From positions 5,704,001-5,768,000 of the forward strand of contig NZ_CP090063.1 in the NCBI RefSeq assembly GCF_021391495.1: a stretch of 64,000 nt of DNA. Direction: 5' to 3'. A model generated the notes under the pieces. The model did not search any database. It was given only the letters and a program-made list of their open reading frames with translations, and had not been told where the DNA came from. The position numbers and the translations under genes are program-made. Shown here one piece after another: positions 1 through 64,000 of this stretch (its first letter is position 1; every line of letters starts with the position of its first letter). Origin of the DNA: Amycolatopsis acidiphila (GTDB lineage Bacteria > Actinomycetota > Actinomycetes > Mycobacteriales > Pseudonocardiaceae).

Positions 1-1625
1 ACCGAGTCGCCGATCTTGAGCTCCGCCAGGGACTTCCGGAACGGGTGCACGCCTTCGGTCCGCGGCGCGCCGGGCACCCAGCGCCCGGTCACGGCGCTGA
101 GGACAGCGGGCGAGCCCTGCACCGCGGTGCGCTGCATGTGGTGCAGCACCCCGCGGATGCCGCCCATCTCCTCGCCGCCACCCGCGCGGCCGGGACCGCC
201 GTGGACCAGCTGCGGCATGGGCGAGCCGTGCCCGGTGGACTCCTTCGCGTCGTCGGCGTCGAGCACCAGCAGCCGCCCGTGCCACGGCGCCAGGCCGAGC
301 ACGACCTCCCGCGCGAACTCCGGGTCACCGGTCACGATCGAACCGGCGAGGCTGCCGTCGCCCCGCGCCGCGTACTCGATCACCTGGGCCGTCGAGGTGT
401 AGGGCAGCAACGTGGACACCGGTCCGAACGCCTCGACCTCGTGCGGCTCGGCGCGCTCCGGGTCGCCCTTGAGCAGCACCGGCGAGATGAACGCGCCGCG
501 CTCGGCGTCGGCGCCGGTGACCTCGACCTTCTCCGGGTCGCCGAACACCACGCTGCCCGCCGCCAGCAGCGCCTTCAGCGACCGGCGGACCTCCTCGCGC
601 TGCTCCAGGCTCGCGAGCGCGCCCATCCGCACGCCTTCGGCCGACGGGTCGCCGATGGTGACCTTCGCCAGCCGCGCGCTCGCCGCCTGTGCGACGTCGT
701 CCAGCAGCTCGGCGGGGACGAACGCGCGGCGGATCGCGGTGCACTTCTGGCCCGCCTTGACGGTCATCTCGGCGACCAGCTGCTTGACGAACAGGTCGAA
801 CTCGGCGGTGCCCGGGGTGGCGTCGGGGCCGAGGATCGAGCAGTTGAGCGAGTCGGCCTCGGCATTGAACCGGACCGCGTGCCGCACGATCGCCGGATGC
901 GCGCGCAGCTTCTGCGCCGTGGAGGCCGAACCCGTGAACGACACCAGGTCCTGCCCCGTCACGTGGTCGAGCAGGTCGCCCGCGCTGCCGCAGACGAACT
1001 GCAGCGCGCCCTCGGGCAGGATCCCCGACTCGACGATCAGCTCCACCAGGCGCGCGGTGAGGTAGGCCGTCTGGCTCGCCGGCTTGACCAGGCTCGGCAC
1101 CCCGGCCAGGAACGCCGGCGCGAACTTCTCCAGCGGGCCCCACACCGGGAAGTTGAACGCGTTGATCTGCACCGCCACGCCACGCAGCGGGGTCGCGATG
1201 TGCTGGCCGAGGAAGGTGCCGCCCTTGCCCAGCGGCTCGACGTCGCCCTCGACGTAGACCGTGTCGTTGGGCAGCTCGCGCTTGCCCTTGCTCGCGTAGC
1301 TGAACAGCACGCCGATGCCGCCGTCGACGTCGAACTTCGAGTCGCCGAGCGTCGCGCCGGTCCTCGCCGAGAGCGCGTACAGCTCGTCGCGGTGTTCACG
1401 CAGGTAGGAAGCCAGCGCCTTGAGCAGGGCCGCGCGCTGGTGGAACGTCAGCTCGCGCAGCGCGGGGCCGCCGACGCGGCGGCCGTACGCCAGCGCGGCA
1501 CCCATGTCGACGCCTGCCGACGAGATCCGTGCGACCTCCTGCCCGGTCACCGCGTCGTGCAGCGGGACCCCCTCGTCCGACGCGGTGTGCCAGTCGCCGC
1601 CGACGTAGCTGCGCAGGAGCGCCAT
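1..1625 (-). CDS. paaZ: Phenylacetate degradation aldehyde dehydrogenase PaaZ (partial, 3' end cut)
   Basis: The gene starts at an ATG at 1625 with GGGAGG five bases upstream, and it runs off the left edge after about 540 codons. What is visible is a whole aldehyde dehydrogenase domain. It includes the PaaZ-like stretch INAFNFPVWGPLEKFAPAF near residue 155, FNAEADSLN near 250 and the catalytic Cys in KAGQKCTAIRR near 294. In PaaZ this domain oxidises the semialdehyde made after hydrolytic opening of oxepin-CoA, in the cytoplasm. The fused MaoC-type hydratase half, if present, lies left of base 1; the last residues seen (RKSLAELKIGDS) look like its beginning. The gene is divergent from paaI-paaK-paaR, which supports the pathway. 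The family is secure; presence of the hydratase half is inference. Confidence 0.88.
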   Translation of the reverse strand, partial: MALLRSYVGGDWHTASDEGVPLHDAVTGQEVARISSAGVDMGAALAYGRRVGGPALRELTFHQRAALLKALASYLREHRDELYALSARTGATLGDSKFDVDGGIGVLFSYASKGKRELPNDTVYVEGDVEPLGKGGTFLGQHIATPLRGVAVQINAFNFPVWGPLEKFAPAFLAGVPSLVKPASQTAYLTARLVELIVESGILPEGALQFVCGSAGDLLDHVTGQDLVSFTGSASTAQKLRAHPAIVRHAVRFNAEADSLNCSILGPDATPGTAEFDLFVKQLVAEMTVKAGQKCTAIRRAFVPAELLDDVAQAASARLAKVTIGDPSAEGVRMGALASLEQREEVRRSLKALLAAGSVVFGDPEKVEVTGADAERGAFISPVLLKGDPERAEPHEVEAFGPVSTLLPYTSTAQVIEYAARGDGSLAGSIVTGDPEFAREVVLGLAPWHGRLLVLDADDAKESTGHGSPMPQLVHGGPGRAGGGEEMGGIRGVLHHMQRTAVQGSPAVLSAVTGRWVPGAPRTEGVHPFRKSLAELKIGDS

Positions 1626-1645
1626 CGATCCTCCCTCATTTACCA

Positions 1646-1722
1646 ACCGAACGTTCAGGAATTCATGGTAGCGTCTTGACAACGGGGCCGCCAAGGCCCA
1701 GTTTGTTAACCGTCCATTCGGT
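1646..1722. promoter_or_regulatory. Divergent paa control region with two TetR-type operators
   Basis: Two imperfect palindromes lie between paaZ and paaI: ACCGAACGTTCAGG at 1646-1659 (core GAACGTTC) and ACCGTCCATTCGGT at 1709-1722 (arms ACCG/CGGT). The first sits inside a wider TACCA...TGGTA repeat at 1641-1670. On the minus strand TACCAT at 1665-1670 could be the paaZ -10 box, with TTGGCG 18 bases upstream, so the first palindrome would overlap the transcription start. The paaR gene two genes downstream is the obvious candidate repressor. The promoter assignment is inference. Confidence 0.6.
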
Positions 1723-1844
1723 CAGGCTGTGTCGTCGTTACCGATCCGCCCGGCAGTCACGGCGATCCGCCTGCCGCAGGTCGGCTTCCGGTTGAGCACA
1801 GCGGGCCTGCTTTCGGTCGGATCAGTAGGCAAGGCGGTGAGCAC

Positions 1845-2240
1845 GTGACCCGGTCGGCGGCCGCACAGGCGATGTTCGACGACGACGTCGCCTCGAAGTC
1901 CCTGGGCATCGAGCTGGTCGAGGCCGCGGACGGGCGAGCGGTCGCCCGCATGCGCGTCACCGCGGAGATGGTCAACGGGCACGGCGTCGCACACGGCGGC
2001 TTCCTGTTCCTGCTGGCGGACACGGCCTTCGCGTGCGCGTGCAACAGCCACGGGCCGGTCACCGTCGCCTCGGGCGCGGAGATCTCGTTCGTCACCAGCG
2101 GCCGGCTCGGCGACGAGCTGGTCGCGACCGCGCAGGAGCGCACCCGCTACGGCCGCAACGGCATCTACGACGTGACCGTCCACCGTGGCACCGAGGTCGT
2201 CGCCGAGTTCCGCGGTCGCAGCCGCACCATCGCCCGCTGA
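1845..2240 (+). CDS. paaI: Hotdog-fold phenylacetate-pathway thioesterase PaaI
   Basis: This 131-residue protein starts at GTG 1845, with AAGGCGG seven bases upstream. It is a single hotdog domain. The active-site helix NGHGVAHGGFLFLLADTAF (residues 44-62) carries the conserved Asp59 and is followed by ACNS. PaaI enzymes hydrolyse ring-hydroxylated phenylacetyl-CoA and other dead-end CoA thioesters, releasing free CoA when the pathway stalls. The length is normal. It is eight bases upstream of paaK on the same strand and divergent from paaZ, which favours PaaI over a general hotdog thioesterase. There is no signal peptide, so it acts in the cytoplasm. Confidence 0.88.
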   Translation: MTRSAAAQAMFDDDVASKSLGIELVEAADGRAVARMRVTAEMVNGHGVAHGGFLFLLADTAFACACNSHGPVTVASGAEISFVTSGRLGDELVATAQERTRYGRNGIYDVTVHRGTEVVAEFRGRSRTIAR

Positions 2241-2248
2241 GGAGAACC

Positions 2249-3595
2249 ATGACCACGACGCACAGTGAAGTGCCGCACGCGAAACGCCTGGGCAGCGCGC
2301 CCGCCGCGGACGACCTTTCCCCGGCGGAGCGGATGAGCGTGGACGAGCTGCGGGCCGTGCAGCTCGAACGTCTGCAGTGGACACTCCGGCACGCGTACGA
2401 GAACGTGCCCTGCTACCGCAGGAAGTTCGACGAGGCCGGAGTGCATCCGGACGACTGCCGGTCGCTCGAGGACCTGGCGAAGTTCCCGTACACCACCAAG
2501 GCCGACCTGCGCGAGAACTACCCGTTCGGCATGTTCGCCGTGCCGCAGCAGGAGGTCCGCCGCATCCACGCCTCCAGCGGCACCACCGGCAAGCCCACTG
2601 TCGCCGGCTACACCGCGGACGACATCGACACCTGGGCCACGGTGATGGCACGGTCGATCTTCGCGGCCGGTGGCCGGCCGGGGCACAAGGTGCACGTGGC
2701 CTACGGCTACGGCCTGTTCACCGGCGGGCTCGGCGCGCACTACGGCGTGGAGAAGCTCGGCGCCACCGTGATCCCCGCGTCCGGCGGGATGACGGCGCGG
2801 CAGGTGCAGATCATCACCGACTTCCGGCCCGAGATCATCATGGTCACCCCGTCGTACATGCTCACGCTGCTCGACGAGTTCGAGCGCCAGGGCATCGACC
2901 CGCGCACGAGCTCGCTGCGCGTCGGCATCTTCGGCGCCGAGCCGTGGACCGAACGGATGCGCGCCGAGATCGAGGAGCGGATGGACCTCGACGCGGTCGA
3001 CATCTACGGGCTGTCCGAGGTGATGGGGCCCGGCGTCGCGCAGGAGTGCGCCGAGACCAAGGACGGGCTGCACGTCTGGGAGGACCACTTCTACCCCGAG
3101 GTGATCGACCCGGTCGACGAGAACGTGCTGGCCGAGGGCGAGACCGGCGAGCTGCTGTTCACGTCGCTGACCAAGCAGGCGATGCCGGTCATCCGCTACC
3201 GCACGCGGGACCTCACCGCGCTGCGCCCCGGCACCGCACGCCCGTCGTACCGGCGGATGGACAAGGTCACCGGGCGCAGCGACGACATGATCATCCTGCG
3301 CGGGGTCAACGTGTTCCCGACGCAGATCGAGGAGATCGTGCTCGGCACGCCCGGGCTGGCCCCGCACTTCCAGCTCCGGCTGACCCGCAAGGACCGGATG
3401 GACCACCTGACCGTGCTGGCCGAAGCACGCGCGGACACCCCGGCCGAGCGCCGGGTGCCCGCGGCGCTGGAGATCGCGGCGCGGGTCAAGGACGGGGTCG
3501 GCGTGAGCGTCGGTGTCGAGGTGCTCGACCCCGACACGCTGGAGCGTTCGGTCGGCAAGATGCGGCGCGTGATCGACCAGCGGCCGCGCGACTGA
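2249..3595 (+). CDS. paaK: Phenylacetate-CoA ligase PaaK
   Basis: The 448-residue protein starts at ATG 2249 with GAGGAG just upstream. It belongs to the PaaK branch of the adenylate-forming enzymes, which convert phenylacetate, ATP and CoA to phenylacetyl-CoA, the first committed step. The AMP-binding loop SSGTTGKPT is at residues 109-117. YGLSEVMGPG, and later RYRTRDLT and the hinge GRSDDMIILRG, are all in the expected order and the length is typical. It follows paaI after eight bases and precedes the TetR gene by 23, so the three probably form one transcription unit. A ligase for another aryl acid is the main alternative; the paaZ and paaI neighbours argue against it. Confidence 0.92.
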   Translation: MTTTHSEVPHAKRLGSAPAADDLSPAERMSVDELRAVQLERLQWTLRHAYENVPCYRRKFDEAGVHPDDCRSLEDLAKFPYTTKADLRENYPFGMFAVPQQEVRRIHASSGTTGKPTVAGYTADDIDTWATVMARSIFAAGGRPGHKVHVAYGYGLFTGGLGAHYGVEKLGATVIPASGGMTARQVQIITDFRPEIIMVTPSYMLTLLDEFERQGIDPRTSSLRVGIFGAEPWTERMRAEIEERMDLDAVDIYGLSEVMGPGVAQECAETKDGLHVWEDHFYPEVIDPVDENVLAEGETGELLFTSLTKQAMPVIRYRTRDLTALRPGTARPSYRRMDKVTGRSDDMIILRGVNVFPTQIEEIVLGTPGLAPHFQLRLTRKDRMDHLTVLAEARADTPAERRVPAALEIAARVKDGVGVSVGVEVLDPDTLERSVGKMRRVIDQRPRD

Positions 3596-3618
3596 CCGGC
3601 GGTGGGGATACTCAGGGT

Positions 3619-4233
3619 ATGACGACCGCACCACCCGCCCGGGCCGCCAAGCGCGGCAGGCCGGGCTACGACCTCGAGTCGCTGCTGGCCGTCGCGGTGA
3701 AGCTGTTCAACGAGCGCGGGTACGACGGCACGAGCATGGAGGACCTCTCGCGGAAGCTGGGAATCACGAAGTCCGCGATCTACCACCACGTGCCGAGCAA
3801 GCAGGAGCTGCTGCGGCTGTCGGTCAACCGGGCGCTCGACGGGCTGTTCGCGATCGTGGCCGAGCTGGAGACGGTCGAGGGGCGTGCGGTCGAGCGGCTG
3901 GCGCACCTGGTGCGCGGGAGCGTCACGGTGCTCGTCGAGCAGCTGCCGTTCGTGACGCTGCTGCTGCGGGTGCGCGGCAACACGAAGGTCGAGCGGGACG
4001 CCCTCGCCCGGCGGCGGGAGTTCGACCACATCGTCACGTCGCTGGTGACGCAGGCCGTCGAGGAAGGCGACCTGCGCACGGACATCGACCCGGCCACGGC
4101 GGCGCGCCTGCTGTTCGGCATGGTCAACTCGCTGGTCGAGTGGTACCGCCCCCGCGGCGGCATCGGCGCGGACGCGCTGGCGGATTCGGTGGCGACGATG
4201 GCCTTCGACGGCTTGCGGGTGCGCAGAAGCTGA
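3619..4233 (+). CDS. paaR: TetR-family repressor of the paa genes (PaaR-like)
   Basis: This 204-residue protein has a basic N-terminus (AAKRGRPG) and a TetR helix-turn-helix at about residues 38-65 (SRKLGITKSAIYHHVPSKQ), followed by a helical ligand domain. PaaR proteins of this family are induced by phenylacetyl-CoA. The gene directly follows paaK, and the palindromes at 1646-1722 are plausible targets. There is no Shine-Dalgarno sequence before ATG 3619, but GATACT ends six bases upstream, so a second, leaderless transcript may come from an internal promoter. Family and context are clear; the ligand is inferred. Confidence 0.8.
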   Translation: MTTAPPARAAKRGRPGYDLESLLAVAVKLFNERGYDGTSMEDLSRKLGITKSAIYHHVPSKQELLRLSVNRALDGLFAIVAELETVEGRAVERLAHLVRGSVTVLVEQLPFVTLLLRVRGNTKVERDALARRREFDHIVTSLVTQAVEEGDLRTDIDPATAARLLFGMVNSLVEWYRPRGGIGADALADSVATMAFDGLRVRRS

Positions 4234-4244
4234 CACCACGCAAA

Positions 4245-4278
4245 GCCTCCGTGCCACCAAGGGTGGTGACACGGAGGC
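4245..4278. terminator. Bidirectional hairpin between convergent genes
   Basis: GCCTCCGTG (4245-4253) and CACGGAGGC (4270-4278) form a perfect 9-bp outer stem enclosing a second pair, CCACC/GGTGG (4254-4258/4262-4266). It lies between the 3' ends of paaR and the convergent CsbD gene, where a terminator is expected. There is no T-run, as is usual in high-GC actinomycetes. Confidence 0.7.
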
Positions 4279-4294
4279 GGTCAGCGGCTTACAG

Positions 4295-4480
4295 CTACTT
4301 GTCGAACACGTTCTTCGCGGCATCCTTGAGCTTTTCGCCGGCCTGCTTGACGTTGCCCTTGCCCTGCTCGGCCTTGCCCTCCGCCTGCCACTGCTCGTTG
4401 TCCGTCGCGTCGCCGAGGCCCTCCTTGGCCTTGCCCTTCATCTCCTCGGCCTTGTTGCTCAACTTGTCGTCGGCACTCAT
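4295..4480 (-). CDS. CsbD-family stress protein
   Basis: A 61-residue, very hydrophilic protein rich in Lys, Glu and Ala with no hydrophobic segment. The pattern of DKLSNKAEEMKGKAKEGLGD at the start, later QAEGKAEQGKGNVKQAGEKL, is diagnostic of the CsbD family: small, largely disordered or helical cytoplasmic proteins made under general stress, whose biochemical role is unknown. ATG 4480 is preceded by GGGAG at good spacing. It stands alone, convergent with paaR through the hairpin at 4245-4278. Confidence 0.9.
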   Translation of the reverse strand: MSADDKLSNKAEEMKGKAKEGLGDATDNEQWQAEGKAEQGKGNVKQAGEKLKDAAKNVFDK

Positions 4481-4554
4481 GGTGGCTCCCTTCATCCGAG
4501 CTGCCCAAGGCATACCCACTGAGCCGCCGCCGACACCCGGGCGGGGGAATTTGT

Positions 4555-5250
4555 TCAGCCGCGGGGCACGCCCATCTCGCGGGCGGGCCTGGTCAGCTTT
4601 CCCTTCGGGCTGTAAAAGACACAGGCGCCGGTCGAGTCGAGGTAGTACGACTGCTGGTCCGGCACCACGACGGTCTTCTCGAGGCCCGGATAGTCCAGGC
4701 CCGGGTCCAGCTTCCCGTCGAACCACTGCGCACACGACGCCTCCGCGGCCTCCTGGACCCACGCCGCGCCCGGATAGCCGCCGGCCCGCGGCAACGCGAC
4801 CATCGCGTAGATCTCGGCGTCGTGCGGGCTCGTGCACGGCAACCGGGTCACCCGCGCGAGCGGGATGTACGGGTTCACGTCGAAGCAGGTCCCGTTCTCC
4901 TCGCCGAACAGGTAGCCCTCCCCCGACGTCTCCGGCGCGTGCACTGTCGCCGGCGGCGCCGTGGTCAGCGCCCGCACCGGCCGCGGGTCGGCGGTCAGCA
5001 CCGAGGTCAGCACCACCGCTCCCACCGCCAGCCAGGCGCCGGACAACGCGAGCGCCCCCCAGGCCAGCCCCTCGCCACCGCGGTCGGACCGCGCGATCCG
5101 CCGCAGGGCGACCAGCGCGAGCGCGACCGCGAGCGGGACCAGGGCGACGACCGCTGCCACCAGGGCGGCGACGGCGAGCCGGTCGCGTTCCGGTTCGGGC
5201 TCGTCGGCCCCGAGCCGCGCCCACCGATCGTCCTGTTCTTCGATCGTCAC
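4555..5250 (-). CDS. Membrane protein with septum-formation-type extracellular domain
   Basis: The protein is 231 residues from GTG 5250. A short charged cytoplasmic N-terminus is followed by two hydrophobic segments (about residues 25-47 and 61-83) and an exposed C-terminal domain with paired Cys in ENGTCFDVNPY, RLPCTSPHDAEIYA, ASCAQWFDG and TGACVFYSP. That pattern matches the actinobacterial septum formation domain found in mycobacterial-type proteins; its molecular function is not established. I chose GTG 5250 because TATCTT ends six bases upstream, suggesting a leaderless mRNA. An in-frame GTG at 5271 has no better signal. Confidence 0.7.
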   Translation of the reverse strand: MTIEEQDDRWARLGADEPEPERDRLAVAALVAAVVALVPLAVALALVALRRIARSDRGGEGLAWGALALSGAWLAVGAVVLTSVLTADPRPVRALTTAPPATVHAPETSGEGYLFGEENGTCFDVNPYIPLARVTRLPCTSPHDAEIYAMVALPRAGGYPGAAWVQEAAEASCAQWFDGKLDPGLDYPGLEKTVVVPDQQSYYLDSTGACVFYSPKGKLTRPAREMGVPRG

Positions 5251-5287
5251 GCAGCGAAGATACGCCGACACGCATCGCGAGAAATGT

Positions 5288-5331
5288 CCGGACAGCCGCC
5301 CCGCTCCCGTGGGCGCGGGGCGACTGTCCGG
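5288..5331 (-). terminator. Terminator of the ABC exporter operon
   Basis: CCGGACAG/CTGTCCGG (5288-5295/5324-5331) encloses CGCCCCGC/GCGGGGCG (5297-5304/5315-5322). The result is a long, nearly perfect hairpin with a 10-base loop, immediately after the stop codon of the downstream ABC gene. Confidence 0.75.
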
Positions 5332-7197
5332 TCAGACGGCCGCCGCGAACTGCGCCGAGTACAGCCGGTGGTACGCGCCCCGCGCCTCGAGCAGTTCCTC
5401 GTGGGTGCCCTGTTCGACGATCTGGCCCGACTCCATCACCAGGATCAGGTCGGCGTCCCGGATCGTCGAGAGCCGGTGCGCGATCACGAAGCTCGTCCGG
5501 GACGAGCGCAGCGCCGCCATCGCGTGCTGCACCAGCGCCTCGGTCCGGGTGTCGACCGAGCTCGTCGCCTCGTCGAGGATCAGCAGCGAAGGGCTCGCGA
5601 GGAACGCCCGCGCGATCGTCAGCAGCTGCTTCTCCCCCGCGCTGACGTTCGTGCCCTCCTCGTCGATCACCGTGTCGTAGCCCTCGGGCAGGGTGCGCAC
5701 GAACCGGTCGACGAACGTCGCCTTCGCGGCGGCGATGATCTCCTCCTCCGTCGCGTCCGGCTTGCCATAGGCGATGTTGTCCCGGATCGTCCCGCCGAAC
5801 AGCCAGGTGTCCTGCAGCACCATCCCGGTCTGCGAGCGCAGGTCCTCGCGCCGCAGCTTCGTGATGTCGACCCCGTCGAGCGTGATGCGCCCCGCGTCCA
5901 GCTCGTAGAACCGCATGATCAGGTTGACCAGCGTGGTCTTGCCGGCGCCGGTCGGCCCGACGATCGCCACCGTCTGCCCGGGCTCTGCGACCAGCGACAG
6001 GTGCTCGATGAGCGGCTGCTCGGGCCGGTAGGCGAAGCTGACGTCGGAGAACTCGACCCGGCCCCGCCGCTGCGCGGGCAGCGACGCGTCGTGCGCGTCG
6101 GGCTCCTGCTCCTCGGCGTCCAGCAGCTCGAACACCCGTTCCGCCGACGCGACACCGGACTGCATCAGGTTCGCCATCGACGCGACCTGCGTCAGCGGCT
6201 GGGTGAACTGCCGCGAGTACTGGATGAACGCCTGCACCTCACCGAGCGTCATCGCGCCGGAGGTGATCCGCAGCCCGCCGACCACCGCGACCACGACGTA
6301 GCTGAGGTTCGACAGGAACATCATCGCCGGCATGATCAGCCCGGACACGAACTGCGCCTCGCGGGCCGCGCCGAACAGCTCGTCGTTGCGGCGCCGGAAC
6401 TCCTCTTCCGACTCCCGCTGCCGGCCGAAGACCTTCACCAGCTGGTGCCCGGTGAACGACTCCTCGATGTGCGCGTTGAGCGCGCCGGTGTGCTTCCACT
6501 GCGCGATGAACATCTTCTGCGAGCGCTTGCCGATCACGCTCGTGACGAACACCGACACCGGGATCACCGCGAGCGCGATCAGGGCGAGCAGCGGCGAGAT
6601 CGTCAGCATCATCACGATCACGCCGAGCACGGTCAGCACCGAGGTCAGCAGCTGGCTCAGCGTCTGCTGCAGGGTCGTCGAGATGTTGTCGATGTCGTTG
6701 GTGACGCGGGAAAGCAGCTCACCGCGGGGCCTGCCGTCGAAGTAGCGCAAGGGAAGCCGGTGCAGCTTCGCCTCGACCTCCTCACGCAGCCCGTACACGA
6801 CGCGTTGCACCACGCCGTTGAGCAACCGCCCCTGCGCGAAGGCGAACACCGACGCCGCGACGTACAGCCCGAGCACCCAGGACAGCTTGCTGCCCAGCGC
6901 GGCGAAGTCGATGCCGGCGCCGGGCACGCCCCGCACGTGCTCGAGCACGCCGGTGAAGATGACGTCCGTGGCCTCACCCAGCAGCTTCGGGCCGGCGACG
7001 GTCAACGCGACGCTGGTGACGCCGAGCAGGACGACGGCGCCGAAGGTGAACCGCTCGGGCCGCAGCCGCGCGGCGAGCCGTTTGGCCGACGGGCCGAAGC
7101 TCTTCGGCTTGCTGACCGGCATGCCCATCCCGGGCATGCCACGGCCCATCGGACCTTGCGGCCGGGGGGCCGCCGGTCTGTTCTCGGTGGTGGTCAC
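5332..7197 (-). CDS. ABC exporter half-transporter, catalytically complete subunit
   Basis: A 621-residue fusion of a six-helix exporter membrane domain (about residues 40-340) and an ATPase domain (about 370-610). The ATPase has Walker A GPTGAGKTT, a signature loop NVSAGEKQLLTIARA, and Walker B LLILDEATSSVD with the catalytic Glu, so its own site is intact. An N-terminal extension rich in Pro, Gly and Met (GPMGRGMPGMGMP) is typical of actinobacterial members. It overlaps the upstream gene by four bases, which fits a heterodimer such as BmrCD or TM287/288. Such pumps export drugs or lipids across the cytoplasmic membrane; the substrate cannot be read from sequence. A TetR gene lies divergent at 9013. 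Confidence 0.88.
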   Translation of the reverse strand: MTTTENRPAAPRPQGPMGRGMPGMGMPVSKPKSFGPSAKRLAARLRPERFTFGAVVLLGVTSVALTVAGPKLLGEATDVIFTGVLEHVRGVPGAGIDFAALGSKLSWVLGLYVAASVFAFAQGRLLNGVVQRVVYGLREEVEAKLHRLPLRYFDGRPRGELLSRVTNDIDNISTTLQQTLSQLLTSVLTVLGVIVMMLTISPLLALIALAVIPVSVFVTSVIGKRSQKMFIAQWKHTGALNAHIEESFTGHQLVKVFGRQRESEEEFRRRNDELFGAAREAQFVSGLIMPAMMFLSNLSYVVVAVVGGLRITSGAMTLGEVQAFIQYSRQFTQPLTQVASMANLMQSGVASAERVFELLDAEEQEPDAHDASLPAQRRGRVEFSDVSFAYRPEQPLIEHLSLVAEPGQTVAIVGPTGAGKTTLVNLIMRFYELDAGRITLDGVDITKLRREDLRSQTGMVLQDTWLFGGTIRDNIAYGKPDATEEEIIAAAKATFVDRFVRTLPEGYDTVIDEEGTNVSAGEKQLLTIARAFLASPSLLILDEATSSVDTRTEALVQHAMAALRSSRTSFVIAHRLSTIRDADLILVMESGQIVEQGTHEELLEARGAYHRLYSAQFAAAV

Positions 7198-8927
7198 GCC
7201 GCCGCCTCCGTCGTGAGCTGGGACTGGACGATCTCGACGTAGGTCGGGCAGGTGTCCAGCAGTTCGTGGTGGTTACCGGCGCCGACGATCGCGCCGTTGT
7301 CGAGCACGAGGATCTGGTCGGCGCCGAGGATGGTGGAGATTCGCTGGGCGACGACGATCAGCGCCGCCTGCTGGGTGTGCGGCCGCAGCGCCGTGCGCAA
7401 CGCCGCGTCGGTGGCCAGGTCGAGCGCGGAGAACGAGTCGTCGAACAGGAAGACCTCCGGGCGCCGCACGAGCGCCCGCGCGATCGAGAGCCGCTGCCGC
7501 TGGCCGCCGGAGACGTTGGTGCCGCCCTGCGCGATCGGTGCCGCCAGCCCGCCGGGCATCTCCTCGACGAAGTCCCTGGCCTGGGCGACCTCCAGCGCCT
7601 GCCACAGCTCCTCGTCGGTGGCATCCGGGTTGCCGTAGCGCAGGTTGCTCGCGACGGTTCCGGTGAACAGGTACGGCCGCTGCGGGACCAGGCCGACCCG
7701 GCTCCACAGCACGTCCGGCTCCAGCTCCCGCACGTCGACGCCGTCGACCAGGACCGTGCCGGCGGTGACGTCGATCAGCCGCGGGATCAGCGACAGCAGC
7801 GTCGTCTTGCCCGCGCCGGTGCTGCCGACGATCGCGGTGGTGGTGCCGGGCTCCGCGCGGAAGGAGATGTCCCGCAGCACGGGCTCCGCCGCGCCGGGGT
7901 AGCGGAACTCGACGCCGCGGAACTCGACCTCGGCCCGCGCCCGCAGCTCGCGCACCGGTGCGGCCGCCGGCCGCACCGACGACTCGGTGTCGAGCACCTC
8001 GTTGATCCGCTCCGCGCACACGGCGGCCCGCGGGATCATCATCGAGATGAACGTCGCCATCATCACCGACATGAGGATCTGCAGCAGGTAGTTCAGGAAC
8101 GCGGTCAGCGCGCCGATCTGCATCTCGCCGGTGTCGACCCGGTGCGCGCCGAACCACAGCACCGCGATGCTGGAGGCGTTGAGGATCAGCATGACGGTCG
8201 GGAAGATCAGCGCCTGCAGCCTGCCGACCCGCAGCGCCGTGTCGGTCAGCGTCGCGTTGGCGTCGGCGAACCGGTTCGTCTCCGCCTTCTCGCGGACGAA
8301 CGCGCGGACCACCCGGATGCCGGTGAGCTGCTCGCGCAGGACGCGGTTGACCTGGTCGATCCGCTCCTGCATCCGGCGGAACTGCGGCACCATCCGGATC
8401 ACGATCGAGCCGATCGCGATCAGCAGCACGGGCACGCACACCAGCAGCAGCCAGGACAGCCCGAGGTCCTCGTTGAGCGCGAGCACGATGCCGGCGAAGC
8501 ACATGATCGGCGCGGTGACGAGCATCGTGCAGACCATCACCACCAGCAGCTGCACCTGCTGCACGTCGTTCGTGGTGCGGGTGATCAGCGAGGGCGGGCC
8601 GAAGTGGGCGACCTCGCGGGCGGAGAACTCGCCGACCCGGTGGAAGATCCCGGCCCGCACGTCACGGCCGAAGCCCATGGCGGCCCGCGCGCTGAAGAAG
8701 ACCGCGCCGACCGAGCAGATGATCTGCAGCAGGGTGACCACGAGCATCCACGCGCCGGTGGAGACGATGTAGCCGGTGTCGCCCCGCACGACGCCGAAGT
8801 CGATGATGTCGGCGTTCAGGCTCGGCAGGTAGAGCGACGCGACCGTGCCGATCATCTGCAGCACGAGCACGATCGCGAGCTCTTGTCTGTAGGGGCGCAG
8901 GTAGCTGCGCAACAGGCGGATGAGCAA
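7194..8927 (-). CDS. ABC exporter half-transporter, subunit with degenerate ATPase site
   Basis: The membrane domain plus ATPase give 577 residues from TTG 8927, chosen because GGGGGA lies a few bases upstream and gives the family-like start MLIRLLRSYLRPY. A TTG at 8939 is also possible. Walker A is GSTGAGKTT and the signature NVSGGQRQRLSIARA is intact, but Walker B reads FLFDDSFSALD. The catalytic Glu is thus replaced by Asp, as in the non-hydrolysing subunit of heterodimeric exporters. Together with the intact partner at 5332-7197 this implies an asymmetric transporter with one active ATP site. It is the first gene of the operon and is divergent from a TetR regulator. Confidence 0.88.
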   Translation of the reverse strand: MLIRLLRSYLRPYRQELAIVLVLQMIGTVASLYLPSLNADIIDFGVVRGDTGYIVSTGAWMLVVTLLQIICSVGAVFFSARAAMGFGRDVRAGIFHRVGEFSAREVAHFGPPSLITRTTNDVQQVQLLVVMVCTMLVTAPIMCFAGIVLALNEDLGLSWLLLVCVPVLLIAIGSIVIRMVPQFRRMQERIDQVNRVLREQLTGIRVVRAFVREKAETNRFADANATLTDTALRVGRLQALIFPTVMLILNASSIAVLWFGAHRVDTGEMQIGALTAFLNYLLQILMSVMMATFISMMIPRAAVCAERINEVLDTESSVRPAAAPVRELRARAEVEFRGVEFRYPGAAEPVLRDISFRAEPGTTTAIVGSTGAGKTTLLSLIPRLIDVTAGTVLVDGVDVRELEPDVLWSRVGLVPQRPYLFTGTVASNLRYGNPDATDEELWQALEVAQARDFVEEMPGGLAAPIAQGGTNVSGGQRQRLSIARALVRRPEVFLFDDSFSALDLATDAALRTALRPHTQQAALIVVAQRISTILGADQILVLDNGAIVGAGNHHELLDTCPTYVEIVQSQLTTEAAA

Positions 8928-8950
8928 GGGGTCCCCCAAAAGAAACCAGC

Positions 8951-9004
8951 CGTATCTAACATGGACACCGTAGCCTCTGCAGATAAGAAACGCAACGTAT
9001 CTAA
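8951..9004. promoter_or_regulatory. Divergent ABC exporter/TetR control region
   Basis: The 85 bases between the ABC operon and the TetR gene are AT-richer than their surroundings. They contain an exact 9-bp direct repeat, CGTATCTAA, at 8951-8959 and 8996-9004 (45 bases apart), with AGATAAG between. The second copy leads into AAGGAG, the ribosome site of the TetR gene. The repeats are candidate repressor half-sites; this is inference. Confidence 0.45.
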
Positions 9005-9012
9005 GGAGCCGG

Positions 9013-9606
9013 GTGTCCGAGACCAGGTCGCGCCGCCGTGGTGAACAGCTCGAGACGGCGATCCTCGACGCCGCCTGGGCAGAGCTGAACGAAGTGGGTT
9101 ACCGCGGGTTGACCATGGAGAGGGTCGCAAGCCGGGCCGGAACGAGCAAGCCGGTTATTTACCGCCGGTGGGCCAACCGTGCCGAACTGGTGCTCGCCGC
9201 GTGGGGGCGCCAGGTGCCCGAGCGGTCGCGGCCCGTGGACACCGGCGGCCTCCGGTCGGACCTGCTCGAACTGTTCTCCCGGCTCGCTCGCCGGACGGAG
9301 GGCATCATGAACGGCATGATCGCGGGCGTGATGGCCGAGGCGTTCCGGGATCCAGAGGTGACGGCCCTGCTGCAGCAGCGGATCAACTCGGCGCCGCTGG
9401 CCGAGGGCCTGCGCAGGATCGTCGCGCGCGCGGCCGAACGTGGCGAGCTGCCACCGTTGGACCTGCCGCGGCGGGCGGTCCGGCTGCCGCTCGACCTCAT
9501 CCGCAACGAGGCCATGATCTGCGGCAGCCGGCTGCCGGAGGACGCCGTCACCGAGCTCGTCGACGACGTGTACCTGCCACTGCTGCACGGGCTCGGCTCA
9601 CGCTGA
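9013..9606 (+). CDS. TetR-family regulator, likely of the adjacent ABC exporter
   Basis: A 197-residue protein with an N-terminal TetR helix-turn-helix (about residues 12-60: LNEVGYRGLTMERVASRAGT, then SKPVIYRRWANR) and a C-terminal domain of the TetR_C_16/AcrR type. It starts at GTG 9013 with AAGGAG four bases upstream. It is divergent from the exporter genes, the classic layout in which a TetR protein represses a pump and itself until a pump substrate binds. Ligand and operator are not known. Confidence 0.85.
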   Translation: MSETRSRRRGEQLETAILDAAWAELNEVGYRGLTMERVASRAGTSKPVIYRRWANRAELVLAAWGRQVPERSRPVDTGGLRSDLLELFSRLARRTEGIMNGMIAGVMAEAFRDPEVTALLQQRINSAPLAEGLRRIVARAAERGELPPLDLPRRAVRLPLDLIRNEAMICGSRLPEDAVTELVDDVYLPLLHGLGSR

Positions 9607-9790
9607 GTGGTACCGGTGCACGACGGAATCCCTTACCGCCGACCGGTCGCCGCGTCCTCGGCCGGCAGGCACGCCCGGCGGGGCAGACGGTGGTGGACCG
9701 CGCGAGAAGCCTCATCACGCATCAGGCGCTTCAGCGGTCGCACGACCGCATAGTGTGTGCGGACAGCGGTGCTCGAGGTGGAGGTTCGAC

Positions 9791-10351
9791 GTGGCGAAAC
9801 TGATCTACTCCGCTATCGCTTCCCTGGACGGGTACGTCGAGGACAAGCGCGGCGACTTCGGGTGGGCGGCGCCCGACGAGGAGGTGCACGCGTTCGTCAA
9901 CGACCTCGAGCGGCCGGTCGGCACCTACCTCTACGGCCGCCGGATGTACGAGACGATGGTGTACTGGGAGACCGTCGCGATCAACGGCGACGAACCCGCA
10001 CCGATCCGGGACTTCACGAAGATCTGGCGGGCGGCCGAGAAGATCGTGTACTCGCGGACGCTCCAGACGGTCACGAGCGCGCGAACGCGGATCGAGCGCG
10101 AGTTCGATCCCACCGCGGTCGAACAGCTCAAGGAGTCCTCGGCCCGCGACATCTCGGTCGGCGGCGCGGAGCTCGCGGGCAAGGCCCTCGCGGCGGGCCT
10201 GGTCGACGAATGCCACCTGTTCCTCGGCCCGATCGTCGTCGGCGGCGGAAAGCCGGTACTCCCCGTGGACGTCCACCTCCGGCTCGAGCTGCTGGACGAG
10301 CACCGCTTCCGAAGCGGTGTCGTGCACCTCCGCTACGCGGTACGCGGCTGA
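9791..10351 (+). CDS. Dihydrofolate reductase-like (RibD C-terminal family) protein
   Basis: A 186-residue single-domain protein starting at GTG 9791, with GGTGGAGG six bases upstream. MAKLIYSAIASLDGYVEDKR at the start, YLYGRRMYETMV in the middle and ISVGGAELAGKALAAGLVDE, then GPIVVGGGKPVLP, near the end match the dihydrofolate reductase-like family that shares its fold with the RibD reductase domain. Members bind NADPH, but most actinobacterial paralogues have no assigned substrate, and true folate reduction is unlikely. Its 3' end overlaps the convergent nuclease/helicase gene by 19 bases. Confidence 0.85.
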   Translation: MAKLIYSAIASLDGYVEDKRGDFGWAAPDEEVHAFVNDLERPVGTYLYGRRMYETMVYWETVAINGDEPAPIRDFTKIWRAAEKIVYSRTLQTVTSARTRIEREFDPTAVEQLKESSARDISVGGAELAGKALAAGLVDECHLFLGPIVVGGGKPVLPVDVHLRLELLDEHRFRSGVVHLRYAVRG

Positions 10352-13300
10352 CCAGCGCTCGCGCCCCACGGGGTGGCGGCGTTCATCAGGCCGATCATGC
10401 CGGACACCAGGCGCATCTGTGCCACGCTCCGGATGTCGGCCTCGACCAGGCGGGGCGAACACACGAGCACCGCCAGCGCCTGCGCCCGCGAGAGCGCCAC
10501 GTTGAGCCGGCTGCGCGAGAGCAGGAAGTCGAGTCCACGCGGCAGGTCGACGGCCGAGGACGAGGTCATGGTCGCGATCACCACCGGCGCCTCCTGCCCC
10601 TGGAACCGGTCCACGGTGCCCACCCGGACACCGGCGAAGCCGGCGCGCTCGAGGGCGCGGGTCACCACGCGAGCCTGCATGTTGTACGGGGCGACGACGA
10701 GGATGTCCTTGTCCGCCAGTGGCCGCCGTTCGTCACCGTCCGTCCACAAGCGACCATGCACGGTGGACACGAGTTCGACCACGGCGTCGGCCTCCTCGGC
10801 CGAGCGCGTCGTGTTGCCACGGTGGTCGACCTCCAGCAGGTGCAACCCGGGCCGCACACCCTCGATCCCGCGCCCCGCCGTGGACGGGTGGGCATGCAGC
10901 AGCCCCGAGTAGGACAGCCGCGACACGGGCGCGCACACCTCGGGATGCATCCGGCGCGTCTGGTCGAGGAAGTACCCGAGCTGCGGCGGGATGACGTCGG
11001 CGTCGCCGAGCAGGTGTCCCAGCGCCGACGCCTCCGCCCCGGCCGGGTGCGTGCCCTGCACGACCTGCGGCAGCTGCTGCGGATCCCCGAGCAGCACGAG
11101 GTTCTTCGCCGCCAGCGACACCGCGAGCGCATCGGCGAGCGCGAACTGGCCGGCCTCGTCGACGATCAGCACGTCGAACGGCTCGGCCCGGATCGCGGCG
11201 TTGGCGAAGGTCCACGCGGTGCCGCCGACGAGGTGCCCGTCGTCGTGCTCGGCGCGCCAGCGCACCAGCGCGTCGTTCGTCTTCGGCTGGTCCCACGGCT
11301 GCTGCGGGTCCGGCGCCTTGCGCGGCCGCTTGGCGCAGGGCAGCCCGGGCGCCGTGGCCTTCGCCGCCGAGAGCACGTTCTCGACCGCCTTGTGGCTCGT
11401 CGAGGTCACCGCCACGGTCTTGCCCGCCCGCACGAGATGCGCGATGAGCTTGCCCGCGAGATAGGTCTTCCCGGCGCCGGGCGGCCCCTGCACGGCCAGG
11501 GTCGACCCGTCGAGCGCGTCGACGGCCCCGATCACCGTGCGCACCAGGTCCTCGCCCGGTTCCGGCAGCGCGCGTCCGCCGCGCAGCCGCGGTGGGGTGC
11601 GGCGTAGCAGGTCGACGCCCGGATGCGCGGGTAGCTCCGGCAACCGGTCGGCGACGAGCTGTGCGAGCTCGGCCACGGCCTCGTCCTTCGGCGAGGGCCG
11701 CACCGGACTGCCCGGCAGGACGGCGGCCGGGCGTTCGCCCGTCGTCTCGTCAGGTTTGCAGCTCTCCTCGAGCGTCAGCTCCTCCGCCGACGCCGTGCGC
11801 ACCATCGCGTCCCGCGCGACACCGCCGTAACGCAGGCGGACCTGGTCACCGGGTACGAACGGGTGCGGGCGCTCCGGATCGCAGACGATCACCAGGCTGC
11901 GCTTGGCGTTGCGGGCACGGCCCGACGGCGGCACCCACTCCCCCGCCTCGACCGAAACGGGCACCGCGCACGTGGTGTCCACCTCGAGATCGCCCAGTGG
12001 CGCGGCGAGCTGGCGGAAGAACTCCCACCACGCGGGGTTGGTCTCCCGCCGGTGGTAGCCGACGGACGCCGCGAGCAGCGTCGCGGCCTCGTCGTCGTGA
12101 CTCTGCAGCGCGTCCACCAGCCGCGCGAGCTGTGCGGCACGCTCGGCCCGGCGCTCGGCCGCGACCTCGTCGGCGGTGTCGCGCAGCAGTGCGTCCACTT
12201 CGGACTCTTCGGTCGGCGGAAGCGGTTCGATGCCGGCCTTTTCGCGGACCTCGTGCAGGAACTCGAACAGCCGCAAGGTCGACACGCAGTCGTACTCGTT
12301 GTAGTCGCTGATGCCGCGCAGAACCTCGTCCGCCCGCTCGGCCTCACCGAGGTGGCTCAGCGTCAGGTATTCCTCGTAGGCCTCGATGCTCGACGCCGCG
12401 GTCTTCACGTCGCCGTCGCGAGCGGCGGGCATGTACAGCGGTTCGAGGTACTTGATCGAATACGACCGCTGCGAAACACGCAAAGCCTTGCGCACCACGG
12501 CATACAGGTCGACGAGCGCGCCACGGCGCAACAGCTCGTCCACCTCCTCCTCGCGGGTGCCGTGCAGCGCCGCGAGCCGTTTGAGCGCCGTGACCTCGTA
12601 GGGCGCGTAGTGGTAGATGTGCGCCTCGGGGTCTTCGGCGAGCCGGGCGGAGGCGAAGTCGACGAACTGCTCGAAGGCCCGCTTCTCCTCCGGGCGCGAG
12701 TGCGCCCAGAACGGCGTGAACCGTTGCCCCGCCTCGGCGGTGACGGCACCGAAGAGGTACTCCAGTCCCTGACCGCCCAGCGCATACGGGTCGCCTTCCA
12801 TGTCGAAGAAGACATCACCGGGCCGGGCGGGCGGCAACGCGGCGAGCGCGTCCGGTTCGATGATCTCGTAGCTGATCTCGCCGGTGGCGTCCTGGCGGAC
12901 CTGGATCGCGGCCTGGGCGCGCAGGGCGGTGAAGGTGCGGGCGGACATGTCGCGCGGCTGGTCCCCGGCTTCGGCGGCGGCAAGTGCGTCGATCGTCGGC
13001 AGCCCGGCCTCGACGAGCTTGCGGCGCTGGTCGCCGCGCATGCCGGCGACCAGGGCGAGGTCGCGGTCGGCTTCCCGGCCCGCCGCGCAGTGCTGGGCGT
13101 ACCCACAGCCCGCGCACGCCGGGCGTTCGTCGGCCCACAATCGGGCCGGCAGCTGCGGCGTGCGGGCGGACAGCTTGGCGCGCAAGCGATGCAGCAGCGG
13201 GAGGAAGTCGTCGGCCCGCAGGGTGGTGGTGCTGCCGTCGCCGAGCAGCAGGTGCATGTGCGGGCCGGCCGGCCAGCCGCCCCGGCGCAAGGCGTCGGCG

Positions 13301-13707
13301 TACGCGGCGAGCTGCAGCACCGCTGCGGGACGGGCGTGGCGGGCGAGCTTGGTGTCGTACACCTCGTAGCGGCCTTCGCGGTCGCGCACCAGGAAGTCGG
13401 CGCGCCCGGTGAACTCGCCGTCGTCGAACACGGCCTGGTAGACGACCGGCGCGGCCGCCCGCAACGCTTCGGCCGTCGCGGCCGCAGCCTTCGCCCGGTC
13501 CCGGAAGTCGATCTCCACCAGCCCGGGCCGTTCGCCGCGGAAGGTCGCGAGCGTGGCCTGTTCGTGCGCCTGCCCGTGTTTGACCGCCAACTGGTCGGCG
13601 CCCGCACCGGGTTCGGGAGCGCCCGGCAGCCCGGCGGCGCGTGCCTGGTTGAGGATGCTGCGGTGCTCACATTCGAGCAGGTCGGCGAGGTCCGAGGGCG
13701 TGTGCAT
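10333..13707 (-). CDS. TM0106-type RecB-like nuclease fused to a superfamily 1 helicase
   Basis: This 1124-residue protein starts at ATG 13707. The N-terminal third is a RecB/Cas4-like nuclease: motif VYDTKLARHARPAAVLQLAAY sits near residue 117 and is followed by a Cys cluster, CAGCGYAQHC, near 200 that may hold an iron-sulfur cluster. The middle part (about 330-530) contains DVFFDMEGDP and a later YNEYDCVSTLRLFEFL, features of a DEDD-type exonuclease. The C-terminal helicase has Walker A QGPPGAGKTYLAGKL near 739, Walker B LIVDEAGQFALADAL near 851 and DRFQGQEAPVVI near 1034. The family is widespread but little studied; a role in DNA or RNA processing or defence is plausible but unproven. No partner gene is adjacent. 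Confidence 0.88.
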   Translation of the reverse strand: MHTPSDLADLLECEHRSILNQARAAGLPGAPEPGAGADQLAVKHGQAHEQATLATFRGERPGLVEIDFRDRAKAAAATAEALRAAAPVVYQAVFDDGEFTGRADFLVRDREGRYEVYDTKLARHARPAAVLQLAAYADALRRGGWPAGPHMHLLLGDGSTTTLRADDFLPLLHRLRAKLSARTPQLPARLWADERPACAGCGYAQHCAAGREADRDLALVAGMRGDQRRKLVEAGLPTIDALAAAEAGDQPRDMSARTFTALRAQAAIQVRQDATGEISYEIIEPDALAALPPARPGDVFFDMEGDPYALGGQGLEYLFGAVTAEAGQRFTPFWAHSRPEEKRAFEQFVDFASARLAEDPEAHIYHYAPYEVTALKRLAALHGTREEEVDELLRRGALVDLYAVVRKALRVSQRSYSIKYLEPLYMPAARDGDVKTAASSIEAYEEYLTLSHLGEAERADEVLRGISDYNEYDCVSTLRLFEFLHEVREKAGIEPLPPTEESEVDALLRDTADEVAAERRAERAAQLARLVDALQSHDDEAATLLAASVGYHRRETNPAWWEFFRQLAAPLGDLEVDTTCAVPVSVEAGEWVPPSGRARNAKRSLVIVCDPERPHPFVPGDQVRLRYGGVARDAMVRTASAEELTLEESCKPDETTGERPAAVLPGSPVRPSPKDEAVAELAQLVADRLPELPAHPGVDLLRRTPPRLRGGRALPEPGEDLVRTVIGAVDALDGSTLAVQGPPGAGKTYLAGKLIAHLVRAGKTVAVTSTSHKAVENVLSAAKATAPGLPCAKRPRKAPDPQQPWDQPKTNDALVRWRAEHDDGHLVGGTAWTFANAAIRAEPFDVLIVDEAGQFALADALAVSLAAKNLVLLGDPQQLPQVVQGTHPAGAEASALGHLLGDADVIPPQLGYFLDQTRRMHPEVCAPVSRLSYSGLLHAHPSTAGRGIEGVRPGLHLLEVDHRGNTTRSAEEADAVVELVSTVHGRLWTDGDERRPLADKDILVVAPYNMQARVVTRALERAGFAGVRVGTVDRFQGQEAPVVIATMTSSSAVDLPRGLDFLLSRSRLNVALSRAQALAVLVCSPRLVEADIRSVAQMRLVSGMIGLMNAATPWGASAGQPRTA

Positions 13708-13973
13708 CGCCGGGGAGTCTGACACGCGTTCGGGTGGTGGCGGGCTCAAGACACGCTGGTGGGGCGGAAGAGGTCCCGGGAATTGTCCTTCCGGCTGATG
13801 GGGCCTCGTACGAACGACCGATGTCTGCACGGTTGGTGGCGGGAAGACTCTGGCTGGTAGGTATCGGCTCGGCGGGGAGGAGCTTTTCGTGCGGCACATC
13901 TTCATCCGGACGGCGTGACGCTCGCGGGCGTATCACAATCGGAGGGGCAGCAACGCCGACGGAAGGCAGCCCC

Positions 13974-14360
13974 ATGGCAAACAGGATCAGGACACCAGGC
14001 CCGTTGCACCCGATCACGCTGGAACCCACCCCGGGGCGGGTTGTGGTGCGGGTGGGCGGCAGGGTCGTCGCCGACAGCACGTCGGCGATGACCCTGCGCG
14101 AGGCCGCGTACTCGCCCGTGCAGTACATCCCACTCGCGGACGTCGACCAGAGTGTGCTTCGGCCGAGTAGCCACCAGACGTACTGCCCGTACAAGGGCGA
14201 GGCGAGTTATTACAGCCTCGCGGTGAAGCACCCGGACAGCGGTGAGGTGGAGGAGATCGCCGACGCGGTGTGGACGTACACCGACCCGTACGACGCCGTC
14301 GACCGGATCGCGTCCCACGTGGCCTTCTACCCGGACCGGGTGGAGGTCACGGTGGAGTGA
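13974..14360 (+). CDS. DUF427 domain protein
   Basis: A 128-residue protein. The sequence RVVVRVGGRVVADSTSAM, then LREAAYSPVQYIPLADVD and the signature TYCPYKGEASYYSL, then DAVWTYTDPYDAVDRIASHV and AFYPDRV, define the DUF427 family: small cytoplasmic proteins of unknown activity common in actinobacteria. ATG 13974 follows GGAAGG at normal spacing. TATCACAAT at about 13931 may be part of the promoter. The 266 bases between it and the divergent nuclease gene contain nothing else I can recognise. The gene ends at the edge of the GC-rich repeat block. Confidence 0.88.
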   Translation: MANRIRTPGPLHPITLEPTPGRVVVRVGGRVVADSTSAMTLREAAYSPVQYIPLADVDQSVLRPSSHQTYCPYKGEASYYSLAVKHPDSGEVEEIADAVWTYTDPYDAVDRIASHVAFYPDRVEVTVE

Positions 14361-14754
14361 CGTCGCGGCGTCGCGTTGCGGGGCGCGGAGCGGGGCGCGG
14401 CTGGGAGCGCGGCGCGTGCGGGGCGGCGGCGCGGCGTGCGCGGAGCGGCGCTGCGGAGCGCGGCATGCGGGGCGGCGGCGCGGAGCACGCGGGGCGGCGG
14501 CGCGGCGTGCGCGGAGCGGCGCTGCGGAGCGGAGCGGCGGGCGCGAGGAGCGCGCGGGGCGCGGTGCGGCGGGGCGGGGCGCGTGCGGGGCGGCGCGGCG
14601 TGCGCGGAGCACGGCGGCGCGGCGCGGAGCACGGCGCGTGCGGGAGTGGGTAACCCGTAGCGGCATGCGCGGGGCGCTGCGGCGTGCGCGGGGGTGGTCG
14701 CGCGCTGCGGCGGTGGCCGCCGCGAACCCGCCTCGCGGGCCGACCTCCGCAGTG
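14361..14754. repeat. Strand-asymmetric G-rich low-complexity repeat block
   Basis: About 390 bases made almost only of short G/C words (GCGCGGAGC, GGGGCGGCG, GCGTGCGCGG). A 40-base segment at 14420-14459 recurs exactly at 14491-14530. The + strand is strongly G-biased. Open frames exist on all strands, but they encode only Arg/Ala/Gly-rich text without family features, so I treat the block as non-coding. Confidence 0.75.
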
Positions 14755-15135
14755 CTAACCGCCGTGGTGGACCGCCTCCACGTTGTGGCCGTCGGGGTCG
14801 CGGAGGAAGACCGCGTAGTAGCCCGGGTGGTACTCGGGCCACTCGCGCGGCGCGTGCAGCACCTCGGCGCCCGCGTCGACGGCCGCCTGGTGGACGGCGT
14901 CGATCGCGTCACGACCCGGAGCCTGGAAAGCGACGTGCAGCTCCCGGGTCTCCGCGCCCGCCGCCGGGCTGAGCCAGAATCCCGGACCACTTTCGCCGGC
15001 CGCGAGGCCGACCACAAAACTGTCGCCGGCCGGGAAGCGCAGCGCTTCACGCATCCCGATCGGAGCGAAGACACGCAGGTAGTGGGCGAGCGACGCTTCG
15101 ACATCCGCCGCCTGAACACCGAGATGATCCAACAT
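14755..15135 (-). CDS. VOC/glyoxalase-family protein
   Basis: A single-chain vicinal oxygen chelate protein of 126 residues. It opens MLDHLGVQAADVEASLAHYL and ends YYAVFLRDPDGHNVEAVHHG, the usual start and end of a betaalphabetabetabeta pair. Metal-ligand positions are suggested by His4, the Glu of TRELHVAF and Glu121. Family members include glyoxalases, dioxygenases and resistance proteins, and I cannot tell which this is. ATG 15135 has no ribosome site, but TAGCCT ends six bases upstream, which suggests a leaderless message. It is isolated between two repeat blocks. Confidence 0.82.
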   Translation of the reverse strand: MLDHLGVQAADVEASLAHYLRVFAPIGMREALRFPAGDSFVVGLAAGESGPGFWLSPAAGAETRELHVAFQAPGRDAIDAVHQAAVDAGAEVLHAPREWPEYHPGYYAVFLRDPDGHNVEAVHHGG

Positions 15136-15139
15136 TCCC

Positions 15140-15500
15140 GCAGGCTAACCGCGCCCACCGACAATCCCGGCCCCGCAGCCACCGCGATCCTCGCCTCGCC
15201 CGACCCCGCAGGCTGCCCAGCCCAGCAGCGCAACCGCGCGATCCGAGCCTCGCCCGGCCCGCCACCCGCCTCAACCCGTCCGCGCACTACCGGCCCACGT
15301 CCCGCCGCTCCCGGGCCTCGCCCCATCCGCTCGTTCGACTGCGCAATACCCGCCACCCGTCCGGCCCACAAGCTGCCCAGCCCGCGACCCACGCCCTGCC
15401 ACCCCCGGGCCTCGCCCAGCCCGCCACCCACCTCATCCCACCGCGCCGCACGCCAGCCCAAGCCCAAGCCCAACCCCAAGCCCAACCCACTCCCGCGACA
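15140..15500. repeat. C-rich degenerate repeats invading a gene 3' end
   Basis: This stretch is made of C-rich words. A GCCTCGCCC...CCCGCCACCC...CCTCA phrase occurs at about 15247 and again at about 15409. Five hexamers of the form CCCAA(G/C) run without a gap at 15457-15486. The right part is read by the dehydrogenase gene at 15287-16369 as its unusual C-terminus; the rest (15136-15286) carries no gene I can support. Confidence 0.6.
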
Positions 15501-16369
15501 CGCTCCGTCCGGGCTTCGACCGCGCGCACCACTGCGGCCATGTCCTCCTGATCGTGGCCCAGTGCAAGGGTTTCCCCGTACAACGCGTGGCAGCTGTCGA
15601 GCAGCGGCGACGCCACGCCGGACCTGCGCGCGGCTTCGGCGATGAGCCGGTTGTTCTCCAGCACGTTCGCGATCGACGCCTGCACCGCGAAGTCGCCCGC
15701 GACCAGCTTCTGCACCTTCACCCGCGAGACGGCGCTCGCCATCGGGCCCGCGTCCAGCACCGAACGGAAGCGCTCCAGATCGAGGCCGTTCCGCTCCGCG
15801 AAGTGGACCGCCTCCGCGAGACCGGTGACCATCGTGATGAGGTAGAGGTTCACGGCCAGCTTCATCACCAGCGCATCCGGCACCGGCCCGCACACGACCG
15901 TCTCCGCGCACATCGCCGCCACCAGCGGGCGCACCAGCTCCACCGCCGCCGCCTCCCCGGCGAGCATCCCGACCAGCGACCCCGCCTCGGCCGGCTTGCG
16001 CGAGCCCGAGACGGGAGCCTCCACATAACCGCCGCCCGCCGCGCGGACGTCGGCCTCCAGCCCTCGCGAGTACTCCGGCGAGGTCGTGCCCATGTGCACC
16101 ACCGTGTGCCCGGCGATCAGCCGCGCGAACTCCGGCGTGCCGCGGCCGAGCACGGAGTCCATCGCGGCCTCGTCGGCGAGCATGACCATGACCACGGAGG
16201 CGAGGTCGAACACCTCGGCCGGGCTCGCGGCCACCTCTGCACCCGCCGCCCGCAGCGGCGCCGCCTTCGCCGGCGTGCGGTTCCACACGACGAGCGCCGT
16301 CCCGGCACGAACGAGGTTGAGCGCCATCGGCGTGCCCATCACGCCGAGACCGAGGAATCCGACCTTCAC
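15287..16369 (-). CDS. Beta-hydroxyacid (3-hydroxyisobutyrate-type) dehydrogenase with repeat-encoded tail
   Basis: GTG 16369 follows GGGAGGT. Residues 1-160 form the NAD(P)-binding domain ([17 protein letters not shown]), with the substrate loop [16 protein letters not shown] near 118 and the catalytic Lys in [11 protein letters not shown] near 170. The family normally ends near residue 290, and here [12 protein letters not shown] is that natural end. The frame then continues for about 70 residues of Trp/Gly/Ala/Arg-rich sequence ([12 protein letters not shown] and so on) encoded by the C-rich repeats, so a stop codon appears to have been lost. The enzyme class is clear; the substrate is not. 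A palindrome at 16409-16424 lies in its upstream region. Confidence 0.82.
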
Positions 16370-16408
16370 CTGTACCTCCCGCTGCCGAAACCCGCGAGCG
16401 GAAGTCTA

Positions 16409-16424
16409 TATGACAACTGTCATA
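16409..16424. promoter_or_regulatory. Palindromic operator TATGACAACTGTCATA
   Basis: Perfect 7-bp arms TATGACA/TGTCATA are separated by AC. The site lies 40-55 bases upstream of the dehydrogenase start and overlaps the stop codon of the formate/nitrite channel gene. The form is that of a TetR, GntR or MarR site. No regulator gene is adjacent, so its protein is unknown. Confidence 0.55.
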
Positions 16425-17265
16425 AAGCGCTCGAGGCCAATTCGCCCTCGGCAGCGGCCTGGTCGGCGCCGCGCGCCGGCCGCCCCAGGAAGGCGTAGGC
16501 CGCACCGACGAGCAGCCCGCCGCCGACGAGGTTGCCCAGCCCGACGAACAGCAGGTTCCTGCCGAACGCGCCGAGCGTCGCGCCGGGAACGCCTTCCATC
16601 CAGCCGAGCGAGAACGTGGTCATGTTGGCCACGACGTGCTCGAAACCGGAGGCGACGAACGCGAGCAGGCACCAGAAGATGAGCGCGAGCTTGGCGCCGT
16701 CGGACTTCGTGCGCGCCGCCATCCAGACCGCGAGGCACACCAGGAAGTTGCACAGCACGCCGCGGAAGAACAGGGCGCCCGCGGACTCCGCGGTCTTGGT
16801 CTTGATCAGGCTCGCCAGCAGCGCGGCGCCCGGCGCGGCGTGTCCCGGCGTGGCGCCGATCGACAGCACCCCGCCCGCGTGCACCAGCCACGCGAACACC
16901 ACCGAGCCGATGAGGTTGCCGACGAACGAGCCGACGATGATGCCCACCGCGATCCCGGCGCCGCGCCTTCGCAGGATCGCGCCCTGCACCATCGTCATCA
17001 TGTTGCCCGTCGATAGCTCGGCGCCGGCGAACACGACCGCGGTCAGCGCGACACCGAACACCAGGCCCTGTACGAGTTTCGTCCACGGTGAGCCGGCCGC
17101 GTTCAACGGTCCGGTGGTTTCGAGCAGCAGCACGACGGCCACGCCGATGAAGGCGCCCGCGAGCATCGAGCTCACGAGGTACCGGCCGGGACGGCGGAAG
17201 TCGTCGATCTTGCCCTCGGCCACCTCGGCCTGCAGGTCGAGCGCTTCGGACATGGGAATCGGCAC
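16420..17265 (-). CDS. Formate/nitrite (FNT) family channel
   Basis: A 281-residue polytopic protein with six hydrophobic segments. The FNT-type stretches AGAELSTGNMMTMVQG, VGSFVGNLIGSVVFAWL, GVLCNFLVCLAVWMA and ASGFEHVVANMTTF are all present. FNT channels are pentamers that pass formate, nitrite or similar small anions. Start choice: GTG 17265 has AAAGGA at ideal distance, whereas the in-frame ATG at 17253 has none. Upstream lies the palindrome at 17326-17338. No nitrite reductase or formate enzyme gene is nearby, so the physiological anion is open. Confidence 0.88.
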   Translation of the reverse strand: MPIPMSEALDLQAEVAEGKIDDFRRPGRYLVSSMLAGAFIGVAVVLLLETTGPLNAAGSPWTKLVQGLVFGVALTAVVFAGAELSTGNMMTMVQGAILRRRGAGIAVGIIVGSFVGNLIGSVVFAWLVHAGGVLSIGATPGHAAPGAALLASLIKTKTAESAGALFFRGVLCNFLVCLAVWMAARTKSDGAKLALIFWCLLAFVASGFEHVVANMTTFSLGWMEGVPGATLGAFGRNLLFVGLGNLVGGGLLVGAAYAFLGRPARGADQAAAEGELASSAL

Positions 17266-17325
17266 GAGAGATCCTTTCGCTGGCTTGGACTACGCCATTC
17301 GAACCAGCGTTTCGGTCCATCGCAT

Positions 17326-17338
17326 TGACCTGAGGTCA
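17326..17338. promoter_or_regulatory. Palindrome TGACCTGAGGTCA upstream of the FNT channel
   Basis: Perfect 6-bp arms TGACCT/AGGTCA flank a central G, about 60 bases upstream of the channel start codon. The position suits an operator or activator site. No cognate regulator can be named. Confidence 0.45.
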
Positions 17339-17424
17339 GCAGTGGGTGTCCGAACTCGCACCAGCTACTCGAAAGCCGGTGAGTTGCCTCATCTGAGACG
17401 GTTGGTCATTTTCCGGACATTCCG

Positions 17425-18018
17425 TCAGCGCCAGGCGAAGACCGGCTGCTCCAGCTGGTCGACCCGGGTGTGCCTGCGGTGCAGGGCGACCTCGCGGAAC
17501 TGGAACAGCACGGCCGCGGTCGGCGCGTGCACGAGGTGCCCGACCAGCGGCAGCTGGATCACCGGCCGGTCGGACTCGGGAATCCGCAGGTAACGCGGCT
17601 CCACGTCCAGCTCGGCGAAGGAGATGCGGTGCAGGCGCGCGACCTCGGCCGGGTTCGGCACGGGCTCCTGCGCGTCGGTGCGCACCACGACGGGCGTGAT
17701 CACGTACCCCGAGCGGGTGGCGTAGTCGTCGAGCAGGCCCGCGCACTGGTCCCGGCCGGCGGCGATGCCCAGCTCTTCGTGCAGCTCCCGCAAGGCAGCG
17801 GCCACCGCGTCCTCGCCGTCGTCGAACCGCCCGCCCGGCAGCGCGAACTGCCCGGGATGCGCCCGCAGCCGTGAGGTACGGCGGGTAAGCCAGACGGCGG
17901 GGCCCTGCTCGTCCTCGAACATGGTGATCGCCACGGCCGCGGCACGCCGCCCGTCGAGCGGGACGGGTACGCGGGGGAACTGCCGCACTGCGGCTTCGGC
18001 GTCGTCGAGTGCGGTCAC
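17425..18018 (-). CDS. Nudix hydrolase of the CoA pyrophosphatase type
   Basis: The Nudix box is complete: GGRFDDGEDA, then RELHEELGI. It is preceded by LRAHPGQFALPGG, the extra motif seen in CoA/acetyl-CoA diphosphatases (UPF0035 type), which split CoA to phosphopantetheine and 3',5'-ADP. I place the start at GTG 18018 (197 residues), because TAGAGT ends seven bases upstream and fits a leaderless transcript. An ATG at 18072 would add 18 residues that look unlike the family and lacks a ribosome site. It is divergent from the MerR gene. Activity on CoA is a family inference. Confidence 0.8.
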   Translation of the reverse strand: MTALDDAEAAVRQFPRVPVPLDGRRAAAVAITMFEDEQGPAVWLTRRTSRLRAHPGQFALPGGRFDDGEDAVAAALRELHEELGIAAGRDQCAGLLDDYATRSGYVITPVVVRTDAQEPVPNPAEVARLHRISFAELDVEPRYLRIPESDRPVIQLPLVGHLVHAPTAAVLFQFREVALHRRHTRVDQLEQPVFAWR

Positions 18019-18083
18019 CTGATCGACTCTAGCCGGGAATTCGCGCTTGAACCTGACGTGACGGGAGGTCATAGCGTGGCGGT

Positions 18084-18836
18084 GTGAGCGGGAGCGAACG
18101 GCGCTGGACGATCGGCGAGCTGGCCCGGGCCAGCGGTGTGACGGTGCGAACGCTGCACCACTACGACGACATCGGCCTGCTCACGGCGAGTGAGCGTACC
18201 GCCGCCGGCCACCGGCGGTACCTCCCGCGGGACCTGCGGCGGCTCTACCGGGTCCGGGCGCTGCGCACGCTCGGCCTGTCGCTGGAGGAGATCGCGGACC
18301 TGCTCGCGGAGTCCCCGGACGACCTGGTCACCCTGCGCGGGCTGCTGGAGACCCAGCTGCGCGCACTCGGGGACCAGGCCGCCCGTATTCACCACCTCAC
18401 CCGGCACATCACTGGACTGCTCAGCAGACTCGACGACTCGTCGGAGCCCGGGCCCGAGCGGTTCCTGGAAACCCTGGAGCTGATGTCGATGTTCGAGACC
18501 TACTTCACCGAGGAACGACGCGAGCAGCTGGCGCGACAGCGGGCCGAGCTCGGCCCGGACCGGATCGAGGAGGCCAAGTCCCGTTGGGCGAAGCTCGTCG
18601 AGGAGCTGCTGCCACACGTCGAAGCGCGGACTCCGGCCGACGACCCGGCCGTCCGCGAGCTCGTACGCCAGTGGGATGCGCTCGCCGCCCCGTTCCACGC
18701 CGACGAAGGGACCAAGGCGGCGGCACAACGGACGTGGCAGAACAATTCCGCCGCGATCGCGGACACCCTGCCGTGGCCCGCCGACCGGATGACCGCGCTC
18801 GTCGCCTACGTGGCACGGGTTCGCGAGCAGGGCTGA
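18084..18836 (+). CDS. MerR-family regulator with TipAS-like C-terminal domain
   Basis: A 250-residue protein. Residues 8-75 are a MerR winged helix (RWTIGELARASGVTVRTLHH, then YDDIGLL), followed by a coiled-coil dimer helix. The C-terminal half (about 130-250), with TYFTEERREQLARQRAELG and SRWAKLVEELLPHVEA, is a TipAS-type antibiotic- or drug-binding domain. Such proteins usually activate a promoter with an over-long spacer when a small hydrophobic ligand binds. There is no ribosome site, but TAGCGT ends six bases before GTG 18084, giving a likely leaderless mRNA with TTGAAC 19 bases further up. The target is unknown. Confidence 0.88.
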   Translation: MSGSERRWTIGELARASGVTVRTLHHYDDIGLLTASERTAAGHRRYLPRDLRRLYRVRALRTLGLSLEEIADLLAESPDDLVTLRGLLETQLRALGDQAARIHHLTRHITGLLSRLDDSSEPGPERFLETLELMSMFETYFTEERREQLARQRAELGPDRIEEAKSRWAKLVEELLPHVEARTPADDPAVRELVRQWDALAAPFHADEGTKAAAQRTWQNNSAAIADTLPWPADRMTALVAYVARVREQG

Positions 18837-18845
18837 GGGGCGTCC

Positions 18846-20061
18846 TCAGCCCACGAACTCCATCGCCGGATACGCCGGGGACGGCCCGTCCAGCAGACGG
18901 CCCGTCCCGCCCGCGCAGCCACCGGTCGAAGAACGCCGACAGGTACGCCTCCTCGGTGCGGACGGCGACGGCGGGGTCGATGGTGCCGATGTCCTGGGCC
19001 CGCACCTCCGGTGCCAGGTTCAGCTGCGGCACCAGGGCTTCCGCGTCGGTGAACGAGGCGTGCTCGGAACCACGCAGCTTCAGCTGGCGGGCCCAGCCCG
19101 GCGTGTTCGCGAGGAAGGCGTCCCAGCCGGGACCGTTGTCGGTGGTGCCGTCCTTGCCCAGCAACAGCAACGGCCGGTTGAGCCCACTCTCGGCCACAGG
19201 CATCAGGCTGCCGTCGAGCCGGCTGAGGGTGCCGTCGAGATCGGCGCCCGCGGTGATCCTCGGGTCGGCCGCCATGGCCGCGGCGGCGGTCGTCCCGCCT
19301 GCCGAATGTCCGAACATGCCGACGCCGGCCAGGTTCAGCGTGCCGGCGAGGCCCGGCGGAACCTCTGTGCCGTCCGCGTCGGGGTCGCCGCCCGCGTCCA
19401 GCAACGCGAGCTGGTCCAGCACGAAACTCGTGTCCGCGACGCGCACGGCGACAGCCTTCCTGGTAAAGGCATTGGGGTCGCCCGGCGGGACCATCGTGGC
19501 GAGCGAGCCGTCGGGGAACTGGACCTCCGGCGACTCGTAGGTGTTGTCCACCGTGACCACCACGTAGCCGCGGCCGGCCAGGTCCTCGACCAGGGTCGTG
19601 TCCCAGGTGCGTGGTTCGCCGAGCCCCGGCGAGTAGATCACTACCGGCTTGCGACCACCGGCCGCCGCGGGGCGCTGTGTCGCGTGCGTGTCGACGGCGG
19701 TCCAGTCGACCTGCCCAGCCGGCACGCCGAGGCCGAGGTACTGGTTGGCGGTCACCGCGTCGAAATGCGCGGCGGCCTCCGGCAGCATGTACGGCGCGGG
19801 CGGGTGCCCGCCCGTCCGCGTCGCCGGGTAGAACACGCAGGTCATCAGCTCGCGGTAGGGCTTGTCCGGCCGCCAGGGATCGGGCCGGGAACGGTCGATC
19901 AGGTGCAGGGCCACCACGCCGACCGGATGCGGACCGCCGGGCCGGGGCAGCGCGACCGCGCTCGTGGCCGCTCCGGCCGGTGGTGCGGCTGCCACGGTGA
20001 GCGCGAGCGCCGCACACAGCGCGATGATCCGGCGGCCGTGCCGGGAGTGTGTGATTCCCAT
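18846..20061 (-). pseudogene. Secreted alpha/beta hydrolase (PAF acetylhydrolase/lipase-like), frameshifted near its 3' end
   Basis: A signal peptide (RHGRRIIALCAALALTVAAA) is followed by a complete alpha/beta hydrolase: oxyanion region VVIYSPGLGEPRTWD, nucleophile loop GMFGHSAGGTTAAAA, and the His in SEHASFTD. Near 18890-18898 the reading frame breaks in a GGG run. The original frame then continues without family resemblance, antisense to the MerR gene, while the next frame supplies the natural ending DGRLLDGPSPAYPAMEFVG and a TGA at 18846-18848. One extra G explains everything. Catalytic residues lie before the break, so it could be a recent mutation or a sequencing error. ATG 20061 is taken as start; 20073 is possible. 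Confidence 0.7.
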
Positions 20062-20109
20062 ACACCCCACCATGACGAACCGAGACCGCCGCGACCATCC
20101 GGAAATCCC

Positions 20110-21801
20110 CTAAGGAATGTCCGAAAAGGCCGTCAGGAACCGGTCCCGGAACGCGCTCATCGGCCAGACGGGAGCCTGCGGGTTCGGCCGCAGCCCCTCC
20201 TGCCAGCCCCAGCCCGAAATCCGGTCCAGCACCGCCGGGTCCCGCGCGACGATCGTGATCGGCACGTCGCGACTAGCGCCTTCGCTGCCGGTCACCGCCG
20301 TGTTCGGCTGGTGGTCGCCGAGGAACACCAGCACCGTGTTGTCGTTGCCGTAATGCTGCACGTAGGAGATCAGCGTGTTCAGCGAGTACTGGATGGAATC
20401 CCCGTACGCGGCCCGGACCTTCGCCGGATCGGACCACACGTCGGTCAGCTGCTTGCCCTGCGCGGGCATCGGATCGTAGACCGATCCGTCGCCGACCTGG
20501 TCCCAGCCGACCATGCGCGGCAACGGCGCCCACGGCCAGTGACTCGACACCAGGTCGATCTCGGCCATCACCGGCGGATGCCCCGGCTTCGCGAGCTCGG
20601 CCTGCTGGAACGCCTTCATCGTGTACTGGTCGGGCATCGTGGCGTAGGAGAAGTTCGGCCCGCGGTAGCCGACGTTCCGGTCGTCGTACACCTGCTGGTA
20701 GCCGTAGAACTTGCCCTCCGGCCAGTCTCGCGTGTTGGCCGGGTCGTCGGCGGCCGTCCGCCAGCCCGCGTTGCCGAAGGCCTTCGCCAACGTCAACCGG
20801 TCGCCGCTGACGAGGTCGTTGTAGCGCTGCTGGTTGTTGACCCAGGTGCCCGACTCCAACGTCGAGTGCGCGAACCAGCTGCCGCCACCCGTGGTCGAGG
20901 AGGTGAGGAACGCGCTGCGCGAGTCGAAACCGGCCGCGCGCAAGGCTTGCGTGCCCGAGTCGAGCACGGCGTCCACTCCGGGCGCGATGTCCGAATCCTG
21001 CACCGCGACCCGCCCGTAGCTCTCGACGAAGGTCAGCAGCACGTCCTTGCCACGCAACGCCGTCAGCAACTGCTGCGGAGGAATACCGCTGAACGCGTCG
21101 GTGGACACCTCCTGCGCGAAGGCCTGCCGGTCCCTCAGATCCGCGGTCACCTGACGCATTTCGTGATACGCCAGGGACGCCGCGGTGCGCGCGGCGATCG
21201 GCTGCCCCTGCCCGGCCTGCAGGCCGAACACCGCGCAGACGATCCACACCAGACCGAGCACCGCGATGGTGCGGGCCGTCGTGGTGCGCCGCCCGGCGAC
21301 CACGCGGGTCAGCCGCACCGCCGCGAACGCCATCCCGGCCACGAGCGCGAGAATGAGCAGGCACACGCCGATCACGGCGGCGATCGCACCGGCCTTGCCC
21401 GCCGTGTCCTCGACCAGGCCCACGGCCGACGGGAGGAAGCTCCAGTCGAAGACCAGGTTGAACGGCCGGTCGAAGGCCACGAAGAAGCCGATGTCGGCCA
21501 GCTTCACGATCAGGACGACGCCGAGCCCCGCGCCGAGGACGGCCGCGACGATCCTCCTCGGCCGCGCCGGCAGGAGGAGCGCCAGCCCGGCAACGACCAG
21601 GGCCTCCACCGGGATCCGCAGGAAGGCCCACACCGTGAACCCGCTCAGCTGGTCGGGCACGAGCAGGGCGAACAGCACCAGCAGGCAGGCCAGGACGGTC
21701 AGTACCCGCGCCGCGATCCGTCTGCCGCGCGGCTTCTCGTTCGCGGGCTCGTCCGCCGCGACGGGCTCGTCGGGCGGGCGGATACGCGTCAGCAACGACA
21801 C
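20110..21801 (-). CDS. Membrane-anchored sulfatase/alkaline phosphatase-superfamily protein
   Basis: A 563-residue protein with four or five N-terminal hydrophobic segments (about residues 30-175), then a large extracellular domain. That domain has VLLTFVESYGR as the metal/nucleophile loop, LTSSTTGGGSWFAHSTLESG, EIDLVSSHWPW and VLVFLGDHQP, in the same order as lipoteichoic-acid-synthase-like and related phosphotransferase or sulfatase enzymes. The usual catalytic Thr/Ser would be the Ser of VESYG. A role in cell-surface polymer modification is plausible; the substrate is unknown. It starts at GTG 21801 with AAGGA at proper spacing. The palindrome GTGAAAGCGCTTTCAC lies 84 bases upstream. Confidence 0.78.
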   Translation of the reverse strand: MSLLTRIRPPDEPVAADEPANEKPRGRRIAARVLTVLACLLVLFALLVPDQLSGFTVWAFLRIPVEALVVAGLALLLPARPRRIVAAVLGAGLGVVLIVKLADIGFFVAFDRPFNLVFDWSFLPSAVGLVEDTAGKAGAIAAVIGVCLLILALVAGMAFAAVRLTRVVAGRRTTTARTIAVLGLVWIVCAVFGLQAGQGQPIAARTAASLAYHEMRQVTADLRDRQAFAQEVSTDAFSGIPPQQLLTALRGKDVLLTFVESYGRVAVQDSDIAPGVDAVLDSGTQALRAAGFDSRSAFLTSSTTGGGSWFAHSTLESGTWVNNQQRYNDLVSGDRLTLAKAFGNAGWRTAADDPANTRDWPEGKFYGYQQVYDDRNVGYRGPNFSYATMPDQYTMKAFQQAELAKPGHPPVMAEIDLVSSHWPWAPLPRMVGWDQVGDGSVYDPMPAQGKQLTDVWSDPAKVRAAYGDSIQYSLNTLISYVQHYGNDNTVLVFLGDHQPNTAVTGSEGASRDVPITIVARDPAVLDRISGWGWQEGLRPNPQAPVWPMSAFRDRFLTAFSDIP

Positions 21802-21884
21802 CGGGAGGTCCTTCCGAACGGGAAGTGGTCACCTCCTACACGAAAGCGGGCGCGCAGCGGTTCACCGCGCCCCGGAGCGCGCTT

Positions 21885-21900
21885 GTGAAAGCGCTTTCAC
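21885..21900. promoter_or_regulatory. LacI-type operator GTGAAAGCGCTTTCAC
   Basis: A perfect 16-bp palindrome with the central CG and outer TGAAA/TTTCA arms typical of LacI/GalR-family sites. It lies 84 bases upstream of the membrane sulfatase gene, in an AT-richer intergenic stretch, and 177 bases before the small membrane gene at 22078. No LacI-family gene is in the window, so the regulator must be encoded elsewhere. Confidence 0.65.
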
Positions 21901-22077
21901 CTGCTGTTCGAACTTACGAACGATAATGGCGAAGAAACCATCGGCCAAAAGTGCGATTTCCCTTCTGCGCCTTTTTCGCCCTGCGACGGGGAATGACCGG
22001 TTCTAACGTCCGGTTCATGAGCGAAAAACCTCCCTCACCGCGAACCGGGTGCCGGCCACGATTGGATCTGCTGGTCG

Positions 22078-22287
22078 GTGAGCTTGCCACCGGTGTCGGC
22101 CCTCAAGGCCGGGCGCAACTGGGCACGGATCGTCCCGGCGATCCTGACCGTGCTGCAGGTGATCTCGCTCGTCGCCGGCCGCGGCGGCAGCCTCATCAGC
22201 TACCTGAGCGCCACGGCCGCCGTGCTCGCCCTCGTGCCGGCCTTCCTGCCCGCTTCCAACGGCTACATCGCCGCGCACCGGCGCTGA
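22078..22287 (+). CDS. Small two-helix membrane protein, possibly the remnant of a larger one
   Basis: A 69-residue product with LKAGRNWARIVPAILTVLQV and a second hydrophobic segment (ISYLSATAAVLALVPAFL), ending SNGYIAAHRR. In actinomycetes this pattern (KAGRNWARIVLT...) usually forms the C-terminal half of a four-helix membrane protein, so the gene may have lost its 5' half. In-frame codons upstream run only to a TGA at 22018 and do not look like membrane protein. There is no clear ribosome site before GTG 22078. A strong terminator follows. Confidence 0.4.
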   Translation: MSLPPVSALKAGRNWARIVPAILTVLQVISLVAGRGGSLISYLSATAAVLALVPAFLPASNGYIAAHRR

Positions 22288-22293
22288 CCGGCG

Positions 22294-22322
22294 GTGGCCG
22301 CGCGGAGACCCCGCGCGGCCAC
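22294..22322. terminator. Bidirectional hairpin
   Basis: GTGGCCGCGCGG (22294-22305) and CCGCGCGGCCAC (22311-22322) form a perfect 12-bp stem with a 5-base loop. It separates the small membrane gene from the convergent peptidase remnant. Confidence 0.8.
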
Positions 22323-22328
22323 GTCCGG

Positions 22329-22757
22329 TCAGGAGTTGGTGCGGGAGATGGTCTCCTGCAGCCGTTGCCGCAGGTCGCTCAGGAGCCGCGAGACCGGACC
22401 CGCCGTCTGCGTGCTGGCGCGGGCCGGGCCGGTCACCGGATACACGTTGTCCTCGCCGGGCAGCGGAAGCTGGGGCAGACCTCGTTACCGGGCCTGGAGT
22501 TGTTCAGCAGGAACACGTTGACCATCCCGTCCACACAGGGATTGCCGGTCAGCGCGTACTGGCCGTGGAACGCCGCATTGTCGACCGACACCAGCGAGGC
22601 GCCGGGCGCGTTCCGCACAGCCGCGCTGGCCTGGTCGTAGCCGGTCTGCGGGTCGAACTCCCCTTGCACCACCAGGACGTCGTCCGCGACCTGATGGGGC
22701 AGCTGCGGCAGGGCATGTTGCGGCTGCTCGTGCCAGTAGCCGCACACCTCCGAAAGC
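22329..22757 (-). pseudogene. 3' remnant of a secreted tripeptidyl-aminopeptidase-type hydrolase
   Basis: Only the TAP-like C-terminal domain remains. It runs from VCGYWHEQPQ through VLVVQGEFDPQTGYDQA, SVDNAAFHGQYALTGNPCVD and GMVNVFLLNNSRPGNEVCPS. This is the end of secreted alpha/beta hydrolases of the SlpD/TAP family, including the catalytic Asp (GEFDP) and His (FHGQY) but not the nucleophile Ser. After EVCPSF the frame shifts; the next frame gives the natural ending PLPGEDNVYPVTGPARA ... SRTNS and a TGA at 22329-22331. The missing 5' part ends abruptly where the serine-protease remnant begins. It is non-functional. Confidence 0.75.
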
Positions 22758-22761
22758 CCGT

Positions 22762-23364
22762 ATGGGTGACGTGCTGCAGCGAGGCAACTTCGCGGTTCTG
22801 GCGGGCGACAAGTGCTCACCCCGCCTGGGCGGAGTGGTGGACCAGACGTCCATGTTGTGCGCGGAAGGCACCACACCCGGTACGACCGTGTGCCCCGGCG
22901 ACTCCGGCGGCCCGCTCATGGCCGATCTACCGGGACGGCCTGTACAGGTGGGCATCACGAGTTTCGCCGGGGAGGTCGAGGGCCTGACGTGCGGTCAACC
23001 GTCGCCGGCGGGGTTCACCGATGTCGGCCGGGTGCGCGAGTGGGCTCTGTCGCCCGGGCTCGCACTGGCACCTGTTCCGGAGGGAGTGCCGGTCATCAAG
23101 GGCGAGGCAAAGGCCGACGGGACGCTGTTGTGCGAGCAACCGGACTGGCGCGGACGGCCCACCGCGGTGACGACTGAGTGGTACCGGCAGAACACCGACA
23201 GCACCGGGTTCGTGTTCTTCACGCCGATTCCGGGAGCCACCACGGACAGGATGACCGTTCCGGCGGATGTCGCGGGGACGAGCGTCGACTGCCTTGTCAC
23301 CGCTTACTCCGGGGGCGGGAAGGTCACCGTCCTGGCGGACGCGATACCCATTCCGGCCCAGTGA
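22762..23364 (+). pseudogene. 3' half of a secreted trypsin-like serine protease
   Basis: The remaining 200 residues start within a chymotrypsin-fold domain (GDVLQRGNFAVLAGDKC), contain the catalytic-Ser motif CPGDSGGPL and the pocket strand VGITSFAGEVEG, and end in an Ig-like tail (CEQPDWRGRPTAVTTEWY ... VDCLVTAYSGGG). The half with the catalytic His and Asp and the signal peptide is absent, so no active protease can be made. The frame is otherwise intact to the TGA at 23362. ATG 22762 is just the first Met after the breakpoint. It points away from the peptidase remnant at 22329-22757. Confidence 0.75.
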
Positions 23365-23378
23365 ACCAAGGAGGGTCA

Positions 23379-23606
23379 GTGACTCATTCGATGCCGCAGA
23401 TCGTGGTAGCCATCCTGCTCGTCGCAGTGGTTGCGGCGTTCGTGCTTCTCGTGGTGGGGGCGGTGGTGAGCGTCTTGCGGTCACGCCTGACGCCAGGGAT
23501 GAAGCTGGTGTGGGTGGTCTTCGTCTTCATCGCGCCGTTCATCGGCAGCCTGCTGTGGTTTCTCATCGGCCGGAAGCAGACGGTCGCCGCGCAACGAGAT
23601 ACGTGA
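23379..23606 (+). CDS. Small PLDc_N-type membrane protein
   Basis: The 75-residue protein has two transmembrane helices: IVVAILLVAVVAAFVLLVVG and, after RLTPGMK, LVWVVFVFIAPFIGSLLWFL, ending IGRKQ. This is the small stand-alone phospholipase D N-terminal-like (PLDc_N) membrane family, of unknown function and often near stress genes. AAGGAGGG lies immediately upstream of GTG 23379 (spacing about four), which decides the start over the Met 12 bases downstream. A strong hairpin follows. Confidence 0.8.
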   Translation: MTHSMPQIVVAILLVAVVAAFVLLVVGAVVSVLRSRLTPGMKLVWVVFVFIAPFIGSLLWFLIGRKQTVAAQRDT

Positions 23607-23613
23607 ACACGGC

Positions 23614-23646
23614 GGTGCCGGCTCCCCGAAGTGGGGAGCCGGCACC
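23614..23646. terminator. Bidirectional hairpin between two tiny convergent genes
   Basis: GGTGCCGGCTCCCC (23614-23627) and GGGGAGCCGGCACC (23633-23646) form a perfect 14-bp stem with loop GAAGT, eight bases after the stop of the + strand gene and 14 bases from the stop of the - strand gene. There is no T-run. Confidence 0.85.
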
Positions 23647-23659
23647 AGCACAGTCCGAT

Positions 23660-23815
23660 TTAGAACCAGTGCGCTCGGCCACCGACCTTGCGACCCGTGC
23701 CGCCGAGAATCGCCAGCACCGCTCCCACCACCAGAAGCACGATTCCGATGGTCCAAAGGATGGAAATGCCGGTCAACAGACCGACGATGAGAAGGATGAC
23801 GCCTAGCACGATCAT
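23660..23815 (-). CDS. DUF6131-type 51-residue membrane protein
   Basis: From ATG 23815 the minus strand encodes MIVLGVILLIVGLLTGISIL, then WTIGIVLLVVGAVLAIL and GGTGRKVGGRAHWF, stop at 23660. Two short hydrophobic segments joined by a turn, with the basic, aromatic C-terminus GGRxHWF, match the tiny actinobacterial DUF6131 family. Its function is unknown. AAAGAG upstream is a weak ribosome site. It is convergent with another small membrane gene through the hairpin at 23614-23646. Confidence 0.75.
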   Translation of the reverse strand: MIVLGVILLIVGLLTGISILWTIGIVLLVVGAVLAILGGTGRKVGGRAHWF

Positions 23816-24460
23816 GGGACACTCTTTCTGCAGGGAGGCGCCGCCCTTGCTTTCCGGCTCCGGCCGGCGCCCGTCCTATTATCGATGGGGACCGCACAGC
23901 TATACCCGCGTTGATGTTGCGCCAAACCTCGAAAATCCCGCACTGGCAACGATTGCTCGGTGGGACGAACCGGTTGCTCCAGGTAGCCTAACGCGATCAC
24001 CGGAACGTCCCCACCCACGCGGGCGAACAGACCGATCGACGGCGGACACTGGGCCGAGCGCTCGGATTTGCCGCCGAAAATCACGTCGAGCTACATCGTC
24101 CGTTCGTTTTGGGCCGGCCGACTTGAGTTCATCGAGTCATGAGGCGAACACGAGCGGTTGCGTGAACGCCGTTCAGCACGGCCGACGATTTCCACCTTTC
24201 CGATCGGGAAAACGGCTACCCGACAGTATTCCGCTTTCGTTACCACTCCCCAACCAGTCCGTCGGCATGTCGACAAGCAGTCACCTCGACGGCAGTCAGT
24301 CCATCCTGGACCCGGCCAAACGATCACGACCTCGAAAATCCAGCAACCCTGATCCATTGTGGATAATCAAGATCAAGAAGGACGGCACGCGAAAACGGGC
24401 TGACGCGGCTACCCACGCGGCCGTCACCTGGCAAGCCAACTCCGGCCTACTATGACGTAC
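23816..24460. other. 645-base region without a firm gene, lower in GC
   Basis: Base composition drops here relative to both sides. One possible short reading frame is 24267-24455 (+; MSTSSHLDGSQSILDPAKRS..., 62 residues, Lys/Arg-rich), but it has no ribosome site and no family I recognise. Close to 24448 the promoter of the next gene begins. Otherwise I see nothing I can support. Confidence 0.4.
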
Positions 24461-24604
24461 ATGGACGAGTTCGATTCGGGCGGTGATCCGGTCTGCTGGC
24501 TGTCGCGGGTATGCCCGGAGTGCGGGCTGCTCGCCGAGCAGGAGCAGGCCAAGACCTGTGCACGCTGCGGCGCCCCACTGCCGAAAGCGGACGACGAGCG
24601 GTGA
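24461..24604 (+). CDS. Small zinc-ribbon protein
   Basis: The 47-residue product has two CxxC pairs, CPECG and CARCG, separated by 12 residues, in LSRVCPECGLLAEQEQ ... KTCARCGAPLP. This is a minimal zinc ribbon that could bind nucleic acid or a protein partner. I start at ATG 24461 because TACTAT ends seven bases upstream, the spacing of a leaderless transcript; ATG 24452 is in frame but lies in that hexamer. The stop codon overlaps the start of the next gene (GTGA), implying translational coupling. No specific family is assigned. Confidence 0.65.
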   Translation: MDEFDSGGDPVCWLSRVCPECGLLAEQEQAKTCARCGAPLPKADDER

Positions 24605-25017
24605 CAGCCCTCCTCTCCGCCGCGGCCTTCACGTGGTTCGGGATGGTGCTGGCGATCTCCTTCGTCGAGGCGCCGCTGAAGTTCCGGGCCCCGGGCGTCA
24701 CAATCCCGATCGGCCTCGGAATCGGACGGATCGTCTTTCGCGCGCTCAACGGACTCGAACTGCTGCTCGCGATCGTCGTGGTCGTGGCCGTGCTGGGCAA
24801 CAGCCCGTCAACGCTGGTGCTGGTCAGCGCGCTCGTGCCGGTCGGCGTGTTGGTGGTGCAGCTCGCCGCCGTGCGCCCCGCGCTGAACCGGCGGTCGGAC
24901 CGGGTTCTCGCTGGGGAGGACGCGCCGCGCTCTCGTGCGCACCTGGGATACGTGGCGCTCGAAGTGGTCAAGGTCGCCGCGCTGCTTTGGCTTGGAGTGG
25001 GCGCGTCGATCGCCTGA
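24601..25017 (+). CDS. Four-helix membrane protein of unknown function
   Basis: A 138-residue protein with four predicted transmembrane helices (about residues 3-22, 43-68, 72-94 and 111-134), with FVEAPLKFRAPGVTIPIGLG between helices 1 and 2. That loop resembles a family of small actinobacterial membrane proteins without known role. GTG 24601 overlaps the stop codon of the zinc-ribbon gene by four bases, so the two are co-translated. The 198 bases that follow hold no gene, only the leuB promoter. Confidence 0.7.
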   Translation: MTALLSAAAFTWFGMVLAISFVEAPLKFRAPGVTIPIGLGIGRIVFRALNGLELLLAIVVVVAVLGNSPSTLVLVSALVPVGVLVVQLAAVRPALNRRSDRVLAGEDAPRSRAHLGYVALEVVKVAALLWLGVGASIA

Positions 25018-25215
25018 GCCGGGCGAGAGCCCGACCGAGGTGTCGATCCGGACGTGCGACGCGCTTGCGTTGTCCGCGAACAAATCCGACGAGTCCGAGG
25101 ACCCCCGGATCGTTGTGATCCACTCGAAACAGGTGACAGACGGCGACCACGGCGTCGCGACCGGATACTGGGACCCTGGTTTCGCATCCTGGGAAGCGGA
25201 ATTTAGGGTGGCGAC

Positions 25216-26241
25216 ATGAAACTCGGCGTGATTCCTGGTGACGGCATCGGTATCGACGTGACGGCGGAAGCCCTGCGCGTGCTCGACGCGGTCGTGCCCG
25301 GTGTGGAGAAGATCGAATACGACCTCGGTGCGGCGCGCTATCGCCGCACCGGCGAGATTCTGCCCGACTCGGTCCTGCACGAGGTCCGCGGCCACGACGC
25401 GATCCTGCTGGGCGCCATCGGGGATCCGTCGGTGCCGCCGGGCGTCCTCGAGCGTGATCTGCTGCTGCGGCTGCGCTTCGAGCTCGACCACTACGTCAAC
25501 CTGCGCCCGGCGAAGCTGTACCCGGGTGTGGCCACCCCGCTGACCGGGCGGCCCGAGATCGACTTCATCGTGTACCGCGAAGGCACCGAAGGGCCCTACA
25601 CCGGCAACGGCGGCACGCTGCGCCGCGGCACGCCGAACGAGGTCGCCACCGAGGTGAGCGTCAACACCGCCTTCGGCGTGGAACGCGTGGTGCGAGCCGC
25701 TTTCGAGCGCGCGCAGTCACGTCCGCGCAAGCGGCTCACGCTGGTGCACAAGACGAACGTGCTCAAGCACGCCGGTGGGCTCTGGCAGCGCATCGTGGAC
25801 GCCGTGTCGTCGGAATTCCCCGAGGTCACCGTCGACTACAACCACGTCGACGCGGTGATGATCCACCTGGTGACGCAGCCCGAACGCTACGACGTGATCG
25901 TCACGGACAACCTGTTCGGCGACATCGTCACCGACCTCGCGGGCGCGATCTGCGGTGGCATCGGCCTCGCCGCGAGCGCCAACATCAACCCCGACCGCAC
26001 CGCCCCGTCGATGTTCGAGCCGGTGCACGGCTCTGCGCCCGACATCGCCGGCCAGGACAAAGCGGACCCCACCGCGGCCGTGCTGTCCGTGGCGCTGATG
26101 CTGGAGCACCTCGGGGACGCCGAGGCCGCCGCGAAGATCGAAACCGTGGTGCGCGAGGACCTTGCCCGGCGCGAGCCGGAGAAGCCCGGCGGCACCAGGG
26201 AAATCGGCGAACGGCTCGCGGAGGCCGCCGCCACCCGCTGA
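25216..26241 (+). CDS. leuB: 3-isopropylmalate dehydrogenase
   Basis: A 341-residue protein of the isocitrate/isopropylmalate dehydrogenase family. It starts [14 protein letters not shown], has [20 protein letters not shown] (the LeuB-specific loop with [13 protein letters not shown]), a catalytic Tyr in IVYREGTEG, Lys in [10 protein letters not shown], metal Asp residues in [14 protein letters not shown] and the NAD site [13 protein letters not shown]. It oxidises and decarboxylates (2R,3S)-3-isopropylmalate in leucine synthesis. There is no ribosome site; TAGGGT ends six bases before ATG 25216 with TTCGCA 17 bases further up, so the mRNA is probably leaderless. No other leu gene is adjacent. 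Confidence 0.93.
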
Positions 26242-26287
26242 GCGGTGCGCCCGCAGACGCCGGGCGTACTGGAGGACGCGCAGCGCT

Positions 26288-26620
26288 GGTAAGGCGCGTG
26301 CCAGGCGATGCGCGCACCGGAGGACGCGCCGCGGGTAGGGCGCGTGGCGGGTGACGCGCGAGCCGGACGACACGCGCCACGGGTAAGGCGCGTATCGGAT
26401 GGCGCGCGCCGGAGGAGACGCATCGCGGGTACGGCGGGCGCCGGGCTATGGCGCACCGGACGACACGCACCACGGGTAAGGCGCGTGCCGGGTCACGCGC
26501 GCGCCGGACGACACGCATCGTGGAAACCGCGAGTGCCGGCCCAACGGTGCATCCACCGGACGACACACATCGCGGAAGCGCGCGTGCCGGAAGGGCCTGC
26601 GAACGGCAGGTCGGCAGAGG
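26288..26620. repeat. Degenerate ~47-bp tandem repeat array
   Basis: A phrase GGTAAGGCGCGT...GCGCGCCGGACGACACGC recurs with a 46-47 base period. The GGTA words begin at 26288, 26335, 26382, 26428 and 26475, and decayed copies follow to about 26620. CCGGACGACACGC appears at 26363, 26456 and 26504. There is no gene content. It leads into the 33-bp array. Confidence 0.75.
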
Positions 26621-26730
26621 CCACGCGTGCCGGGAACCGGGGTTCAGGAAAGCCGCGCCCCGAAAGGGGCGCGTACTGGAACCGCGGGCGCCGAAGGGGC
26701 CGGAACGCGGATCACGGAATGTCGCCTCCT

Positions 26731-26990
26731 GGGAACCGCGAGTCACGGAAAGCCACGCCTCCTGGGAACCGCGAGTCACGGAAAGCCACGCCTCGCGGGA
26801 ACCGCGAGTCACGGAAAGCCACGCCTCGCGGGAACCGCGAGTCACGGAAAGCCACGCCTCGCGGGAACCGCGAGTCACGGAAAGCCACGCCTCGCGGGAA
26901 CCGCGAGTCACGGAAAGCCACGCCTCCTGGGAACCGCGAGTCACGGAAGGCCACGCATCCTGGGAACCCGCGAGTCACGGAAACCGGACG
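26731..26990. repeat. Eight-copy 33-bp tandem repeat
   Basis: GGGAACCGCGAGTCACGG begins at 26731, 26764, 26797, 26830, 26863, 26896, 26929 and 26962, exactly every 33 bases. The rest of each unit is (A/G)AAGCCACGCCTC(C/G)(T/C)G with few differences; the last copy has a one-base insertion and diverges. The copies abut with no spacers, so it is a minisatellite, not CRISPR. Because 33 is divisible by three, long meaningless frames run through it on both strands. Degenerate half-copies occur from about 26631. A C-rich GCGGCCCGACCCC phrase follows at about 27030. Confidence 0.95.
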
Positions 26991-27132
26991 TGCACGCAAG
27001 CCGGGTGCATCCGACTCCGAACGCCCGACCCCAAGCGGCCCGACCCCGAGCGGCCCGAGACCGCACGAACCCGCCGCACGGCCAGCTGCACGGCCAGCTG
27101 CGGGGCCGTCCGCGCCTGGCCGTGCACCCGAG

Positions 27133-28200
27133 TCAGTGCCAGGACTTCGCGCGGGCGTACTGGTCCGGCCAGCGGACGTCGTCGCCGAGGGTGTGGGCCG
27201 CGCGCAGTGGCCAGTGCGGGTCACGCAGCAGCGCCCTGGCCAGGAATACCCCGTCGGCGGCACCAGAGGCCACAATCTCGTCCGCCTGCTCCGGCTCGGT
27301 GATCATGCCGACCGCACCGGTCGGCATGCCGGCCTCGGTGCGGATCCGCTCGGCGAACGGCACCTGGTATCCGGGACCGACCGGAATGTCCGGCTTGGGG
27401 TGGTTACCGCCGGTGGAGGCGTCGATGAGGTCGATCCCGCGCTCAGCCAGCAGCTTCGCCACGCGGACCGAGTCGTCGATCGTCCAGCCGCCCTCCACCC
27501 AGTCCGTAGCGGACAGCCGCGCGAACACCGGCACGGTCTCCCCGACCTCGGCGCGGACCGCGTCGGCGATCTCCAGCAGGAGCCGGGTGCGGCCCTCGAA
27601 GTCGCCGCCGTACCGATCGGTGCGGTTGTTCGACAGCGGCGAATAGAACTGGTGTGCCAGATAACCGTGGGCGAAGTGCAGCTCCAGCACGTCGAACCCG
27701 GCGGTCAGCGAGCGCCGGGCGGCCGCGGCGAACTGGCCGGGGATCTCGGCGACCTCCTCGGTGGTCAGCTCGCGGGGCGTCACGTAGTTCCCGAAGGCCA
27801 CGGCGGACGGCCCGACGGGCGTCCAGCCGCCCTCCTCGGCCGGGACCGTCGCGTTGCCCTCCCACGGACGGCGGCTCGAGCCCTTCCGCCCCGCGTGGGC
27901 GAGCTGGATGCCGGTCACCGCGCCCTGGGCGTGCAGGAATCCGGTGATCCGCCGCCACGCGGCGACCTGCTCGTCGTTCCAGATGCCGGTGTCCTGCGGG
28001 GTGATCCGGCCGACCGCGGTGACCGCGGTGGCCTCGGTCATCACCAGGCCCGCGCCGCCGGTGGCGAACTGCCCGAGATGCATCAGGTGCCAGTCCCCGG
28101 GCAGACCGTCGGCCGCGGAGTACTGGCACATGGGTGAGACCCAGATGCGATTGGGCAGGGTCAGGTTCCGGACACGATAAGGCTCGAACAGTCGACTCAC
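27133..28200 (-). CDS. NADH:flavin oxidoreductase of the YqjM/old yellow enzyme family
   Basis: A 355-residue TIM barrel. FEPYRVRNLTLPNRIWVSPM, CQYSAADG (with the Cys typical of the YqjM class), TGIQLAHAGRKGSS, FDVLELHFAHGYLAHQFYSP, NNRTDRYGGDFEGRTRLLLE and GAADGVFLARALLRDPHWPL are all in family order, and the His pair (HxxH type) for substrate carbonyl binding is in the LELHFAHGY strand. Such FMN enzymes reduce activated C=C bonds with NAD(P)H; the natural substrate is unknown. GTG 28200 gives the family-like start MSRLFEPYRV, although no ribosome site precedes it. Confidence 0.88.
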   Translation of the reverse strand: MSRLFEPYRVRNLTLPNRIWVSPMCQYSAADGLPGDWHLMHLGQFATGGAGLVMTEATAVTAVGRITPQDTGIWNDEQVAAWRRITGFLHAQGAVTGIQLAHAGRKGSSRRPWEGNATVPAEEGGWTPVGPSAVAFGNYVTPRELTTEEVAEIPGQFAAAARRSLTAGFDVLELHFAHGYLAHQFYSPLSNNRTDRYGGDFEGRTRLLLEIADAVRAEVGETVPVFARLSATDWVEGGWTIDDSVRVAKLLAERGIDLIDASTGGNHPKPDIPVGPGYQVPFAERIRTEAGMPTGAVGMITEPEQADEIVASGAADGVFLARALLRDPHWPLRAAHTLGDDVRWPDQYARAKSWH

Positions 28201-28410
28201 GGTCACCACAACCACGTTCCGGGGTTTTCTCTTCCCGGCAGTGACGCGGTTTACATCGGCAGCCGGCCGGACCAGGGCCGGCGATGCGGACCAGGTGGTG
28301 CTGACGTATCCGGTCGCCTCGATACGGCCGTGAAGACGGGGCACCGGCTCGCCGACGCGGGCGGTCATTACGCTGGATCGAACAAGCGGAGGCGTCGGTG
28401 AGGAGCAGGA

Positions 28411-29655
28411 ATGGGTGTCGAGGCCGCTGCGGTGGATGCGGCGTACGAGCGGCTGAGCGGAGTCGTGGCCCGGACGCCACTGCAGCCGCACCAGCGGGCC
28501 ACCACGCGCACCGGCGCCGACGTGTGGCTCAAGCGTGAAGACCTCCAGGTCGTGCGCTCCTACAAGCTCCGCGGCGCCTACAACCTGCTCGCCCAGCTCG
28601 ACCGCGAGCAGCGCGACCGCACGGTCGTCTGCGCCAGCGCCGGCAACCACGCGCAGGGCGTCGCCTTCGCCTGCCGGGCGCTCGACCTGCGGGCGAAGAT
28701 CTTCATCCCCCGCACCACGCCGCGGCAGAAGCGCGCCCGCATCGCGCTGCTCGGCGGCGACCGGGTCGAGGTCATCGTCGGCGGGGACACCTACGACGCC
28801 GCGTTCGCCGCGGCCCGCGAGCAGGCCGAGCGCTCCGGCGCCCTGATGGTGCCCGCCTTCGACCACCCCGACGTCATCGCCGGGCAGGGCACCGTCGCGC
28901 GCGAGATCGTCGAGCAGCTCGGCAGCGCGCCGGACGTCGTCGTGGTGCCCGTCGGCGGCGGCGGCCTCGTCGCGGGCGTCACCACCTGGTTCGCCAAGCA
29001 CCATCCGGCCACCAGGATCATCGGCGTCGAACCCGCGGGCGCCGCGAGCATGGCGGCCGCCGTCGCGGCCGGCGGGCCGGTCGAGCTGGCGGAGGTGGAC
29101 GGCTTCGTCGACGGCGCGGCCGTGCGCCGGGTCGGCCTGCACACCTACGGCGTGCTCGAGGAGCATCCGATCGAGCTGCGGCAGGTCGACTCCGGCGTGC
29201 TGTGCGAGGAGATGCTCGAACTGTTCGATGTGGACGGTGTGATCGCCGAGCCCGCGGGCGCGCTCGCGCCGGCCGCACTGCGGGCGGAGGGCGTGGTGCG
29301 CCAAGGCGAAACCGTGGTCTCGCTGGTCTCGGGCGGCAACCACGACGTCAGCCGCTACGCCGAGGTGATCGAGCGGGCGCTGGTCTCGCGCGGGGTGAAG
29401 CACTACTTCCTGGTCGAGTTCCCGCAGGAGCCGGGCGCGCTGCGCCGCTTCCTCGACCAGATCCTCGGCCCGGACGACGACATCACGCTGTTCGAGTACG
29501 TCAAGCGGACCAACCGCGAGTTCGGCCCCGCCCTCGTGGGCGTCGAGCTCGGCACGCCGGACGACCTGGCGCCGCTGCTCGCCCGCCTCGACGCCTCGCC
29601 GGTCAACGCCCAGAAGCTCTCCCCGGACGACCCGGTGTTCCGCTTCCTGGTCTGA
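28411..29655 (+). CDS. ilvA: Threonine ammonia-lyase
   Basis: A 414-residue PLP enzyme of fold type II. The PLP Lys is K52 in VRSYKLRGAYN, followed by CASAGNHAQGVAFACR, the phosphate-binding loop VPVGGGGLVAGVTTW near residue 183 and VSGGNHDVSRY. A short ACT-like regulatory tail starts near residue 330 (HYFLVEFPQEPGALRRFLDQ). It deaminates threonine to 2-oxobutyrate, the first step to isoleucine; the length suits the single-ACT-like type. GAGGAG lies before ATG 28411. It is convergent with the globin gene with no gap, and about 2.2 kb from leuB, but there is no shared operon. Confidence 0.9.
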   Translation: MGVEAAAVDAAYERLSGVVARTPLQPHQRATTRTGADVWLKREDLQVVRSYKLRGAYNLLAQLDREQRDRTVVCASAGNHAQGVAFACRALDLRAKIFIPRTTPRQKRARIALLGGDRVEVIVGGDTYDAAFAAAREQAERSGALMVPAFDHPDVIAGQGTVAREIVEQLGSAPDVVVVPVGGGGLVAGVTTWFAKHHPATRIIGVEPAGAASMAAAVAAGGPVELAEVDGFVDGAAVRRVGLHTYGVLEEHPIELRQVDSGVLCEEMLELFDVDGVIAEPAGALAPAALRAEGVVRQGETVVSLVSGGNHDVSRYAEVIERALVSRGVKHYFLVEFPQEPGALRRFLDQILGPDDDITLFEYVKRTNREFGPALVGVELGTPDDLAPLLARLDASPVNAQKLSPDDPVFRFLV

Positions 29656-30105
29656 TCAGGCCAGCAGACCGTCCCACGACCAACGCGGGATGGCCGCGCC
29701 CCGCGGCACCGTCTCGCGAACCGGATGCGCCAGCACCTGCTGCACAGCCCACTCCATGTAGGCCCGCAGCGCGGCCCGGAACTCGGGATCCGCGGGCAGC
29801 TTCGCGTCGTCCGCCGCCCGCACGAAGCAGTCGACGAAGCGGCGGCCGAGGTCGCTCATGTCGCCGTTGCCCGCATGGAGCACCAGGACGCCGGTCTCGT
29901 CGCCGCACGACTCGGAATAACGCGGCGGCCCGCCCAGCACCTCCGCCCAGTACGCGGCGAGCCGCTCGACGTGCTGGGGGTGCTGGCCCGGATGCGAGAA
30001 CGGGTGGTTCAGCTCCGGGTCGGCGAGGCAGCGCGCGTGGTGCGCCCTGGCCAGCGCGAGGAACGCGGGCTCTCCCCCGGCGAAGTCGAACAGCGATGGG
30101 CGCAT
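29656..30105 (-). CDS. Group II truncated haemoglobin-like globin
   Basis: A 149-residue protein starting LFDFAGGEPAFLALARAHHA, then NHPFSHPGQHPQHVERLAAYWAEVLGG, which is the helix B-E region of actinobacterial truncated globins. The later part (LHAGNGDMSDLGRRFVDCFV, then FRAALRAYMEWAVQQVL) completes the fold. These haem proteins handle oxygen, nitric oxide or peroxide; I could not verify the proximal His by alignment. I chose ATG 30105 for its family-like N-terminus; ATG 30123 is an alternative. There is no ribosome site; GAGGCT ends six bases upstream. Confidence 0.8.
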   Translation of the reverse strand: MRPSLFDFAGGEPAFLALARAHHARCLADPELNHPFSHPGQHPQHVERLAAYWAEVLGGPPRYSESCGDETGVLVLHAGNGDMSDLGRRFVDCFVRAADDAKLPADPEFRAALRAYMEWAVQQVLAHPVRETVPRGAAIPRWSWDGLLA

Positions 30106-30167
30106 GCGGGAAGCCTCGCACATCCCCGCGGCCTACTCAACGACGTCACGCGATCCAGGGCACTCCG

Positions 30168-31514
30168 TCACGCACGGGCGCCGACCTCTCGGTGTACGTC
30201 CACAGTGGACGTACACCCGAGCGCCGCGGTGGGCACCCGGAACGTCTCCCGGCCGGTCGCCACCGCGATCACCGTGACCAGGCACAGGCCGGCGGTGAAG
30301 ATCGACACGCCGAGCCACGCCCCCTTGCCGGAACCGGCGACGGCCGCGGCGATCGTGGGCAGGAAGCCGCTGATCGCGAAGCCGATCTGGGTGCCGATCG
30401 CGGTGCCCGACAGCCGCACGCGCGCGGTGAACATCTCGCCGTAGAAGGCAGGCCACACGGCGTTGGTCGCGGTGTAGACGACGCCGAACAGCACGATGCC
30501 GACCACGAAGATCCAGGGATAGCTGCCCGCCGCGATCGCGCCGAGGTACGGGAAGATCAGCACCGCACAGCCCAGCGAACCCGCGATGAACAGCGGCTTG
30601 CGGCCGACCCGGTCGGCGAGCTTGGCCCACAGCGGGATCGAGACGATGGCCGCGACGTTGGCGAGCACGCCCACCCACAGCATCGGCGTCCTCGCCAGGC
30701 CGACGGTGTTGACCGCGTAGCTGAGCGCGTACACCGTGAAGATGGTGCTCACCGACGCGATCAGCGCCGCCATCACGACCCGCAGCACATCGGCCCAGTG
30801 ATCGCGGAACAACACGACCAGCGGCAACCGCGCCACCTTGCCGGACTCGACGACCTCCTGCTCGAAGACCGGGGTCTCCTCGAGGGTGCGGCGGATGAGG
30901 TAGCCGACCAGCACCATGACGGCACTGCACCAGAACGGGATGCGCCAGCCCCAGGACAGCAGGTCGGCCGGTGGCAGGGCCGCGACCGGCAGGAACACCG
31001 CGGTGGCGATGATCTGGCCCGCCTGCGTGCCGCTGAGGGTGAAGCTCGTGTAGTAGGCGCGGCGGTGCTCCGGGGCGTGTTCGAGGCTCATCGAGTTGGC
31101 GCTCGCCTGTTCCCCGCCCGCGGACAGGCCCTGCAGCAGGCGCAGTGCGACCAGCAGCACGGGCGCGGTGACGCCGACCGAGTGGTAGCTCGGCAGGCAG
31201 CCCACGCCGACCGTGCACAGGCCCATGAGCAGCAACGTCAGCACCAGCACGCGTTTGCGGCCGAACCGGTCGCCGAGGTGGCCGAGCAGGATCGCGCCGA
31301 GCGGCCGCGACACGTAGCCGACGCCGAAGGTGGACAGGGCCAGCAGCGTGCCGGCGGCCGGGGACGAGGCCGGGAAGAAGATCTTCCCGAAGACCAGGGC
31401 CGCGGCCGTGCCGTAGATGAAGAAGTCGTAGTACTCGAGCGCGCTGCCGATCCAGGCCGCGAGCGCGGCCTTCCGCGGTTTGCCGACCACCGGGCTTTCC
31501 GGGCGAGGGGCCAC
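30168..31514 (-). CDS. MHS-family major facilitator transporter
   Basis: A 448-residue, 12-helix proton symporter. It opens ALAAWIGSALEYYDFFIYGT, with the MHS motif GHLGDRFGRKRVLVL between helices 2 and 3, RLLQGLSAGGEQASAN and the second-half motif KLADRVGRKPLF. MHS transporters import mono-, di- or aromatic carboxylates and osmolytes; no specific substrate can be read. GTG 31514 follows AAGGAG. Upstream is a 43-bp inverted repeat (31547-31589), a strong regulatory candidate. The last 17 codons (TSTVDVHREVGARA) contain a 27-bp palindrome and look like a tail added to the family end. Confidence 0.88.
   Translation of the reverse strand: MAPRPESPVVGKPRKAALAAWIGSALEYYDFFIYGTAAALVFGKIFFPASSPAAGTLLALSTFGVGYVSRPLGAILLGHLGDRFGRKRVLVLTLLLMGLCTVGVGCLPSYHSVGVTAPVLLVALRLLQGLSAGGEQASANSMSLEHAPEHRRAYYTSFTLSGTQAGQIIATAVFLPVAALPPADLLSWGWRIPFWCSAVMVLVGYLIRRTLEETPVFEQEVVESGKVARLPLVVLFRDHWADVLRVVMAALIASVSTIFTVYALSYAVNTVGLARTPMLWVGVLANVAAIVSIPLWAKLADRVGRKPLFIAGSLGCAVLIFPYLGAIAAGSYPWIFVVGIVLFGVVYTATNAVWPAFYGEMFTARVRLSGTAIGTQIGFAISGFLPTIAAAVAGSGKGAWLGVSIFTAGLCLVTVIAVATGRETFRVPTAALGCTSTVDVHREVGARA
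30191..30217. repeat. 27-bp perfect palindrome at the 3' end of the MHS gene
   Basis: GGTGTACGTCCAC (30191-30203), one central A, then GTGGACGTACACC (30205-30217). The arms match at all 13 positions. Its centre is the TCCACAGTGGA word that recurs elsewhere in the window. It lies in the last codons of the transporter gene, 23 bases before the stop, so it could act as a terminator stem, an operator or a protein-binding site. Confidence 0.7.
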
Positions 31515-31546
31515 GTCCGTCTCCTTGGGATGCGCCGTTGCGAGCT

Positions 31547-31589
31547 TGCTAATTAACCATGCGGTTACGTACCAGATGGTTAATTAGCA
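31547..31589. promoter_or_regulatory. 43-bp inverted repeat upstream of the MHS transporter
   Basis: Perfect 14-bp arms TGCTAATTAACCAT (31547-31560) and ATGGTTAATTAGCA (31576-31589) flank a 15-base centre. That centre has its own GGT/ACC symmetry at 31563-31565/31571-31573. The arms are strikingly AT-rich for this genome. The repeat is 33 bases upstream of the transporter GTG, so bound repressor would block transcription. The divergent neighbour starts 220 bases away. No regulator gene adjoins it. Confidence 0.75.
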
Positions 31590-31809
31590 TGGTGGGGGCG
31601 GCCCGGCGTCTTGTCAAGCTGTCCCCGCCAGGGCAGAGCAACCCCGGCCGAGCCGGCTGGATGTGATCCACAGTGGAGTGCTCCCGCCTGGCCCGTTGAG
31701 CGTGCGAACGGTGCGTCGGGCGGATGTTGCGGCACTAATGAATTCGTCATCGAAGGGGACGAATCAGGCGTAAGATGACGAATTCGGCCGATCGGTATTG
31801 GGGGCGGGA

Positions 31810-32850
31810 ATGCGAAAAAGAATCATCGTATGTTGCGACGGTACGTGGAACACACCCGACCAGGAACGGAACGGGGAACCGGCGCCCACCAACGTGGTCC
31901 GGGTGGCGCAGGCGATCGCGGACGCGGACGGGGAAGGCCGCGAGCAGCGCGTGTTCTACCATCCCGGCCTGGGCACGAAGAAATGGGAGCACGTTCGCGG
32001 TGGGGCGTTCGGCTTCGGATTGTCCCGCGACGTCCGCGACACCTACTCGTTCGTCATGCGAAGCTACGAGCCGGGCGACGAACTGTTCTTCTTCGGTTTC
32101 AGCCGGGGCGCCTACACCGCTCGTAGCACCATCGGGCTGATTCACAATTCCGGGCTTCTGCGCCGCGAGTACGCGGACAAGCTCGGTGACGCCTATTCGC
32201 TCTACCGCAGCCGCTCGGACCGGACGAAACCGCACGCGACCGAGGCGAAACTGTTCCGCCGCTCGTACTCGTACGAGCCGCCGATCCGCTTCGTCGGGGT
32301 GTGGGACACCGTGGGCGCGTGCGGCATCCCGGTCACCGGGCTGCGGCTCGCCACTCTGGTCAACAAGCGCTGGCTGTTCCACGACGCCGAGTTGAGCCCG
32401 CAGGTCCAGGCCGCGTACCAGGCGCTCGCGATCGACGAGCGACGGCGCCCGTTCGAGCCGGCGATCTGGAAGCCGCTGCCCGCCGCGACGGGCCAGGTCG
32501 TCGAGCAGGTGTGGTTCACCGGCGTGCACTCCGACGTCGGCGGCGGCTACACCGACCACGGGCTGTCCGACCTCCCGCTCGGGTGGATGGTGAACCGGGC
32601 GCGGTCGTGCGGCCTGGTGTTCGGGCCGGGCTCGTTCCCCGAGCCCGCCGAACCGGGCGAGCCGCACGACTCGCTCACCTTCCTGTACCGGCTGCTGCGC
32701 CCGGCGGCCCGCTCGATCGGCACGACCGATCCGGGACACGAGTACGCGGCCTCCAGCGCGGTCGAGAAGGTGAAGGTCCCCGGCCCGTACCACGCCGACA
32801 ACCTCGCCACCTATCTGAGCGGGCCGCACCAGGAGATGCCGGTCCCGTGA
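31810..32850 (+). CDS. DUF2235 alpha/beta hydrolase (Tle1-like phospholipase domain)
   Basis: The 346-residue protein opens MRKRIIVCCDGTWNTPDQ, the DUF2235 signature. The nucleophile elbow FFGFSRGAYTARS (GxSxG, Ser near residue 102), IRFVGVWDTVGACGIP and WFTGVHSDVGGGYTDHGLSD (the Asp/His part) complete the catalytic set. DUF2235 domains occur in type VI phospholipase effectors of the Tle1 kind and in many stand-alone actinobacterial proteins of unknown role. No signal peptide is seen and no secretion genes are near, so it is probably cytoplasmic. I start at ATG 31810, preceded by GGGGCGGGA; a TTG at 31798 is less likely. Confidence 0.85.
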   Translation: MRKRIIVCCDGTWNTPDQERNGEPAPTNVVRVAQAIADADGEGREQRVFYHPGLGTKKWEHVRGGAFGFGLSRDVRDTYSFVMRSYEPGDELFFFGFSRGAYTARSTIGLIHNSGLLRREYADKLGDAYSLYRSRSDRTKPHATEAKLFRRSYSYEPPIRFVGVWDTVGACGIPVTGLRLATLVNKRWLFHDAELSPQVQAAYQALAIDERRRPFEPAIWKPLPAATGQVVEQVWFTGVHSDVGGGYTDHGLSDLPLGWMVNRARSCGLVFGPGSFPEPAEPGEPHDSLTFLYRLLRPAARSIGTTDPGHEYAASSAVEKVKVPGPYHADNLATYLSGPHQEMPVP

Positions 32851-32856
32851 CGCGGG

Positions 32857-33879
32857 TCAGCCGACGTCGATCAGCACCTTGCCCACAACGCCCGACTCGA
32901 CCGCCGCGTGGGCGTCGGCGGTGCGTTCCAGCGGGAAACGGTGCAGCGGCATGCCCGCCTCCTCGCCGACCCGCAGGGCACCGGCGGCGACGGCGGCGTT
33001 CACGTCCTCGATCGCCTGCGCCTTCGCCGCCTTCGGAACCGTGTAGAGCAACAAGAACTGGTAGCGGGCGTTGACCGTCATGTGCGAGCGGATGGTCACG
33101 GTCATCTCCTCCCCGCCGTTGTTGGCGTACACCGCGACGGTGCCGTTGGACGCGAGAACGGCCTCGTTCAGCTTCGCGTTCACCGCGGGCGCGACCTCCA
33201 CGACCACGTCGACGCCGTCGGGGAAGATCTTCCGGATCGCCTCGGCGGCGTTCTCCGCGCGGTAGTTGACGATGTGCTGCGCGCCCGCCGCCTGCGCGAG
33301 CGCGGCCTTCTCGTCGCTGCTGACCGTGGTCACCACCTCGGCCCCCGCCCAGCGGGCCAGCTCGATCGCGGCATGGCCGACGGCGCCCGCGCCACCGGCC
33401 ACCAGCACGGCCCGACCGTCGAGCGCGCCAGGGGCGAGCCGCGCCGGGCCGCCTTCGGCGACGGTGAGCGCCCGGTGCGCGGTGAGGGCCGGCACCCCCA
33501 GGGTCGCGCCGAGGTCGAAGGAGGCCTCGCCGGGCAGCGGCACCACGTGGTCGGCGGGCAGCGCGACGTACTCCTGCGCCGTCCCGTCCGGCCGCTGCCA
33601 CGCCGACTCCCAGAGCCAGACCCGCTGCCCGGGTTCGAGGCCGGTCACGCCGGGGCCGACCGCGTCGACGATCCCGGCGCCGTCCTGGTTGGGCACGATC
33701 TCGGGAAACGGCATCTTCCCGCCGGTCGTGGCGCCTTGCCGGGACTTCCAGTCCGTCGGGTTGACCCCGGACACCTTCACCTGGACCCGGACCTCACCGG
33801 GGCCGGGCTCCGGCACCGGACGCTCGGTCAGCCGGAGCACTTCCGGTCCACCGGTCTGCGAGTAAACGATCGCCTTCAT
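32857..33879 (-). CDS. Zinc-independent quinone oxidoreductase (MDR family)
   Basis: A 340-residue medium-chain reductase: N-terminal GroES-like domain (MKAIVYSQTGGPEVLRLTER, then NPTDWKSRQG), then a Rossmann domain with VLVAGGAGAVGHAAIELARW. The Cys ligands of zinc alcohol dehydrogenases are absent, as in NADPH:quinone reductases. It is divergent from a Cys-tailed MarR regulator (33944), a common pairing for quinone or electrophile responses. ATG 33879 lacks a ribosome site; TTGGAT ends six bases upstream. A decayed version of the same gene pair occurs at 41647-42966. Confidence 0.87.
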   Translation of the reverse strand: MKAIVYSQTGGPEVLRLTERPVPEPGPGEVRVQVKVSGVNPTDWKSRQGATTGGKMPFPEIVPNQDGAGIVDAVGPGVTGLEPGQRVWLWESAWQRPDGTAQEYVALPADHVVPLPGEASFDLGATLGVPALTAHRALTVAEGGPARLAPGALDGRAVLVAGGAGAVGHAAIELARWAGAEVVTTVSSDEKAALAQAAGAQHIVNYRAENAAEAIRKIFPDGVDVVVEVAPAVNAKLNEAVLASNGTVAVYANNGGEEMTVTIRSHMTVNARYQFLLLYTVPKAAKAQAIEDVNAAVAAGALRVGEEAGMPLHRFPLERTADAHAAVESGVVGKVLIDVG

Positions 33880-33932
33880 ACCCGTATCCAACCGTCGCGA
33901 CGGCGATGTTGCCACCTCGCAGACCAGGTGTT

Positions 33933-33949
33933 ATGCATGAGTCATGCAT
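33933..33949. promoter_or_regulatory. Palindrome ATGCATGAGTCATGCAT over the MarR start codon
   Basis: Arms ATGCATGA and TCATGCAT match perfectly around a central G. The right arm contains the start codon of the MarR gene (33944-33946), and the site lies 54 bases from the divergent quinone reductase start. A bound MarR dimer here could control both genes. Confidence 0.65.
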
Positions 33950-34468
33950 GCAGACCGGACCGCGAACCTCCTCGGGGCCGCGGCGCTCGCCGTCACCGAC
34001 CTGGTGCTCGCCAGGGCACAGCAGCGGGCCGGGGTGAGCGCGAGCGGCGCGGCGGCACTGGTGGTCGTGTCCGCCGCACCCGGGCTGAGCGTCACCGAAC
34101 TGGGCAGGCGCGTCGGGCTGTCCCAGTCCGCGGCGGCCCGCATGGTCGACTCGCTCGAGACGTCCGGGCTGCTGCGCCGGCAGCCCGGACAGGGCCGGGA
34201 GGTGGCCGTGCACCTGACAACCGGCGGCCGCGCGACGGCCCGGAAGCTCCTCGACACCCGCGGCTCGGGCCTGGCCGGGGTGCTCGAGAACTTGGACGCG
34301 GACGAGCAACAGGCTCTCGCCGGGCTGCTGGACAAAATGCTGAGAGGGCTCTACGACCGCGTCGGGAACGCGGAGCTGTTGTGCCGCCTGTGTGATCGCG
34401 ATAGTTGCACGACCGGCGCGGTGTGCCCGGTCGGCCAGGCGGAGCGGGACCGGACGGCCGGGTCCTGA
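33944..34468 (+). CDS. MarR-family regulator with a C-terminal four-cysteine motif
   Basis: A 174-residue protein. The winged helix is at about residues 45-90 (LSVTELGRRVGLSQSAAARM, then VDSLETSGLLRRQ), flanked by dimer helices. The tail LLCRLCDRDSCTTGAVCPVG has Cys147, 150, 155 and 161 in a C-x2-C-x4-C-x5-C spacing that could bind a metal or form redox-sensitive disulfides. The divergent quinone reductase is its likely target, through the palindrome covering its own start. A drug/metabolite transporter gene follows after two bases. Confidence 0.85.
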   Translation: MHADRTANLLGAAALAVTDLVLARAQQRAGVSASGAAALVVVSAAPGLSVTELGRRVGLSQSAAARMVDSLETSGLLRRQPGQGREVAVHLTTGGRATARKLLDTRGSGLAGVLENLDADEQQALAGLLDKMLRGLYDRVGNAELLCRLCDRDSCTTGAVCPVGQAERDRTAGS

Positions 34469-34470
34469 CC

Positions 34471-35115
34471 ATGGGCACCCTGCTCGCCCTCGCCTCCGCG
34501 GTCAGCTACGGCATTTCCGACTTCGCAGGCGGACTGCTGTCGCGGCGCGTGTCCTTCGCGGCGATCGCGCTCGCCGGGCAGCTGGGCGGGCTCGTGCTCG
34601 CGGTGGCGATCGCCGGGTTCGTACCCGCGAACGTCGCCGTGGCCGATCTGGGGTGGGGTGCGCTGTCCGGGGTCGGCACCGGGGTGGGCATGCTCTTTCT
34701 CTGCCGTGGCTTGGGAAACGGCTCGATGAGCGTCGTGGTGCCGACGAGCGCCGTCGACGGGGTCGCGCTGCCCGTGCTGATCGGCGTCGCGTTCCTGGGC
34801 GAACGGCCGTCGGTCGCGGCCTGGTTCGGCGTCGTGCTCGCGCTTCCCGCGTTGTGGCTCGTCAGCCGGAGCGAAGGCGGGACGGACGGCGTCGGCGACG
34901 GCCTGATCGCGAGCGCCGGGATCGCGCTGCAGTACGTGGCGCTCGCGCAGGCCGGGCCGGGCAGCGGGATCTGGCCGGTGGTCACCGGGCGCGTCGCCGC
35001 GATTGTCACGATCCTGCCACTGGTGCTGTCCCACCGCCCGCGGCTGCCCATTCGAATTGCCCTCCCCGCGGCCGCGACGGGTGCGGCGGCCGTACTACTG
35101 CTCCCCGTGCGGTAA
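34471..35115 (+). CDS. EamA/DMT-family transporter, truncated
   Basis: 214 residues with about seven hydrophobic helices: MGTLLALASAVSYGISDFAG, later GLGNGSMSVVVPTSAVDGVA and FLGERPSVAAWFGVVLALPA. DMT exporters have ten helices and about 280-300 residues, and this one stops at AAATGAAAVLLLPVR, so the last three helices are missing. No remnant of them is recognisable downstream. The upstream MarR stop is two bases before ATG 34471, so the gene is co-transcribed, but the product is probably non-functional. The change is a true C-terminal loss rather than a single frameshift, as far as I can read. Confidence 0.7.
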   Translation: MGTLLALASAVSYGISDFAGGLLSRRVSFAAIALAGQLGGLVLAVAIAGFVPANVAVADLGWGALSGVGTGVGMLFLCRGLGNGSMSVVVPTSAVDGVALPVLIGVAFLGERPSVAAWFGVVLALPALWLVSRSEGGTDGVGDGLIASAGIALQYVALAQAGPGSGIWPVVTGRVAAIVTILPLVLSHRPRLPIRIALPAAATGAAAVLLLPVR

Positions 35116-35319
35116 CCAGAGATCCCATTCTCGCTCGCCACTCCGTCAACAATTCTCCGTTTCGAGAAATCGTCCGCAGACGGGAAGGAACAGGCCGCGG
35201 GGTCGCCCAAGGGGTGCAGGAAAGCGCTTCCACGCCTGGGCAGCAGGACGCCCTGCCGCGGCAGGAACCGCGCCACGCCATGCCGTTCCGTCGTATCAGA
35301 AGCCGGAGCTGCCGGTCGC

Positions 35320-35525
35320 GCCGCCGTACGGCGGGCTACGCCTGGAAATCGAGGGTACCCAGCGAAATCTGGGCACCGACGTGGACGCCCTCGCCGATGA
35401 CGGGCTTCGTGCAGGAGGCCGCCGGACCGGTGACCGAGCAGCTCGGCTCGGCCGGCGGGCGAGGCCGCTTCCACGGCCACCGACGAGACGAAGTCGAGCG
35501 CCCAGGACCTGCGCGGCACCGCACA
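35320..35525 (+). pseudogene. Fragments of a DUF3618-like small protein
   Basis: Three consecutive pieces lie in three frames: LRLEIEGTQRNLGTDVDALAD (about 35337-35399), VQEAAGPVTEQLGSAGG (about 35408-35458) and EAASTATDETKSSAQDLRG, then TAQDTKGTV (about 35461-35547). Joined, they resemble the Glu/Thr/Asp start and Ala/Ser/Lys-rich tail of DUF3618-type proteins. At least two indels separate them and no start codon is evident. The region from 35116 to 35319 has no gene I can support. Confidence 0.4.
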
Positions 35526-35546
35526 GGACACCAAGGGCACCGTGGC

Positions 35547-36299
35547 TCACCCCGTCACCCGGTTCGTCAGCGCATGCGCCTCCTTCAGCAGGAGCGCGCC
35601 CAGCTCCGGCCGCCGGTCGGCGCGGAAGCGCGACTCGACGCCCGTGAGCGTCAGCGCCCAGTCCGGCTCGCCGGAGCGGCCGAAGACCGCCGCTGCCATC
35701 CCCCAGCTGCCTTCCACCACAAGCCCCGGGTTCACCGCGTAGCCGAGCTCGCGGGTCCGGGCGATCCGCTCACGCACCGCGCCGGCCGAATGGGCCGCGC
35801 CCCACCGCGCGGTGAGGTCCACGCGGCCGAGGTACTCGTCCACCTCCCGGTCGGGGAGCATCGCCAGCACGACCAGACCCGCCGAGACGACGCCCAGCGG
35901 GAACCGGGCGCCCTCGTACAGCACGAACGAGCGGATCGGGAAGTCGCCGTCCTCCCGCAGCAGGCACACGGTCTCCGCACCCCGGCGCGCGGAGAAGAAA
36001 GCGCTTTCACCGGTGGCGGCCGCGAGCCGGTGGACGGCGGTCCTGGCTTGCTGGGTCACGTCGTACCGCCGTGCCGCGACCTCGCCCAGCAGGTACAGCT
36101 CCGGCCCGAGGTACCAGCGGCCGCTGCGGCGGTCGCGATCGACGTAACCCTCCTCCGCGAGCCCGACGAGCAGCCGGTGCACGGTCGGCCGGGCGAGCTC
36201 GGTGGCACGCGCGAGGTCCGAGGTCGACGCGCCGTCCTCGTTGACCGTGGACAGCGCCCGCAGCACGGCGCTGACGCGCCCGATCAGGTACCCGGTCAT
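35547..36299 (-). CDS. IclR-family regulator of the adjacent CoA transferase
   Basis: A 250-residue protein. The N-terminal winged helix has VLRALSTVNEDGASTSDLAR and ATELARPTVHRLLVGLAEEG. The effector domain runs from about residue 75 (AARRYDVTQQARTAVHRLAA ... ESAFFSARRGAETVCLLRED ... VVSAGLVVLAMLPD). IclR proteins typically control aromatic or short-chain acid catabolism, and here the divergent neighbours are both subunits of a 3-oxoacid CoA transferase. There is no ribosome site, but TAGGAT ends six bases before ATG 36299, implying a leaderless mRNA. The palindrome at 36312-36328 exactly fills the space upstream of that hexamer. Confidence 0.88.
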   Translation of the reverse strand: MTGYLIGRVSAVLRALSTVNEDGASTSDLARATELARPTVHRLLVGLAEEGYVDRDRRSGRWYLGPELYLLGEVAARRYDVTQQARTAVHRLAAATGESAFFSARRGAETVCLLREDGDFPIRSFVLYEGARFPLGVVSAGLVVLAMLPDREVDEYLGRVDLTARWGAAHSAGAVRERIARTRELGYAVNPGLVVEGSWGMAAAVFGRSGEPDWALTLTGVESRFRADRRPELGALLLKEAHALTNRVTG

Positions 36300-36311
36300 G
36301 CGCCGATCCTA

Positions 36312-36328
36312 CGTTCACTGGATGAACG
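36312..36328. promoter_or_regulatory. IclR operator CGTTCA-N5-TGAACG
   Basis: CGTTCA (36312-36317) and TGAACG (36323-36328) flank CTGGA. It begins one base beyond the TAGGAT hexamer of iclR (36306-36311, minus strand) and spans 17 bases, the normal promoter spacer, so binding would block the iclR promoter. The sequence TCCAGTGAACG at about 36399-36409 repeats one half-site plus spacer in inverse orientation, nearer the CoA transferase genes. Confidence 0.65.
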
Positions 36329-36434
36329 CATCGCTGCGGATCGTTCACCTGCCGAAAGATGCTTTGACGCTGGCCAGCCGATGCGTTCCACTTCCGAGGT
36401 GTCCAGTGAACGAACGCCAGGGAGAGGGGACGCA

Positions 36435-37151
36435 GTGCGCAAGCTGTACGCCGGTGCCACCGATGCGCTGTCCGGGGTACTCGCGGACGGGATCACGATC
36501 GCCGTCGGCGGGTTCGGGTTGAGCGGCAACCCGAACGACCTGATCGAGGCCGTGCGCGACTCGGGGGTGCGCGAGCTGACGATCGTGGCGAACAACATGG
36601 GGGTCGACGGCAAGGGACTCGGCCTGCTGCTGGAGAACCGCCAGGTCCGCAAGGTCATCGCCTCCTACGTGGGCGAGAACAGGCTGTTCGCGCAGCAGTA
36701 CCTCGACGGCGAGCTGGAGGTGGAGTTCGCGCCGCAGGGCACGCTCGCGGAGCGGATGCGCGCCGGCGGTGCCGGGATCCCGGCCTTCTACACCGCGACC
36801 GGCGTCGGCACCCCCGTCGCCGACGGCAAACCCCACGCCGAGTTCGACGGCCGGACCTACCTGCGGGAGCGCGGGATCGTCGCCGACCTCGCCCTGGTGC
36901 ACGCGCACACCGCCGACCGCGCGGGCAACCTCGGCTACCGCCGCACCGCGCGCAACTTCAACCCGCTCGTCGCGACCTGCGGCCGGGTGAGCGTGGTGGA
37001 GACCGAGGTGCTGCTCGACGGGTACGTCGACCCCGACCTGGTCGGCACGCCGGGCGTGTTCGTCGACCGGCTCGTCGTGGCGCGCGAGCGGGTCAAGGAG
37101 ATCGAGAAGCGCACGGTGCGGCCGCGGGCGCTCGCCGGATCGGAGGCGTGA
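36435..37151 (+). CDS. scoA: 3-oxoacid CoA-transferase subunit A
   Basis: A 238-residue subunit opening [20 protein letters not shown], with [21 protein letters not shown], the CoA-binding region [19 protein letters not shown] and [16 protein letters not shown]. The A/B pair moves CoA from succinyl-CoA to a 3-oxoacid such as acetoacetate (SCOT) or 3-oxoadipate (PcaIJ); sequence alone does not decide. GTG 36435 follows GGGAGAGGGG. It precedes subunit B by one base and is divergent from an IclR regulator. Because a 3-hydroxybutyrate pathway is present at 56-63 kb, acetoacetate is an attractive substrate, which is inference. Confidence 0.88.
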
Positions 37152-37152
37152 G

Positions 37153-37794
37153 ATGGGCTGGACGCGGGACGAGATGGCGGCGCGCGCGGCAGGCGAACTG
37201 TCCGACGGCGACTACGTCAACCTCGGCATCGGCATCCCGACGCTGGTGGCGAACCACATCCCCGAAGGCGTCGGGGTGACGTTGCAGAGCGAGAACGGGA
37301 TCCTCGGGATGGGCCCGTTCCCGTTCGAGGGCGCGGAGGACGCCGACCTCATCAACGCGGGCAAGCAGACCGTGACGGTGGTCCCCGGCGCGAGCTTCTT
37401 CGACTCGGCCACCTCGTTCGCGATGATCCGCGGCGGGCACATAGATCTCGCGGTCCTGGGCGCGCTGCAGGTCGCGGCGAACGGCGATCTGGCGAACTGG
37501 ACCGTCCCCGGTGCGCTCGTCAAGGGCATGGGCGGTGCGATGGACCTGGTCGCGGGCACCAAGCGGATCGTGGTGCTCACCGACCACGTCGCGAAGGACG
37601 GGCGGCCGAAGATCGTCGAGAAGTGCACGCTGCCGCTGACGGGCGCACGCGTGGTGGACCGGGTCATCACCGACCTCGCCGTCCTCGACGTGACCCCGGA
37701 CGGCCTGGTGCTGGTCGAAACCGCGCCCGGGGTGGCCGTCGAGGAGGTCCGGGCGAAGACGGGGGCGGCGGTCCGCGTGCCGGTGGCGCATTGA
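37153..37794 (+). CDS. scoB: 3-oxoacid CoA-transferase subunit B
   Basis: A 213-residue subunit. The catalytic Glu lies in [14 protein letters not shown], and [37 protein letters not shown] and [18 protein letters not shown] are all in place. This subunit carries the Glu that forms the covalent CoA thioester in transfer between succinyl-CoA and a 3-oxoacid. Its ATG follows the stop of subunit A after one base, so the heterodimer is made from one mRNA. The length is usual for the bacterial SCOT/PcaJ class. Confidence 0.9.
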
Positions 37795-37816
37795 TCGCGG
37801 AGGATGGGAAGGAGAA

Positions 37817-37831
37817 CCGAATCCAATTCGG
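37817..37831. promoter_or_regulatory. Inverted repeat CCGAAT-N3-ATTCGG
   Basis: 6-bp arms CCGAAT/ATTCGG around CCA, 20 bases upstream of the PPOX gene start and just before its AAGGAG. The position suits an operator or a 5' hairpin controlling that gene separately from the CoA transferase. Function is inferred. Confidence 0.4.
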
Positions 37832-37851
37832 ATGAAGGAGACATCTTCCCC

Positions 37852-38244
37852 GTGGATCTTCCCGACGACCTGCTCGCCCTGCTGCGGGCACCGAGCCTGT
37901 GCTTCATCGCGACCTCGATGCCGGACGGCTCGCCGCAGCTGACCCAGACCTGGGTGGACACCGACGGCAAGCACGTCCTGGTCAACACCGTCCGGGGCTT
38001 CCGCAAGGTCAAGAACCTCGAGCGCGACCCGCGGGTGGCGCTGAACGTCGCCGACCGCGGGAACCCGTTCCGCTACTACGGGATCCGCGGCCGCGTCGTG
38101 GACGTCACCGAGCACGGCGCGGCCGAGCACATCGACCAGCTCTCGCAGCGCTACCTCGGCCGGCCGTACCCGTGGTTCGGTGGGCGGGACCAGATCCGGC
38201 TGCTGATGACGATCGAAGCGGACTCGGTCTCCGGCATGGGATAG
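37852..38244 (+). CDS. PPOX-class flavin/F420-dependent oxidoreductase-like protein
   Basis: A split beta-barrel protein of 130 residues from GTG 37852. LRAPSLCFIATSMPDGSPQL, TQTWVDTDGKHVLVNTVRG, RKVKNLERDPRVALNVADR, and RGRVVDVTEHGA are the family elements of small pyridoxamine-phosphate-oxidase-like enzymes, many of which use F420 in actinobacteria. AAGGAG lies 11 bases upstream of this GTG. An ATG at 37804 would place GGAGG right against it and add 16 atypical residues, so I reject it. Cofactor and substrate are unknown. Confidence 0.8.
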   Translation: MDLPDDLLALLRAPSLCFIATSMPDGSPQLTQTWVDTDGKHVLVNTVRGFRKVKNLERDPRVALNVADRGNPFRYYGIRGRVVDVTEHGAAEHIDQLSQRYLGRPYPWFGGRDQIRLLMTIEADSVSGMG

Positions 38245-38577
38245 CCCCCACCTGCGGAAAGGTCACGTTCAGTAACACAAAGTGAGACTGGGTGATCTTT
38301 GAAACTTTTCGATCACCCTAATGTGTAGGTAGCCCGCAATGGCTCTACTAGTAGTGTCATCGCTGCCCGGGACGGGTGACCTTCCAATCTTCCTGCCCGG
38401 GCCCGGGCCCTGCCGTCTCCCCTGCCGGCGGGGCCCGGTCTCATGGTCGGGGCGATATCCATCGAGAACCGGCCCTCACCTGCCAGGCCCGCCGGACGGC
38501 TTGCGACCCCTCGGGGCGCTGGTGGATGCTTGAAGCTGATCGAGTCTCCAGCGAAGAGAGGTGAGCGGGCGCTCAGC
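38245..38577. promoter_or_regulatory. 333-base leader upstream of the phosphatase/B12/STAS operon
   Basis: No gene is visible here. A near-hairpin GGGTGATC (38290-38297) and GATCACCC (38311-38318) spans the AT-rich centre TTTGAAACTTTTC. CTACTAGTAG, a 10-bp palindrome, is at about 38345. A very GC-rich palindromic run (GCCCGGGCCCGGGC) is near 38395. The AT-rich repeat is the best candidate for the operon promoter or operator; the GC-rich part may fold in a long 5' leader. I could not assign a sigma factor. Confidence 0.45.
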
Positions 38578-40209
38578 GTGCCCCCTGGTTTGACTGATTC
38601 CGAGCGCCTTGCTCGTCCATCCCCGGTGCCGACCGACCCGGGGTGGGACGGAGTGCCCTGTCCGGCCGTCCAGGTGGAACCCGGCGGTGTGGTGCGCGCG
38701 GTCAACCAGTCCGCGCAGCGGCTCTTCCCCGCCGTCCGTACCGGTGCGGAACTGGGTGAGTGCGCGCCGTCCTGGCTGGCCGAAGCGAACCGCGACCCCG
38801 GCGCGCACGCCGGCGGCTGGGTGGACGAGCGCAGCTTCGAGGCGCACGCCGTCCGCCACGACGACGACTCGACCACCTGGTGGCTGGTCGAGGACACCGG
38901 TACGCAGCGGGCCCGCGAGGCGCTGCGGCTCGAACGCGCCCGCGCCGAGTTCCTCACCGAGGCGTGCACGGCACTGCTCGGGTCGCTCAACCTCGAGCGG
39001 TGCATGGAGGTCGCCGCGGAGCGGGCCGCCGCCCACCTCGCCGACGCCGCGCTGGTGATCGCGCCCGGTACCCGGCGCCGGTACCCCGTCGTGCGCTGCT
39101 CGCGCGGGGAGCGCCCGGTGCACGCCCAGCTGGAGATCGACCCCGACGAGATACCCGGTCTCGGCGAGGCACTGCAGGGCTTCCCGCCCGTGCCGTCCCG
39201 CTGGATCGACCCGGCCACCGCCCCGGACTGGCTCTTGCCCGAGGGGTTCGGCGAGGTCGGCGGCATCGTGGTGACGCCGCTTCCGGGGCACGGCATGCCG
39301 GCGGGCGCGCTGATCCTGCTCCGCCGCGTCCGGCAGCCCGCGTTCAGCGACGACGAGGAGATCTTCGCCCGCCTGTTCGCCTCCCGCTCGGGCGCGGCGA
39401 TGTCGGCGGCACGCGTGTTCGCCCAGCAGGCCTCGATCACCGAGACGCTCATGCGCGACCTGCTGCCCCCGGTCCTGCACCAGGTGGCGGGCGTGGAGTT
39501 CGCGGGCGCCTACCGGCCCTCGCAGGACAGCGAGCACGTCGGCGGCGACTTCTACGACGTGCACCCCGGCGTGGACGGCGAGTCGCTCGCGGTGCTCGGC
39601 GACGTGTGCGGCAAGGGACTCGAAGCCGCCGTGCTGACCGGCAAGATCCGCAACACGCTGCAGGCACTGCTGCCGATGGCCGACGACCACAAGCGGATGC
39701 TCGAACTGCTCAACGGCTCGCTGGTCAACTCGCACGACACCCGGTTCGTCACGCTCGTGCTGGCGTCGGCGGCGCGGCACGGCGGCGGGGTCCGGCTGCG
39801 GCTGACCTCCGCCGGTCACCTGCCACCGCTGATCGTGCGGGCCAACGGGCACGTCGAGGAGGCCGAGACGGCCGGGACCCTGGTCGGCGTGCTGCCGCAG
39901 ATCCAGGCGAGCACCGCGGAGGTCACCCTCGCCCCCGGCGAGACGTGCCTGCTCTACACCGACGGCATCACCGAAGCCCGCGGCGGCCCGCTCGGGGACG
40001 GGATGTACGGCGAGGAGCGGCTGCGCCGCGCGCTGGCCGAGTGCTGCGGCATGCCGGCCGAGGCGGTCGTCGAGCGCGTGCAGATGCTCGCCTCGCAATG
40101 GGTCGGCCGCAACTCCCACGACGACATGGCCGTGCTCGCGATCACCGCGCCGCGCGGGCAGCACCTGACCGCGGTGGGCGGTCACGGACGAGGCAGGTAC
40201 ACCGCATGA
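38578..40209 (+). CDS. PP2C-type Ser/Thr phosphatase with sensory N-terminus (RsbU/SpoIIE family)
   Basis: A protein of about 543 residues. An N-terminal PAS-like segment (VPCPAVQVEPGGVVRAVNQS) is followed by a helical linker (ARAEFLTEACTALLGSLNLE), a GAF-like domain (about 130-290) and the PP2C phosphatase (about 305-535), with metal Asp residues in VGGDFYDV, LAVLGDVCGKGLEAA, LLYTDGITEARGG and NSHDDMAVLAI. Such RsbU-type enzymes dephosphorylate STAS anti-anti-sigma proteins. The start is uncertain: GTG 38578 is chosen, and TTG 38530 with GGTGG upstream is possible. It overlaps the B12-binding gene (ATGA), which overlaps a STAS gene. Confidence 0.85.
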   Translation: MPPGLTDSERLARPSPVPTDPGWDGVPCPAVQVEPGGVVRAVNQSAQRLFPAVRTGAELGECAPSWLAEANRDPGAHAGGWVDERSFEAHAVRHDDDSTTWWLVEDTGTQRAREALRLERARAEFLTEACTALLGSLNLERCMEVAAERAAAHLADAALVIAPGTRRRYPVVRCSRGERPVHAQLEIDPDEIPGLGEALQGFPPVPSRWIDPATAPDWLLPEGFGEVGGIVVTPLPGHGMPAGALILLRRVRQPAFSDDEEIFARLFASRSGAAMSAARVFAQQASITETLMRDLLPPVLHQVAGVEFAGAYRPSQDSEHVGGDFYDVHPGVDGESLAVLGDVCGKGLEAAVLTGKIRNTLQALLPMADDHKRMLELLNGSLVNSHDTRFVTLVLASAARHGGGVRLRLTSAGHLPPLIVRANGHVEEAETAGTLVGVLPQIQASTAEVTLAPGETCLLYTDGITEARGGPLGDGMYGEERLRRALAECCGMPAEAVVERVQMLASQWVGRNSHDDMAVLAITAPRGQHLTAVGGHGRGRYTA

Positions 40210-41291
40210 GCCCGGCTGCCCGCCTGAGTCCGGCCGGGGTCCGGGTGCACGCCGAACGACTGTGGGACGCGGTCACCACCGGCAACGAGTACACCGCGAG
40301 CGGGATCGTGCTGACCGCACTCGACGAAGGCCTCCCGGCCGAGAGCGTCCTGCTGGACGTGATCGGCGTGGTGCAACGGAAAATCGGCGAGGAGTGGGCG
40401 GCGAACCGGCTGAGCGTGGCGCAGGAACACGTCGCGACGGCGATCAACGACCGCGCCGTCGCGACGCTCGTGCACACCGTGCGGCCGCCCGAGCCGCGCC
40501 GGGGCCGGGTCACCGTGGCCTGCGTGGCCGGGGAATGGCACGCGCTGCCCGCACGGCTGCTCGCGGAAGTGTTGCGGCTGCGGGGTTTCCGCGTGGACTA
40601 CCTGGGCGCGCAGGTGCCGTCGCCGCACCTGATCACGCATCTGCACCGCACCGGGCCGGACGCGGTCGCGCTGTCCAGCTCGATCCCGACCCGGCTGCCC
40701 ACCGCGCACGCGACGATCACGGCCTGCCAGGCGGCGGGTGTCCCGGTGATCGCGGGCGGCGCCGCGTTCGGGCCCGGCGGCCGGTACGCGAAACTGCTGG
40801 GCGCCGACGCGTGGGGCCCGGACGCGCGCGCGGCGGCGGACCGGCTCGAGGATTCGCTGCCCCGCCCGCAGGCGGGTCACCAGCCGATCGACGACCTGCC
40901 GCACCTGGCCGACCAGGAGTACACGATGATCGTGCGGACGGCGCCGCAGCTGGTCGAGGCGGTGTACGCCGGGCTGGAGGAGCGTGTCCCGGCGATGCGG
41001 GACTACACCGAGCAGCAGCGGCAGTACACCGCGGAGGATCTCGCGCACATCGTCGAGTTCCTCGCGACGTCGCTCTACATCGGCGACGACGAGCTGTTCA
41101 CCGATTTCCTCGGCTGGACGGCGCAGATCCTCACCGCGCGCGGCGTACCCGCCCGCTCGCTGCGACCCGCGCTCGAACTGCTCGGCGGCGAGCTGCGCGA
41201 CTTCCCGCGGGCCGCGCGCCTGCTGGAACTCGCCGGCGACCACCTCGGCGGCGTCCTCGGCCCTGTCCCCGACACCGGAAAAACCGCATGA
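40206..41291 (+). CDS. Cobalamin-binding CarH/LitR-like sensor without a DNA-binding domain
   Basis: A 361-residue protein in three parts. Residues 10-95 are the four-helix cobalamin cap, with W64 and E74-H75 in EEWAANRLSVAQEHVATA. This is the Wx9EH motif that marks B12 photoreceptors. Residues 100-215 are the Rossmann B12 domain: GEWHALPARLL supplies His112 as lower ligand in the ExH form of CarH, then RGFRVDYLGAQVP. Residues 230-350 are an all-helical domain (YTAEDLAHIVEFLATSLYIG, then FLGWTAQILTARGVP) resembling RsbR-type N-terminal modules. The MerR domain of CarH is absent. It overlaps genes for a PP2C phosphatase and a STAS protein, so output is probably through partner switching. Light sensing is inferred. 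Confidence 0.85.
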   Translation: MSPAARLSPAGVRVHAERLWDAVTTGNEYTASGIVLTALDEGLPAESVLLDVIGVVQRKIGEEWAANRLSVAQEHVATAINDRAVATLVHTVRPPEPRRGRVTVACVAGEWHALPARLLAEVLRLRGFRVDYLGAQVPSPHLITHLHRTGPDAVALSSSIPTRLPTAHATITACQAAGVPVIAGGAAFGPGGRYAKLLGADAWGPDARAAADRLEDSLPRPQAGHQPIDDLPHLADQEYTMIVRTAPQLVEAVYAGLEERVPAMRDYTEQQRQYTAEDLAHIVEFLATSLYIGDDELFTDFLGWTAQILTARGVPARSLRPALELLGGELRDFPRAARLLELAGDHLGGVLGPVPDTGKTA

Positions 41292-41650
41292 GCACACCTC
41301 GTCCGCTGAACTGCACCTGGGCGATGACGGACCCGGCCACGGGCCGCATCACGATCGACGGCGACCTCGACTACGACAACGCGGACCAGCTGTTGTACGA
41401 GGTGACGGAGCGGCTGAGCGCCGGTCCGGGGCTGAAGAAGCTGCACCTGGACTGCGCTGCCCTCACCTTCTGCGACTCCTACGGGCTCTCCACGCTGCTG
41501 TCGGTGCACCGCCGCCTCGGCGAGGCCGGTGCGGTGCTGCACCTGGAGAACCTGCCGGCCGGCCTGACACGGCTGCTGCGGCTGACGAACACCCTGGCGT
41601 ACTTCACCGGCCCGGCGGCAGTGGCCCAGGAGCGCTCGGACCCCTCCTAA
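41288..41650 (+). CDS. STAS-domain anti-anti-sigma factor
   Basis: A 120-residue STAS protein: GRITIDGDLDYDNADQLLYE, then LKKLHLDCAALTFCDSYGLS. Ser64 in FCDSYGLS sits where RsbV and SpoIIAA are phosphorylated by an anti-sigma kinase. The unphosphorylated form normally traps the anti-sigma factor and frees the sigma factor. Its ATG overlaps the stop of the cobalamin protein by four bases and completes the three-gene operon with the PP2C phosphatase. No RsbW-like kinase gene is in the window. The 3' end meets the convergent MarR remnant. Confidence 0.88.
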   Translation: MSTPRPLNCTWAMTDPATGRITIDGDLDYDNADQLLYEVTERLSAGPGLKKLHLDCAALTFCDSYGLSTLLSVHRRLGEAGAVLHLENLPAGLTRLLRLTNTLAYFTGPAAVAQERSDPS

Positions 41651-42095
41651 CGGGATCCGCGCTTGGGCCGGGGGCGCGCCGACCGGGGCGGCGCCTGCCG
41701 TAGCCGGTCCCGCACCGGGCCGAGCACCCGTTGCAGCGTGGCCAGATCCGCGGCCGGCATCCCGTCGAACACCAGGCGCTTGACGAGCTCCACATGTCCG
41801 GGCATCACCCGGTGCAGCAACTCACGCCCCTCGGCGGTCAGCCGGACGACCGTGCTGCGCTCGTCGTCTTCGCGGGGGCGCGCGCGATGAGACCGCGGTG
41901 TTCGAGCTGCCCGGCCTGATAGGTGAAACCGCTGCGGCTGTAGACGATCCGGTCGGCGATGTCGGTCATCCGCCGGCCCTCGCCCGGGGTGTCCCCGAGG
42001 ACGACCAGGATCTGGAACTGGATCGGGCTGAGGTCGCCGTCGTCGCGCAGCTCCTGGGCCACGGCCTGCTGCAACAGGCTGCCGACCTCCGTCAT
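41647..42095 (-). pseudogene. MarR-family regulator, frameshifted
   Basis: Residues from ATG 42095 read as MarR through LSPIQFQILVVLGDTPGEGR, RIVYSRSGFTYQAGQLEHRG and LIARAP. Near 41875-41885 a run of C loses one base: the frame then ends quickly, while the next frame supplies the natural wing and tail REDDERSTVVRLTAEGRELL, HRVMPGHVELVKRL and so on to a stop at 41647. A single inserted C would restore about 150 residues. No ribosome site or leaderless hexamer precedes ATG 42095; in-frame sequence continues upstream (GADQLAAYFT) without a start codon. It is divergent from a decayed quinone reductase. Confidence 0.7.
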
Positions 42096-42139
42096 CGTGA
42101 AGTACGCGGCGAGCTGATCCGCGCCGAGGCCTGAAGGCA

Positions 42140-42966
42140 GTGCGTTTCCACGAGTTCGGGGGCGTCGAGGTCCTGCGGTACGAGGAGGGCGAGCAGCCCG
42201 TCGCCGGCCGCGGCCAGGTGGTGGTCCGGGTGGCCGCGACGGCGTTCAACCCGCTGGGACGCCGCGGTCCGCGCGGGACTGATGGCGCAGGCGTTCCCGA
42301 TAGAGCTCCCCTACACCCCCGGCCTGGAGGTGGCCGGCACGGTCGCCGCGCCGGGCGCCGGGGTCGAGCACCTGGCCGTCGGCGCGGCCGCGCTACCGGT
42401 GTCCGGATTGACCGCGCAGCAGGCCCTGTTCGAGCAGGGTGGCCTCGAGTCCGGGCAGCGGGTGCTGGTGAACGGCGCCGGGGGCGGAGTGGGCGGGATG
42501 GGCGTGCAGCTGGCGAAGCGGGCCGGTGCGACGGCGATCGCGACGGCGGGCCCACGCAGCGCCGAGGCCGTCAGGGCCCACGGCGCGGACGAGATCATCG
42601 ACTACACGGCCACCCCGGTGAGCGAGCTGCCGACCGAACCGGTCGACCTGGTGCTGAACCTGGTCGCGGGCGCACCCGACGCGGTCAATGCGCTGACGGC
42701 GCTGATGGCCGACGGAGGTGTCGGGGTGAGCGCGCCTCCGATGCCGCCGGCCGACGACCCCGCACGCGGCGTGCGATGGATCCAGTTCGGCGTCCGCAGC
42801 GACGCGGCTCAACTGGCAGAGCCGGCCGCTCTGGTGGAGAAGGGTGAGCTGACGTTGGACATCGCGGCCCGGTACCCGCTGGCGGACCTCGCGCCGTGCA
42901 CGCCGACGAGCAGGCCGACGAGCAGGCCGGCAAGCTGCGGGGCAAGGCCTGGTGGTGGTGCACTGA
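42140..42966 (+). pseudogene. Quinone oxidoreductase (MDR family), multiply disrupted
   Basis: It opens MRFHEFGGVEVLRYEEGEQP, then VRVAATAFNPL. One extra G near 42258 shifts the frame; the next frame continues DAAVRAGLMAQAFPIELPYT, PGLEVAGTVAAPGAG. Some 35 residues normally found between VEHLAVG and AAALPVSGLTAQQALFE are missing. The Rossmann motif VLVNGAGGGVGGMGVQLAKR is intact. Near 42890 the frame shifts again to HADEQADEQAGKLRGK, which contains a 12-base duplication, and a final shift gives VVVH and the TGA at 42964. Three frameshifts plus a deletion rule out a working enzyme and sequencing error alone. Confidence 0.8.
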
Positions 42967-42994
42967 CACCAGGCAGTGCGCGCCCGTGCGCGGG

Positions 42995-43327
42995 TCAGGG
43001 GCGGCCGCGCGAAGGGGTCTGCCCGGGGACGCCGTGGCGCAACGGAGTGCCGCCCTCCGCGGCGGTCTCTTCCCGCACCGGCGAGCCGCCGGGCGTGCTG
43101 GTCACCTCCGGCAGCACGTCGTTGTCACCCGGCGACGGCTGGGCGCCGCTCTCGAGCTCGGCCATGCGGGCGCGCAGCACTTCCAGTACACCGACCCGGT
43201 TGCCGTGCGCGCACTCGTACTCCACGACCGTCCGCAGCTGCGACTCGTCCAGCGAGCGGATCCGGTGACGCAGGCTGCCCAGCGGGATCTGGTCGTAGTC
43301 CGGCAGCGGGAACTCCTGGTTCGCCAT
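42995..43327 (-). CDS. Small acidic protein of unknown function
   Basis: The 110-residue protein begins with a conserved-looking domain, MANQEFPLPDYDQIPLGSLR, HRIRSLDESQLRTVVEYECA and HGNRVGVLEVLRARMAELES (residues 1-58), followed by a Pro/Gly/Ser/Glu-rich disordered tail. The first part resembles a helical domain recurrent in small actinobacterial proteins (possibly DUF8129), often tied to lipid droplet or stress-type genes, but I cannot assign a role. There is no ribosome site; TAGCTT ends six bases before ATG 43327, the leaderless pattern. It is intact between two groups of pseudogenes. Confidence 0.65.
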   Translation of the reverse strand: MANQEFPLPDYDQIPLGSLRHRIRSLDESQLRTVVEYECAHGNRVGVLEVLRARMAELESGAQPSPGDNDVLPEVTSTPGGSPVREETAAEGGTPLRHGVPGQTPSRGRP

Positions 43328-43397
43328 GGCGCGAAGCTACCCGACCCCTTGGCCAGGGAAACCCCCGTTGCCCGGATTCACCCGGGGAACAGCCCGT

Positions 43398-44310
43398 TCA
43401 CTTCCGCGCTGCCAGCATGTCGCAGGCCGCCTTCGGGCGGAGCGTCCCGTCCGGCAGCACGGCCACCACGCCGTAGCCCGCGGTGTCGAAGTTGTGCTCC
43501 GGATCGTCGGAGTACGGGTAGGTGTAGCCGGCCCAGGTGAAGATGAACGCACCCGCGACCTGCTCCTGCTGGTAGACGTCCAGCAGCTCGCTCAGCTCGC
43601 GGGCCCGCACCTGCTCGTCCCGCACGACAGGCCGGGTGAACCGCGGCGATCCGCTCCCGCGCTCGACCACCGCCCAGCCGACGCCGCCCGCGTCGGGTGC
43701 GCCTTCGTAGGCGCAGCAACCGAACTCGACCGCAGCTCCGCGGAATAGCTTTCGCGCAAACGTTTGACGCGACAGAGGTTCACGCCGACGATGTCGAAGG
43801 GCGACCAGTCCACCTTTTCGCAGGAACCGGACGCGTAGGTCACCGGCCCGTTGAACCGCGACCGGACGACGCCGACGGCCTCGGCGAGAAAACTGTTCAG
43901 CCGCTTGTTCGGATCTCCCCGGCGGACCACACTCCACACCAGCCGCCACGGCCGCGTCATCGTGCGGATGCGGTCGTGGCCGTTCTCCCCCTGGATGAAC
44001 CCTTTCAGGAACAGGGTCGACTCGACACCGGTCACGAACACGACCTCACCCCGGCGGCGGAGCTCCTCGGCCAGCTCGGCCCTCTCGGCGTAGTAGTCAG
44101 TGCCTCGCTCGTGGTCACATCGTGCTTGAGCGGCGAGAAGTAGACCGTCATGCCCTCGTCGAGCGCGAACTCCGCCGCGAGCCGCAGGCGGGCCGGATCC
44201 TGTCCCTGCACTCGCACCGCCGAGCAACGCAGCTCGCGGGCGATGGTCCGGATCTCCTCGCGCGCCCGGTCCGGATCGAAATCCGGCCGGGACGGCCTGC
44301 CGGCGACCAC
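43398..44310 (-). pseudogene. TIM-barrel glycosidase-like protein of the so-called abortive-infection family, broken by two frameshifts
   Basis: Three frames in order give one protein: RPSRPDFDPDRAREEIRTIA ... DEGMTVYFSPLKHDVT (from about 44310), then DYYAERAELAEELRRRGEVV, FVTGVESTLFLKGFIQGE ... NGPVTYASGSCEKVDWSPFD, then AVEFGCCAYEGAPDAGGVGW ... VAGAFIFTWAGYTYPYSDDP, ending AACDMLAARK with a stop at 43398. The shifts lie near 44100 and 43735. The order matches an actinobacterial (alpha/beta)8 family often labelled abortive infection protein, whose function is unproven. The N-terminal strand KGVNYDxG is also missing. It cannot give a full-length product. Confidence 0.65.
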
Positions 44311-44329
44311 GGACGAGCCGACCCGGGAA

Positions 44330-46636
44330 TCAGGGGAAGTTCACCACGTTGCTCGGCGCTGTCCCCGACGGCGTCACGGCGCCGGCGTCGTCGATGACAT
44401 GCGTGATGGTGCCCTGGTAGTTCAACGAGACCGTCAGCAGGTCGTGGAACTTCACGCCCGCGGTGTGCGGCACCTCGAACGCGTGGTAAGCGCTTACAGC
44501 CGGGTTCGTGCTGAAGAAGCAGTAGCTGCCCAGCCCCCACGCCTCGTGCGACGTGACGTTGTCGCCCACCTTGTAGGCGGCGTAGCCGTTCACGCCGCTG
44601 TTCCACGAAGCCTGGTCCGGCACGTCGTAGGGCATCTCGTTCTGGAAGAAGATCGTCCTGCCGTTCTGCCCGTCCCAGACCACCTGGTACTTCTGGTAGT
44701 GCTCCACGAACAACCCCGTCGCGAGCACGTTGGCGCCGTTGACGAGCAGGCCCGTGTCGGCCGTGTTGACGTTCCAGCCGACAGTGCCGCCGTTGCCGTG
44801 GTCCGCCCGCCACGCCCAGATGTGGTCGATGATCGTGTCGTTGCTGTTGACAACCAGGCTCGTCGTGGCCTTGCCCGCGATCTGGCCGCCGATGCGGAAG
44901 AACACGTCCTGGACGCTCACCGGGTCGGCGGCGTGGCTCGCCGAGGAGCCCTGCGTGCCGACGGTCAGCAGCGATGCCGAGTTCGTGGTGCCCGCGTCGA
45001 ACAGCAGCCCCTTGAGCCGCACGCCGTCGACGTCGGCCACGTGCATCGCGTCGACACCGTTGTCCGGCACCAGCGTCGGGTAGCCGATCCCGAGCACCAC
45101 CGTGTCCGCACGCGTCACGTTCAGCGTCTGGTCGAGGTGGTAGATCCCGGGCGTGAAGAACAGGTTGCAGCCGGAGGCGAGCGCGGAGTTGATCGACGCC
45201 GCGGTGTCCCCGGCCTTGACCACGTGGAACTGGTTCATCGGCAGCGAGGTGCCTGGCGTGGCGCCGTTCGCCCAGCTCGGCCCGGAAGCGTTGGTACGCA
45301 GGGAAGGCTGGAACACCCGGTACTTGCCGCTGCCGTCGAGGTAGAGGTAGGGCACGTCGCGGGACACCGGGGTGGTGGCCAGCGTGGTCTCCGGCGGGTT
45401 CGGGAAGGTGTTGGCGGGCGCGCCGGTGGTGCCCGAGAACACCATGTTCCACACGCCGCCGTCCCAGCTGCCGAGGCTGCTGTCGCGGGTGTACCACTGC
45501 TGCTGGGAAACCGAGGCCGCCTGACCGGAGACCTTGGTGTCGGCGACGTAGCCGCCGCTGGCGTAGCCGTAGCTGGCGGGGTAGAGCTGCAGCCCGCCGT
45601 GCACGTCGATCCGCCGGAACGGCGCGGCCTGCGCCACCGCCCACCGGTCGGAACCACTCGACGGGTTGATCGCCAGGTTCTCCGCGGAGCGCCAGAAGTT
45701 CTGCAGCGCCTGGCCCTGGTCCGAGGCGTTGAACGCGTCGACGGTCACGTCGCCGTTGATCGTCACGTCGTCCGGGTTCTGCCCGAGCCCCGCGACCGAG
45801 GTGTAGTAGCCGACGTTGTCGTGCACCGCGTAGGTGCCCGGCTTGAACAGGTGCGCGACGCGGCCGGTGGAGAACTGCGCGGTCTGGGTATCCTTGAGCG
45901 CGTTGAAGTCCGCGTCCAGCTGGGACTGGATGCTCGCCGCCGACATGCCGGGGTCGAAGATCCGCACGTTCGGGCCGAAGTCCGGGGTGTCGGACTGCGC
46001 CGGGCAGGTCGCGCTCGCCTGGCCGATCGTGAACGTCGCCGCGGCGACGGGCGAGTCCGCGAGGCCGCTCTTGACGCCGACAGCCTTGACCGTCGTCGTC
46101 CTGGAGACCGTGATGGGGCCGCTGTAGGGAGTCGAGGACGCGCTCGGCGTGGCACCGTCCACTGTGTACCGAATACTCGCGCCCGGGGTCGCGGTGCCCA
46201 GCGTCACCGTCTGTGTGGTGGCGAACGTCCCGCCGCCGGGACTGAACGTCGGCGTCGCCACCGCGGCCGAGCCCGCGCCCTGGGTGTAGGTGAAGTGCGG
46301 GGTGTCGTACTGGGGGCCGCTCTTCTCGTAGGTGAACCAGTACTCGAGCACGGAGCCGGTGCTCAGGTTGTCCACCGTCTGCTGCCAGCTGCCGGCGTTG
46401 TTCGTCATCCGGACGTTCTGCTGCCCGGTGCCGCCGACGAGGTAGTGCACGTCGACGTAGGCCGCCGGTGTCGTCGGCGTGAACGAGATCCGGGCCTGCG
46501 AGCCGCTCAGCTGCGTGGCGCTCTGCGTGTAGTCCGTGGCGGCGGCCGCGGTGCCGCCCAGCAGCAGCGCGAGCAGCGCGGTGAACAGAACCAGGACACC
46601 AGGCCGTCGTCCGCGGCCCGCAGCGCTCCGATGCAC
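44330..46636 (-). CDS. Secreted CBM56/CHB_HEX_C/pectate-lyase-like beta-helix protein
   Basis: This 768-residue exported protein has a signal peptide (PGVLVLFTALLALLLGGTAA). Residues 35-120 are a CBM56-like beta-1,3-glucan-binding module (YTQSATQLSGSQARISFTPT ... VLEYWFTYEKSGPQYDTPHF). Residues 128-205 are a chitobiase C-terminal type domain (PTFSPGGGTFATTQTVTLGT ... PYSGPI). About 215-768 form a double pectate-lyase-3/GH55-like beta-helix (FKPGTYAVHDNVGYYTSVAG; FFTPGIYHLDQTLNVTRADT). Similar proteins are often mislabelled adenylyl cyclase. A fungal or plant glucan substrate is likely but unproven. GTG 46636 follows GGAGG. GTAAGCGCTTAC, a 12-bp palindrome, lies inside at 44486. Confidence 0.82.
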   Translation of the reverse strand: MHRSAAGRGRRPGVLVLFTALLALLLGGTAAAATDYTQSATQLSGSQARISFTPTTPAAYVDVHYLVGGTGQQNVRMTNNAGSWQQTVDNLSTGSVLEYWFTYEKSGPQYDTPHFTYTQGAGSAAVATPTFSPGGGTFATTQTVTLGTATPGASIRYTVDGATPSASSTPYSGPITVSRTTTVKAVGVKSGLADSPVAAATFTIGQASATCPAQSDTPDFGPNVRIFDPGMSAASIQSQLDADFNALKDTQTAQFSTGRVAHLFKPGTYAVHDNVGYYTSVAGLGQNPDDVTINGDVTVDAFNASDQGQALQNFWRSAENLAINPSSGSDRWAVAQAAPFRRIDVHGGLQLYPASYGYASGGYVADTKVSGQAASVSQQQWYTRDSSLGSWDGGVWNMVFSGTTGAPANTFPNPPETTLATTPVSRDVPYLYLDGSGKYRVFQPSLRTNASGPSWANGATPGTSLPMNQFHVVKAGDTAASINSALASGCNLFFTPGIYHLDQTLNVTRADTVVLGIGYPTLVPDNGVDAMHVADVDGVRLKGLLFDAGTTNSASLLTVGTQGSSASHAADPVSVQDVFFRIGGQIAGKATTSLVVNSNDTIIDHIWAWRADHGNGGTVGWNVNTADTGLLVNGANVLATGLFVEHYQKYQVVWDGQNGRTIFFQNEMPYDVPDQASWNSGVNGYAAYKVGDNVTSHEAWGLGSYCFFSTNPAVSAYHAFEVPHTAGVKFHDLLTVSLNYQGTITHVIDDAGAVTPSGTAPSNVVNFP

Positions 46637-46707
46637 GGTGACACCTCCGGGTCAAGTCCCCTCAGTGGACCAGACCATAGAGCAGCGGGCGGGGATGGGA
46701 CACCTCC

Positions 46708-47256
46708 ATGCAGGTGAAAAGGGTTCAGACCAATTACGCATGGTTGACTTCCCGGGTGACCGAACGCTACCGGCGGCGCTCCGCGCGGGTGCTCCTGCTC
46801 GACGAGGCGGACCGCCTCCTGTTGTTCCACAGCTGTCTCGACGTTCGTGAGCACGCCAAGGGCTACTGCTGGTACACCCCGGGCGGCGGGGTGGAGAAAG
46901 GCGAATCGGTCGAAGCGGCCGCGGCGCGTGAGCTGCGGGAGGAGACCGGGCTGGTGCTGACGGTCGACGAACTGGGGCCGCGGGTGGCCGAAACGTCCGG
47001 CTACGCGGAGTTCCACTGGGCGCGTGGGGTCTTCCGCGACGACTTCTTCTTCCACCGCGTCGACCGGCACGAGGTCGACACCAGCGGGTTCGAGGAGGTG
47101 GAGAGCAGACACGTCGTCGGGCACCGGTGGTGGCCGATCGACGAGCTGTCGGACACTTCCGAAACCATCTACCCGCTCGGGCTCGCGGATCTGGTGCACG
47201 CCCTGGCCGCGGGGCGTGTGCCGGCCGAGCCGGTGCGCCTGCCGTGGCATCATTGA
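46708..47256 (+). CDS. Nudix hydrolase
   Basis: Up to 182 residues with an intact Nudix box, GGGVEKGESVEAAAARELRE then ETGL (residues 59-82), in a RSARVLLLDEADRLLLF domain. The later acidic and aromatic part (WARGVFRDDFFFHRVDRHEV) gives no clear substrate, which could be a nucleotide sugar, oxidised nucleotide or other diphosphate. The start is uncertain. ATG 46708 has only GGGA upstream; GTG 46756 (MTERYRRRSARV) gives a family-like N-terminus but has no clear signal either. It is convergent with the glycosidase gene. Confidence 0.82.
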   Translation: MQVKRVQTNYAWLTSRVTERYRRRSARVLLLDEADRLLLFHSCLDVREHAKGYCWYTPGGGVEKGESVEAAAARELREETGLVLTVDELGPRVAETSGYAEFHWARGVFRDDFFFHRVDRHEVDTSGFEEVESRHVVGHRWWPIDELSDTSETIYPLGLADLVHALAAGRVPAEPVRLPWHH

Positions 47257-47261
47257 CGGCA

Positions 47262-47276
47262 GCCGAGCAGCTCGGC
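47262..47276. terminator. Short hairpin between convergent genes
   Basis: GCCGAGC (47262-47268) and GCTCGGC (47270-47276) pair around a single base, between the ends of the Nudix and glycosidase genes. The small loop and lack of a T-run make this a weak call. Confidence 0.35.
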
Positions 47277-47287
47277 GGCCGCGCCGA

Positions 47288-49444
47288 CTACCGGAGATAC
47301 CGTCGCGCCACCACGTCGGGATACTCCACCGGCCGTCCCTTCTGGACAGACCAGGCCAGCCGCAGGTACTGGGCGTGTGTCCAGGCCAGTGGCGTCGCCG
47401 ACGCCGTGGGAGTGCCGGCCCGCACCCGCGGGTACGGCGGGTTCTTGTCCCATGCCTGCTCGGGCAGCAGCCCCGTCGGGCCCGCCGTCGCGGCCATGTC
47501 CGAGAGTCGCCCCGCGGCGGCGTCACGATCACCCCGCAGCAGCTCGTACTCCCCTCGCTCACCGGCGAAGATCGGCCACAACCGCCCGTACGTCCGCTCG
47601 ATGTCGCTGCGGTTGACGTCCCACGGGCCGCCGTTGGCCTGCTCGCCGTAGCCGTCGCCCGAATAGCGGTGCCAGTGCCGCCCGGACGGCGTGACCGTCG
47701 AGATCTGCGCGTCCACGACGACGAGCGAGTTCGCCACGACCGGGTCCGCCGCGGGTTTCACCCCCAGCCGCACCAGCTCCAGGAACCCAGCGTCCACGAC
47801 CGCCCGCTGGTCGACCTCACCCGCGTTGTTGTTGCCCAGGTTGTAGGTGGTCCCCGCGTCGGGATTGCCGTCCTTCGTCAGCCGCGTGTAGTACGGCCGC
47901 GGCGAATACGGCCCGGTGTGCGTGACCGTCCAGCCGTCCACCGCGCGCTGCCACGCGTCCGCCGCGGCGAGATACCGGCTGCCGTCGCGGCCCGCCTGCC
48001 GCAGCAGGTCGGCGAGGCAGACCAGGCCCGCGACCACCGAGGCGATCGTGGACGGCGAGTACCCGTTCTGCTCCTCCCACCGCTCCTGCTCCGTCCACGG
48101 GGCCGAATGCCCGTCCTTGGCGAAGGACAGGATGAAGTCGCCACCGCGCGCGAGCTTGTCCACCGTCGCGCTGTCGTGCCTGCCGAGCAACCACGCGAGC
48201 AGCATCGGCGCCGCGGTCTCGTCGAGCTGCACGGACGTCCAGTACGGCTCCCCGGCGACCGTCGTGTTCTGCGCCCAGTGCCCGTCGGGCTGCTGGATGC
48301 GCAGCAGGTAGTCCAGCGCCCGCCCGGCCGCGGCCCGGTCTCCGGCGGCCAGCAGGCCGGTCGCGATCTGGTACAGGTCGCGCGGCCACACCAGGTGGTA
48401 CGAGCCGTACTGCGGCGCGACCGCCCGGTCGAAGCCGAACGCCCACGGCATGGTCGGCGAAGCGATGAAGGCGCCCGGGTTCCGCTTGTCCTCGCTGCAC
48501 GCCAGCGCCACCACCGACGTCGTGTGCAGCCGCCGGTCGGCCACCTTCGGCGCGGCGGGCAGGCTCGCCAGGTACTCGTGCCACCCCGCGGCATAAGCCT
48601 TCGCGGCCGCGTCGAACCCGCGCGTCACCGACGTCCGCGCGGCGCGCACCGCTTCGCCGGCCGTCGCACCGAAGCCGAGCGCGACGAGCTCCCGGGTGCT
48701 CGACCGGCCGTCCAGCCGCAGCCGCGCGAGCTGGACGACGTTGCCAGGACCGGCGGTGGCGTAGTGGGCGGTGAGCCTGCCGTGGTTCGCCGACAGCTCG
48801 GTCCAGCCGTCGTTGACCCCGGCGTAGCCGACGGTCGACTCGCTGAACCCGCCCGCGGCGAGCAGCGCGCTCGCGGTCACCGAATCGGTCGCGACCAGCG
48901 CCCCGTCCTGCGGGAAAGCCCGGTCCGCCGTGCCCTCCCCGCCCAGCGCCGGATCGTGCAGCACGAAGACCTGCAGCGCACGGGAGGTGTGGAACTCGAG
49001 GTCGAGCAGGACGCTCGCGCGGGCGGGGTCGGTGACGTAGCGGGTGGTCAGCGTCCAGCCCGTGCCGGTGGCGGTCTGCCGGTACGCGGGCACCTGCGGG
49101 TCGGGCAGCTCGGTGCTGTGCCGCACGTCGGAGACCCGCTCGACGAACGAGTGCCCGTCGGTCACCACCCACTGCGTCTCGCGGCTCGCGGGCGTGCTCA
49201 GGTCCGGGTGGTAGACCTCGGACAGGCGTCCGCCCTCGAGCGTGAACCAGACCGGGCTCGTCGCACCCCTGGCCGTGCCGAAGCCGAGCTTGTCGGCCGG
49301 GGTGAACGTCTGGTCGGCGCCGGGACCGCCGGGAGCCGCGCCGCCGCCGGGCCGCGTGTCCGCCAGCGCGGGCACGGGGGCGACGGCCGCGGTGGCGCCC
49401 ACCAGCGCCGCCGCGCGCAGGAAGTCTCGCCGCGAAGTAGTCAT
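47288..49444 (-). CDS. Tat-exported GH15-type glucoamylase/dextranase-like glycosidase
   Basis: A 718-residue protein with a twin-arginine signal peptide (TTSRRDFLRAAALVGATAAV). The N-terminal beta-sandwich (about 55-320; LGFGTARGATSPVWFTLEGG) leads to the (alpha/alpha)6 catalytic barrel with YHLVWPRDLYQIATGLLAAG, QQPDGHWAQNTTVAGEPYWT, the acid/base region WTEQERWEEQNGYSPSTIAS and a late Glu in NAGEVDQRAVVDAGFLELVR. This is the architecture of bacterial glucoamylases and glucodextranases, which release glucose from alpha-glucans outside the cell. ATG 49444 follows GGAAGG; an upstream in-frame extension to 49498 would spoil the signal peptide. No sugar transporter is adjacent. Confidence 0.88.
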   Translation of the reverse strand: MTTSRRDFLRAAALVGATAAVAPVPALADTRPGGGAAPGGPGADQTFTPADKLGFGTARGATSPVWFTLEGGRLSEVYHPDLSTPASRETQWVVTDGHSFVERVSDVRHSTELPDPQVPAYRQTATGTGWTLTTRYVTDPARASVLLDLEFHTSRALQVFVLHDPALGGEGTADRAFPQDGALVATDSVTASALLAAGGFSESTVGYAGVNDGWTELSANHGRLTAHYATAGPGNVVQLARLRLDGRSSTRELVALGFGATAGEAVRAARTSVTRGFDAAAKAYAAGWHEYLASLPAAPKVADRRLHTTSVVALACSEDKRNPGAFIASPTMPWAFGFDRAVAPQYGSYHLVWPRDLYQIATGLLAAGDRAAAGRALDYLLRIQQPDGHWAQNTTVAGEPYWTSVQLDETAAPMLLAWLLGRHDSATVDKLARGGDFILSFAKDGHSAPWTEQERWEEQNGYSPSTIASVVAGLVCLADLLRQAGRDGSRYLAAADAWQRAVDGWTVTHTGPYSPRPYYTRLTKDGNPDAGTTYNLGNNNAGEVDQRAVVDAGFLELVRLGVKPAADPVVANSLVVVDAQISTVTPSGRHWHRYSGDGYGEQANGGPWDVNRSDIERTYGRLWPIFAGERGEYELLRGDRDAAAGRLSDMAATAGPTGLLPEQAWDKNPPYPRVRAGTPTASATPLAWTHAQYLRLAWSVQKGRPVEYPDVVARRYLR

Positions 49445-49593
49445 CGTTGACCTTCCACGTGGTTCGATGGACAGCCGTAGGAAGCTAACCCTCCGCACCC
49501 GCCGGGCTCAATAGGCCATTCGGACCGGTGGCCGGTGCTCGACCGGGGGCCGGAGCGCATGCGATCATCGGCGGCCGGACCGTGGGGGTGGGC

Positions 49594-50871
49594 ATGACCG
49601 GACAGGTACAGCGGGAGACCTCGCAGCTACGACGGGTCGCGGTGGCGAGCGCGATCGGCACGACGATCGAGTGGTACGACTACTTCATCTACAGCACGGC
49701 CACCGCCCTGGTGTTCGGCCGGCTGTTCTTCAGCACGCTCTCGCCCGCGTCGGGCACGCTGGCGGCGTTCGCCACGCTCGGCGTCGGCTTCCTGGCGCGC
49801 CCCGTGGGTGGCGTGGTGTGGGGCCACTTCGGCGACCGGGTCGGCCGCAAGGCGATGCTCGTGCTGTCGCTGGTGCTGATGGGCATCGCGACCGTCGGAG
49901 TGGGGCTGCTGCCGACGTTCGGGAGCGTCGGCGTGCTCGCACCGATCCTGTTGCTGGTGCTGCGGCTGCTGCAGGGCCTGTCCGCGGGCGGCGAGTGGGG
50001 CGGCGCGGCGCTGATGGCGGTCGAGCACGCACCCGCGGGCAAACGCGGCCGGTACGGCTCGTTCTCCCAGATCGGGGTGCCGGCCGGGCTGATCCTCGCG
50101 CAGCTGGTGTTCTTCGTGCTCAACGGCTCACTCACGCAGGAGCAGTTCCGCGGCTGGGGCTGGCGCCTGCCGTTCCTGTTCAGCATCGTGCTCGTGGCGG
50201 TCGGGCTGGTCATCCGGCTGCACATCGCGGAGAGCCCGGTGTTCGCCGCGCTCGAACGGGAGCAGGCGCGCAGCCGGATGCCGATGGTGGAGGTGCTGCG
50301 GGAGCGGCCGCGCGAGGTGCTCATGGCGTCGGTCAGCTTCATCGCGAACACCGCGATCGGATACGTGTTCCTGGCGTACCTGCTGTCCTACGGCACGTCG
50401 GTGCTGAAGCTGAGCAACGCCACGATGCTGGTGGTGGTGATCGTCGGCAGCGTGACGTGGCTGGTGAGCATCGTCGCGAGCGCCATCTGGTCCGACCGCG
50501 CCGGGCGCAAGCCCGTGTACCTGGCGGGTTCGGTGCTGCTCGTGGTGTGGTCGGTGCCGTTCTTCCTGCTCGTCGACACCCGCCAGCCGTGGCTGCTCGG
50601 GGTGGCGGTGGTAGTGCTGAACATCGGTCTCGGCGCGACCTACGGTCCCCAGTCCGCCCTGTTCGCGGAGATGTTCGAGCCGCGGTACCGCTACAGCGGC
50701 GCGTCGTTCTCATACGCGGTCGGCGCGGTGCTCGGCGGCGGGTTCGCGCCACTGATCGCGACCGCGCTGCGCAACTCGACGGGCACGTCGTTGTCGGTGT
50801 CGCTGTACATGGTCGGGGTCGCGCTGCTGAGCCTGGTCGCGGTGCTGGCCCTGCGGCGGGACACGCCCTGA
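49594..50871 (+). CDS. MHS-family major facilitator transporter
   Basis: A 425-residue, 12-helix symporter: AVASAIGTTIEWYDYFIYST, GHFGDRVGRKAMLVLSLVLM, RLLQGLSAGGEWGGAALMAV and the second-half motif WSDRAGRKPVYLAG. It is a close relative of the two other MHS proteins at 30168 and 60696, more like the one at 60696 in the GGEWGGA segment. It imports a carboxylate or similar solute; the neighbours (glycosidase, alpha/beta hydrolase) do not identify it. ATG 49594 follows GGGGGTGGG. It is convergent with the next gene, with a two-base gap. Confidence 0.87.
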   Translation: MTGQVQRETSQLRRVAVASAIGTTIEWYDYFIYSTATALVFGRLFFSTLSPASGTLAAFATLGVGFLARPVGGVVWGHFGDRVGRKAMLVLSLVLMGIATVGVGLLPTFGSVGVLAPILLLVLRLLQGLSAGGEWGGAALMAVEHAPAGKRGRYGSFSQIGVPAGLILAQLVFFVLNGSLTQEQFRGWGWRLPFLFSIVLVAVGLVIRLHIAESPVFAALEREQARSRMPMVEVLRERPREVLMASVSFIANTAIGYVFLAYLLSYGTSVLKLSNATMLVVVIVGSVTWLVSIVASAIWSDRAGRKPVYLAGSVLLVVWSVPFFLLVDTRQPWLLGVAVVVLNIGLGATYGPQSALFAEMFEPRYRYSGASFSYAVGAVLGGGFAPLIATALRNSTGTSLSVSLYMVGVALLSLVAVLALRRDTP

Positions 50872-50873
50872 GC

Positions 50874-51614
50874 TCAGCGCCCTGCTTGGGCCACCGCGGC
50901 GACCACGCCGGTCCAGGCGGCGCTGCCGGGGTCGATGAGCTCGAAATGGGCGACGTCGGGCAGCAGCATCAGTTTCGCGGCGGCATGAGCGTCTACATAG
51001 GACTCGCTGACCGCCGGCGGGACGCCGGTGTCGTCGGCGCCGTGCACGAGGATCACCTTGCCCGCGGGCGCGGGCAGGCGAACGGGATCGAGGTCGGGCC
51101 GGGTGCCGGGCGGCCCGCCGAGGAACTCGGCGACGGCGCCGTTGCCGAGGTTCGCGTCGTAGGCGTGCACCAGGTCGGCGACCGGTGCGAGCGCGACGAT
51201 CCCCCGCAGCCCCGGCGGCGGGCAGGCCACCCCCGCCCACAGGGCGAGCTGGCCGCCCGCGGAGTGCCCGACGAGGACGATCCCGGCCCCCGGAGCGCCC
51301 ACCTCGCCCGGAACCACCTCCAGCGCCAGCCGGACGTCCCCGGTGCAGGCGTCGGGGTTGCCCTGCTCACGCCGGTACTCGACCGACGCCACCGTCCAGC
51401 CCTCGTCCCGCAGGGCGGCCGCCATCAGGCGGGTGTGGGTGCGGTCGAACCGGGGCCGCCAGAAGCCACCGTGCAGCAGGAACACCAGGGGACGCTCCTC
51501 GGTCCCGGGCAGCCACACGTCCGCGACGTGGTCGGGGTGCGGCCCGTACCGGAGCACCCGGTCGGGCGCCGGTCCCGGGCGGCTCAGAATCGATCGGTCC
51601 ATCACACCGGTCAT
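50874..51614 (-). CDS. Alpha/beta hydrolase (carboxylesterase/arylformamidase-like)
   Basis: A 246-residue esterase. HGGFWRPRFDRTHTRLMAAA is the HGG oxyanion motif, VLVGHSAGGQLALWAG the nucleophile elbow, VILVHGADDTGVP holds the Asp and DVAHFELIDP the His, so the triad is complete. Similar proteins are annotated as kynurenine formamidase-like or prolyl oligopeptidase-like, and no pathway genes are near to choose between them. ATG 51614 has GGGAGAGG upstream, better than the ATG at 51602. It has no signal peptide. Confidence 0.85.
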   Translation of the reverse strand: MTGVMDRSILSRPGPAPDRVLRYGPHPDHVADVWLPGTEERPLVFLLHGGFWRPRFDRTHTRLMAAALRDEGWTVASVEYRREQGNPDACTGDVRLALEVVPGEVGAPGAGIVLVGHSAGGQLALWAGVACPPPGLRGIVALAPVADLVHAYDANLGNGAVAEFLGGPPGTRPDLDPVRLPAPAGKVILVHGADDTGVPPAVSESYVDAHAAAKLMLLPDVAHFELIDPGSAAWTGVVAAVAQAGR

Positions 51615-51730
51615 CCTCTCCCACGGAACCCGACGGCAAGTAGTAGCCCTTCTCGCCGCCGAGCAGCTGGGTGCGCTCGTCGGCGGCATGATCGGCACCG
51701 TAGCCAACCCGCTTCCGGCACGCACCGTAT

Positions 51731-51767
51731 TTGTCCGGTCCACAGTGGACACGGCTAGGATCGGGGG
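51731..51767 (+). promoter_or_regulatory. Promoter with palindrome GTCCACAGTGGAC in its spacer
   Basis: TTGTCC (51731-51736) and TAGGAT (51756-51761) are separated by 19 bases, and the -10-like hexamer ends six bases before ATG 51768. The 13-bp palindrome GTCCACAGTGGAC (51738-51750) fills most of the spacer, so a protein bound there would block or remodel the promoter. The hexamers are read directly; their function is inferred. Confidence 0.55.
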
Positions 51768-52160
51768 ATGGCTGACATCACCGACGGCACGCGCTGTCCC
51801 TGCGGCTCCGGCGAGACGTACGGGAACTGCTGCGGCCCGCTGCACAGCGGCGAGCGCACGGCCGGCACCGCCGAGCAGCTGATGCGGTCCCGGTTCAGCG
51901 CGTTCGCGGTGGGCGACACCGGGTACCTGCTCGCCTCCTGGCATCCCAGCACCCGCCCGGCGAGCCTGAACCTGGACCCGGGACAGCGCTGGACCCGGCT
52001 GGACGTGCTCGCGACCACCGGCGGCAGCCCGTTCCACACCACCGGCACCGTCGAGTTCCGTGCGCACTACCGCGAAGAGGGCGGGCGCGGTTCGATGCAC
52101 GAGCGCAGCACCTTCACCCGCGAGGGCGGGCGCTGGCTCTACGTCCGCGCGGACGAGTAG
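51768..52160 (+). CDS. YchJ-family SEC-C motif protein
   Basis: A 130-residue protein. The N-terminal SEC-C metal-binding motif RCPCGSGETYGNCCGPLHSG (residues 9-28) is followed by the YchJ domain, LMRSRFSAFAVGDTGYLLAS, WHPSTRP and FHTTGTVEFRAHYREEG. The family (UPF0225/DUF6) has an NTF2-like fold, binds zinc through the SEC-C Cys residues and has no firmly known function. ATG 51768 follows TAGGAT by six bases, so the mRNA is probably leaderless. Confidence 0.9.
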   Translation: MADITDGTRCPCGSGETYGNCCGPLHSGERTAGTAEQLMRSRFSAFAVGDTGYLLASWHPSTRPASLNLDPGQRWTRLDVLATTGGSPFHTTGTVEFRAHYREEGGRGSMHERSTFTREGGRWLYVRADE

Positions 52161-52188
52161 ATCCGCGCGAGCGGGGTAACCGGCCGCC

Positions 52189-52608
52189 ATGGCCGAATTC
52201 GAACGCGAACGCGAGATGCCCGCCCCCGCGGAAGAGGTGTTCAGCGTGGCCGCCGACGTCGACCGGCTCAACCGCTGGCTGCCCGGTGAGATCACCGTGC
52301 ACCCGGCCGAGCCGGAGGGCCTGAACGTCGACGTGCACGACCCCGACGGCGACCGCGAGGCGCCCGGGGTCCTCGGCGCCAGCCGCGACCAGCTGCGGCT
52401 CGAATGGGGGCACCGCGGCAGCCCCGACTACAGCGGGTGGCTGCAGGTGTCCTCCGCCGAGCAGGGCATGAGCTACGCGACGCTGCACCTGTCGTTCCAC
52501 GGCGACCAGCCGGCCAACCACGGCGGCGAGGCCGCGCACGGGGTGCAGCAGCGGCTCGACGAGGCGCTGGAGCAGCTGGCGAACCTGGTGGGCGAAGCAG
52601 CGCGCTGA
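52189..52608 (+). CDS. SRPBCC/polyketide cyclase-type protein
   Basis: The 139-residue protein begins MAEFEREREMPAPAEEVFSV, AADVDRLNRWLPGEITVHPA, typical of START/Bet v1-like (SRPBCC) proteins, with a C-terminal amphipathic helix HGVQQRLDEALEQLANLVGE. Members bind hydrophobic ligands or act as cyclases; this small type is common in actinobacteria and uncharacterised. It starts 28 bases after the YchJ gene and may be co-transcribed, although TAACCG lies six bases before its ATG. It is convergent with the monooxygenase gene, with a four-base gap. Confidence 0.75.
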   Translation: MAEFEREREMPAPAEEVFSVAADVDRLNRWLPGEITVHPAEPEGLNVDVHDPDGDREAPGVLGASRDQLRLEWGHRGSPDYSGWLQVSSAEQGMSYATLHLSFHGDQPANHGGEAAHGVQQRLDEALEQLANLVGEAAR

Positions 52609-52612
52609 ACGC

Positions 52613-54406
52613 TCAGCGGAACTCGAGGCCCGCGTACTCCCCTGACTCGCGCCATTCGTCGAGATAGCGGAAGTAGGCGGACGGGCCGTGCGGGTAACCC
52701 ACGTTCAGCCACGAGTGCGGCCCCGCGCCCGTACCCTCGTTGTTGTAGTAGCCCGGGGTGCAGTCCGGCGAGCGCATCAGCGTGCCGGGGCCCGACATCA
52801 GCAGCTCGACCCACGCGTCCTCGGCCTGCTTGCCGACCTCGACCGCGGCGAAACCGTGGTCCAGCGCGTGCTTGACGATCGTCGCGATCGTCCGGGCCGA
52901 CTCGGTGATGTTGTGCGGGATGTTCGAGATCAGGTTCGCGCCCTGCGCCGGCTGCACGACGAACGCGTTCGGGAACCCGTGCACGTGGATGCCGTGCAGG
53001 GTCCGCATGCCCTCGGCCCAGTAGCCGGACAGCTTGGCACCGCCACGCCCGGTCAGGTCGTAGCCGGCGCGCCGGGTGTACTCGGTGCCGACCTCGAAGC
53101 CGGACGCGTAGACGATGCAGTCCACCTCGTACTCGCGGCCGGCGACGACGACCCCGGTCCCGGTGATCCGCTCGACCCCCTTGCCGTCGGTGTCCACCAG
53201 GTGCGTGCCCGGGGTGTTGAACGCCTGCAGGTACTCGTCGTGGAAGCACGGGCGCTTGCACAGCTGCCGGTACCACGCCTTGAGCTTCCGCGCGGTCTCC
53301 CGATCCTCCACAATGGAGTCGACGCGGGCGCGGATCTCCTCCATCTTCTCGAAGTCCGAGTCCTCGAAGGCGGCGAGCACCTTCTCCGGCGCACGCTCGG
53401 CAGGCGGCAGCCCGGCGACCTTCGCCCTGACGCGGCGGGAGATGTCGGTCCAGCCGTCCATCACCAGGTCCTCGCGGGCCGTGCCGCCGGCCTGGTTGGC
53501 GGTGAAGTTGTCGAGCCAGCGCTGCTGCCAGCCGGGGGTGGCGATGCGCGCGAACCACTCCGGATCCGTGGGCCGGTTGTCCCGGACGTCGACCGACGAG
53601 GGCGTGCGCTGGAAGACGTACAGCTCCCGGCAGGCGCGGGCGAGGTGCGGCACGCACTGCACGGCGGTGGCGCCGGTGCCGATGATCGCGACCCGCTTGC
53701 CGGCGAGCCCTTCCATCGGGGCGCCCGACGGGTCGCCGCCGGTGTAGTCGTAGTCCCAGCGGCTGGTGTGGAACGAATGCCCGCGGAAGGACTCGATGCC
53801 GGGAATGCCGGGCAGCTTCGGCACGTGCAGCGGGCCGACGCCCATCGCGACGAACTGCGCGGTGAAGTCGTCGCCGCGGTTGGTCCGGATGCGCCACCGC
53901 GAATGCGTCTCGTCCCATTCGAGGTGTTCGACCTCGGTGTGGAACAGCGCGTCGTCGTAGAGCCCGAACTGCTTTCCGATCCGGTGGCAGTGTTCGAGGA
54001 TCTCGGGCGCGTGCGCGTACTTCTCGGTCGGCATGTGCCCGGTCTCTTCGAGCAGCGGCATGTACACGAACGACGCGGTGTCGCACTGGGCGCCGGGATA
54101 GCGGTTCCAGTACCAGGTGCCGCCGAAGTCGCCGCCCTTCTCGATGATCCGGACGTCCTCGACCCCGGCCTCCTTGAGCCGCGCGCCCGTGACGAGTCCC
54201 GCGAAGCCGCCGCCGATGAACACGACGGTCTTGTGGTCGGTCTTCGGCTCGCGTTCGGTGCGCGGGGTGTACGGGTCCTCGAGGTAGTGCGCGAGCCGTC
54301 CCCGCAGCCGCAGGTACTGCTCGTTGCCGTCGGGCCGGAGGCGTTTGTCGCGCTCCTCCAGGTACTTCCGGCGCAGCGCTTCCTTGTCGAACGCGGTGAC
54401 CGCCAT
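52613..54406 (-). CDS. Baeyer-Villiger flavin monooxygenase
   Basis: A 597-residue FAD/NADPH enzyme. An N-terminal extension (residues 1-65) precedes the FAD motif VVFIGGGFAGLVTGARL. GGTWYWNRYPGAQCDTASFV and the Baeyer-Villiger fingerprint FRGHSFHTSRWDY (FxGxxxHxxxW) follow, then the NADPH motif VAIIGTGATAVQCVPHLAR. Length and extension fit the type that oxidises bulky or steroid ketones, as in cyclopentadecanone- or steroid-type enzymes. It inserts oxygen next to a ketone to give an ester or lactone; the substrate is unknown. ATG 54406 follows GAGGAG. It is divergent from a TetR gene, with a palindrome between. Confidence 0.9.
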   Translation of the reverse strand: MAVTAFDKEALRRKYLEERDKRLRPDGNEQYLRLRGRLAHYLEDPYTPRTEREPKTDHKTVVFIGGGFAGLVTGARLKEAGVEDVRIIEKGGDFGGTWYWNRYPGAQCDTASFVYMPLLEETGHMPTEKYAHAPEILEHCHRIGKQFGLYDDALFHTEVEHLEWDETHSRWRIRTNRGDDFTAQFVAMGVGPLHVPKLPGIPGIESFRGHSFHTSRWDYDYTGGDPSGAPMEGLAGKRVAIIGTGATAVQCVPHLARACRELYVFQRTPSSVDVRDNRPTDPEWFARIATPGWQQRWLDNFTANQAGGTAREDLVMDGWTDISRRVRAKVAGLPPAERAPEKVLAAFEDSDFEKMEEIRARVDSIVEDRETARKLKAWYRQLCKRPCFHDEYLQAFNTPGTHLVDTDGKGVERITGTGVVVAGREYEVDCIVYASGFEVGTEYTRRAGYDLTGRGGAKLSGYWAEGMRTLHGIHVHGFPNAFVVQPAQGANLISNIPHNITESARTIATIVKHALDHGFAAVEVGKQAEDAWVELLMSGPGTLMRSPDCTPGYYNNEGTGAGPHSWLNVGYPHGPSAYFRYLDEWRESGEYAGLEFR

Positions 54407-54442
54407 ACCCGCTCCTCCTCGTGCCCCACAGTCGTGCCAGCA

Positions 54443-54460
54443 TGTCACTCACCAGTGACA
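54443..54460. promoter_or_regulatory. TetR operator TGTCACT-N4-AGTGACA
   Basis: A perfect 7-bp inverted repeat, TGTCACT (54443-54449) and AGTGACA (54454-54460), lies between the divergent monooxygenase and TetR genes. It is 37 bases from the monooxygenase ATG and overlaps the expected -35 region of the TetR promoter (TAGGAT at 54480-54485), so one site could control both genes. Confidence 0.7.
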
Positions 54461-54491
54461 CGCGGCAAGGGGTGCCGGGTAGGATCGGCCG

Positions 54492-55112
54492 ATGAGCAGG
54501 GAAGCCGTGCCGCTGGCCGACGAGCAGCGCGACGTCGCACGGGCGCGCATCCTGCGTTCGGCGCGGATCGTGCTGGCGCAGAAGGGCTTCGCCGCGACGG
54601 TCGACGACGTCGCCGAGGGCGCGGGGGTCAACCGGCGCACGGTGTTCCGCCACTTCGCCACCCGCGACGGGCTGTTCGCGGCGGCGATCAAGGAGGGGGT
54701 GCACCGGTACGCGGTGCAGGTCCCGCCCGCCCCCGAGAGCGGTGACCTGCGGGAGTGGCTGGTCGAGCTGCTGGTCGTGTCGCACCACCTCAACGCCAGC
54801 AACGGCCGCGTTTACTGGGAGCTGGCCGCGCTGGAGCCGGCTGACCTGCCCGACGAGCTGGCGAAGGCCGCGGCCGAGCGGCGCGAGTCCCGCAAGCGGG
54901 GCGCGGTCCGCGTCACGACGCGGCTGTGGCACGCCCGCGGCGGCCGGGGCGCGCCGCCGGTCTGGCTGGTCGACGCGGTCGCCGTGCACCTGTCGGGCTT
55001 CACCACGCAGGCGCTGGCCGGGGACTTCGGCCGCTCGCCGGACGAGGTGGCGCAGGTGTCGGCGCAGGTGCTCGAAGCCGCGCTGACCGCGGCACTGGCC
55101 AGGCAGGAGTGA
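54492..55112 (+). CDS. TetR-family regulator of the monooxygenase
   Basis: A 206-residue protein. The TetR helix-turn-helix is at residues 22-65 (ARIVLAQKGFAATVDDVAEG, AGVNRRTVFRHFATRDGLFA). The ligand domain is 90-206, with Trp and His residues around VSHHLNASNGRVYWELAAL. The monooxygenase gene is divergent with the palindrome at 54443-54460 between them, so it probably represses that gene until a ketone or related compound binds. ATG 54492 lacks a ribosome site; TAGGAT ends six bases upstream (leaderless). Confidence 0.87.
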   Translation: MSREAVPLADEQRDVARARILRSARIVLAQKGFAATVDDVAEGAGVNRRTVFRHFATRDGLFAAAIKEGVHRYAVQVPPAPESGDLREWLVELLVVSHHLNASNGRVYWELAALEPADLPDELAKAAAERRESRKRGAVRVTTRLWHARGGRGAPPVWLVDAVAVHLSGFTTQALAGDFGRSPDEVAQVSAQVLEAALTAALARQE

Positions 55113-55172
55113 CGACGCACCCGGGCCAGCTGCCGACCGGCTCGCGGTGGGCGCGAAGTGTCGTGGGACGGC

Positions 55173-55967
55173 CTACGGCACGATCGAGTCCACGTACCCA
55201 CCGTCGACCCGCACCGCCCCGCCCGTGGTCGCCGAGGCCTGGGCAGAGCTGAGGTAGACCACCATGTTCGCGATCTCCTCGGGCTCGATCAGGCGCTGCA
55301 GCAGCGACTGCGGCCGGTGCCGGCGCATGAACTCCCGCTGCGCCTCGTCCCACGGCAGGTCACGGTCGACGAGCTGGTAGACGAACTCCTCGACACCACC
55401 GGTGTGGGTGGGCCCGGCGATCACCGCGTTGACGGTCACCCCGCTGCCCGCCGCGGCCTTGGCGAACCCGCGGGACACGCCCAGCAACGCCGTCTTCGAC
55501 ATGCCGTACTGGATCATCTCCGCGGGGATGACGATCGCCGAGTCGCTCGCGATGTACTGGACCCGGCCCCAGCCGCGGGTCATCATCGCGGGCAGGTACG
55601 CCCGGGTGAGCCGCACCGCGGCGAGCACGTTGACCTCGAAGTAGCGCCGCCACTCCTCGTCGGTGATCTCCAGCGGCGGCGTCGCGCCGAAGATGCCGAG
55701 GTTGTTCACCAGGATGTCTACATTGGACAGCTGGGCGACGACCGAGGCCGCGCCCTCCTCGCTCGCCACGTCGGCGGCGACGGGTACCACCTGCGCCCCC
55801 TCGACCTCGCCGCGCAACCGCTCCGCAGCCTCCTCGACGCCGCGTTCGCTCCGGCCGTTGACCGCCACCCGCGCGCCGGCGCGGGCGAGGCCCGCCGCGA
55901 TCGCCGCGCCGATCCCCTGCGTCGATCCCGTTACCAGCGCCGTCTTTCCGTCCAGGTTCAACCGCAT
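55173..55967 (-). CDS. Short-chain dehydrogenase/reductase
   Basis: A 264-residue classical SDR: cofactor loop ALVTGSTQGIGAAIAAGLAR, VDILVNNLGIFG (NNxG), catalytic Ser in YIASDSAIVIP and YxxxK in MIQYGMSKTALLG, with C-terminal GGAVRVDGGYVDSIVP. The Arg at NGRSERG after beta-2 favours NADPH. It oxidises or reduces an alcohol/ketone pair that cannot be inferred. The nearby Baeyer-Villiger gene could consume such a ketone, but the two are not in one operon. TAGGCT ends seven bases before ATG 55967, suggesting a leaderless mRNA. Confidence 0.88.
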   Translation of the reverse strand: MRLNLDGKTALVTGSTQGIGAAIAAGLARAGARVAVNGRSERGVEEAAERLRGEVEGAQVVPVAADVASEEGAASVVAQLSNVDILVNNLGIFGATPPLEITDEEWRRYFEVNVLAAVRLTRAYLPAMMTRGWGRVQYIASDSAIVIPAEMIQYGMSKTALLGVSRGFAKAAAGSGVTVNAVIAGPTHTGGVEEFVYQLVDRDLPWDEAQREFMRRHRPQSLLQRLIEPEEIANMVVYLSSAQASATTGGAVRVDGGYVDSIVP

Positions 55968-56038
55968 GCGCCCCAGCCTAGGTGCTTCCGTGATCGTCCG
56001 CTTGACCTCGACCTAACTGGAAGTTGCACGCTGGGCAG

Positions 56039-56449
56039 ATGTTCACCGACGCAGAGATCGACTATCTGAACGACCAGGGCCTCGGCAGGCTGGCGACGCT
56101 GCACCCGAACGGGAGCCTGCAGGTGAGCCCGGTCGGGTTCAGCTACAACCCGGACGAGAAGGCCATCGAGGTGCGCGGCTACCACCTGACGGGCAGCCGC
56201 AAGTTCCGCAACATCGCCGCCAACGGCAAGGTCGCGTTCGTCGTGGACGACCGCCCCTCGCTGGAGCCGATGCGGGTGCGCTGCCTGGAGATCCGTGGCC
56301 GCGCCGAGGCGCTCACCGGCGCGGCCACGCCGGACGGGCACCTCGACGACGCGGTGATCCGCATCCATCCCGAGCGGATCATCAGCTTCGGCATCGAGGA
56401 CCCGGACCGGCCGCCGCTGGAGCAGGTGCCGCACAACCGGAACGTGTGA
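56039..56449 (+). CDS. PPOX-class F420-dependent oxidoreductase-like protein
   Basis: A 136-residue split-barrel protein: FTDAEIDYLNDQGLGRLATL, HPNGSLQVSPVGFSYNPDEK, VRGYHLTGSRKFRNIAANGK, VAFVVDD and RCLEIRGRAEALTG. This follows the pattern of small actinobacterial PPOX enzymes that bind F420 or FMN. It is a different subgroup from the protein at 37852. ATG 56039 is used; a TTG at 56024 adds only five residues. TTGACC lies 19 bases before CACGCT, which ends six bases upstream. It is convergent with the depolymerase gene. Confidence 0.82.
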   Translation: MFTDAEIDYLNDQGLGRLATLHPNGSLQVSPVGFSYNPDEKAIEVRGYHLTGSRKFRNIAANGKVAFVVDDRPSLEPMRVRCLEIRGRAEALTGAATPDGHLDDAVIRIHPERIISFGIEDPDRPPLEQVPHNRNV

Positions 56450-56452
56450 CGG

Positions 56453-57403
56453 TCAGAACCCCCAGGAGCCCGTCATCCGCGCGGCCGCGCAGAGGTTGAC
56501 GTCCAGCAGGTACGCCCCGGCCTGGCCGCACTGCCCCGCACCGGTGCCCGGGTCGACCGGCTGGCCGTGCCCCATCCCGGTGATCGTGTAGGTCTCGACG
56601 ACCGTCCGTCCCGAACCGTCGCGGTACACCGCGTGCGGGTAGCCGGCCACGGTGTCGGTCGCCGACGGGGTGGCCGGGACGTCCTGCACCGCGGTCCACT
56701 GCTCCATCAGCTCACGCTGGTTCGCGGGCGCCACCGTGTAGTCCGCGCTGCCCTGCCAGATGCTCACCGTCGGCCAGGGTCCCTGATAGGACGAGGCGGC
56801 GCGCACCTTGGCCGCCCACTGCGCGGGCGTGAGGTCCTTGCCCGGGTACATGCAGCTGTAGGCGTCGACCATGCTGGTGGCGCAGCCGTAGGGCAGCCCG
56901 GCGACGACCCCGCCCCCGGCGAACAGGTCCGGGTAGGTCGCGAGCATCGCCGCGGTCATCCCGCCGCCCGCGGAGAGCCCGGTGACGTACACGCGCTTCG
57001 GGTCGGCGCCGGAGTCCGCGATCGCCCAGCGCGTCATCTGCGCGATCGACTCGGCCTCGCCCCGGCCCCGGGTGATGTCGCCGGAGGAGAACCAGTTGAA
57101 GCACTGGCTGATGTTGTTCGCCTGCTGTTGTTGCGGCAGGACCAGGGTGAAGCCCGCCCGCTGGGCGAGCTCGGCCCAGCCGGAGCCCTGGCCGTAGCCG
57201 GTGGCGTTCTGGGTGCAGCCGTGCAGTGCCACCACGACCGGGCGGCCGGCGGCGAGCCCGTCGGGCCTGTACTCGAACATCTGCAGCGCACCGGGGTTCG
57301 TGCCGAACCCGGTGACCTGGCGGATGGTGGCGGCCGACGCGGGCGCGACGCCCGCCACGAGTACCGCCACGCAGGTGAGGAGCAGGAACAGGAACCGGCG
57401 CAA
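56453..57403 (-). CDS. Secreted PHB depolymerase-family esterase
   Basis: A protein of 316 residues with a signal peptide RRFLFLLLTCVAVLVAGVAP ASA. The esterase domain has VVVALHGCTQNATGYGQGSG (oxyanion), the lipase box YVTGLSAGGGMTAAML, IWQGSADYTVAP (Asp) and TGMGHGQPVDP (His), as in the LpqC/extracellular poly(3-hydroxybutyrate) depolymerase family. Related enzymes also cleave acetylxylan or feruloyl esters; the neighbours (oligomer hydrolase, 3-hydroxybutyrate dehydrogenase) favour PHB. The start TTG 57403 is decided by AAGGAGGTGATC, a full 12-base anti-16S match ending three bases upstream. GTG 57412 falls inside that site. Confidence 0.82.
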   Translation of the reverse strand: MRRFLFLLLTCVAVLVAGVAPASAATIRQVTGFGTNPGALQMFEYRPDGLAAGRPVVVALHGCTQNATGYGQGSGWAELAQRAGFTLVLPQQQQANNISQCFNWFSSGDITRGRGEAESIAQMTRWAIADSGADPKRVYVTGLSAGGGMTAAMLATYPDLFAGGGVVAGLPYGCATSMVDAYSCMYPGKDLTPAQWAAKVRAASSYQGPWPTVSIWQGSADYTVAPANQRELMEQWTAVQDVPATPSATDTVAGYPHAVYRDGSGRTVVETYTITGMGHGQPVDPGTGAGQCGQAGAYLLDVNLCAAARMTGSWGF

Positions 57404-57569
57404 GCCGATCACCTCCTTGTGACCGAATGTGCACCGAGGGTAGAACCGGTTCTCGGTTCGGTTCGACGGTGCGGGGCACCACAACCCGGCCGGGCTTTGT
57501 GTGCGCCAGGCCCATGGCCGTCACCCGCCGGGACTCCTAGCTTTTCCTGAGGCGACAAGGAGGTTTGCC

Positions 57570-58880
57570 GTGCCGAGCAGATTCGCGCTGGTGTGCGCCG
57601 CGGTCCTCGCGGCGATGGTCGTTCGCGTCTCCGCGGCGGCGGCACCCGGCTGTGCCGTGCCGGTTCCCGGAGCCGCGTACACGGAGTCGGCGTGCGTGAG
57701 CGATCTGACGACGGCGGGCGGCCACACGGTGGCGGCGGACTGGGCCGGGCTCACCTCGGCCGGGCTGCCCGTGCCGGGGCCCGTGCCGGGCGTGCAGATC
57801 GACGGGTACTTCCCGGACACCTCCACCACCAACACCAACCACGGCTGGAACCACGACGCGCAGTTCGTGCTGCGGCTGCCGCGGAACTGGAACGGCGGGC
57901 TGGTGGTCGGCGGCTCGCCGGGCAACCGGCGGCAGTACGCCAACGACCGGGCGATCGGCGACCAGGTGCTCGCGCAGGGGTATGCGTTCGCGGCCACCGA
58001 CAAGGGGAACACGGGCTCGAGCTTCTTCGCCGACGACGAGCGGCCGGGTGACGCCATCGCCGAGTGGAACTTCCGGGTCACGCAGTTGACGATCGCCGCG
58101 AAGGCGACCGCCGCCCGCTACTACGGTCGCCCGCCGTCGCGGACCCTTGCCGCGGGGTTGTCGAACGGTGGCTACCTCGTGCGGTGGCAGCTGGAGAACC
58201 GGCCCGCGCTCTACGACGGCGGCGTGGACTGGGAGGGTACATTGTGGACGCAGCAGGACAACCTGCTGACGTTCCTGCCCACGGCGTTGCGGAACTACCC
58301 CGGATCGCCATCGTCCATTGTGGACTCCGTGTTCGCGCCGGGCTCGCAGTTCCTATGGGACTACCACTACCAGGTGTACTGGGATCTGACGCAGCGGATC
58401 TACCGGGAAGAGCTCGACCCCGGCTACGACGGCGACCTGGCGGCAGGAATTCCCTTCTGCGCCAGTGGAACCCCGGACTGCGACGCCGACTACGACTACG
58501 CGTCGCGGCCGGCGTCGGTGCACCGGGCGGTGGACCGGATCGCGCTGACCGGGCGGATCGGGAAGCCGCTGATCACGCTGCACGGCACGCTGGACACGCT
58601 GCTGCCGATCAGCCGGGACTCGGACGTGTACGACCGGATGATCACCGCCGCCGGCCGCGGCGGGCTGCACCGCTACTACCGCATCGAAGACGGGAACCAC
58701 GTCGACTCGCTGTTCGACGCCTATCCGGACCGCCTCCGGCCGATGGCACCGTGCTTCCGGACCGCGTTCGCCACGCTGGCGGGCTGGCTGACCGGTCATC
58801 AGCCGCCGCGCTCCGAGACCGTGCCCCGCCCGGCGGGCGCGTCGGCGGCGGAGCTTGCGGGTTGGTGCGCGCTGAGCTGA
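57570..58880 (+). CDS. Secreted tannase/3-hydroxybutyrate-oligomer-hydrolase-type esterase
   Basis: A 436-residue exported protein (signal peptide SRFALVCAAVLAAMVVRVSA). Key stretches are LPRNWNGGLVVGGSPGNRRQ, GYAFAATDKGNTGSSFF, the nucleophile LAAGLSNGGYLVRWQLENRP, LITLHGTLDTLLPISRDSDV (Asp) and RIEDGNHVDSLFDAYPDRL (His). They match the tannase/feruloyl esterase clan that includes secreted 3-hydroxybutyrate oligomer hydrolases. Paired Cys (PGCAVP, ACVSD, PFCASGTPDCD) fit an extracellular location. GTG 57570 follows AAGGAGG at seven bases. The PHB depolymerase gene is divergent, with 166 bases between the starts. Assignment to PHB oligomers rests on context. Confidence 0.68.
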   Translation: MPSRFALVCAAVLAAMVVRVSAAAAPGCAVPVPGAAYTESACVSDLTTAGGHTVAADWAGLTSAGLPVPGPVPGVQIDGYFPDTSTTNTNHGWNHDAQFVLRLPRNWNGGLVVGGSPGNRRQYANDRAIGDQVLAQGYAFAATDKGNTGSSFFADDERPGDAIAEWNFRVTQLTIAAKATAARYYGRPPSRTLAAGLSNGGYLVRWQLENRPALYDGGVDWEGTLWTQQDNLLTFLPTALRNYPGSPSSIVDSVFAPGSQFLWDYHYQVYWDLTQRIYREELDPGYDGDLAAGIPFCASGTPDCDADYDYASRPASVHRAVDRIALTGRIGKPLITLHGTLDTLLPISRDSDVYDRMITAAGRGGLHRYYRIEDGNHVDSLFDAYPDRLRPMAPCFRTAFATLAGWLTGHQPPRSETVPRPAGASAAELAGWCALS

Positions 58881-58901
58881 CTGGCGGGTTTCCGAAGCCG
58901 C

Positions 58902-60683
58902 TCAACTCCGCAGCGGCTGGAGGCGTAACGCCAACTGGATCTCCAGGGCGCGCGACGGCGACTGCCAGTCCTCGCCCAACAAGGAACCCACCCGCTCGAG
59001 TCGCTGCACCACTGTGTTCACGTGCACGTGCAACGCCTGCTTCGCGCGGTTCAACTGGCCGCCCGCGGCGAAGTACGCGTCGAGCGTGCGCACCAGTTCC
59101 GTACCCCGGCGCGCGTCGTACTCCAGGACCGGGCCCAGTGCGCGGCCGACGAAGCCGTCGAGGTCGGCGCGGTCGCCGAGCAGCACGCCGAGGAAGCCGA
59201 GCCCGTCCGCGGAGGCACCTTCCCCCGCGCGGCCCAGCGCCAGCAACGCCCGCAGGCAGCGGACCGCTTCGGCGTGGGCCTCGGCGATCGCCGACGGGCC
59301 GCGGGCAGGACCGGCCGCGCCCACCGTCACCGGACTGTCCACCATGGACCCCAGTTCCGCCGCGAGGCGAGAAGCCAGCGCGGAAGTATCTTCCGCGCGA
59401 GAGAGTAGGACCACCTCGTCCGCGTGGCTGCCCGCCAGGACCGCATGACGGGCGGCAGCCATCGCGAGCCGGCTGCGCGACACCGTCTCCGCGTGCGCCA
59501 CGAGCACGACGTGCGCCTCGGCCAGGTCCACGCCCAGCCGCGCGGCCCGCGCCACCAGCGCACCGGGGTTGCGCTCGGGCGCGGTCAGCAGGTCCGTCAG
59601 CAGCTCGCCGCGCACCTCGTCCTCGGCCTTCGCCACCGACCGGCGCAGCATCAACAGCAACGCGGTGACCACCGCGGCCCGTTCGAACAGCCGCCGGTCC
59701 GCGTCGAGCAGCTCCGGCCGTCCCGCGAGCACGATGCTGCCCAGCGGCTCCGGCCCGGCCTGCACCGCGCAGACCCAGGTGTCCTCGCCGGCCACCGAGC
59801 GGCCCGAAGCCCGGGACGCGGCGACCGCTTCGGCCCGCGGCGCGGAAACCGCCGCCCCGGCGCGGGCGAGCTCGCCGCCCTCGGCGTCGAACAGCCCGAT
59901 CGCCCCGTGCAGCACGTCGGCCACCGCGGCGGCGACGTCGGGCACGTCCCCGCCGCGCAGCACCAGGTCCATGAGCCGGTCGTGCGCCTCTTCCGCGCGG
60001 TGCATGGCCGCGCTGTGCGAGCTGATCTCCTCCAGCAGCCGCGCGTTGTCCAGCGCGATCGCGGCGTGGTCCGCGAGCGACGACAGCAGCGCCACCTCGT
60101 CGGGGGTGAACTCCCGCGGCGTGCGGTCCGACGCGTAGAGCACGCCGATCACCTCGCGGCCGCCCAGCGACAGCGGCACCCCGAGGATCGCGGCGAGCCC
60201 TTCGTCACGCACCGCGTCGTCGATCGGCGAGGTGTGCTGGAACCGGCGGTCGCGGAAGTAGTCCGGGCTGGCGTAGGGCCGGGCGGTCTGCGCGACCAGC
60301 CCGCCGATCCCCTCCCCCATCCCGAGCGCGACCTCCTTGAACAGCTGCGACACGCACCCGTCGGTGACCCGCATGTACGTCCGGCCCGCGGCCTCGTCGT
60401 TCAGGCTCAGGTACGACACGTCCGCGCCGAGCAGGGTCCGGGCGCGGCGCACGATCGAGCGCAGCACCGCGTCCGGGTCGTGCAGCCGCGCCAGGTCGCT
60501 GGCCGTGTCGAACAACGCGGTCAGCTCCGCCTCGCGGCGGCGGTGCGCGCTCAGCGTCGCGGAGATCCGCAGCGCCAGTTCGGTCGCCTTGCCCAGGTCC
60601 GGGTTCGCGGCCCCGGCCTCGGCGAGCTGCTCGCTGCCCGCCCCGCCGGCGAGCAGGTCGAGCAGCCGCAGCACGTCGTCCAC
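58902..60683 (-). CDS. GAF-domain PucR/CdaR-type transcriptional regulator
   Basis: A 593-residue protein. Residues 60-225 are a GAF sensor (LFDTASDLARLHDPDAVLRS, IGVLYASDRTPREFTPDEVA). A linker domain of the PucR type spans about 290-420. The C-terminal PucR helix-turn-helix (about 530-585: LDAYFAAGGQLNRAKQALHV, HVNTVVQRLERVGSLLGED) has the HVNTxxxRLxRI signature. Such one-component regulators usually activate catabolic operons on binding a metabolite. It is followed after 12 bases on the minus strand side by the MHS transporter and 3-hydroxybutyrate dehydrogenase genes, so all three may share a transcript. GTG 60683 is the likely start. Confidence 0.87.
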   Translation of the reverse strand: MDDVLRLLDLLAGGAGSEQLAEAGAANPDLGKATELALRISATLSAHRRREAELTALFDTASDLARLHDPDAVLRSIVRRARTLLGADVSYLSLNDEAAGRTYMRVTDGCVSQLFKEVALGMGEGIGGLVAQTARPYASPDYFRDRRFQHTSPIDDAVRDEGLAAILGVPLSLGGREVIGVLYASDRTPREFTPDEVALLSSLADHAAIALDNARLLEEISSHSAAMHRAEEAHDRLMDLVLRGGDVPDVAAAVADVLHGAIGLFDAEGGELARAGAAVSAPRAEAVAASRASGRSVAGEDTWVCAVQAGPEPLGSIVLAGRPELLDADRRLFERAAVVTALLLMLRRSVAKAEDEVRGELLTDLLTAPERNPGALVARAARLGVDLAEAHVVLVAHAETVSRSRLAMAAARHAVLAGSHADEVVLLSRAEDTSALASRLAAELGSMVDSPVTVGAAGPARGPSAIAEAHAEAVRCLRALLALGRAGEGASADGLGFLGVLLGDRADLDGFVGRALGPVLEYDARRGTELVRTLDAYFAAGGQLNRAKQALHVHVNTVVQRLERVGSLLGEDWQSPSRALEIQLALRLQPLRS

Positions 60684-60695
60684 CCGCTCATCGTC

Positions 60696-62033
60696 TCACT
60701 GCGTGGCGGGCGCCGAGGCCGTTTCGGCCGGCACGGAGTCGTGCAGCGAGGTCCGGGCCGTCTCGCGGGCACTGACCAGCGCGATCACCGTGAGCACGCA
60801 CATCGCGACCACGTACAGCGAGACCGCCGTCGTGCCACCGGTGCTCTTGAACAACGCCACCGCGACGATCGGCGCCAGCGCGCCGGCCGCGATGGAGGAC
60901 AGCTGGCCGCCGACGGACAGGCCGGTGTAGCGGACGCGGGTGCTGAACTGCTCGGCGAAGAACGCGGCCTGCGGCCCGTACATCGCGCCGTGCAGCACCA
61001 GCCCGATCGTCGCCGACACCGCGATCAGCAGTGGCGAGCGGGTGTCCATCAGCGCGAAGAACCCGAAGGCCCAGCCCGCCATCGCGACCGCGCCGAACAG
61101 GTACACCGGCTTGCGCCCGACCCGGTCGGACAGCGCGCCCCACAGCGGGATCGTCACGAAGTGCACGGCCGAGCCGATGAGCACCGCGTTGAGCCCGGCG
61201 GACTTGCCCAGCCCCAGCCCGGTGGTGACGTAGACCAGGATGAACGCGGTGAGCACGTAGTAGGACACGTTCTCGGCCATCCGGGCGCCGATCGTGACGA
61301 GCACCTGCCGCCAGCTGTTCCGGAACACCTCGACCACCGGCACGTGCGGCTCGGCCCGGCGCTCGGCCTTGCGCTGGGCGGCGAGGAACACCGGGGACTC
61401 GGTGACGGTCAGCCGGATCCACAGCCCGATCACCACCAGCACGCCCGAGAGCAGGAACGGGATCCGCCAGCCCCAGGACGCGAAGGCCGCGTCCGACTGC
61501 ACGGCGGCGAGGACCGCGAGCACCGCGGTGGCCAGCAGATTCCCGCCCGGCGCGCCGCACTGCGGCCAGGAAGCCCAGAAGCCGCGGCGGGCGGCGTCGC
61601 CGTGCTCGGACACGATGAGCACCGCGCCGCCCCACTCACCACCGAGCGCGAAGCCCTGCACCAGCCGCAGCAGCGTGAGCAGCAGCGGCGCGGCCGCGCC
61701 GACGGCGGCGTAGCTGGGCAGCAGGCCCATCGCCGCGGTCGAGCCACCCATCAGCAGCAGGCTGAACACGAGCAGCTTCTTGCGCCCGATCTTGTCGCCG
61801 AAGTGACCGAACACCACACCGCCCAGCGGCCGGGCGAGGAAGCCGATCGCGTAGGTGGCGAACGAGAGCAGGGTGCCGGTCAGCGGATCGGCACCGGGGA
61901 AGAACAGCTTGTTGAACACGAGCGCGGCCGCGGAGCCGTAGAGGAAGAAGTCGTACCACTCGATGGTCGTGCCGATGAGGCTGGCGGCCACCACCTTCGC
62001 GATCGGCCGCCGCTCGGTGCCGGGACTGGACAA
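60696..62033 (-). CDS. MHS-family transporter, candidate 3-hydroxybutyrate importer
   Basis: A 12-helix MHS symporter of about 445 residues: VVAASLIGTTIEWYDFFLYG, GHFGDKIGRKKLLVFSLLLM, GGEWGGAVLIVSEHGDAARR and LSDRVGRKPVYLFG. The start is best placed at TTG 62033, with AAAGGAG eight bases upstream; GTG 62042 adds three residues inside that site. It lies between the dehydrogenase gene (27 bases upstream) and the PucR-type regulator (12 bases downstream) on the same strand. This makes uptake of 3-hydroxybutyrate or a similar short hydroxyacid likely, though not shown. Confidence 0.85.
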   Translation of the reverse strand: MSSPGTERRPIAKVVAASLIGTTIEWYDFFLYGSAAALVFNKLFFPGADPLTGTLLSFATYAIGFLARPLGGVVFGHFGDKIGRKKLLVFSLLLMGGSTAAMGLLPSYAAVGAAAPLLLTLLRLVQGFALGGEWGGAVLIVSEHGDAARRGFWASWPQCGAPGGNLLATAVLAVLAAVQSDAAFASWGWRIPFLLSGVLVVIGLWIRLTVTESPVFLAAQRKAERRAEPHVPVVEVFRNSWRQVLVTIGARMAENVSYYVLTAFILVYVTTGLGLGKSAGLNAVLIGSAVHFVTIPLWGALSDRVGRKPVYLFGAVAMAGWAFGFFALMDTRSPLLIAVSATIGLVLHGAMYGPQAAFFAEQFSTRVRYTGLSVGGQLSSIAAGALAPIVAVALFKSTGGTTAVSLYVVAMCVLTVIALVSARETARTSLHDSVPAETASAPATQ

Positions 62034-62069
62034 GGTCAACACTCCTTTGTGTCGCGGGGAAATCGGGGG

Positions 62070-62828
62070 TCAGGCGGCGGTCCAGCCGCCGTCGACGGGC
62101 AGCGAGACGCCGGTGACCTGGCGGGCGTGCTCGCCGCAGAGCCACCGCACCAGCCCGGCGACCTCGGCCGGGTCGATCAGCCGTTTGATGGCGGCCCGCC
62201 GCAGCAGGACCTGGCCGACCACTTCGGACTCGGCGAGCCCGTGTGCGGCGGCCTGGTCGCGGACCTGGTCGCGCACCAGCGGGGTGTCGACGTAGCCGGG
62301 GTTGACGCAGTTGCTGGTGACCCCGTGCGGCGCACCCTCCAGTGCGGCCACTTTGGACAGTCCTTCGAGCGCGTGCTTCGCCGCGACGTAGGCGGACTTG
62401 AACGGGCTCGCCCGCAGTCCGTGCACACTGGAGACGTTGACGATCCGGCCGTGGCCGCGGGCGTACATGTGCGGCAGGACCTTGCGGATCAGCAGGAACG
62501 GCGCGGTGACCATGACCTGCTGCACCCGGGCGAACACCTCGGGCGGGAACTCGGGCAGGGGCGCCACGTGCTGGAAGCCGGCGTTGTTGACCAGGATGTC
62601 GACCTCGGCCGGCAGCGCGTCGACCGCGGCCGGATCGGCGAGGTCGCAGGTGTGCGCCCAGCCGCCGGTCTCGGCGACGACGCGTTCGGCGGCGGCGCCG
62701 TCGATGTCGACGGCGTGCACCTTGGCCCCGGCATCGGCGAGCGCCAGGACGCACGCGCGCCCGATCCCGCTGCCAGCGCCCGTGACCAGGGCGATCCGGC
62801 CGTCCAGTTCGGTTACCGAGCCGTTCAT
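62070..62828 (-). CDS. bdhA: 3-hydroxybutyrate dehydrogenase
   Basis: A 252-residue SDR. ALVTGAGSGIGRACVLALAD binds NAD, with Asp in VHAVDIDG after beta-2 favouring NAD. NNAGFQHVAPLPEFPPEVFA and SVHGLRASPFKSAYVAAKHA are the substrate-loop stretches specific for D-3-hydroxybutyrate dehydrogenases (the GFQHV Gln and SxHG regions), and the catalytic Tyr/Lys are in YVAAK. It oxidises 3-hydroxybutyrate to acetoacetate. It is the first gene of the bdhA-transporter-regulator string. ATG 62828 is preceded by TACGGT eight bases away and no ribosome site; in-frame sequence to 62894 looks unlike protein. Confidence 0.9.
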   Translation of the reverse strand: MNGSVTELDGRIALVTGAGSGIGRACVLALADAGAKVHAVDIDGAAAERVVAETGGWAHTCDLADPAAVDALPAEVDILVNNAGFQHVAPLPEFPPEVFARVQQVMVTAPFLLIRKVLPHMYARGHGRIVNVSSVHGLRASPFKSAYVAAKHALEGLSKVAALEGAPHGVTSNCVNPGYVDTPLVRDQVRDQAAAHGLAESEVVGQVLLRRAAIKRLIDPAEVAGLVRWLCGEHARQVTGVSLPVDGGWTAA

Positions 62829-62924
62829 AGCGACCGACCGTAAGCGCCGGAATGCGACCGGGCCATGTGCCTGGACACCACAGCTGTCGACCACGAAGTG
62901 GCCCTGGTCGCCACCCTTGATTAC

Positions 62925-62938
62925 CTGACTAAGGTCAG
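62925..62938. promoter_or_regulatory. CTGAC-TAAG-GTCAG operator over the MarR-GNAT promoter
   Basis: The inverted repeat CTGAC/GTCAG overlaps TAAGGT (62930-62935), which ends six bases before ATG 62942 and is the likely -10 box of a leaderless transcript. A MarR dimer bound here would repress its own gene. The divergent bdhA start is about 100 bases away. Confidence 0.6.
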
Positions 62939-62941
62939 AGA

Positions 62942-63829
62942 ATGGAGAAGATCGAGCAGGTCAGGCGGTTCAACCGCACGGTGACGCAGCGGATCGGCGC
63001 GCTCAACGACGCGTACCTGTCACAGGACCGCCCGCTCGGGCAGGCGCGTGTGCTGTGGGAGATCGGCCCCGAGGGCTGCGACGTGCGGGCGCTGCGCGCG
63101 CGGCTGGACGTCGACTCGGGCTATCTCAGCCGCCTGCTGCGCGCGCTGGAGACCGACGGCCTGGTCGTCGTGGAGCGCAGCGAGGACGACGGGCGCGTCC
63201 GGACCGCGCGGCTCACCCCTAGCGGGCTCGCCGAGCGGGAGACCCTCGACAGCCGCTCCGACGAGCTGGCGACGTCGATCCTCGCACCGCTCAGCGAGCG
63301 GCAGCGCAGCCGGCTCGTCACCGCGATGGAGGAGGTCGAACGGCTGCTCCTCGCGTCCACTGTGGACGTCGCGGTGACGGATCCCCGTGCGCCGAGCGCC
63401 CGGTCGTGCTTGCGGGCGTACTTCGCGGAGATCGGCGAGCGCTTCGACGACGGCTTCGAGCACGGCCGTTCGCTGACCCCGGACGAGGCCGTGATGACCC
63501 CGCCGACCGGGGTGTTCCTGGTCGCCGCCCTGCACGGCGAGCCGGTCGGTTGCGGCGGCCTGCTGTTCGAGGACCAGGGTTCGGCCTACCTCAAGCGGAT
63601 GTGGGTGTCGCCGTCCGCGCGCGGGCTCGGGCTGGGCCGGCGACTGCTCGCCGAGCTGGAGCAGCACGCCCTCGCCGGTGGCGCGCGCCTCGCACGACTG
63701 GAGACCAACCGGGTGCTGGGCGAGGCGATCGGGCTGTACCGCGCGGCCGGCTACCGCGAGGTGCCCGCCTTCAACGACGAGCCGTATGCCCATCACTGGT
63801 TCGAGAAGGAGCTGCACGTCGTGAGGTGA
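62942..63829 (+). CDS. MarR-GNAT fusion: regulator with acetyltransferase domain
   Basis: The protein has 295 residues in two domains. Residues 5-140 are MarR (VRRFNRTVTQRIGALNDAYL, GCDVRALRARLDVDSGYLSR, LLRALETDGLVVVERSEDDG). Residues 155-295 are a GNAT acetyltransferase with the CoA loop MWVSPSARGLGLGRRLLAEL and RLETNRVLGEAIGLYRAAGY. The fusion is recurrent in actinobacteria and proteobacteria, but what it acetylates is unknown. It begins with a probable leaderless start inside its own operator. It is divergent from the 3-hydroxybutyrate genes, so it could also act on them. Confidence 0.88.
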   Translation: MEKIEQVRRFNRTVTQRIGALNDAYLSQDRPLGQARVLWEIGPEGCDVRALRARLDVDSGYLSRLLRALETDGLVVVERSEDDGRVRTARLTPSGLAERETLDSRSDELATSILAPLSERQRSRLVTAMEEVERLLLASTVDVAVTDPRAPSARSCLRAYFAEIGERFDDGFEHGRSLTPDEAVMTPPTGVFLVAALHGEPVGCGGLLFEDQGSAYLKRMWVSPSARGLGLGRRLLAELEQHALAGGARLARLETNRVLGEAIGLYRAAGYREVPAFNDEPYAHHWFEKELHVVR

Positions 63830-63849
63830 CGTGGCAGGCCTGACGCAGC

Positions 63850-63883
63850 GGTGGGTGCGGCCCCGCCCGGAACCGCACCCACC
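63850..63883. terminator. Bidirectional hairpin
   Basis: GGTGGGTGCGG (63850-63860) and CCGCACCCACC (63873-63883) form a perfect 11-bp stem with a 12-base loop between two convergent genes. Confidence 0.75.
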
Positions 63884-63887
63884 GTCG

Positions 63888-64000
63888 TCACGGCACGAGG
63901 ATCGCCCGGCCGCGGATCCGGCCCGCGTCCAGGTCGTCGAGCGCGTCCTGGAATCGGTCGAGCGGGTACTTCGTGGTGTGCAGGCGGACCTGGCCGCGCG
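63888..64000 (-). CDS. 3' end of a zinc-type alcohol dehydrogenase (partial)
   Basis: Only the last 36 codons are in the window: RGQVRLHTTKYPLDRFQDAL, then DDLDAGRIRGRAILVP, stop at 63888-63890. This is the usual C-terminus of NAD(P)-dependent medium-chain alcohol dehydrogenases (AdhA type). The catalytic part lies beyond the right edge, so nothing more can be said. Confidence 0.7.
   Translation of the reverse strand, partial: RGQVRLHTTKYPLDRFQDALDDLDAGRIRGRAILVP

What the first reader, a model, noticed from the sequence alone, without database searches (positions are those of the whole stretch)
38578..41650. A B12 (possibly light) sensor built into a partner-switching operon
Three genes overlap by ATGA: an RsbU-type PP2C phosphatase, a cobalamin-binding protein and a STAS anti-anti-sigma protein. 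The B12 protein has the Wx9EH motif (W64, E74-H75) and the ExH lower-ligand motif (H112) of CarH/LitR photoreceptors. Instead of a MerR DNA-binding domain it carries an extra helical domain at its C-terminus. In CarH the Wx9EH residues shield adenosylcobalamin and light breaks the Co-C bond. Here the same sensor seems to feed a phosphatase/STAS switch, so light or B12 status would set the activity of an alternative sigma factor. I know of no characterised system of exactly this composition.
Basis: partly seen in the sequence, partly recalled or inferred. Interest (0 to 1): 0.88.

Follow-up and report, generated by a model that had tools for sequence, protein, structure and literature searches.

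The report
Photocobilin light sensor with partner-switch phosphatase
A soil actinomycete carries a vitamin-B12-and-bile-pigment light sensor of a kind described in 2024, encoded in one run of genes with a phosphatase and a switch protein of the type that turns on stress-response gene programmes, so it is probably a light-operated gene switch whose wiring can now be tested.

Summary
Confirmed: three + strand genes joined by ATGA overlaps encode an RsbU/SpoIIE-type PP2C phosphatase, a B12 protein with W64, E74-H75 and H112, and a STAS protein. The B12 protein is a photocobilin, a family described in 2024 (PMC10979010): 48% identical to SasPcob, and its model overlays that crystal structure (Foldseek TMt 0.94). 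The "extra helical domain" is the biliverdin-binding globin; both named biliverdin contacts are kept (D278, W304). That paper already suggested, from a STRING network, that SasPcob interacts with STAS and SpoIIE/PP2C proteins. Added here: the phosphatase lies directly upstream in 70 of 71 close relatives, with a 4-base stop/start overlap in 64 of 70. The light-sensor residues are fixed in 72 of 72 and 99 of 99 rows. An RsbW-like kinase gene lies near 34 of 71. In two Streptomyces-family loci the run continues through a kinase to a SigB/F/G sigma gene. The window has no kinase or sigma gene nearby. Best reading: light alters the photocobilin, which regulates the phosphatase and so a sigma factor; contact and direction are untested.

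The parts
38578..40209 (+). RsbU/SpoIIE-type PP2C (PPM) phosphatase; model read as PAS - helix - GAF - long helix - PP2C. Start GTG 38578 or ATG 38443
   Evidence: Pfam SpoIIE 145.3 bits; AF2 model, mean pLDDT 86.2, pTM 0.53; Foldseek top hits PP2C domains incl. 3ke6, RssB, SpoIIE; phytochrome chains from rank 28 on
40206..41291 (+). Photocobilin: four-helix B12 cap (16-88), Rossmann B12 domain (100-210), C-terminal globin (about 237-351)
   Evidence: Pfam; 8J2W/8J2X E 5e-83 over residues 16-340; AF2 pLDDT 92.2, pTM 0.88; Foldseek 8j2w_A TMt 0.94
40395..40430 (+). Codons of W64 to H75 (Wx9EH, adenosyl pocket and dimer interface)
   Evidence: W64, E74, H75 72/72 and 99/99 identical; counterparts of Sas W61, E71, H72
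40533..40541 (+). Codons of E110-W111-H112 (lower cobalt ligand motif)
   Evidence: H112 72/72 and 99/99; counterpart of Sas H108
41037..41039 (+). Codon of D278, counterpart of the biliverdin ligand Asp270 of SasPcob
   Evidence: 72/72 in the close set; 67/81 in wider PP2C-linked rows
41115..41117 (+). Codon of W304, counterpart of Trp296 of SasPcob
   Evidence: 72/72; 98/99 in the wide set
41288..41650 (+). STAS anti-anti-sigma-type protein; Ser64 in the phospho-site position (position recalled from SpoIIAA)
   Evidence: Pfam STAS_2 59 bits; Ser at this column in 48 of 52 downstream STAS rows, window included
40206..40209 (+). ATGA stop/start overlap, PP2C to photocobilin
   Evidence: In-frame overlap in 64 of 70 loci with an adjacent PP2C: ATGA 48, GTGA 16
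41288..41291 (+). ATGA stop/start overlap, photocobilin to STAS
   Evidence: sequence

Best explanation
It is a stand-alone photocobilin encoded with, and probably bound to, its effector phosphatase. In the dark it should hold adenosylcobalamin under W64 and E74-H75 and biliverdin in the globin pocket (D278, W304). Green light, or red light through biliverdin, would break the Co-C bond and change its dimer state. The changed photocobilin would set the activity of the PAS-GAF-PP2C phosphatase, probably through the long helix in front of the PP2C domain, as in RsbU. The phosphatase would dephosphorylate Ser64 of the STAS protein; the free STAS protein would then capture an RsbW-type kinase encoded elsewhere in this genome and release a SigB/F/G-type sigma factor. 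Shown here: family membership by sequence and model, conserved residues, conserved coupled gene order, kinase and sigma genes near some relatives' operons. Inferred: chromophore binding in this protein, contact with the phosphatase, the sign (I favour light = phosphatase on, about 65:35, from the light-activated DGC photocobilin), and the identity of kinase and sigma factor.
For: Sequence and fold match to SasPcob. Light and biliverdin residues 72/72, although only 8.3% of the 96 globin columns (245-340) are invariant. PP2C adjacent 70/71, 34/39, 7/20 and 40/40 in four partly overlapping sets; 4-base overlap 64/70. STAS downstream 51/71. HATPase kinase within 4.5 kb in 34/71, 16 of them on the same strand just upstream of PP2C. 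L052 and L295 run PP2C-Pcob-STAS-...-kinase-...-sigma on one strand; sigma = TIGR02980 at 301, 283 and, in L181, 255 bits, cut-off 234.35. One heme oxygenase and a cobalamin adenosyltransferase in the window's genome. Photochemistry and light-activated output shown for the family (PMC10979010). Linker-driven phosphatase dimerisation shown for RsbU (PMC12143880, abstract and passages).
Against: No kinase or sigma gene near the operon in the window's genome: the nearest HATPase_c_2 match is about 27 kb away, and the closest kin of the Amycolatopsis kinase is 39% identical. SasPcob itself, the characterised relative, has no adjacent PP2C (L160). Photocobilins outside the class lack the phosphatase (0 of 13). 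L065 lacks an adjacent PP2C. A sigma gene within 6 kb occurs in 5 of 170 loci in any orientation and 4 on the same strand, in total little above what chance could give; two of the four are from one genus, and their photocobilins (L178, L181) have Val in place of D278, so they are not close copies of this system. The downstream STAS is missing in 20 of 71. No binding or activity data exist for this protein.
Confidence: 0.66

Rival explanations
1. The protein senses AdoCbl (B12 status) rather than light: apo and AdoCbl-bound forms differ in how they act on the phosphatase, and photolysis is incidental.
For: In AbDPcob, AdoCbl binding alone lowered cyclase activity relative to apo (PMC10979010). 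The window's genome has a cobalamin adenosyltransferase and other corrinoid-binding proteins.
Against: W64, E74 and H75, which hold the adenosyl group and relay its loss, are fixed in 72/72 and 99/99 rows, as are the biliverdin contacts in the close set; a pure B12-level sensor would have no need of a biliverdin pocket.
Confidence: 0.15
2. The photocobilin acts on the STAS protein or on a kinase, not on the phosphatase; the phosphatase senses its own signal through PAS-GAF.
For: The phosphatase model has its own PAS-like and GAF-like domains. SasPcob sits next to a STAS match without PP2C.
Against: The PP2C is a more constant neighbour than the STAS (70/71 against 51/71), and it is the PP2C whose stop codon overlaps the photocobilin start (64/70).
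Confidence: 0.12
3. The output is not a sigma factor but another STAS/kinase target.
For: Same-strand sigma genes are near the operon in only 4 of 170 loci. The window's genome has many HATPase_c_2 and STAS places and no close kin of the Amycolatopsis kinase.
Against: In L052 and L295 the operon runs on one strand into a SigB/F/G gene, and in L178/L181 it sits beside one, with an RsbW-like gene overlapping the sigma start in L181.
Confidence: 0.25

Closest known systems
SasPcob, stand-alone photocobilin of Saccharothrix syringae (PDB 8J2W/8J2X; PMC10979010)
   Same: Domain order, fold (TMt 0.94), W/EH/H motifs, biliverdin Asp and Trp; 48% identity
   Different: The gene that matches SasPcob at 100% (genome G076, so presumably S. 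syringae) has no PP2C neighbour; the same genome has a second photocobilin, 72% identical to ours, in a PP2C-Pcob-STAS run
AbDPcob, photocobilin-diguanylate cyclase (8J2Y; PMC10979010)
   Same: Same photocobilin core; shows that such a core can switch an enzyme with light
   Different: Enzyme fused in cis and making c-di-GMP; Asp270 replaced by His; 36% identity
CarH/LitR
   Same: B12 cap and Rossmann domains with Wx9EH and lower-ligand His
   Different: No MerR DNA-binding domain here; CarH model NF052513 gives 56.4 bits against a cut-off of 400
RsbU/RsbP/SpoIIE partner switching, incl. the RsbU-RsbW protein 3ke6 and the PAS/GAF phosphatase OsaC named in PMC12143880
   Same: PP2C domain, STAS substrate candidate with the serine, long helix before PP2C
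   Different: Input by a separate photocobilin; no kinase or sigma gene at the window locus
LOV-STAS protein YtvA in the Bacillus stressosome (recalled)
   Same: Light input to a partner switch
   Different: Flavin LOV domain and a stressosome, not a B12/bilin sensor next to a phosphatase

Membership tests
Photocobilin | B12-binding domain (four-helix cap plus Rossmann) with W-x-EH and E/DxH motifs | tested here: met
   Pfam PF02607, PF02310; W64, E74, H75, E110xH112
Photocobilin | C-terminal globin-like bilin domain | tested here: met
   AF2 pLDDT 92.2; Foldseek 8j2w_A TMt 0.94 over 340 columns
Photocobilin | Biliverdin pocket residues Asp270 and Trp296 of SasPcob | tested here: met
   D278 and W304
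Photocobilin | Binds AdoCbl and biliverdin; light cleaves Co-C and changes oligomer state | not testable with these tools
   Needs purified protein
CarH/LitR | MerR-type DNA-binding domain | tested here: not met
   No such Pfam hit; CarH equivalog 56.4 bits against 400
RsbU/SpoIIE-type PPM phosphatase | SpoIIE/PP2C domain with the Asp motifs (motif roles recalled) | tested here: met
   PF07228 145.3 bits; D324, D342, D462, D515, D516 invariant in 43 rows
RsbU sensu stricto | N-terminal RsbT-binding four-helix domain | tested here: not met
   No such Pfam hit; model shows PAS-like and GAF-like domains
Anti-anti-sigma STAS protein | STAS domain with phosphorylatable Ser (SpoIIAA position, recalled) | tested here: met
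   STAS_2 59 bits; S64, Ser in 48/52. TIGR00377 gives 43.5 bits, under its cut-off of 53.45
Complete partner-switching module | RsbW-type kinase gene at the locus | tested here: not met
   Nearest HATPase_c_2 match about 27 kb away; none within 4.5 kb by the kinase profiles, which ring in 34/71 relatives
Complete partner-switching module | SigB/F/G sigma factor gene at the locus | tested here: not met
   Two over the TIGR02980 cut-off in the genome, at 230535 and 2353195, far from the operon; same-strand near it in L052, L295, L178, L181

The most novel reading that the evidence does not exclude
A B12-plus-bilin photoreceptor that acts in trans: a translationally coupled photocobilin-phosphatase complex forms the input of a full light-to-sigma-factor pathway, spread through Streptomyces, Amycolatopsis and relatives, and would be a common way for non-photosynthetic actinomycetes to turn green and red light into a general-stress or developmental programme.
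Probability: 0.53. Interest if true: 0.75.

Novelty: new member of a known kind. Interest (0 to 1): 0.52.

Why it matters
Photocobilins are described in vitro, but I found no study that establishes a natural output pathway for the stand-alone type. A conserved, translationally coupled phosphatase, and a few loci that carry everything from sensor to sigma factor, make that output testable in a reconstituted system. Photocobilin genes are common: 154 of 390 genomes of the window's family at E 1e-20 and 148 of 394 of the Streptomyces family at E 1e-40.

Tried and rejected
CarH-like regulator: rejected (no MerR). Second photocobilin or CarH in the window's genome: none seen; of the nine PF02310 places one is this gene, seven others were read by eye from the domain stretch as mutase-, MetH- or other corrinoid-type, and the weakest was not read. 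The SasPcob search gave one match in this genome. Orthologue of the Amycolatopsis kinase in the window's genome: none close. SigB/F-like promoter pattern (recalled consensus) upstream of the operon: two matches in the window, neither in front of it. A sigma search with antisense queries (part) was repeated with the right strand. An all-against-all ORF clustering timed out and was replaced by a filtered one. A tally with competition between families undercounted kinases and was replaced. Numbering: a first residue map missed a 6-residue offset and was redone. Phosphatase-photocobilin fusions: the database query could not be made; in L041 the PP2C frame runs on over the photocobilin gene, which lies in another frame, so it is an apparent frame shift near the PP2C end, not a fusion. 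No complex was modelled. The careful tree was not finished; only the quick one was used.
Full report
WHAT IS THERE. The three genes are present as described, on the + strand, with ATGA overlaps at both junctions. Pfam places all three well above curated cut-offs. The window lies in a single-contig 8.18 Mb genome at C1:5704001-5768000. The closest named photocobilin loci are from Amycolatopsis. The start of the phosphatase gene (GTG 38578 or ATG 38443) is not settled.

WHAT THE B12 PROTEIN IS. The best solved structures are SasPcob, 8J2W and 8J2X, E 5e-83 over residues 16-340. An AlphaFold2 model from 39 sequences (pLDDT 92.2, pTM 0.88) matches 8j2w_A with TMt 0.94; next come 8J2Y, CtMerR, methionine synthase and CarH chains. 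The paper on these proteins (PMC10979010; I read the outline, parts 1-3 of 8 of the text, section 9 and passages; no supplement) calls them photocobilins: AdoCbl plus biliverdin, a C-terminal globin, green light acting directly and red light through biliverdin, a monomeric light state in SasPcob, and more than ten-fold light activation of a fused diguanylate cyclase. After correction for a 6-residue numbering offset, the residues it names map to W64, E74, H75, H112, H141, D278 and W304. In 72 rows (71 loci and the window) W64, E74, H75, H112, D278 and W304 are identical in all, and H141 in 71; 8.3% of the 96 globin columns (245-340) are invariant. In a wider set of 99 rows (81 with and 18 without an adjacent phosphatase), W64, E74, H75 and H112 are identical in 99 of 99, W304 in 98, and D278 in 67 of 81 and 13 of 18. 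These rows were chosen by similarity to photocobilins, so they test conservation within the family only.

THE PHOSPHATASE. An AlphaFold2 model from 43 sequences (pLDDT 86.2, pTM 0.53, so domain placement is unsure) shows a PAS-like domain (about 21-106), a helix, a GAF-like domain (139-250), a long helix (258-294) and PP2C (306-523). Foldseek ranks PP2C domains first (3pu9, 3ke6, SiaA, RssB, SpoIIE); phytochrome chains appear from rank 28 on. PAS and GAF are my reading of the model and of that overlap; Pfam found neither. The Asp motif columns are invariant in 43 rows. RsbU is activated when its partner orders a helical linker so that the phosphatase domains dimerise, and the authors extend this by prediction to PAS- and GAF-bearing phosphatases such as OsaC (PMC12143880, abstract and passages). 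The long helix here would fit that scheme; this is inference.

CONSERVED GENE ORDER. In 71 genome-contig loci fetched with the window protein (close relatives, 51-77% identical), the PP2C is directly upstream on the same strand in 70. The exception is L065; in L076 only the end of the gene was matched. An ATG or GTG in the photocobilin frame overlaps the PP2C stop by exactly 4 bases in 64 of 70 (48 ATGA, 16 GTGA), and 4 more have a start within 25 bases. The start was taken as the one nearest the stop, which favours an overlap, but A makes up only 3.7% of third positions in these PP2C genes, so 48 ATGA is far above chance. A STAS gene follows within 400 bases in 51 of 71, with Ser at the S64 column in 48 of 52 rows, window included. 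Across four sets PP2C is adjacent in 70/71, 34/39, 7/20 and 40/40. In the phylum set the 7 loci from the same class or order all have the phosphatase and none of the 13 from other classes do. On a quick tree of 79 photocobilins the adjacency label needs 5 changes against 17.2 in shuffles, 0 of 500 as low. The window's genome has 9 SpoIIE-domain places in 8.18 Mb, so adjacency by chance would be rare.

KINASE AND SIGMA FACTOR. A HATPase gene lies within 4.5 kb in 34 of 71 loci: 16 on the same strand just upstream of PP2C and 9 divergent upstream. In the other three sets it is 8/39, 1/20 and 18/40. The kinase, STAS and PP2C profiles were built from genes of these same loci, so their scores are not independent; 30 of the 34 score at least 100 bits and four (L053, L064, L067, L076) less. 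Pfam confirms HATPase_c_2 for the examples that I sent: L009, L052, L178 and L181. The window's genome holds 28 HATPase_c_2 places over the cut-off in 8.18 Mb, which would put one within such a stretch in roughly 3-4% of loci, so a rate near one half is far above background. A SigB/F/G gene within 6 kb occurs in 5 of 170 loci, 4 on the same strand. L052 (Streptomyces diastatochromogenes) runs PP2C, photocobilin, STAS, kinase, STAS, sigma. L295 (a genome of the Streptomyces family) runs PP2C, photocobilin, STAS, STAS, kinase, kinase, sigma. L178 and L181, from one genus, have sigma, an opposite-strand WhiB-like gene (named by eye), STAS, kinase, PP2C, photocobilin, STAS; in L181 an RsbW-like gene overlaps the sigma start. 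With about ten such sigma genes per streptomycete genome (recalled), one to three any-orientation neighbours within 6 kb could be expected by chance over 170 loci, so the bare count says little; the L052 and L295 arrangement, same strand within about 2 kb behind a kinase, is much less likely by chance (my rough arithmetic: about 0.1 expected, 2 seen; the two sigma factors are 58% identical, and may go back to one event). I treat it as support, not proof. In the window's genome neither kinase nor sigma lies by the operon; two SigB/F/G genes over the cut-off are elsewhere, and a STAS-HATPase-HATPase cluster at about C1:4558600-4560000 holds the best, but only 39% identical, kin of the Amycolatopsis kinase.

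CHROMOPHORE SUPPLY. The genome has one heme oxygenase (175 bits) and a cobalamin adenosyltransferase (209 bits), so both chromophores are plausible.

HOW KNOWN IS IT. The family is known. PMC10979010 section 9 says that in Saccharothrix SasPcob potentially interacts with STAS, SpoIIE and PP2C-like proteins, from a STRING analysis, and suggests a role in the cell stress response. The photoglobin paper of 2022 (PMC8717448, cited in PMC11796333 and PMC10151467) is not held, so I cannot say what operon data it gives; this could lower the novelty further. PMC10151467 (passages) places photoglobins with bilin-binding globins and uses the RsbR globin as outgroup, which ties the sensor fold to another partner-switch sensor. 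My searches of the held library listed no experimental study of a photocobilin acting on a phosphatase or sigma factor; I read four papers in part (PMC10979010, PMC11796333, PMC10151467, PMC12143880) and the rest only as listings. A point not in the parts that I read: the gene matching the crystallised SasPcob has no PP2C neighbour, while the operon-type orthologue is a second gene in the same genome.

VERDICT. A sound observation with a largely right idea about function, but the sensor belongs to a published family and the link to partner switching was already proposed. The new content is the strength and form of the coupling, the fixed light residues across it, and the few loci that carry the whole pathway.

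Noticed in passing
L171, L176, L177, L179, L180 and L173, L174, L175, L178, L181: In a divergent clade of phosphatase-linked photocobilins the biliverdin Asp column holds Cys or Val instead of Asp (Ala or Thr in L242, L244, L245); these may bind bilin differently, covalently or not at all.
   Followed up: partly
L160 and L161 (genome G076, presumably S. syringae): Two photocobilins in one genome: the one matching crystallised SasPcob, without PP2C, and a PP2C-Pcob-STAS copy 72% identical to the window's.
   Followed up: yes
window about 41650-42130, - strand: MarR-like regulator gene (read by eye) that reads in two frames, an apparent frame shift near 41880, next to the STAS gene; not mended.
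   Followed up: partly
G000:C1:5773012-5776025, about 5 kb beyond the window end: A minus-strand open frame of 1386 aa with one PP2C and two HATPase matches, followed by a STAS match in another frame: a second partner-switch cluster about 27 kb from the operon.
   Followed up: no
loci such as L017, L065, L181, L295: MarR-type regulators and a second phosphatase-like protein (both named by eye) recur near photocobilin operons.
   Followed up: partly
window 35550-37794: IclR-type regulator and two CoA-transferase subunit genes upstream of the operon.
   Followed up: no
L162, L163, L164: SasPcob-type photocobilins with PP2C-Pcob-STAS-kinase in one run.
   Followed up: partly
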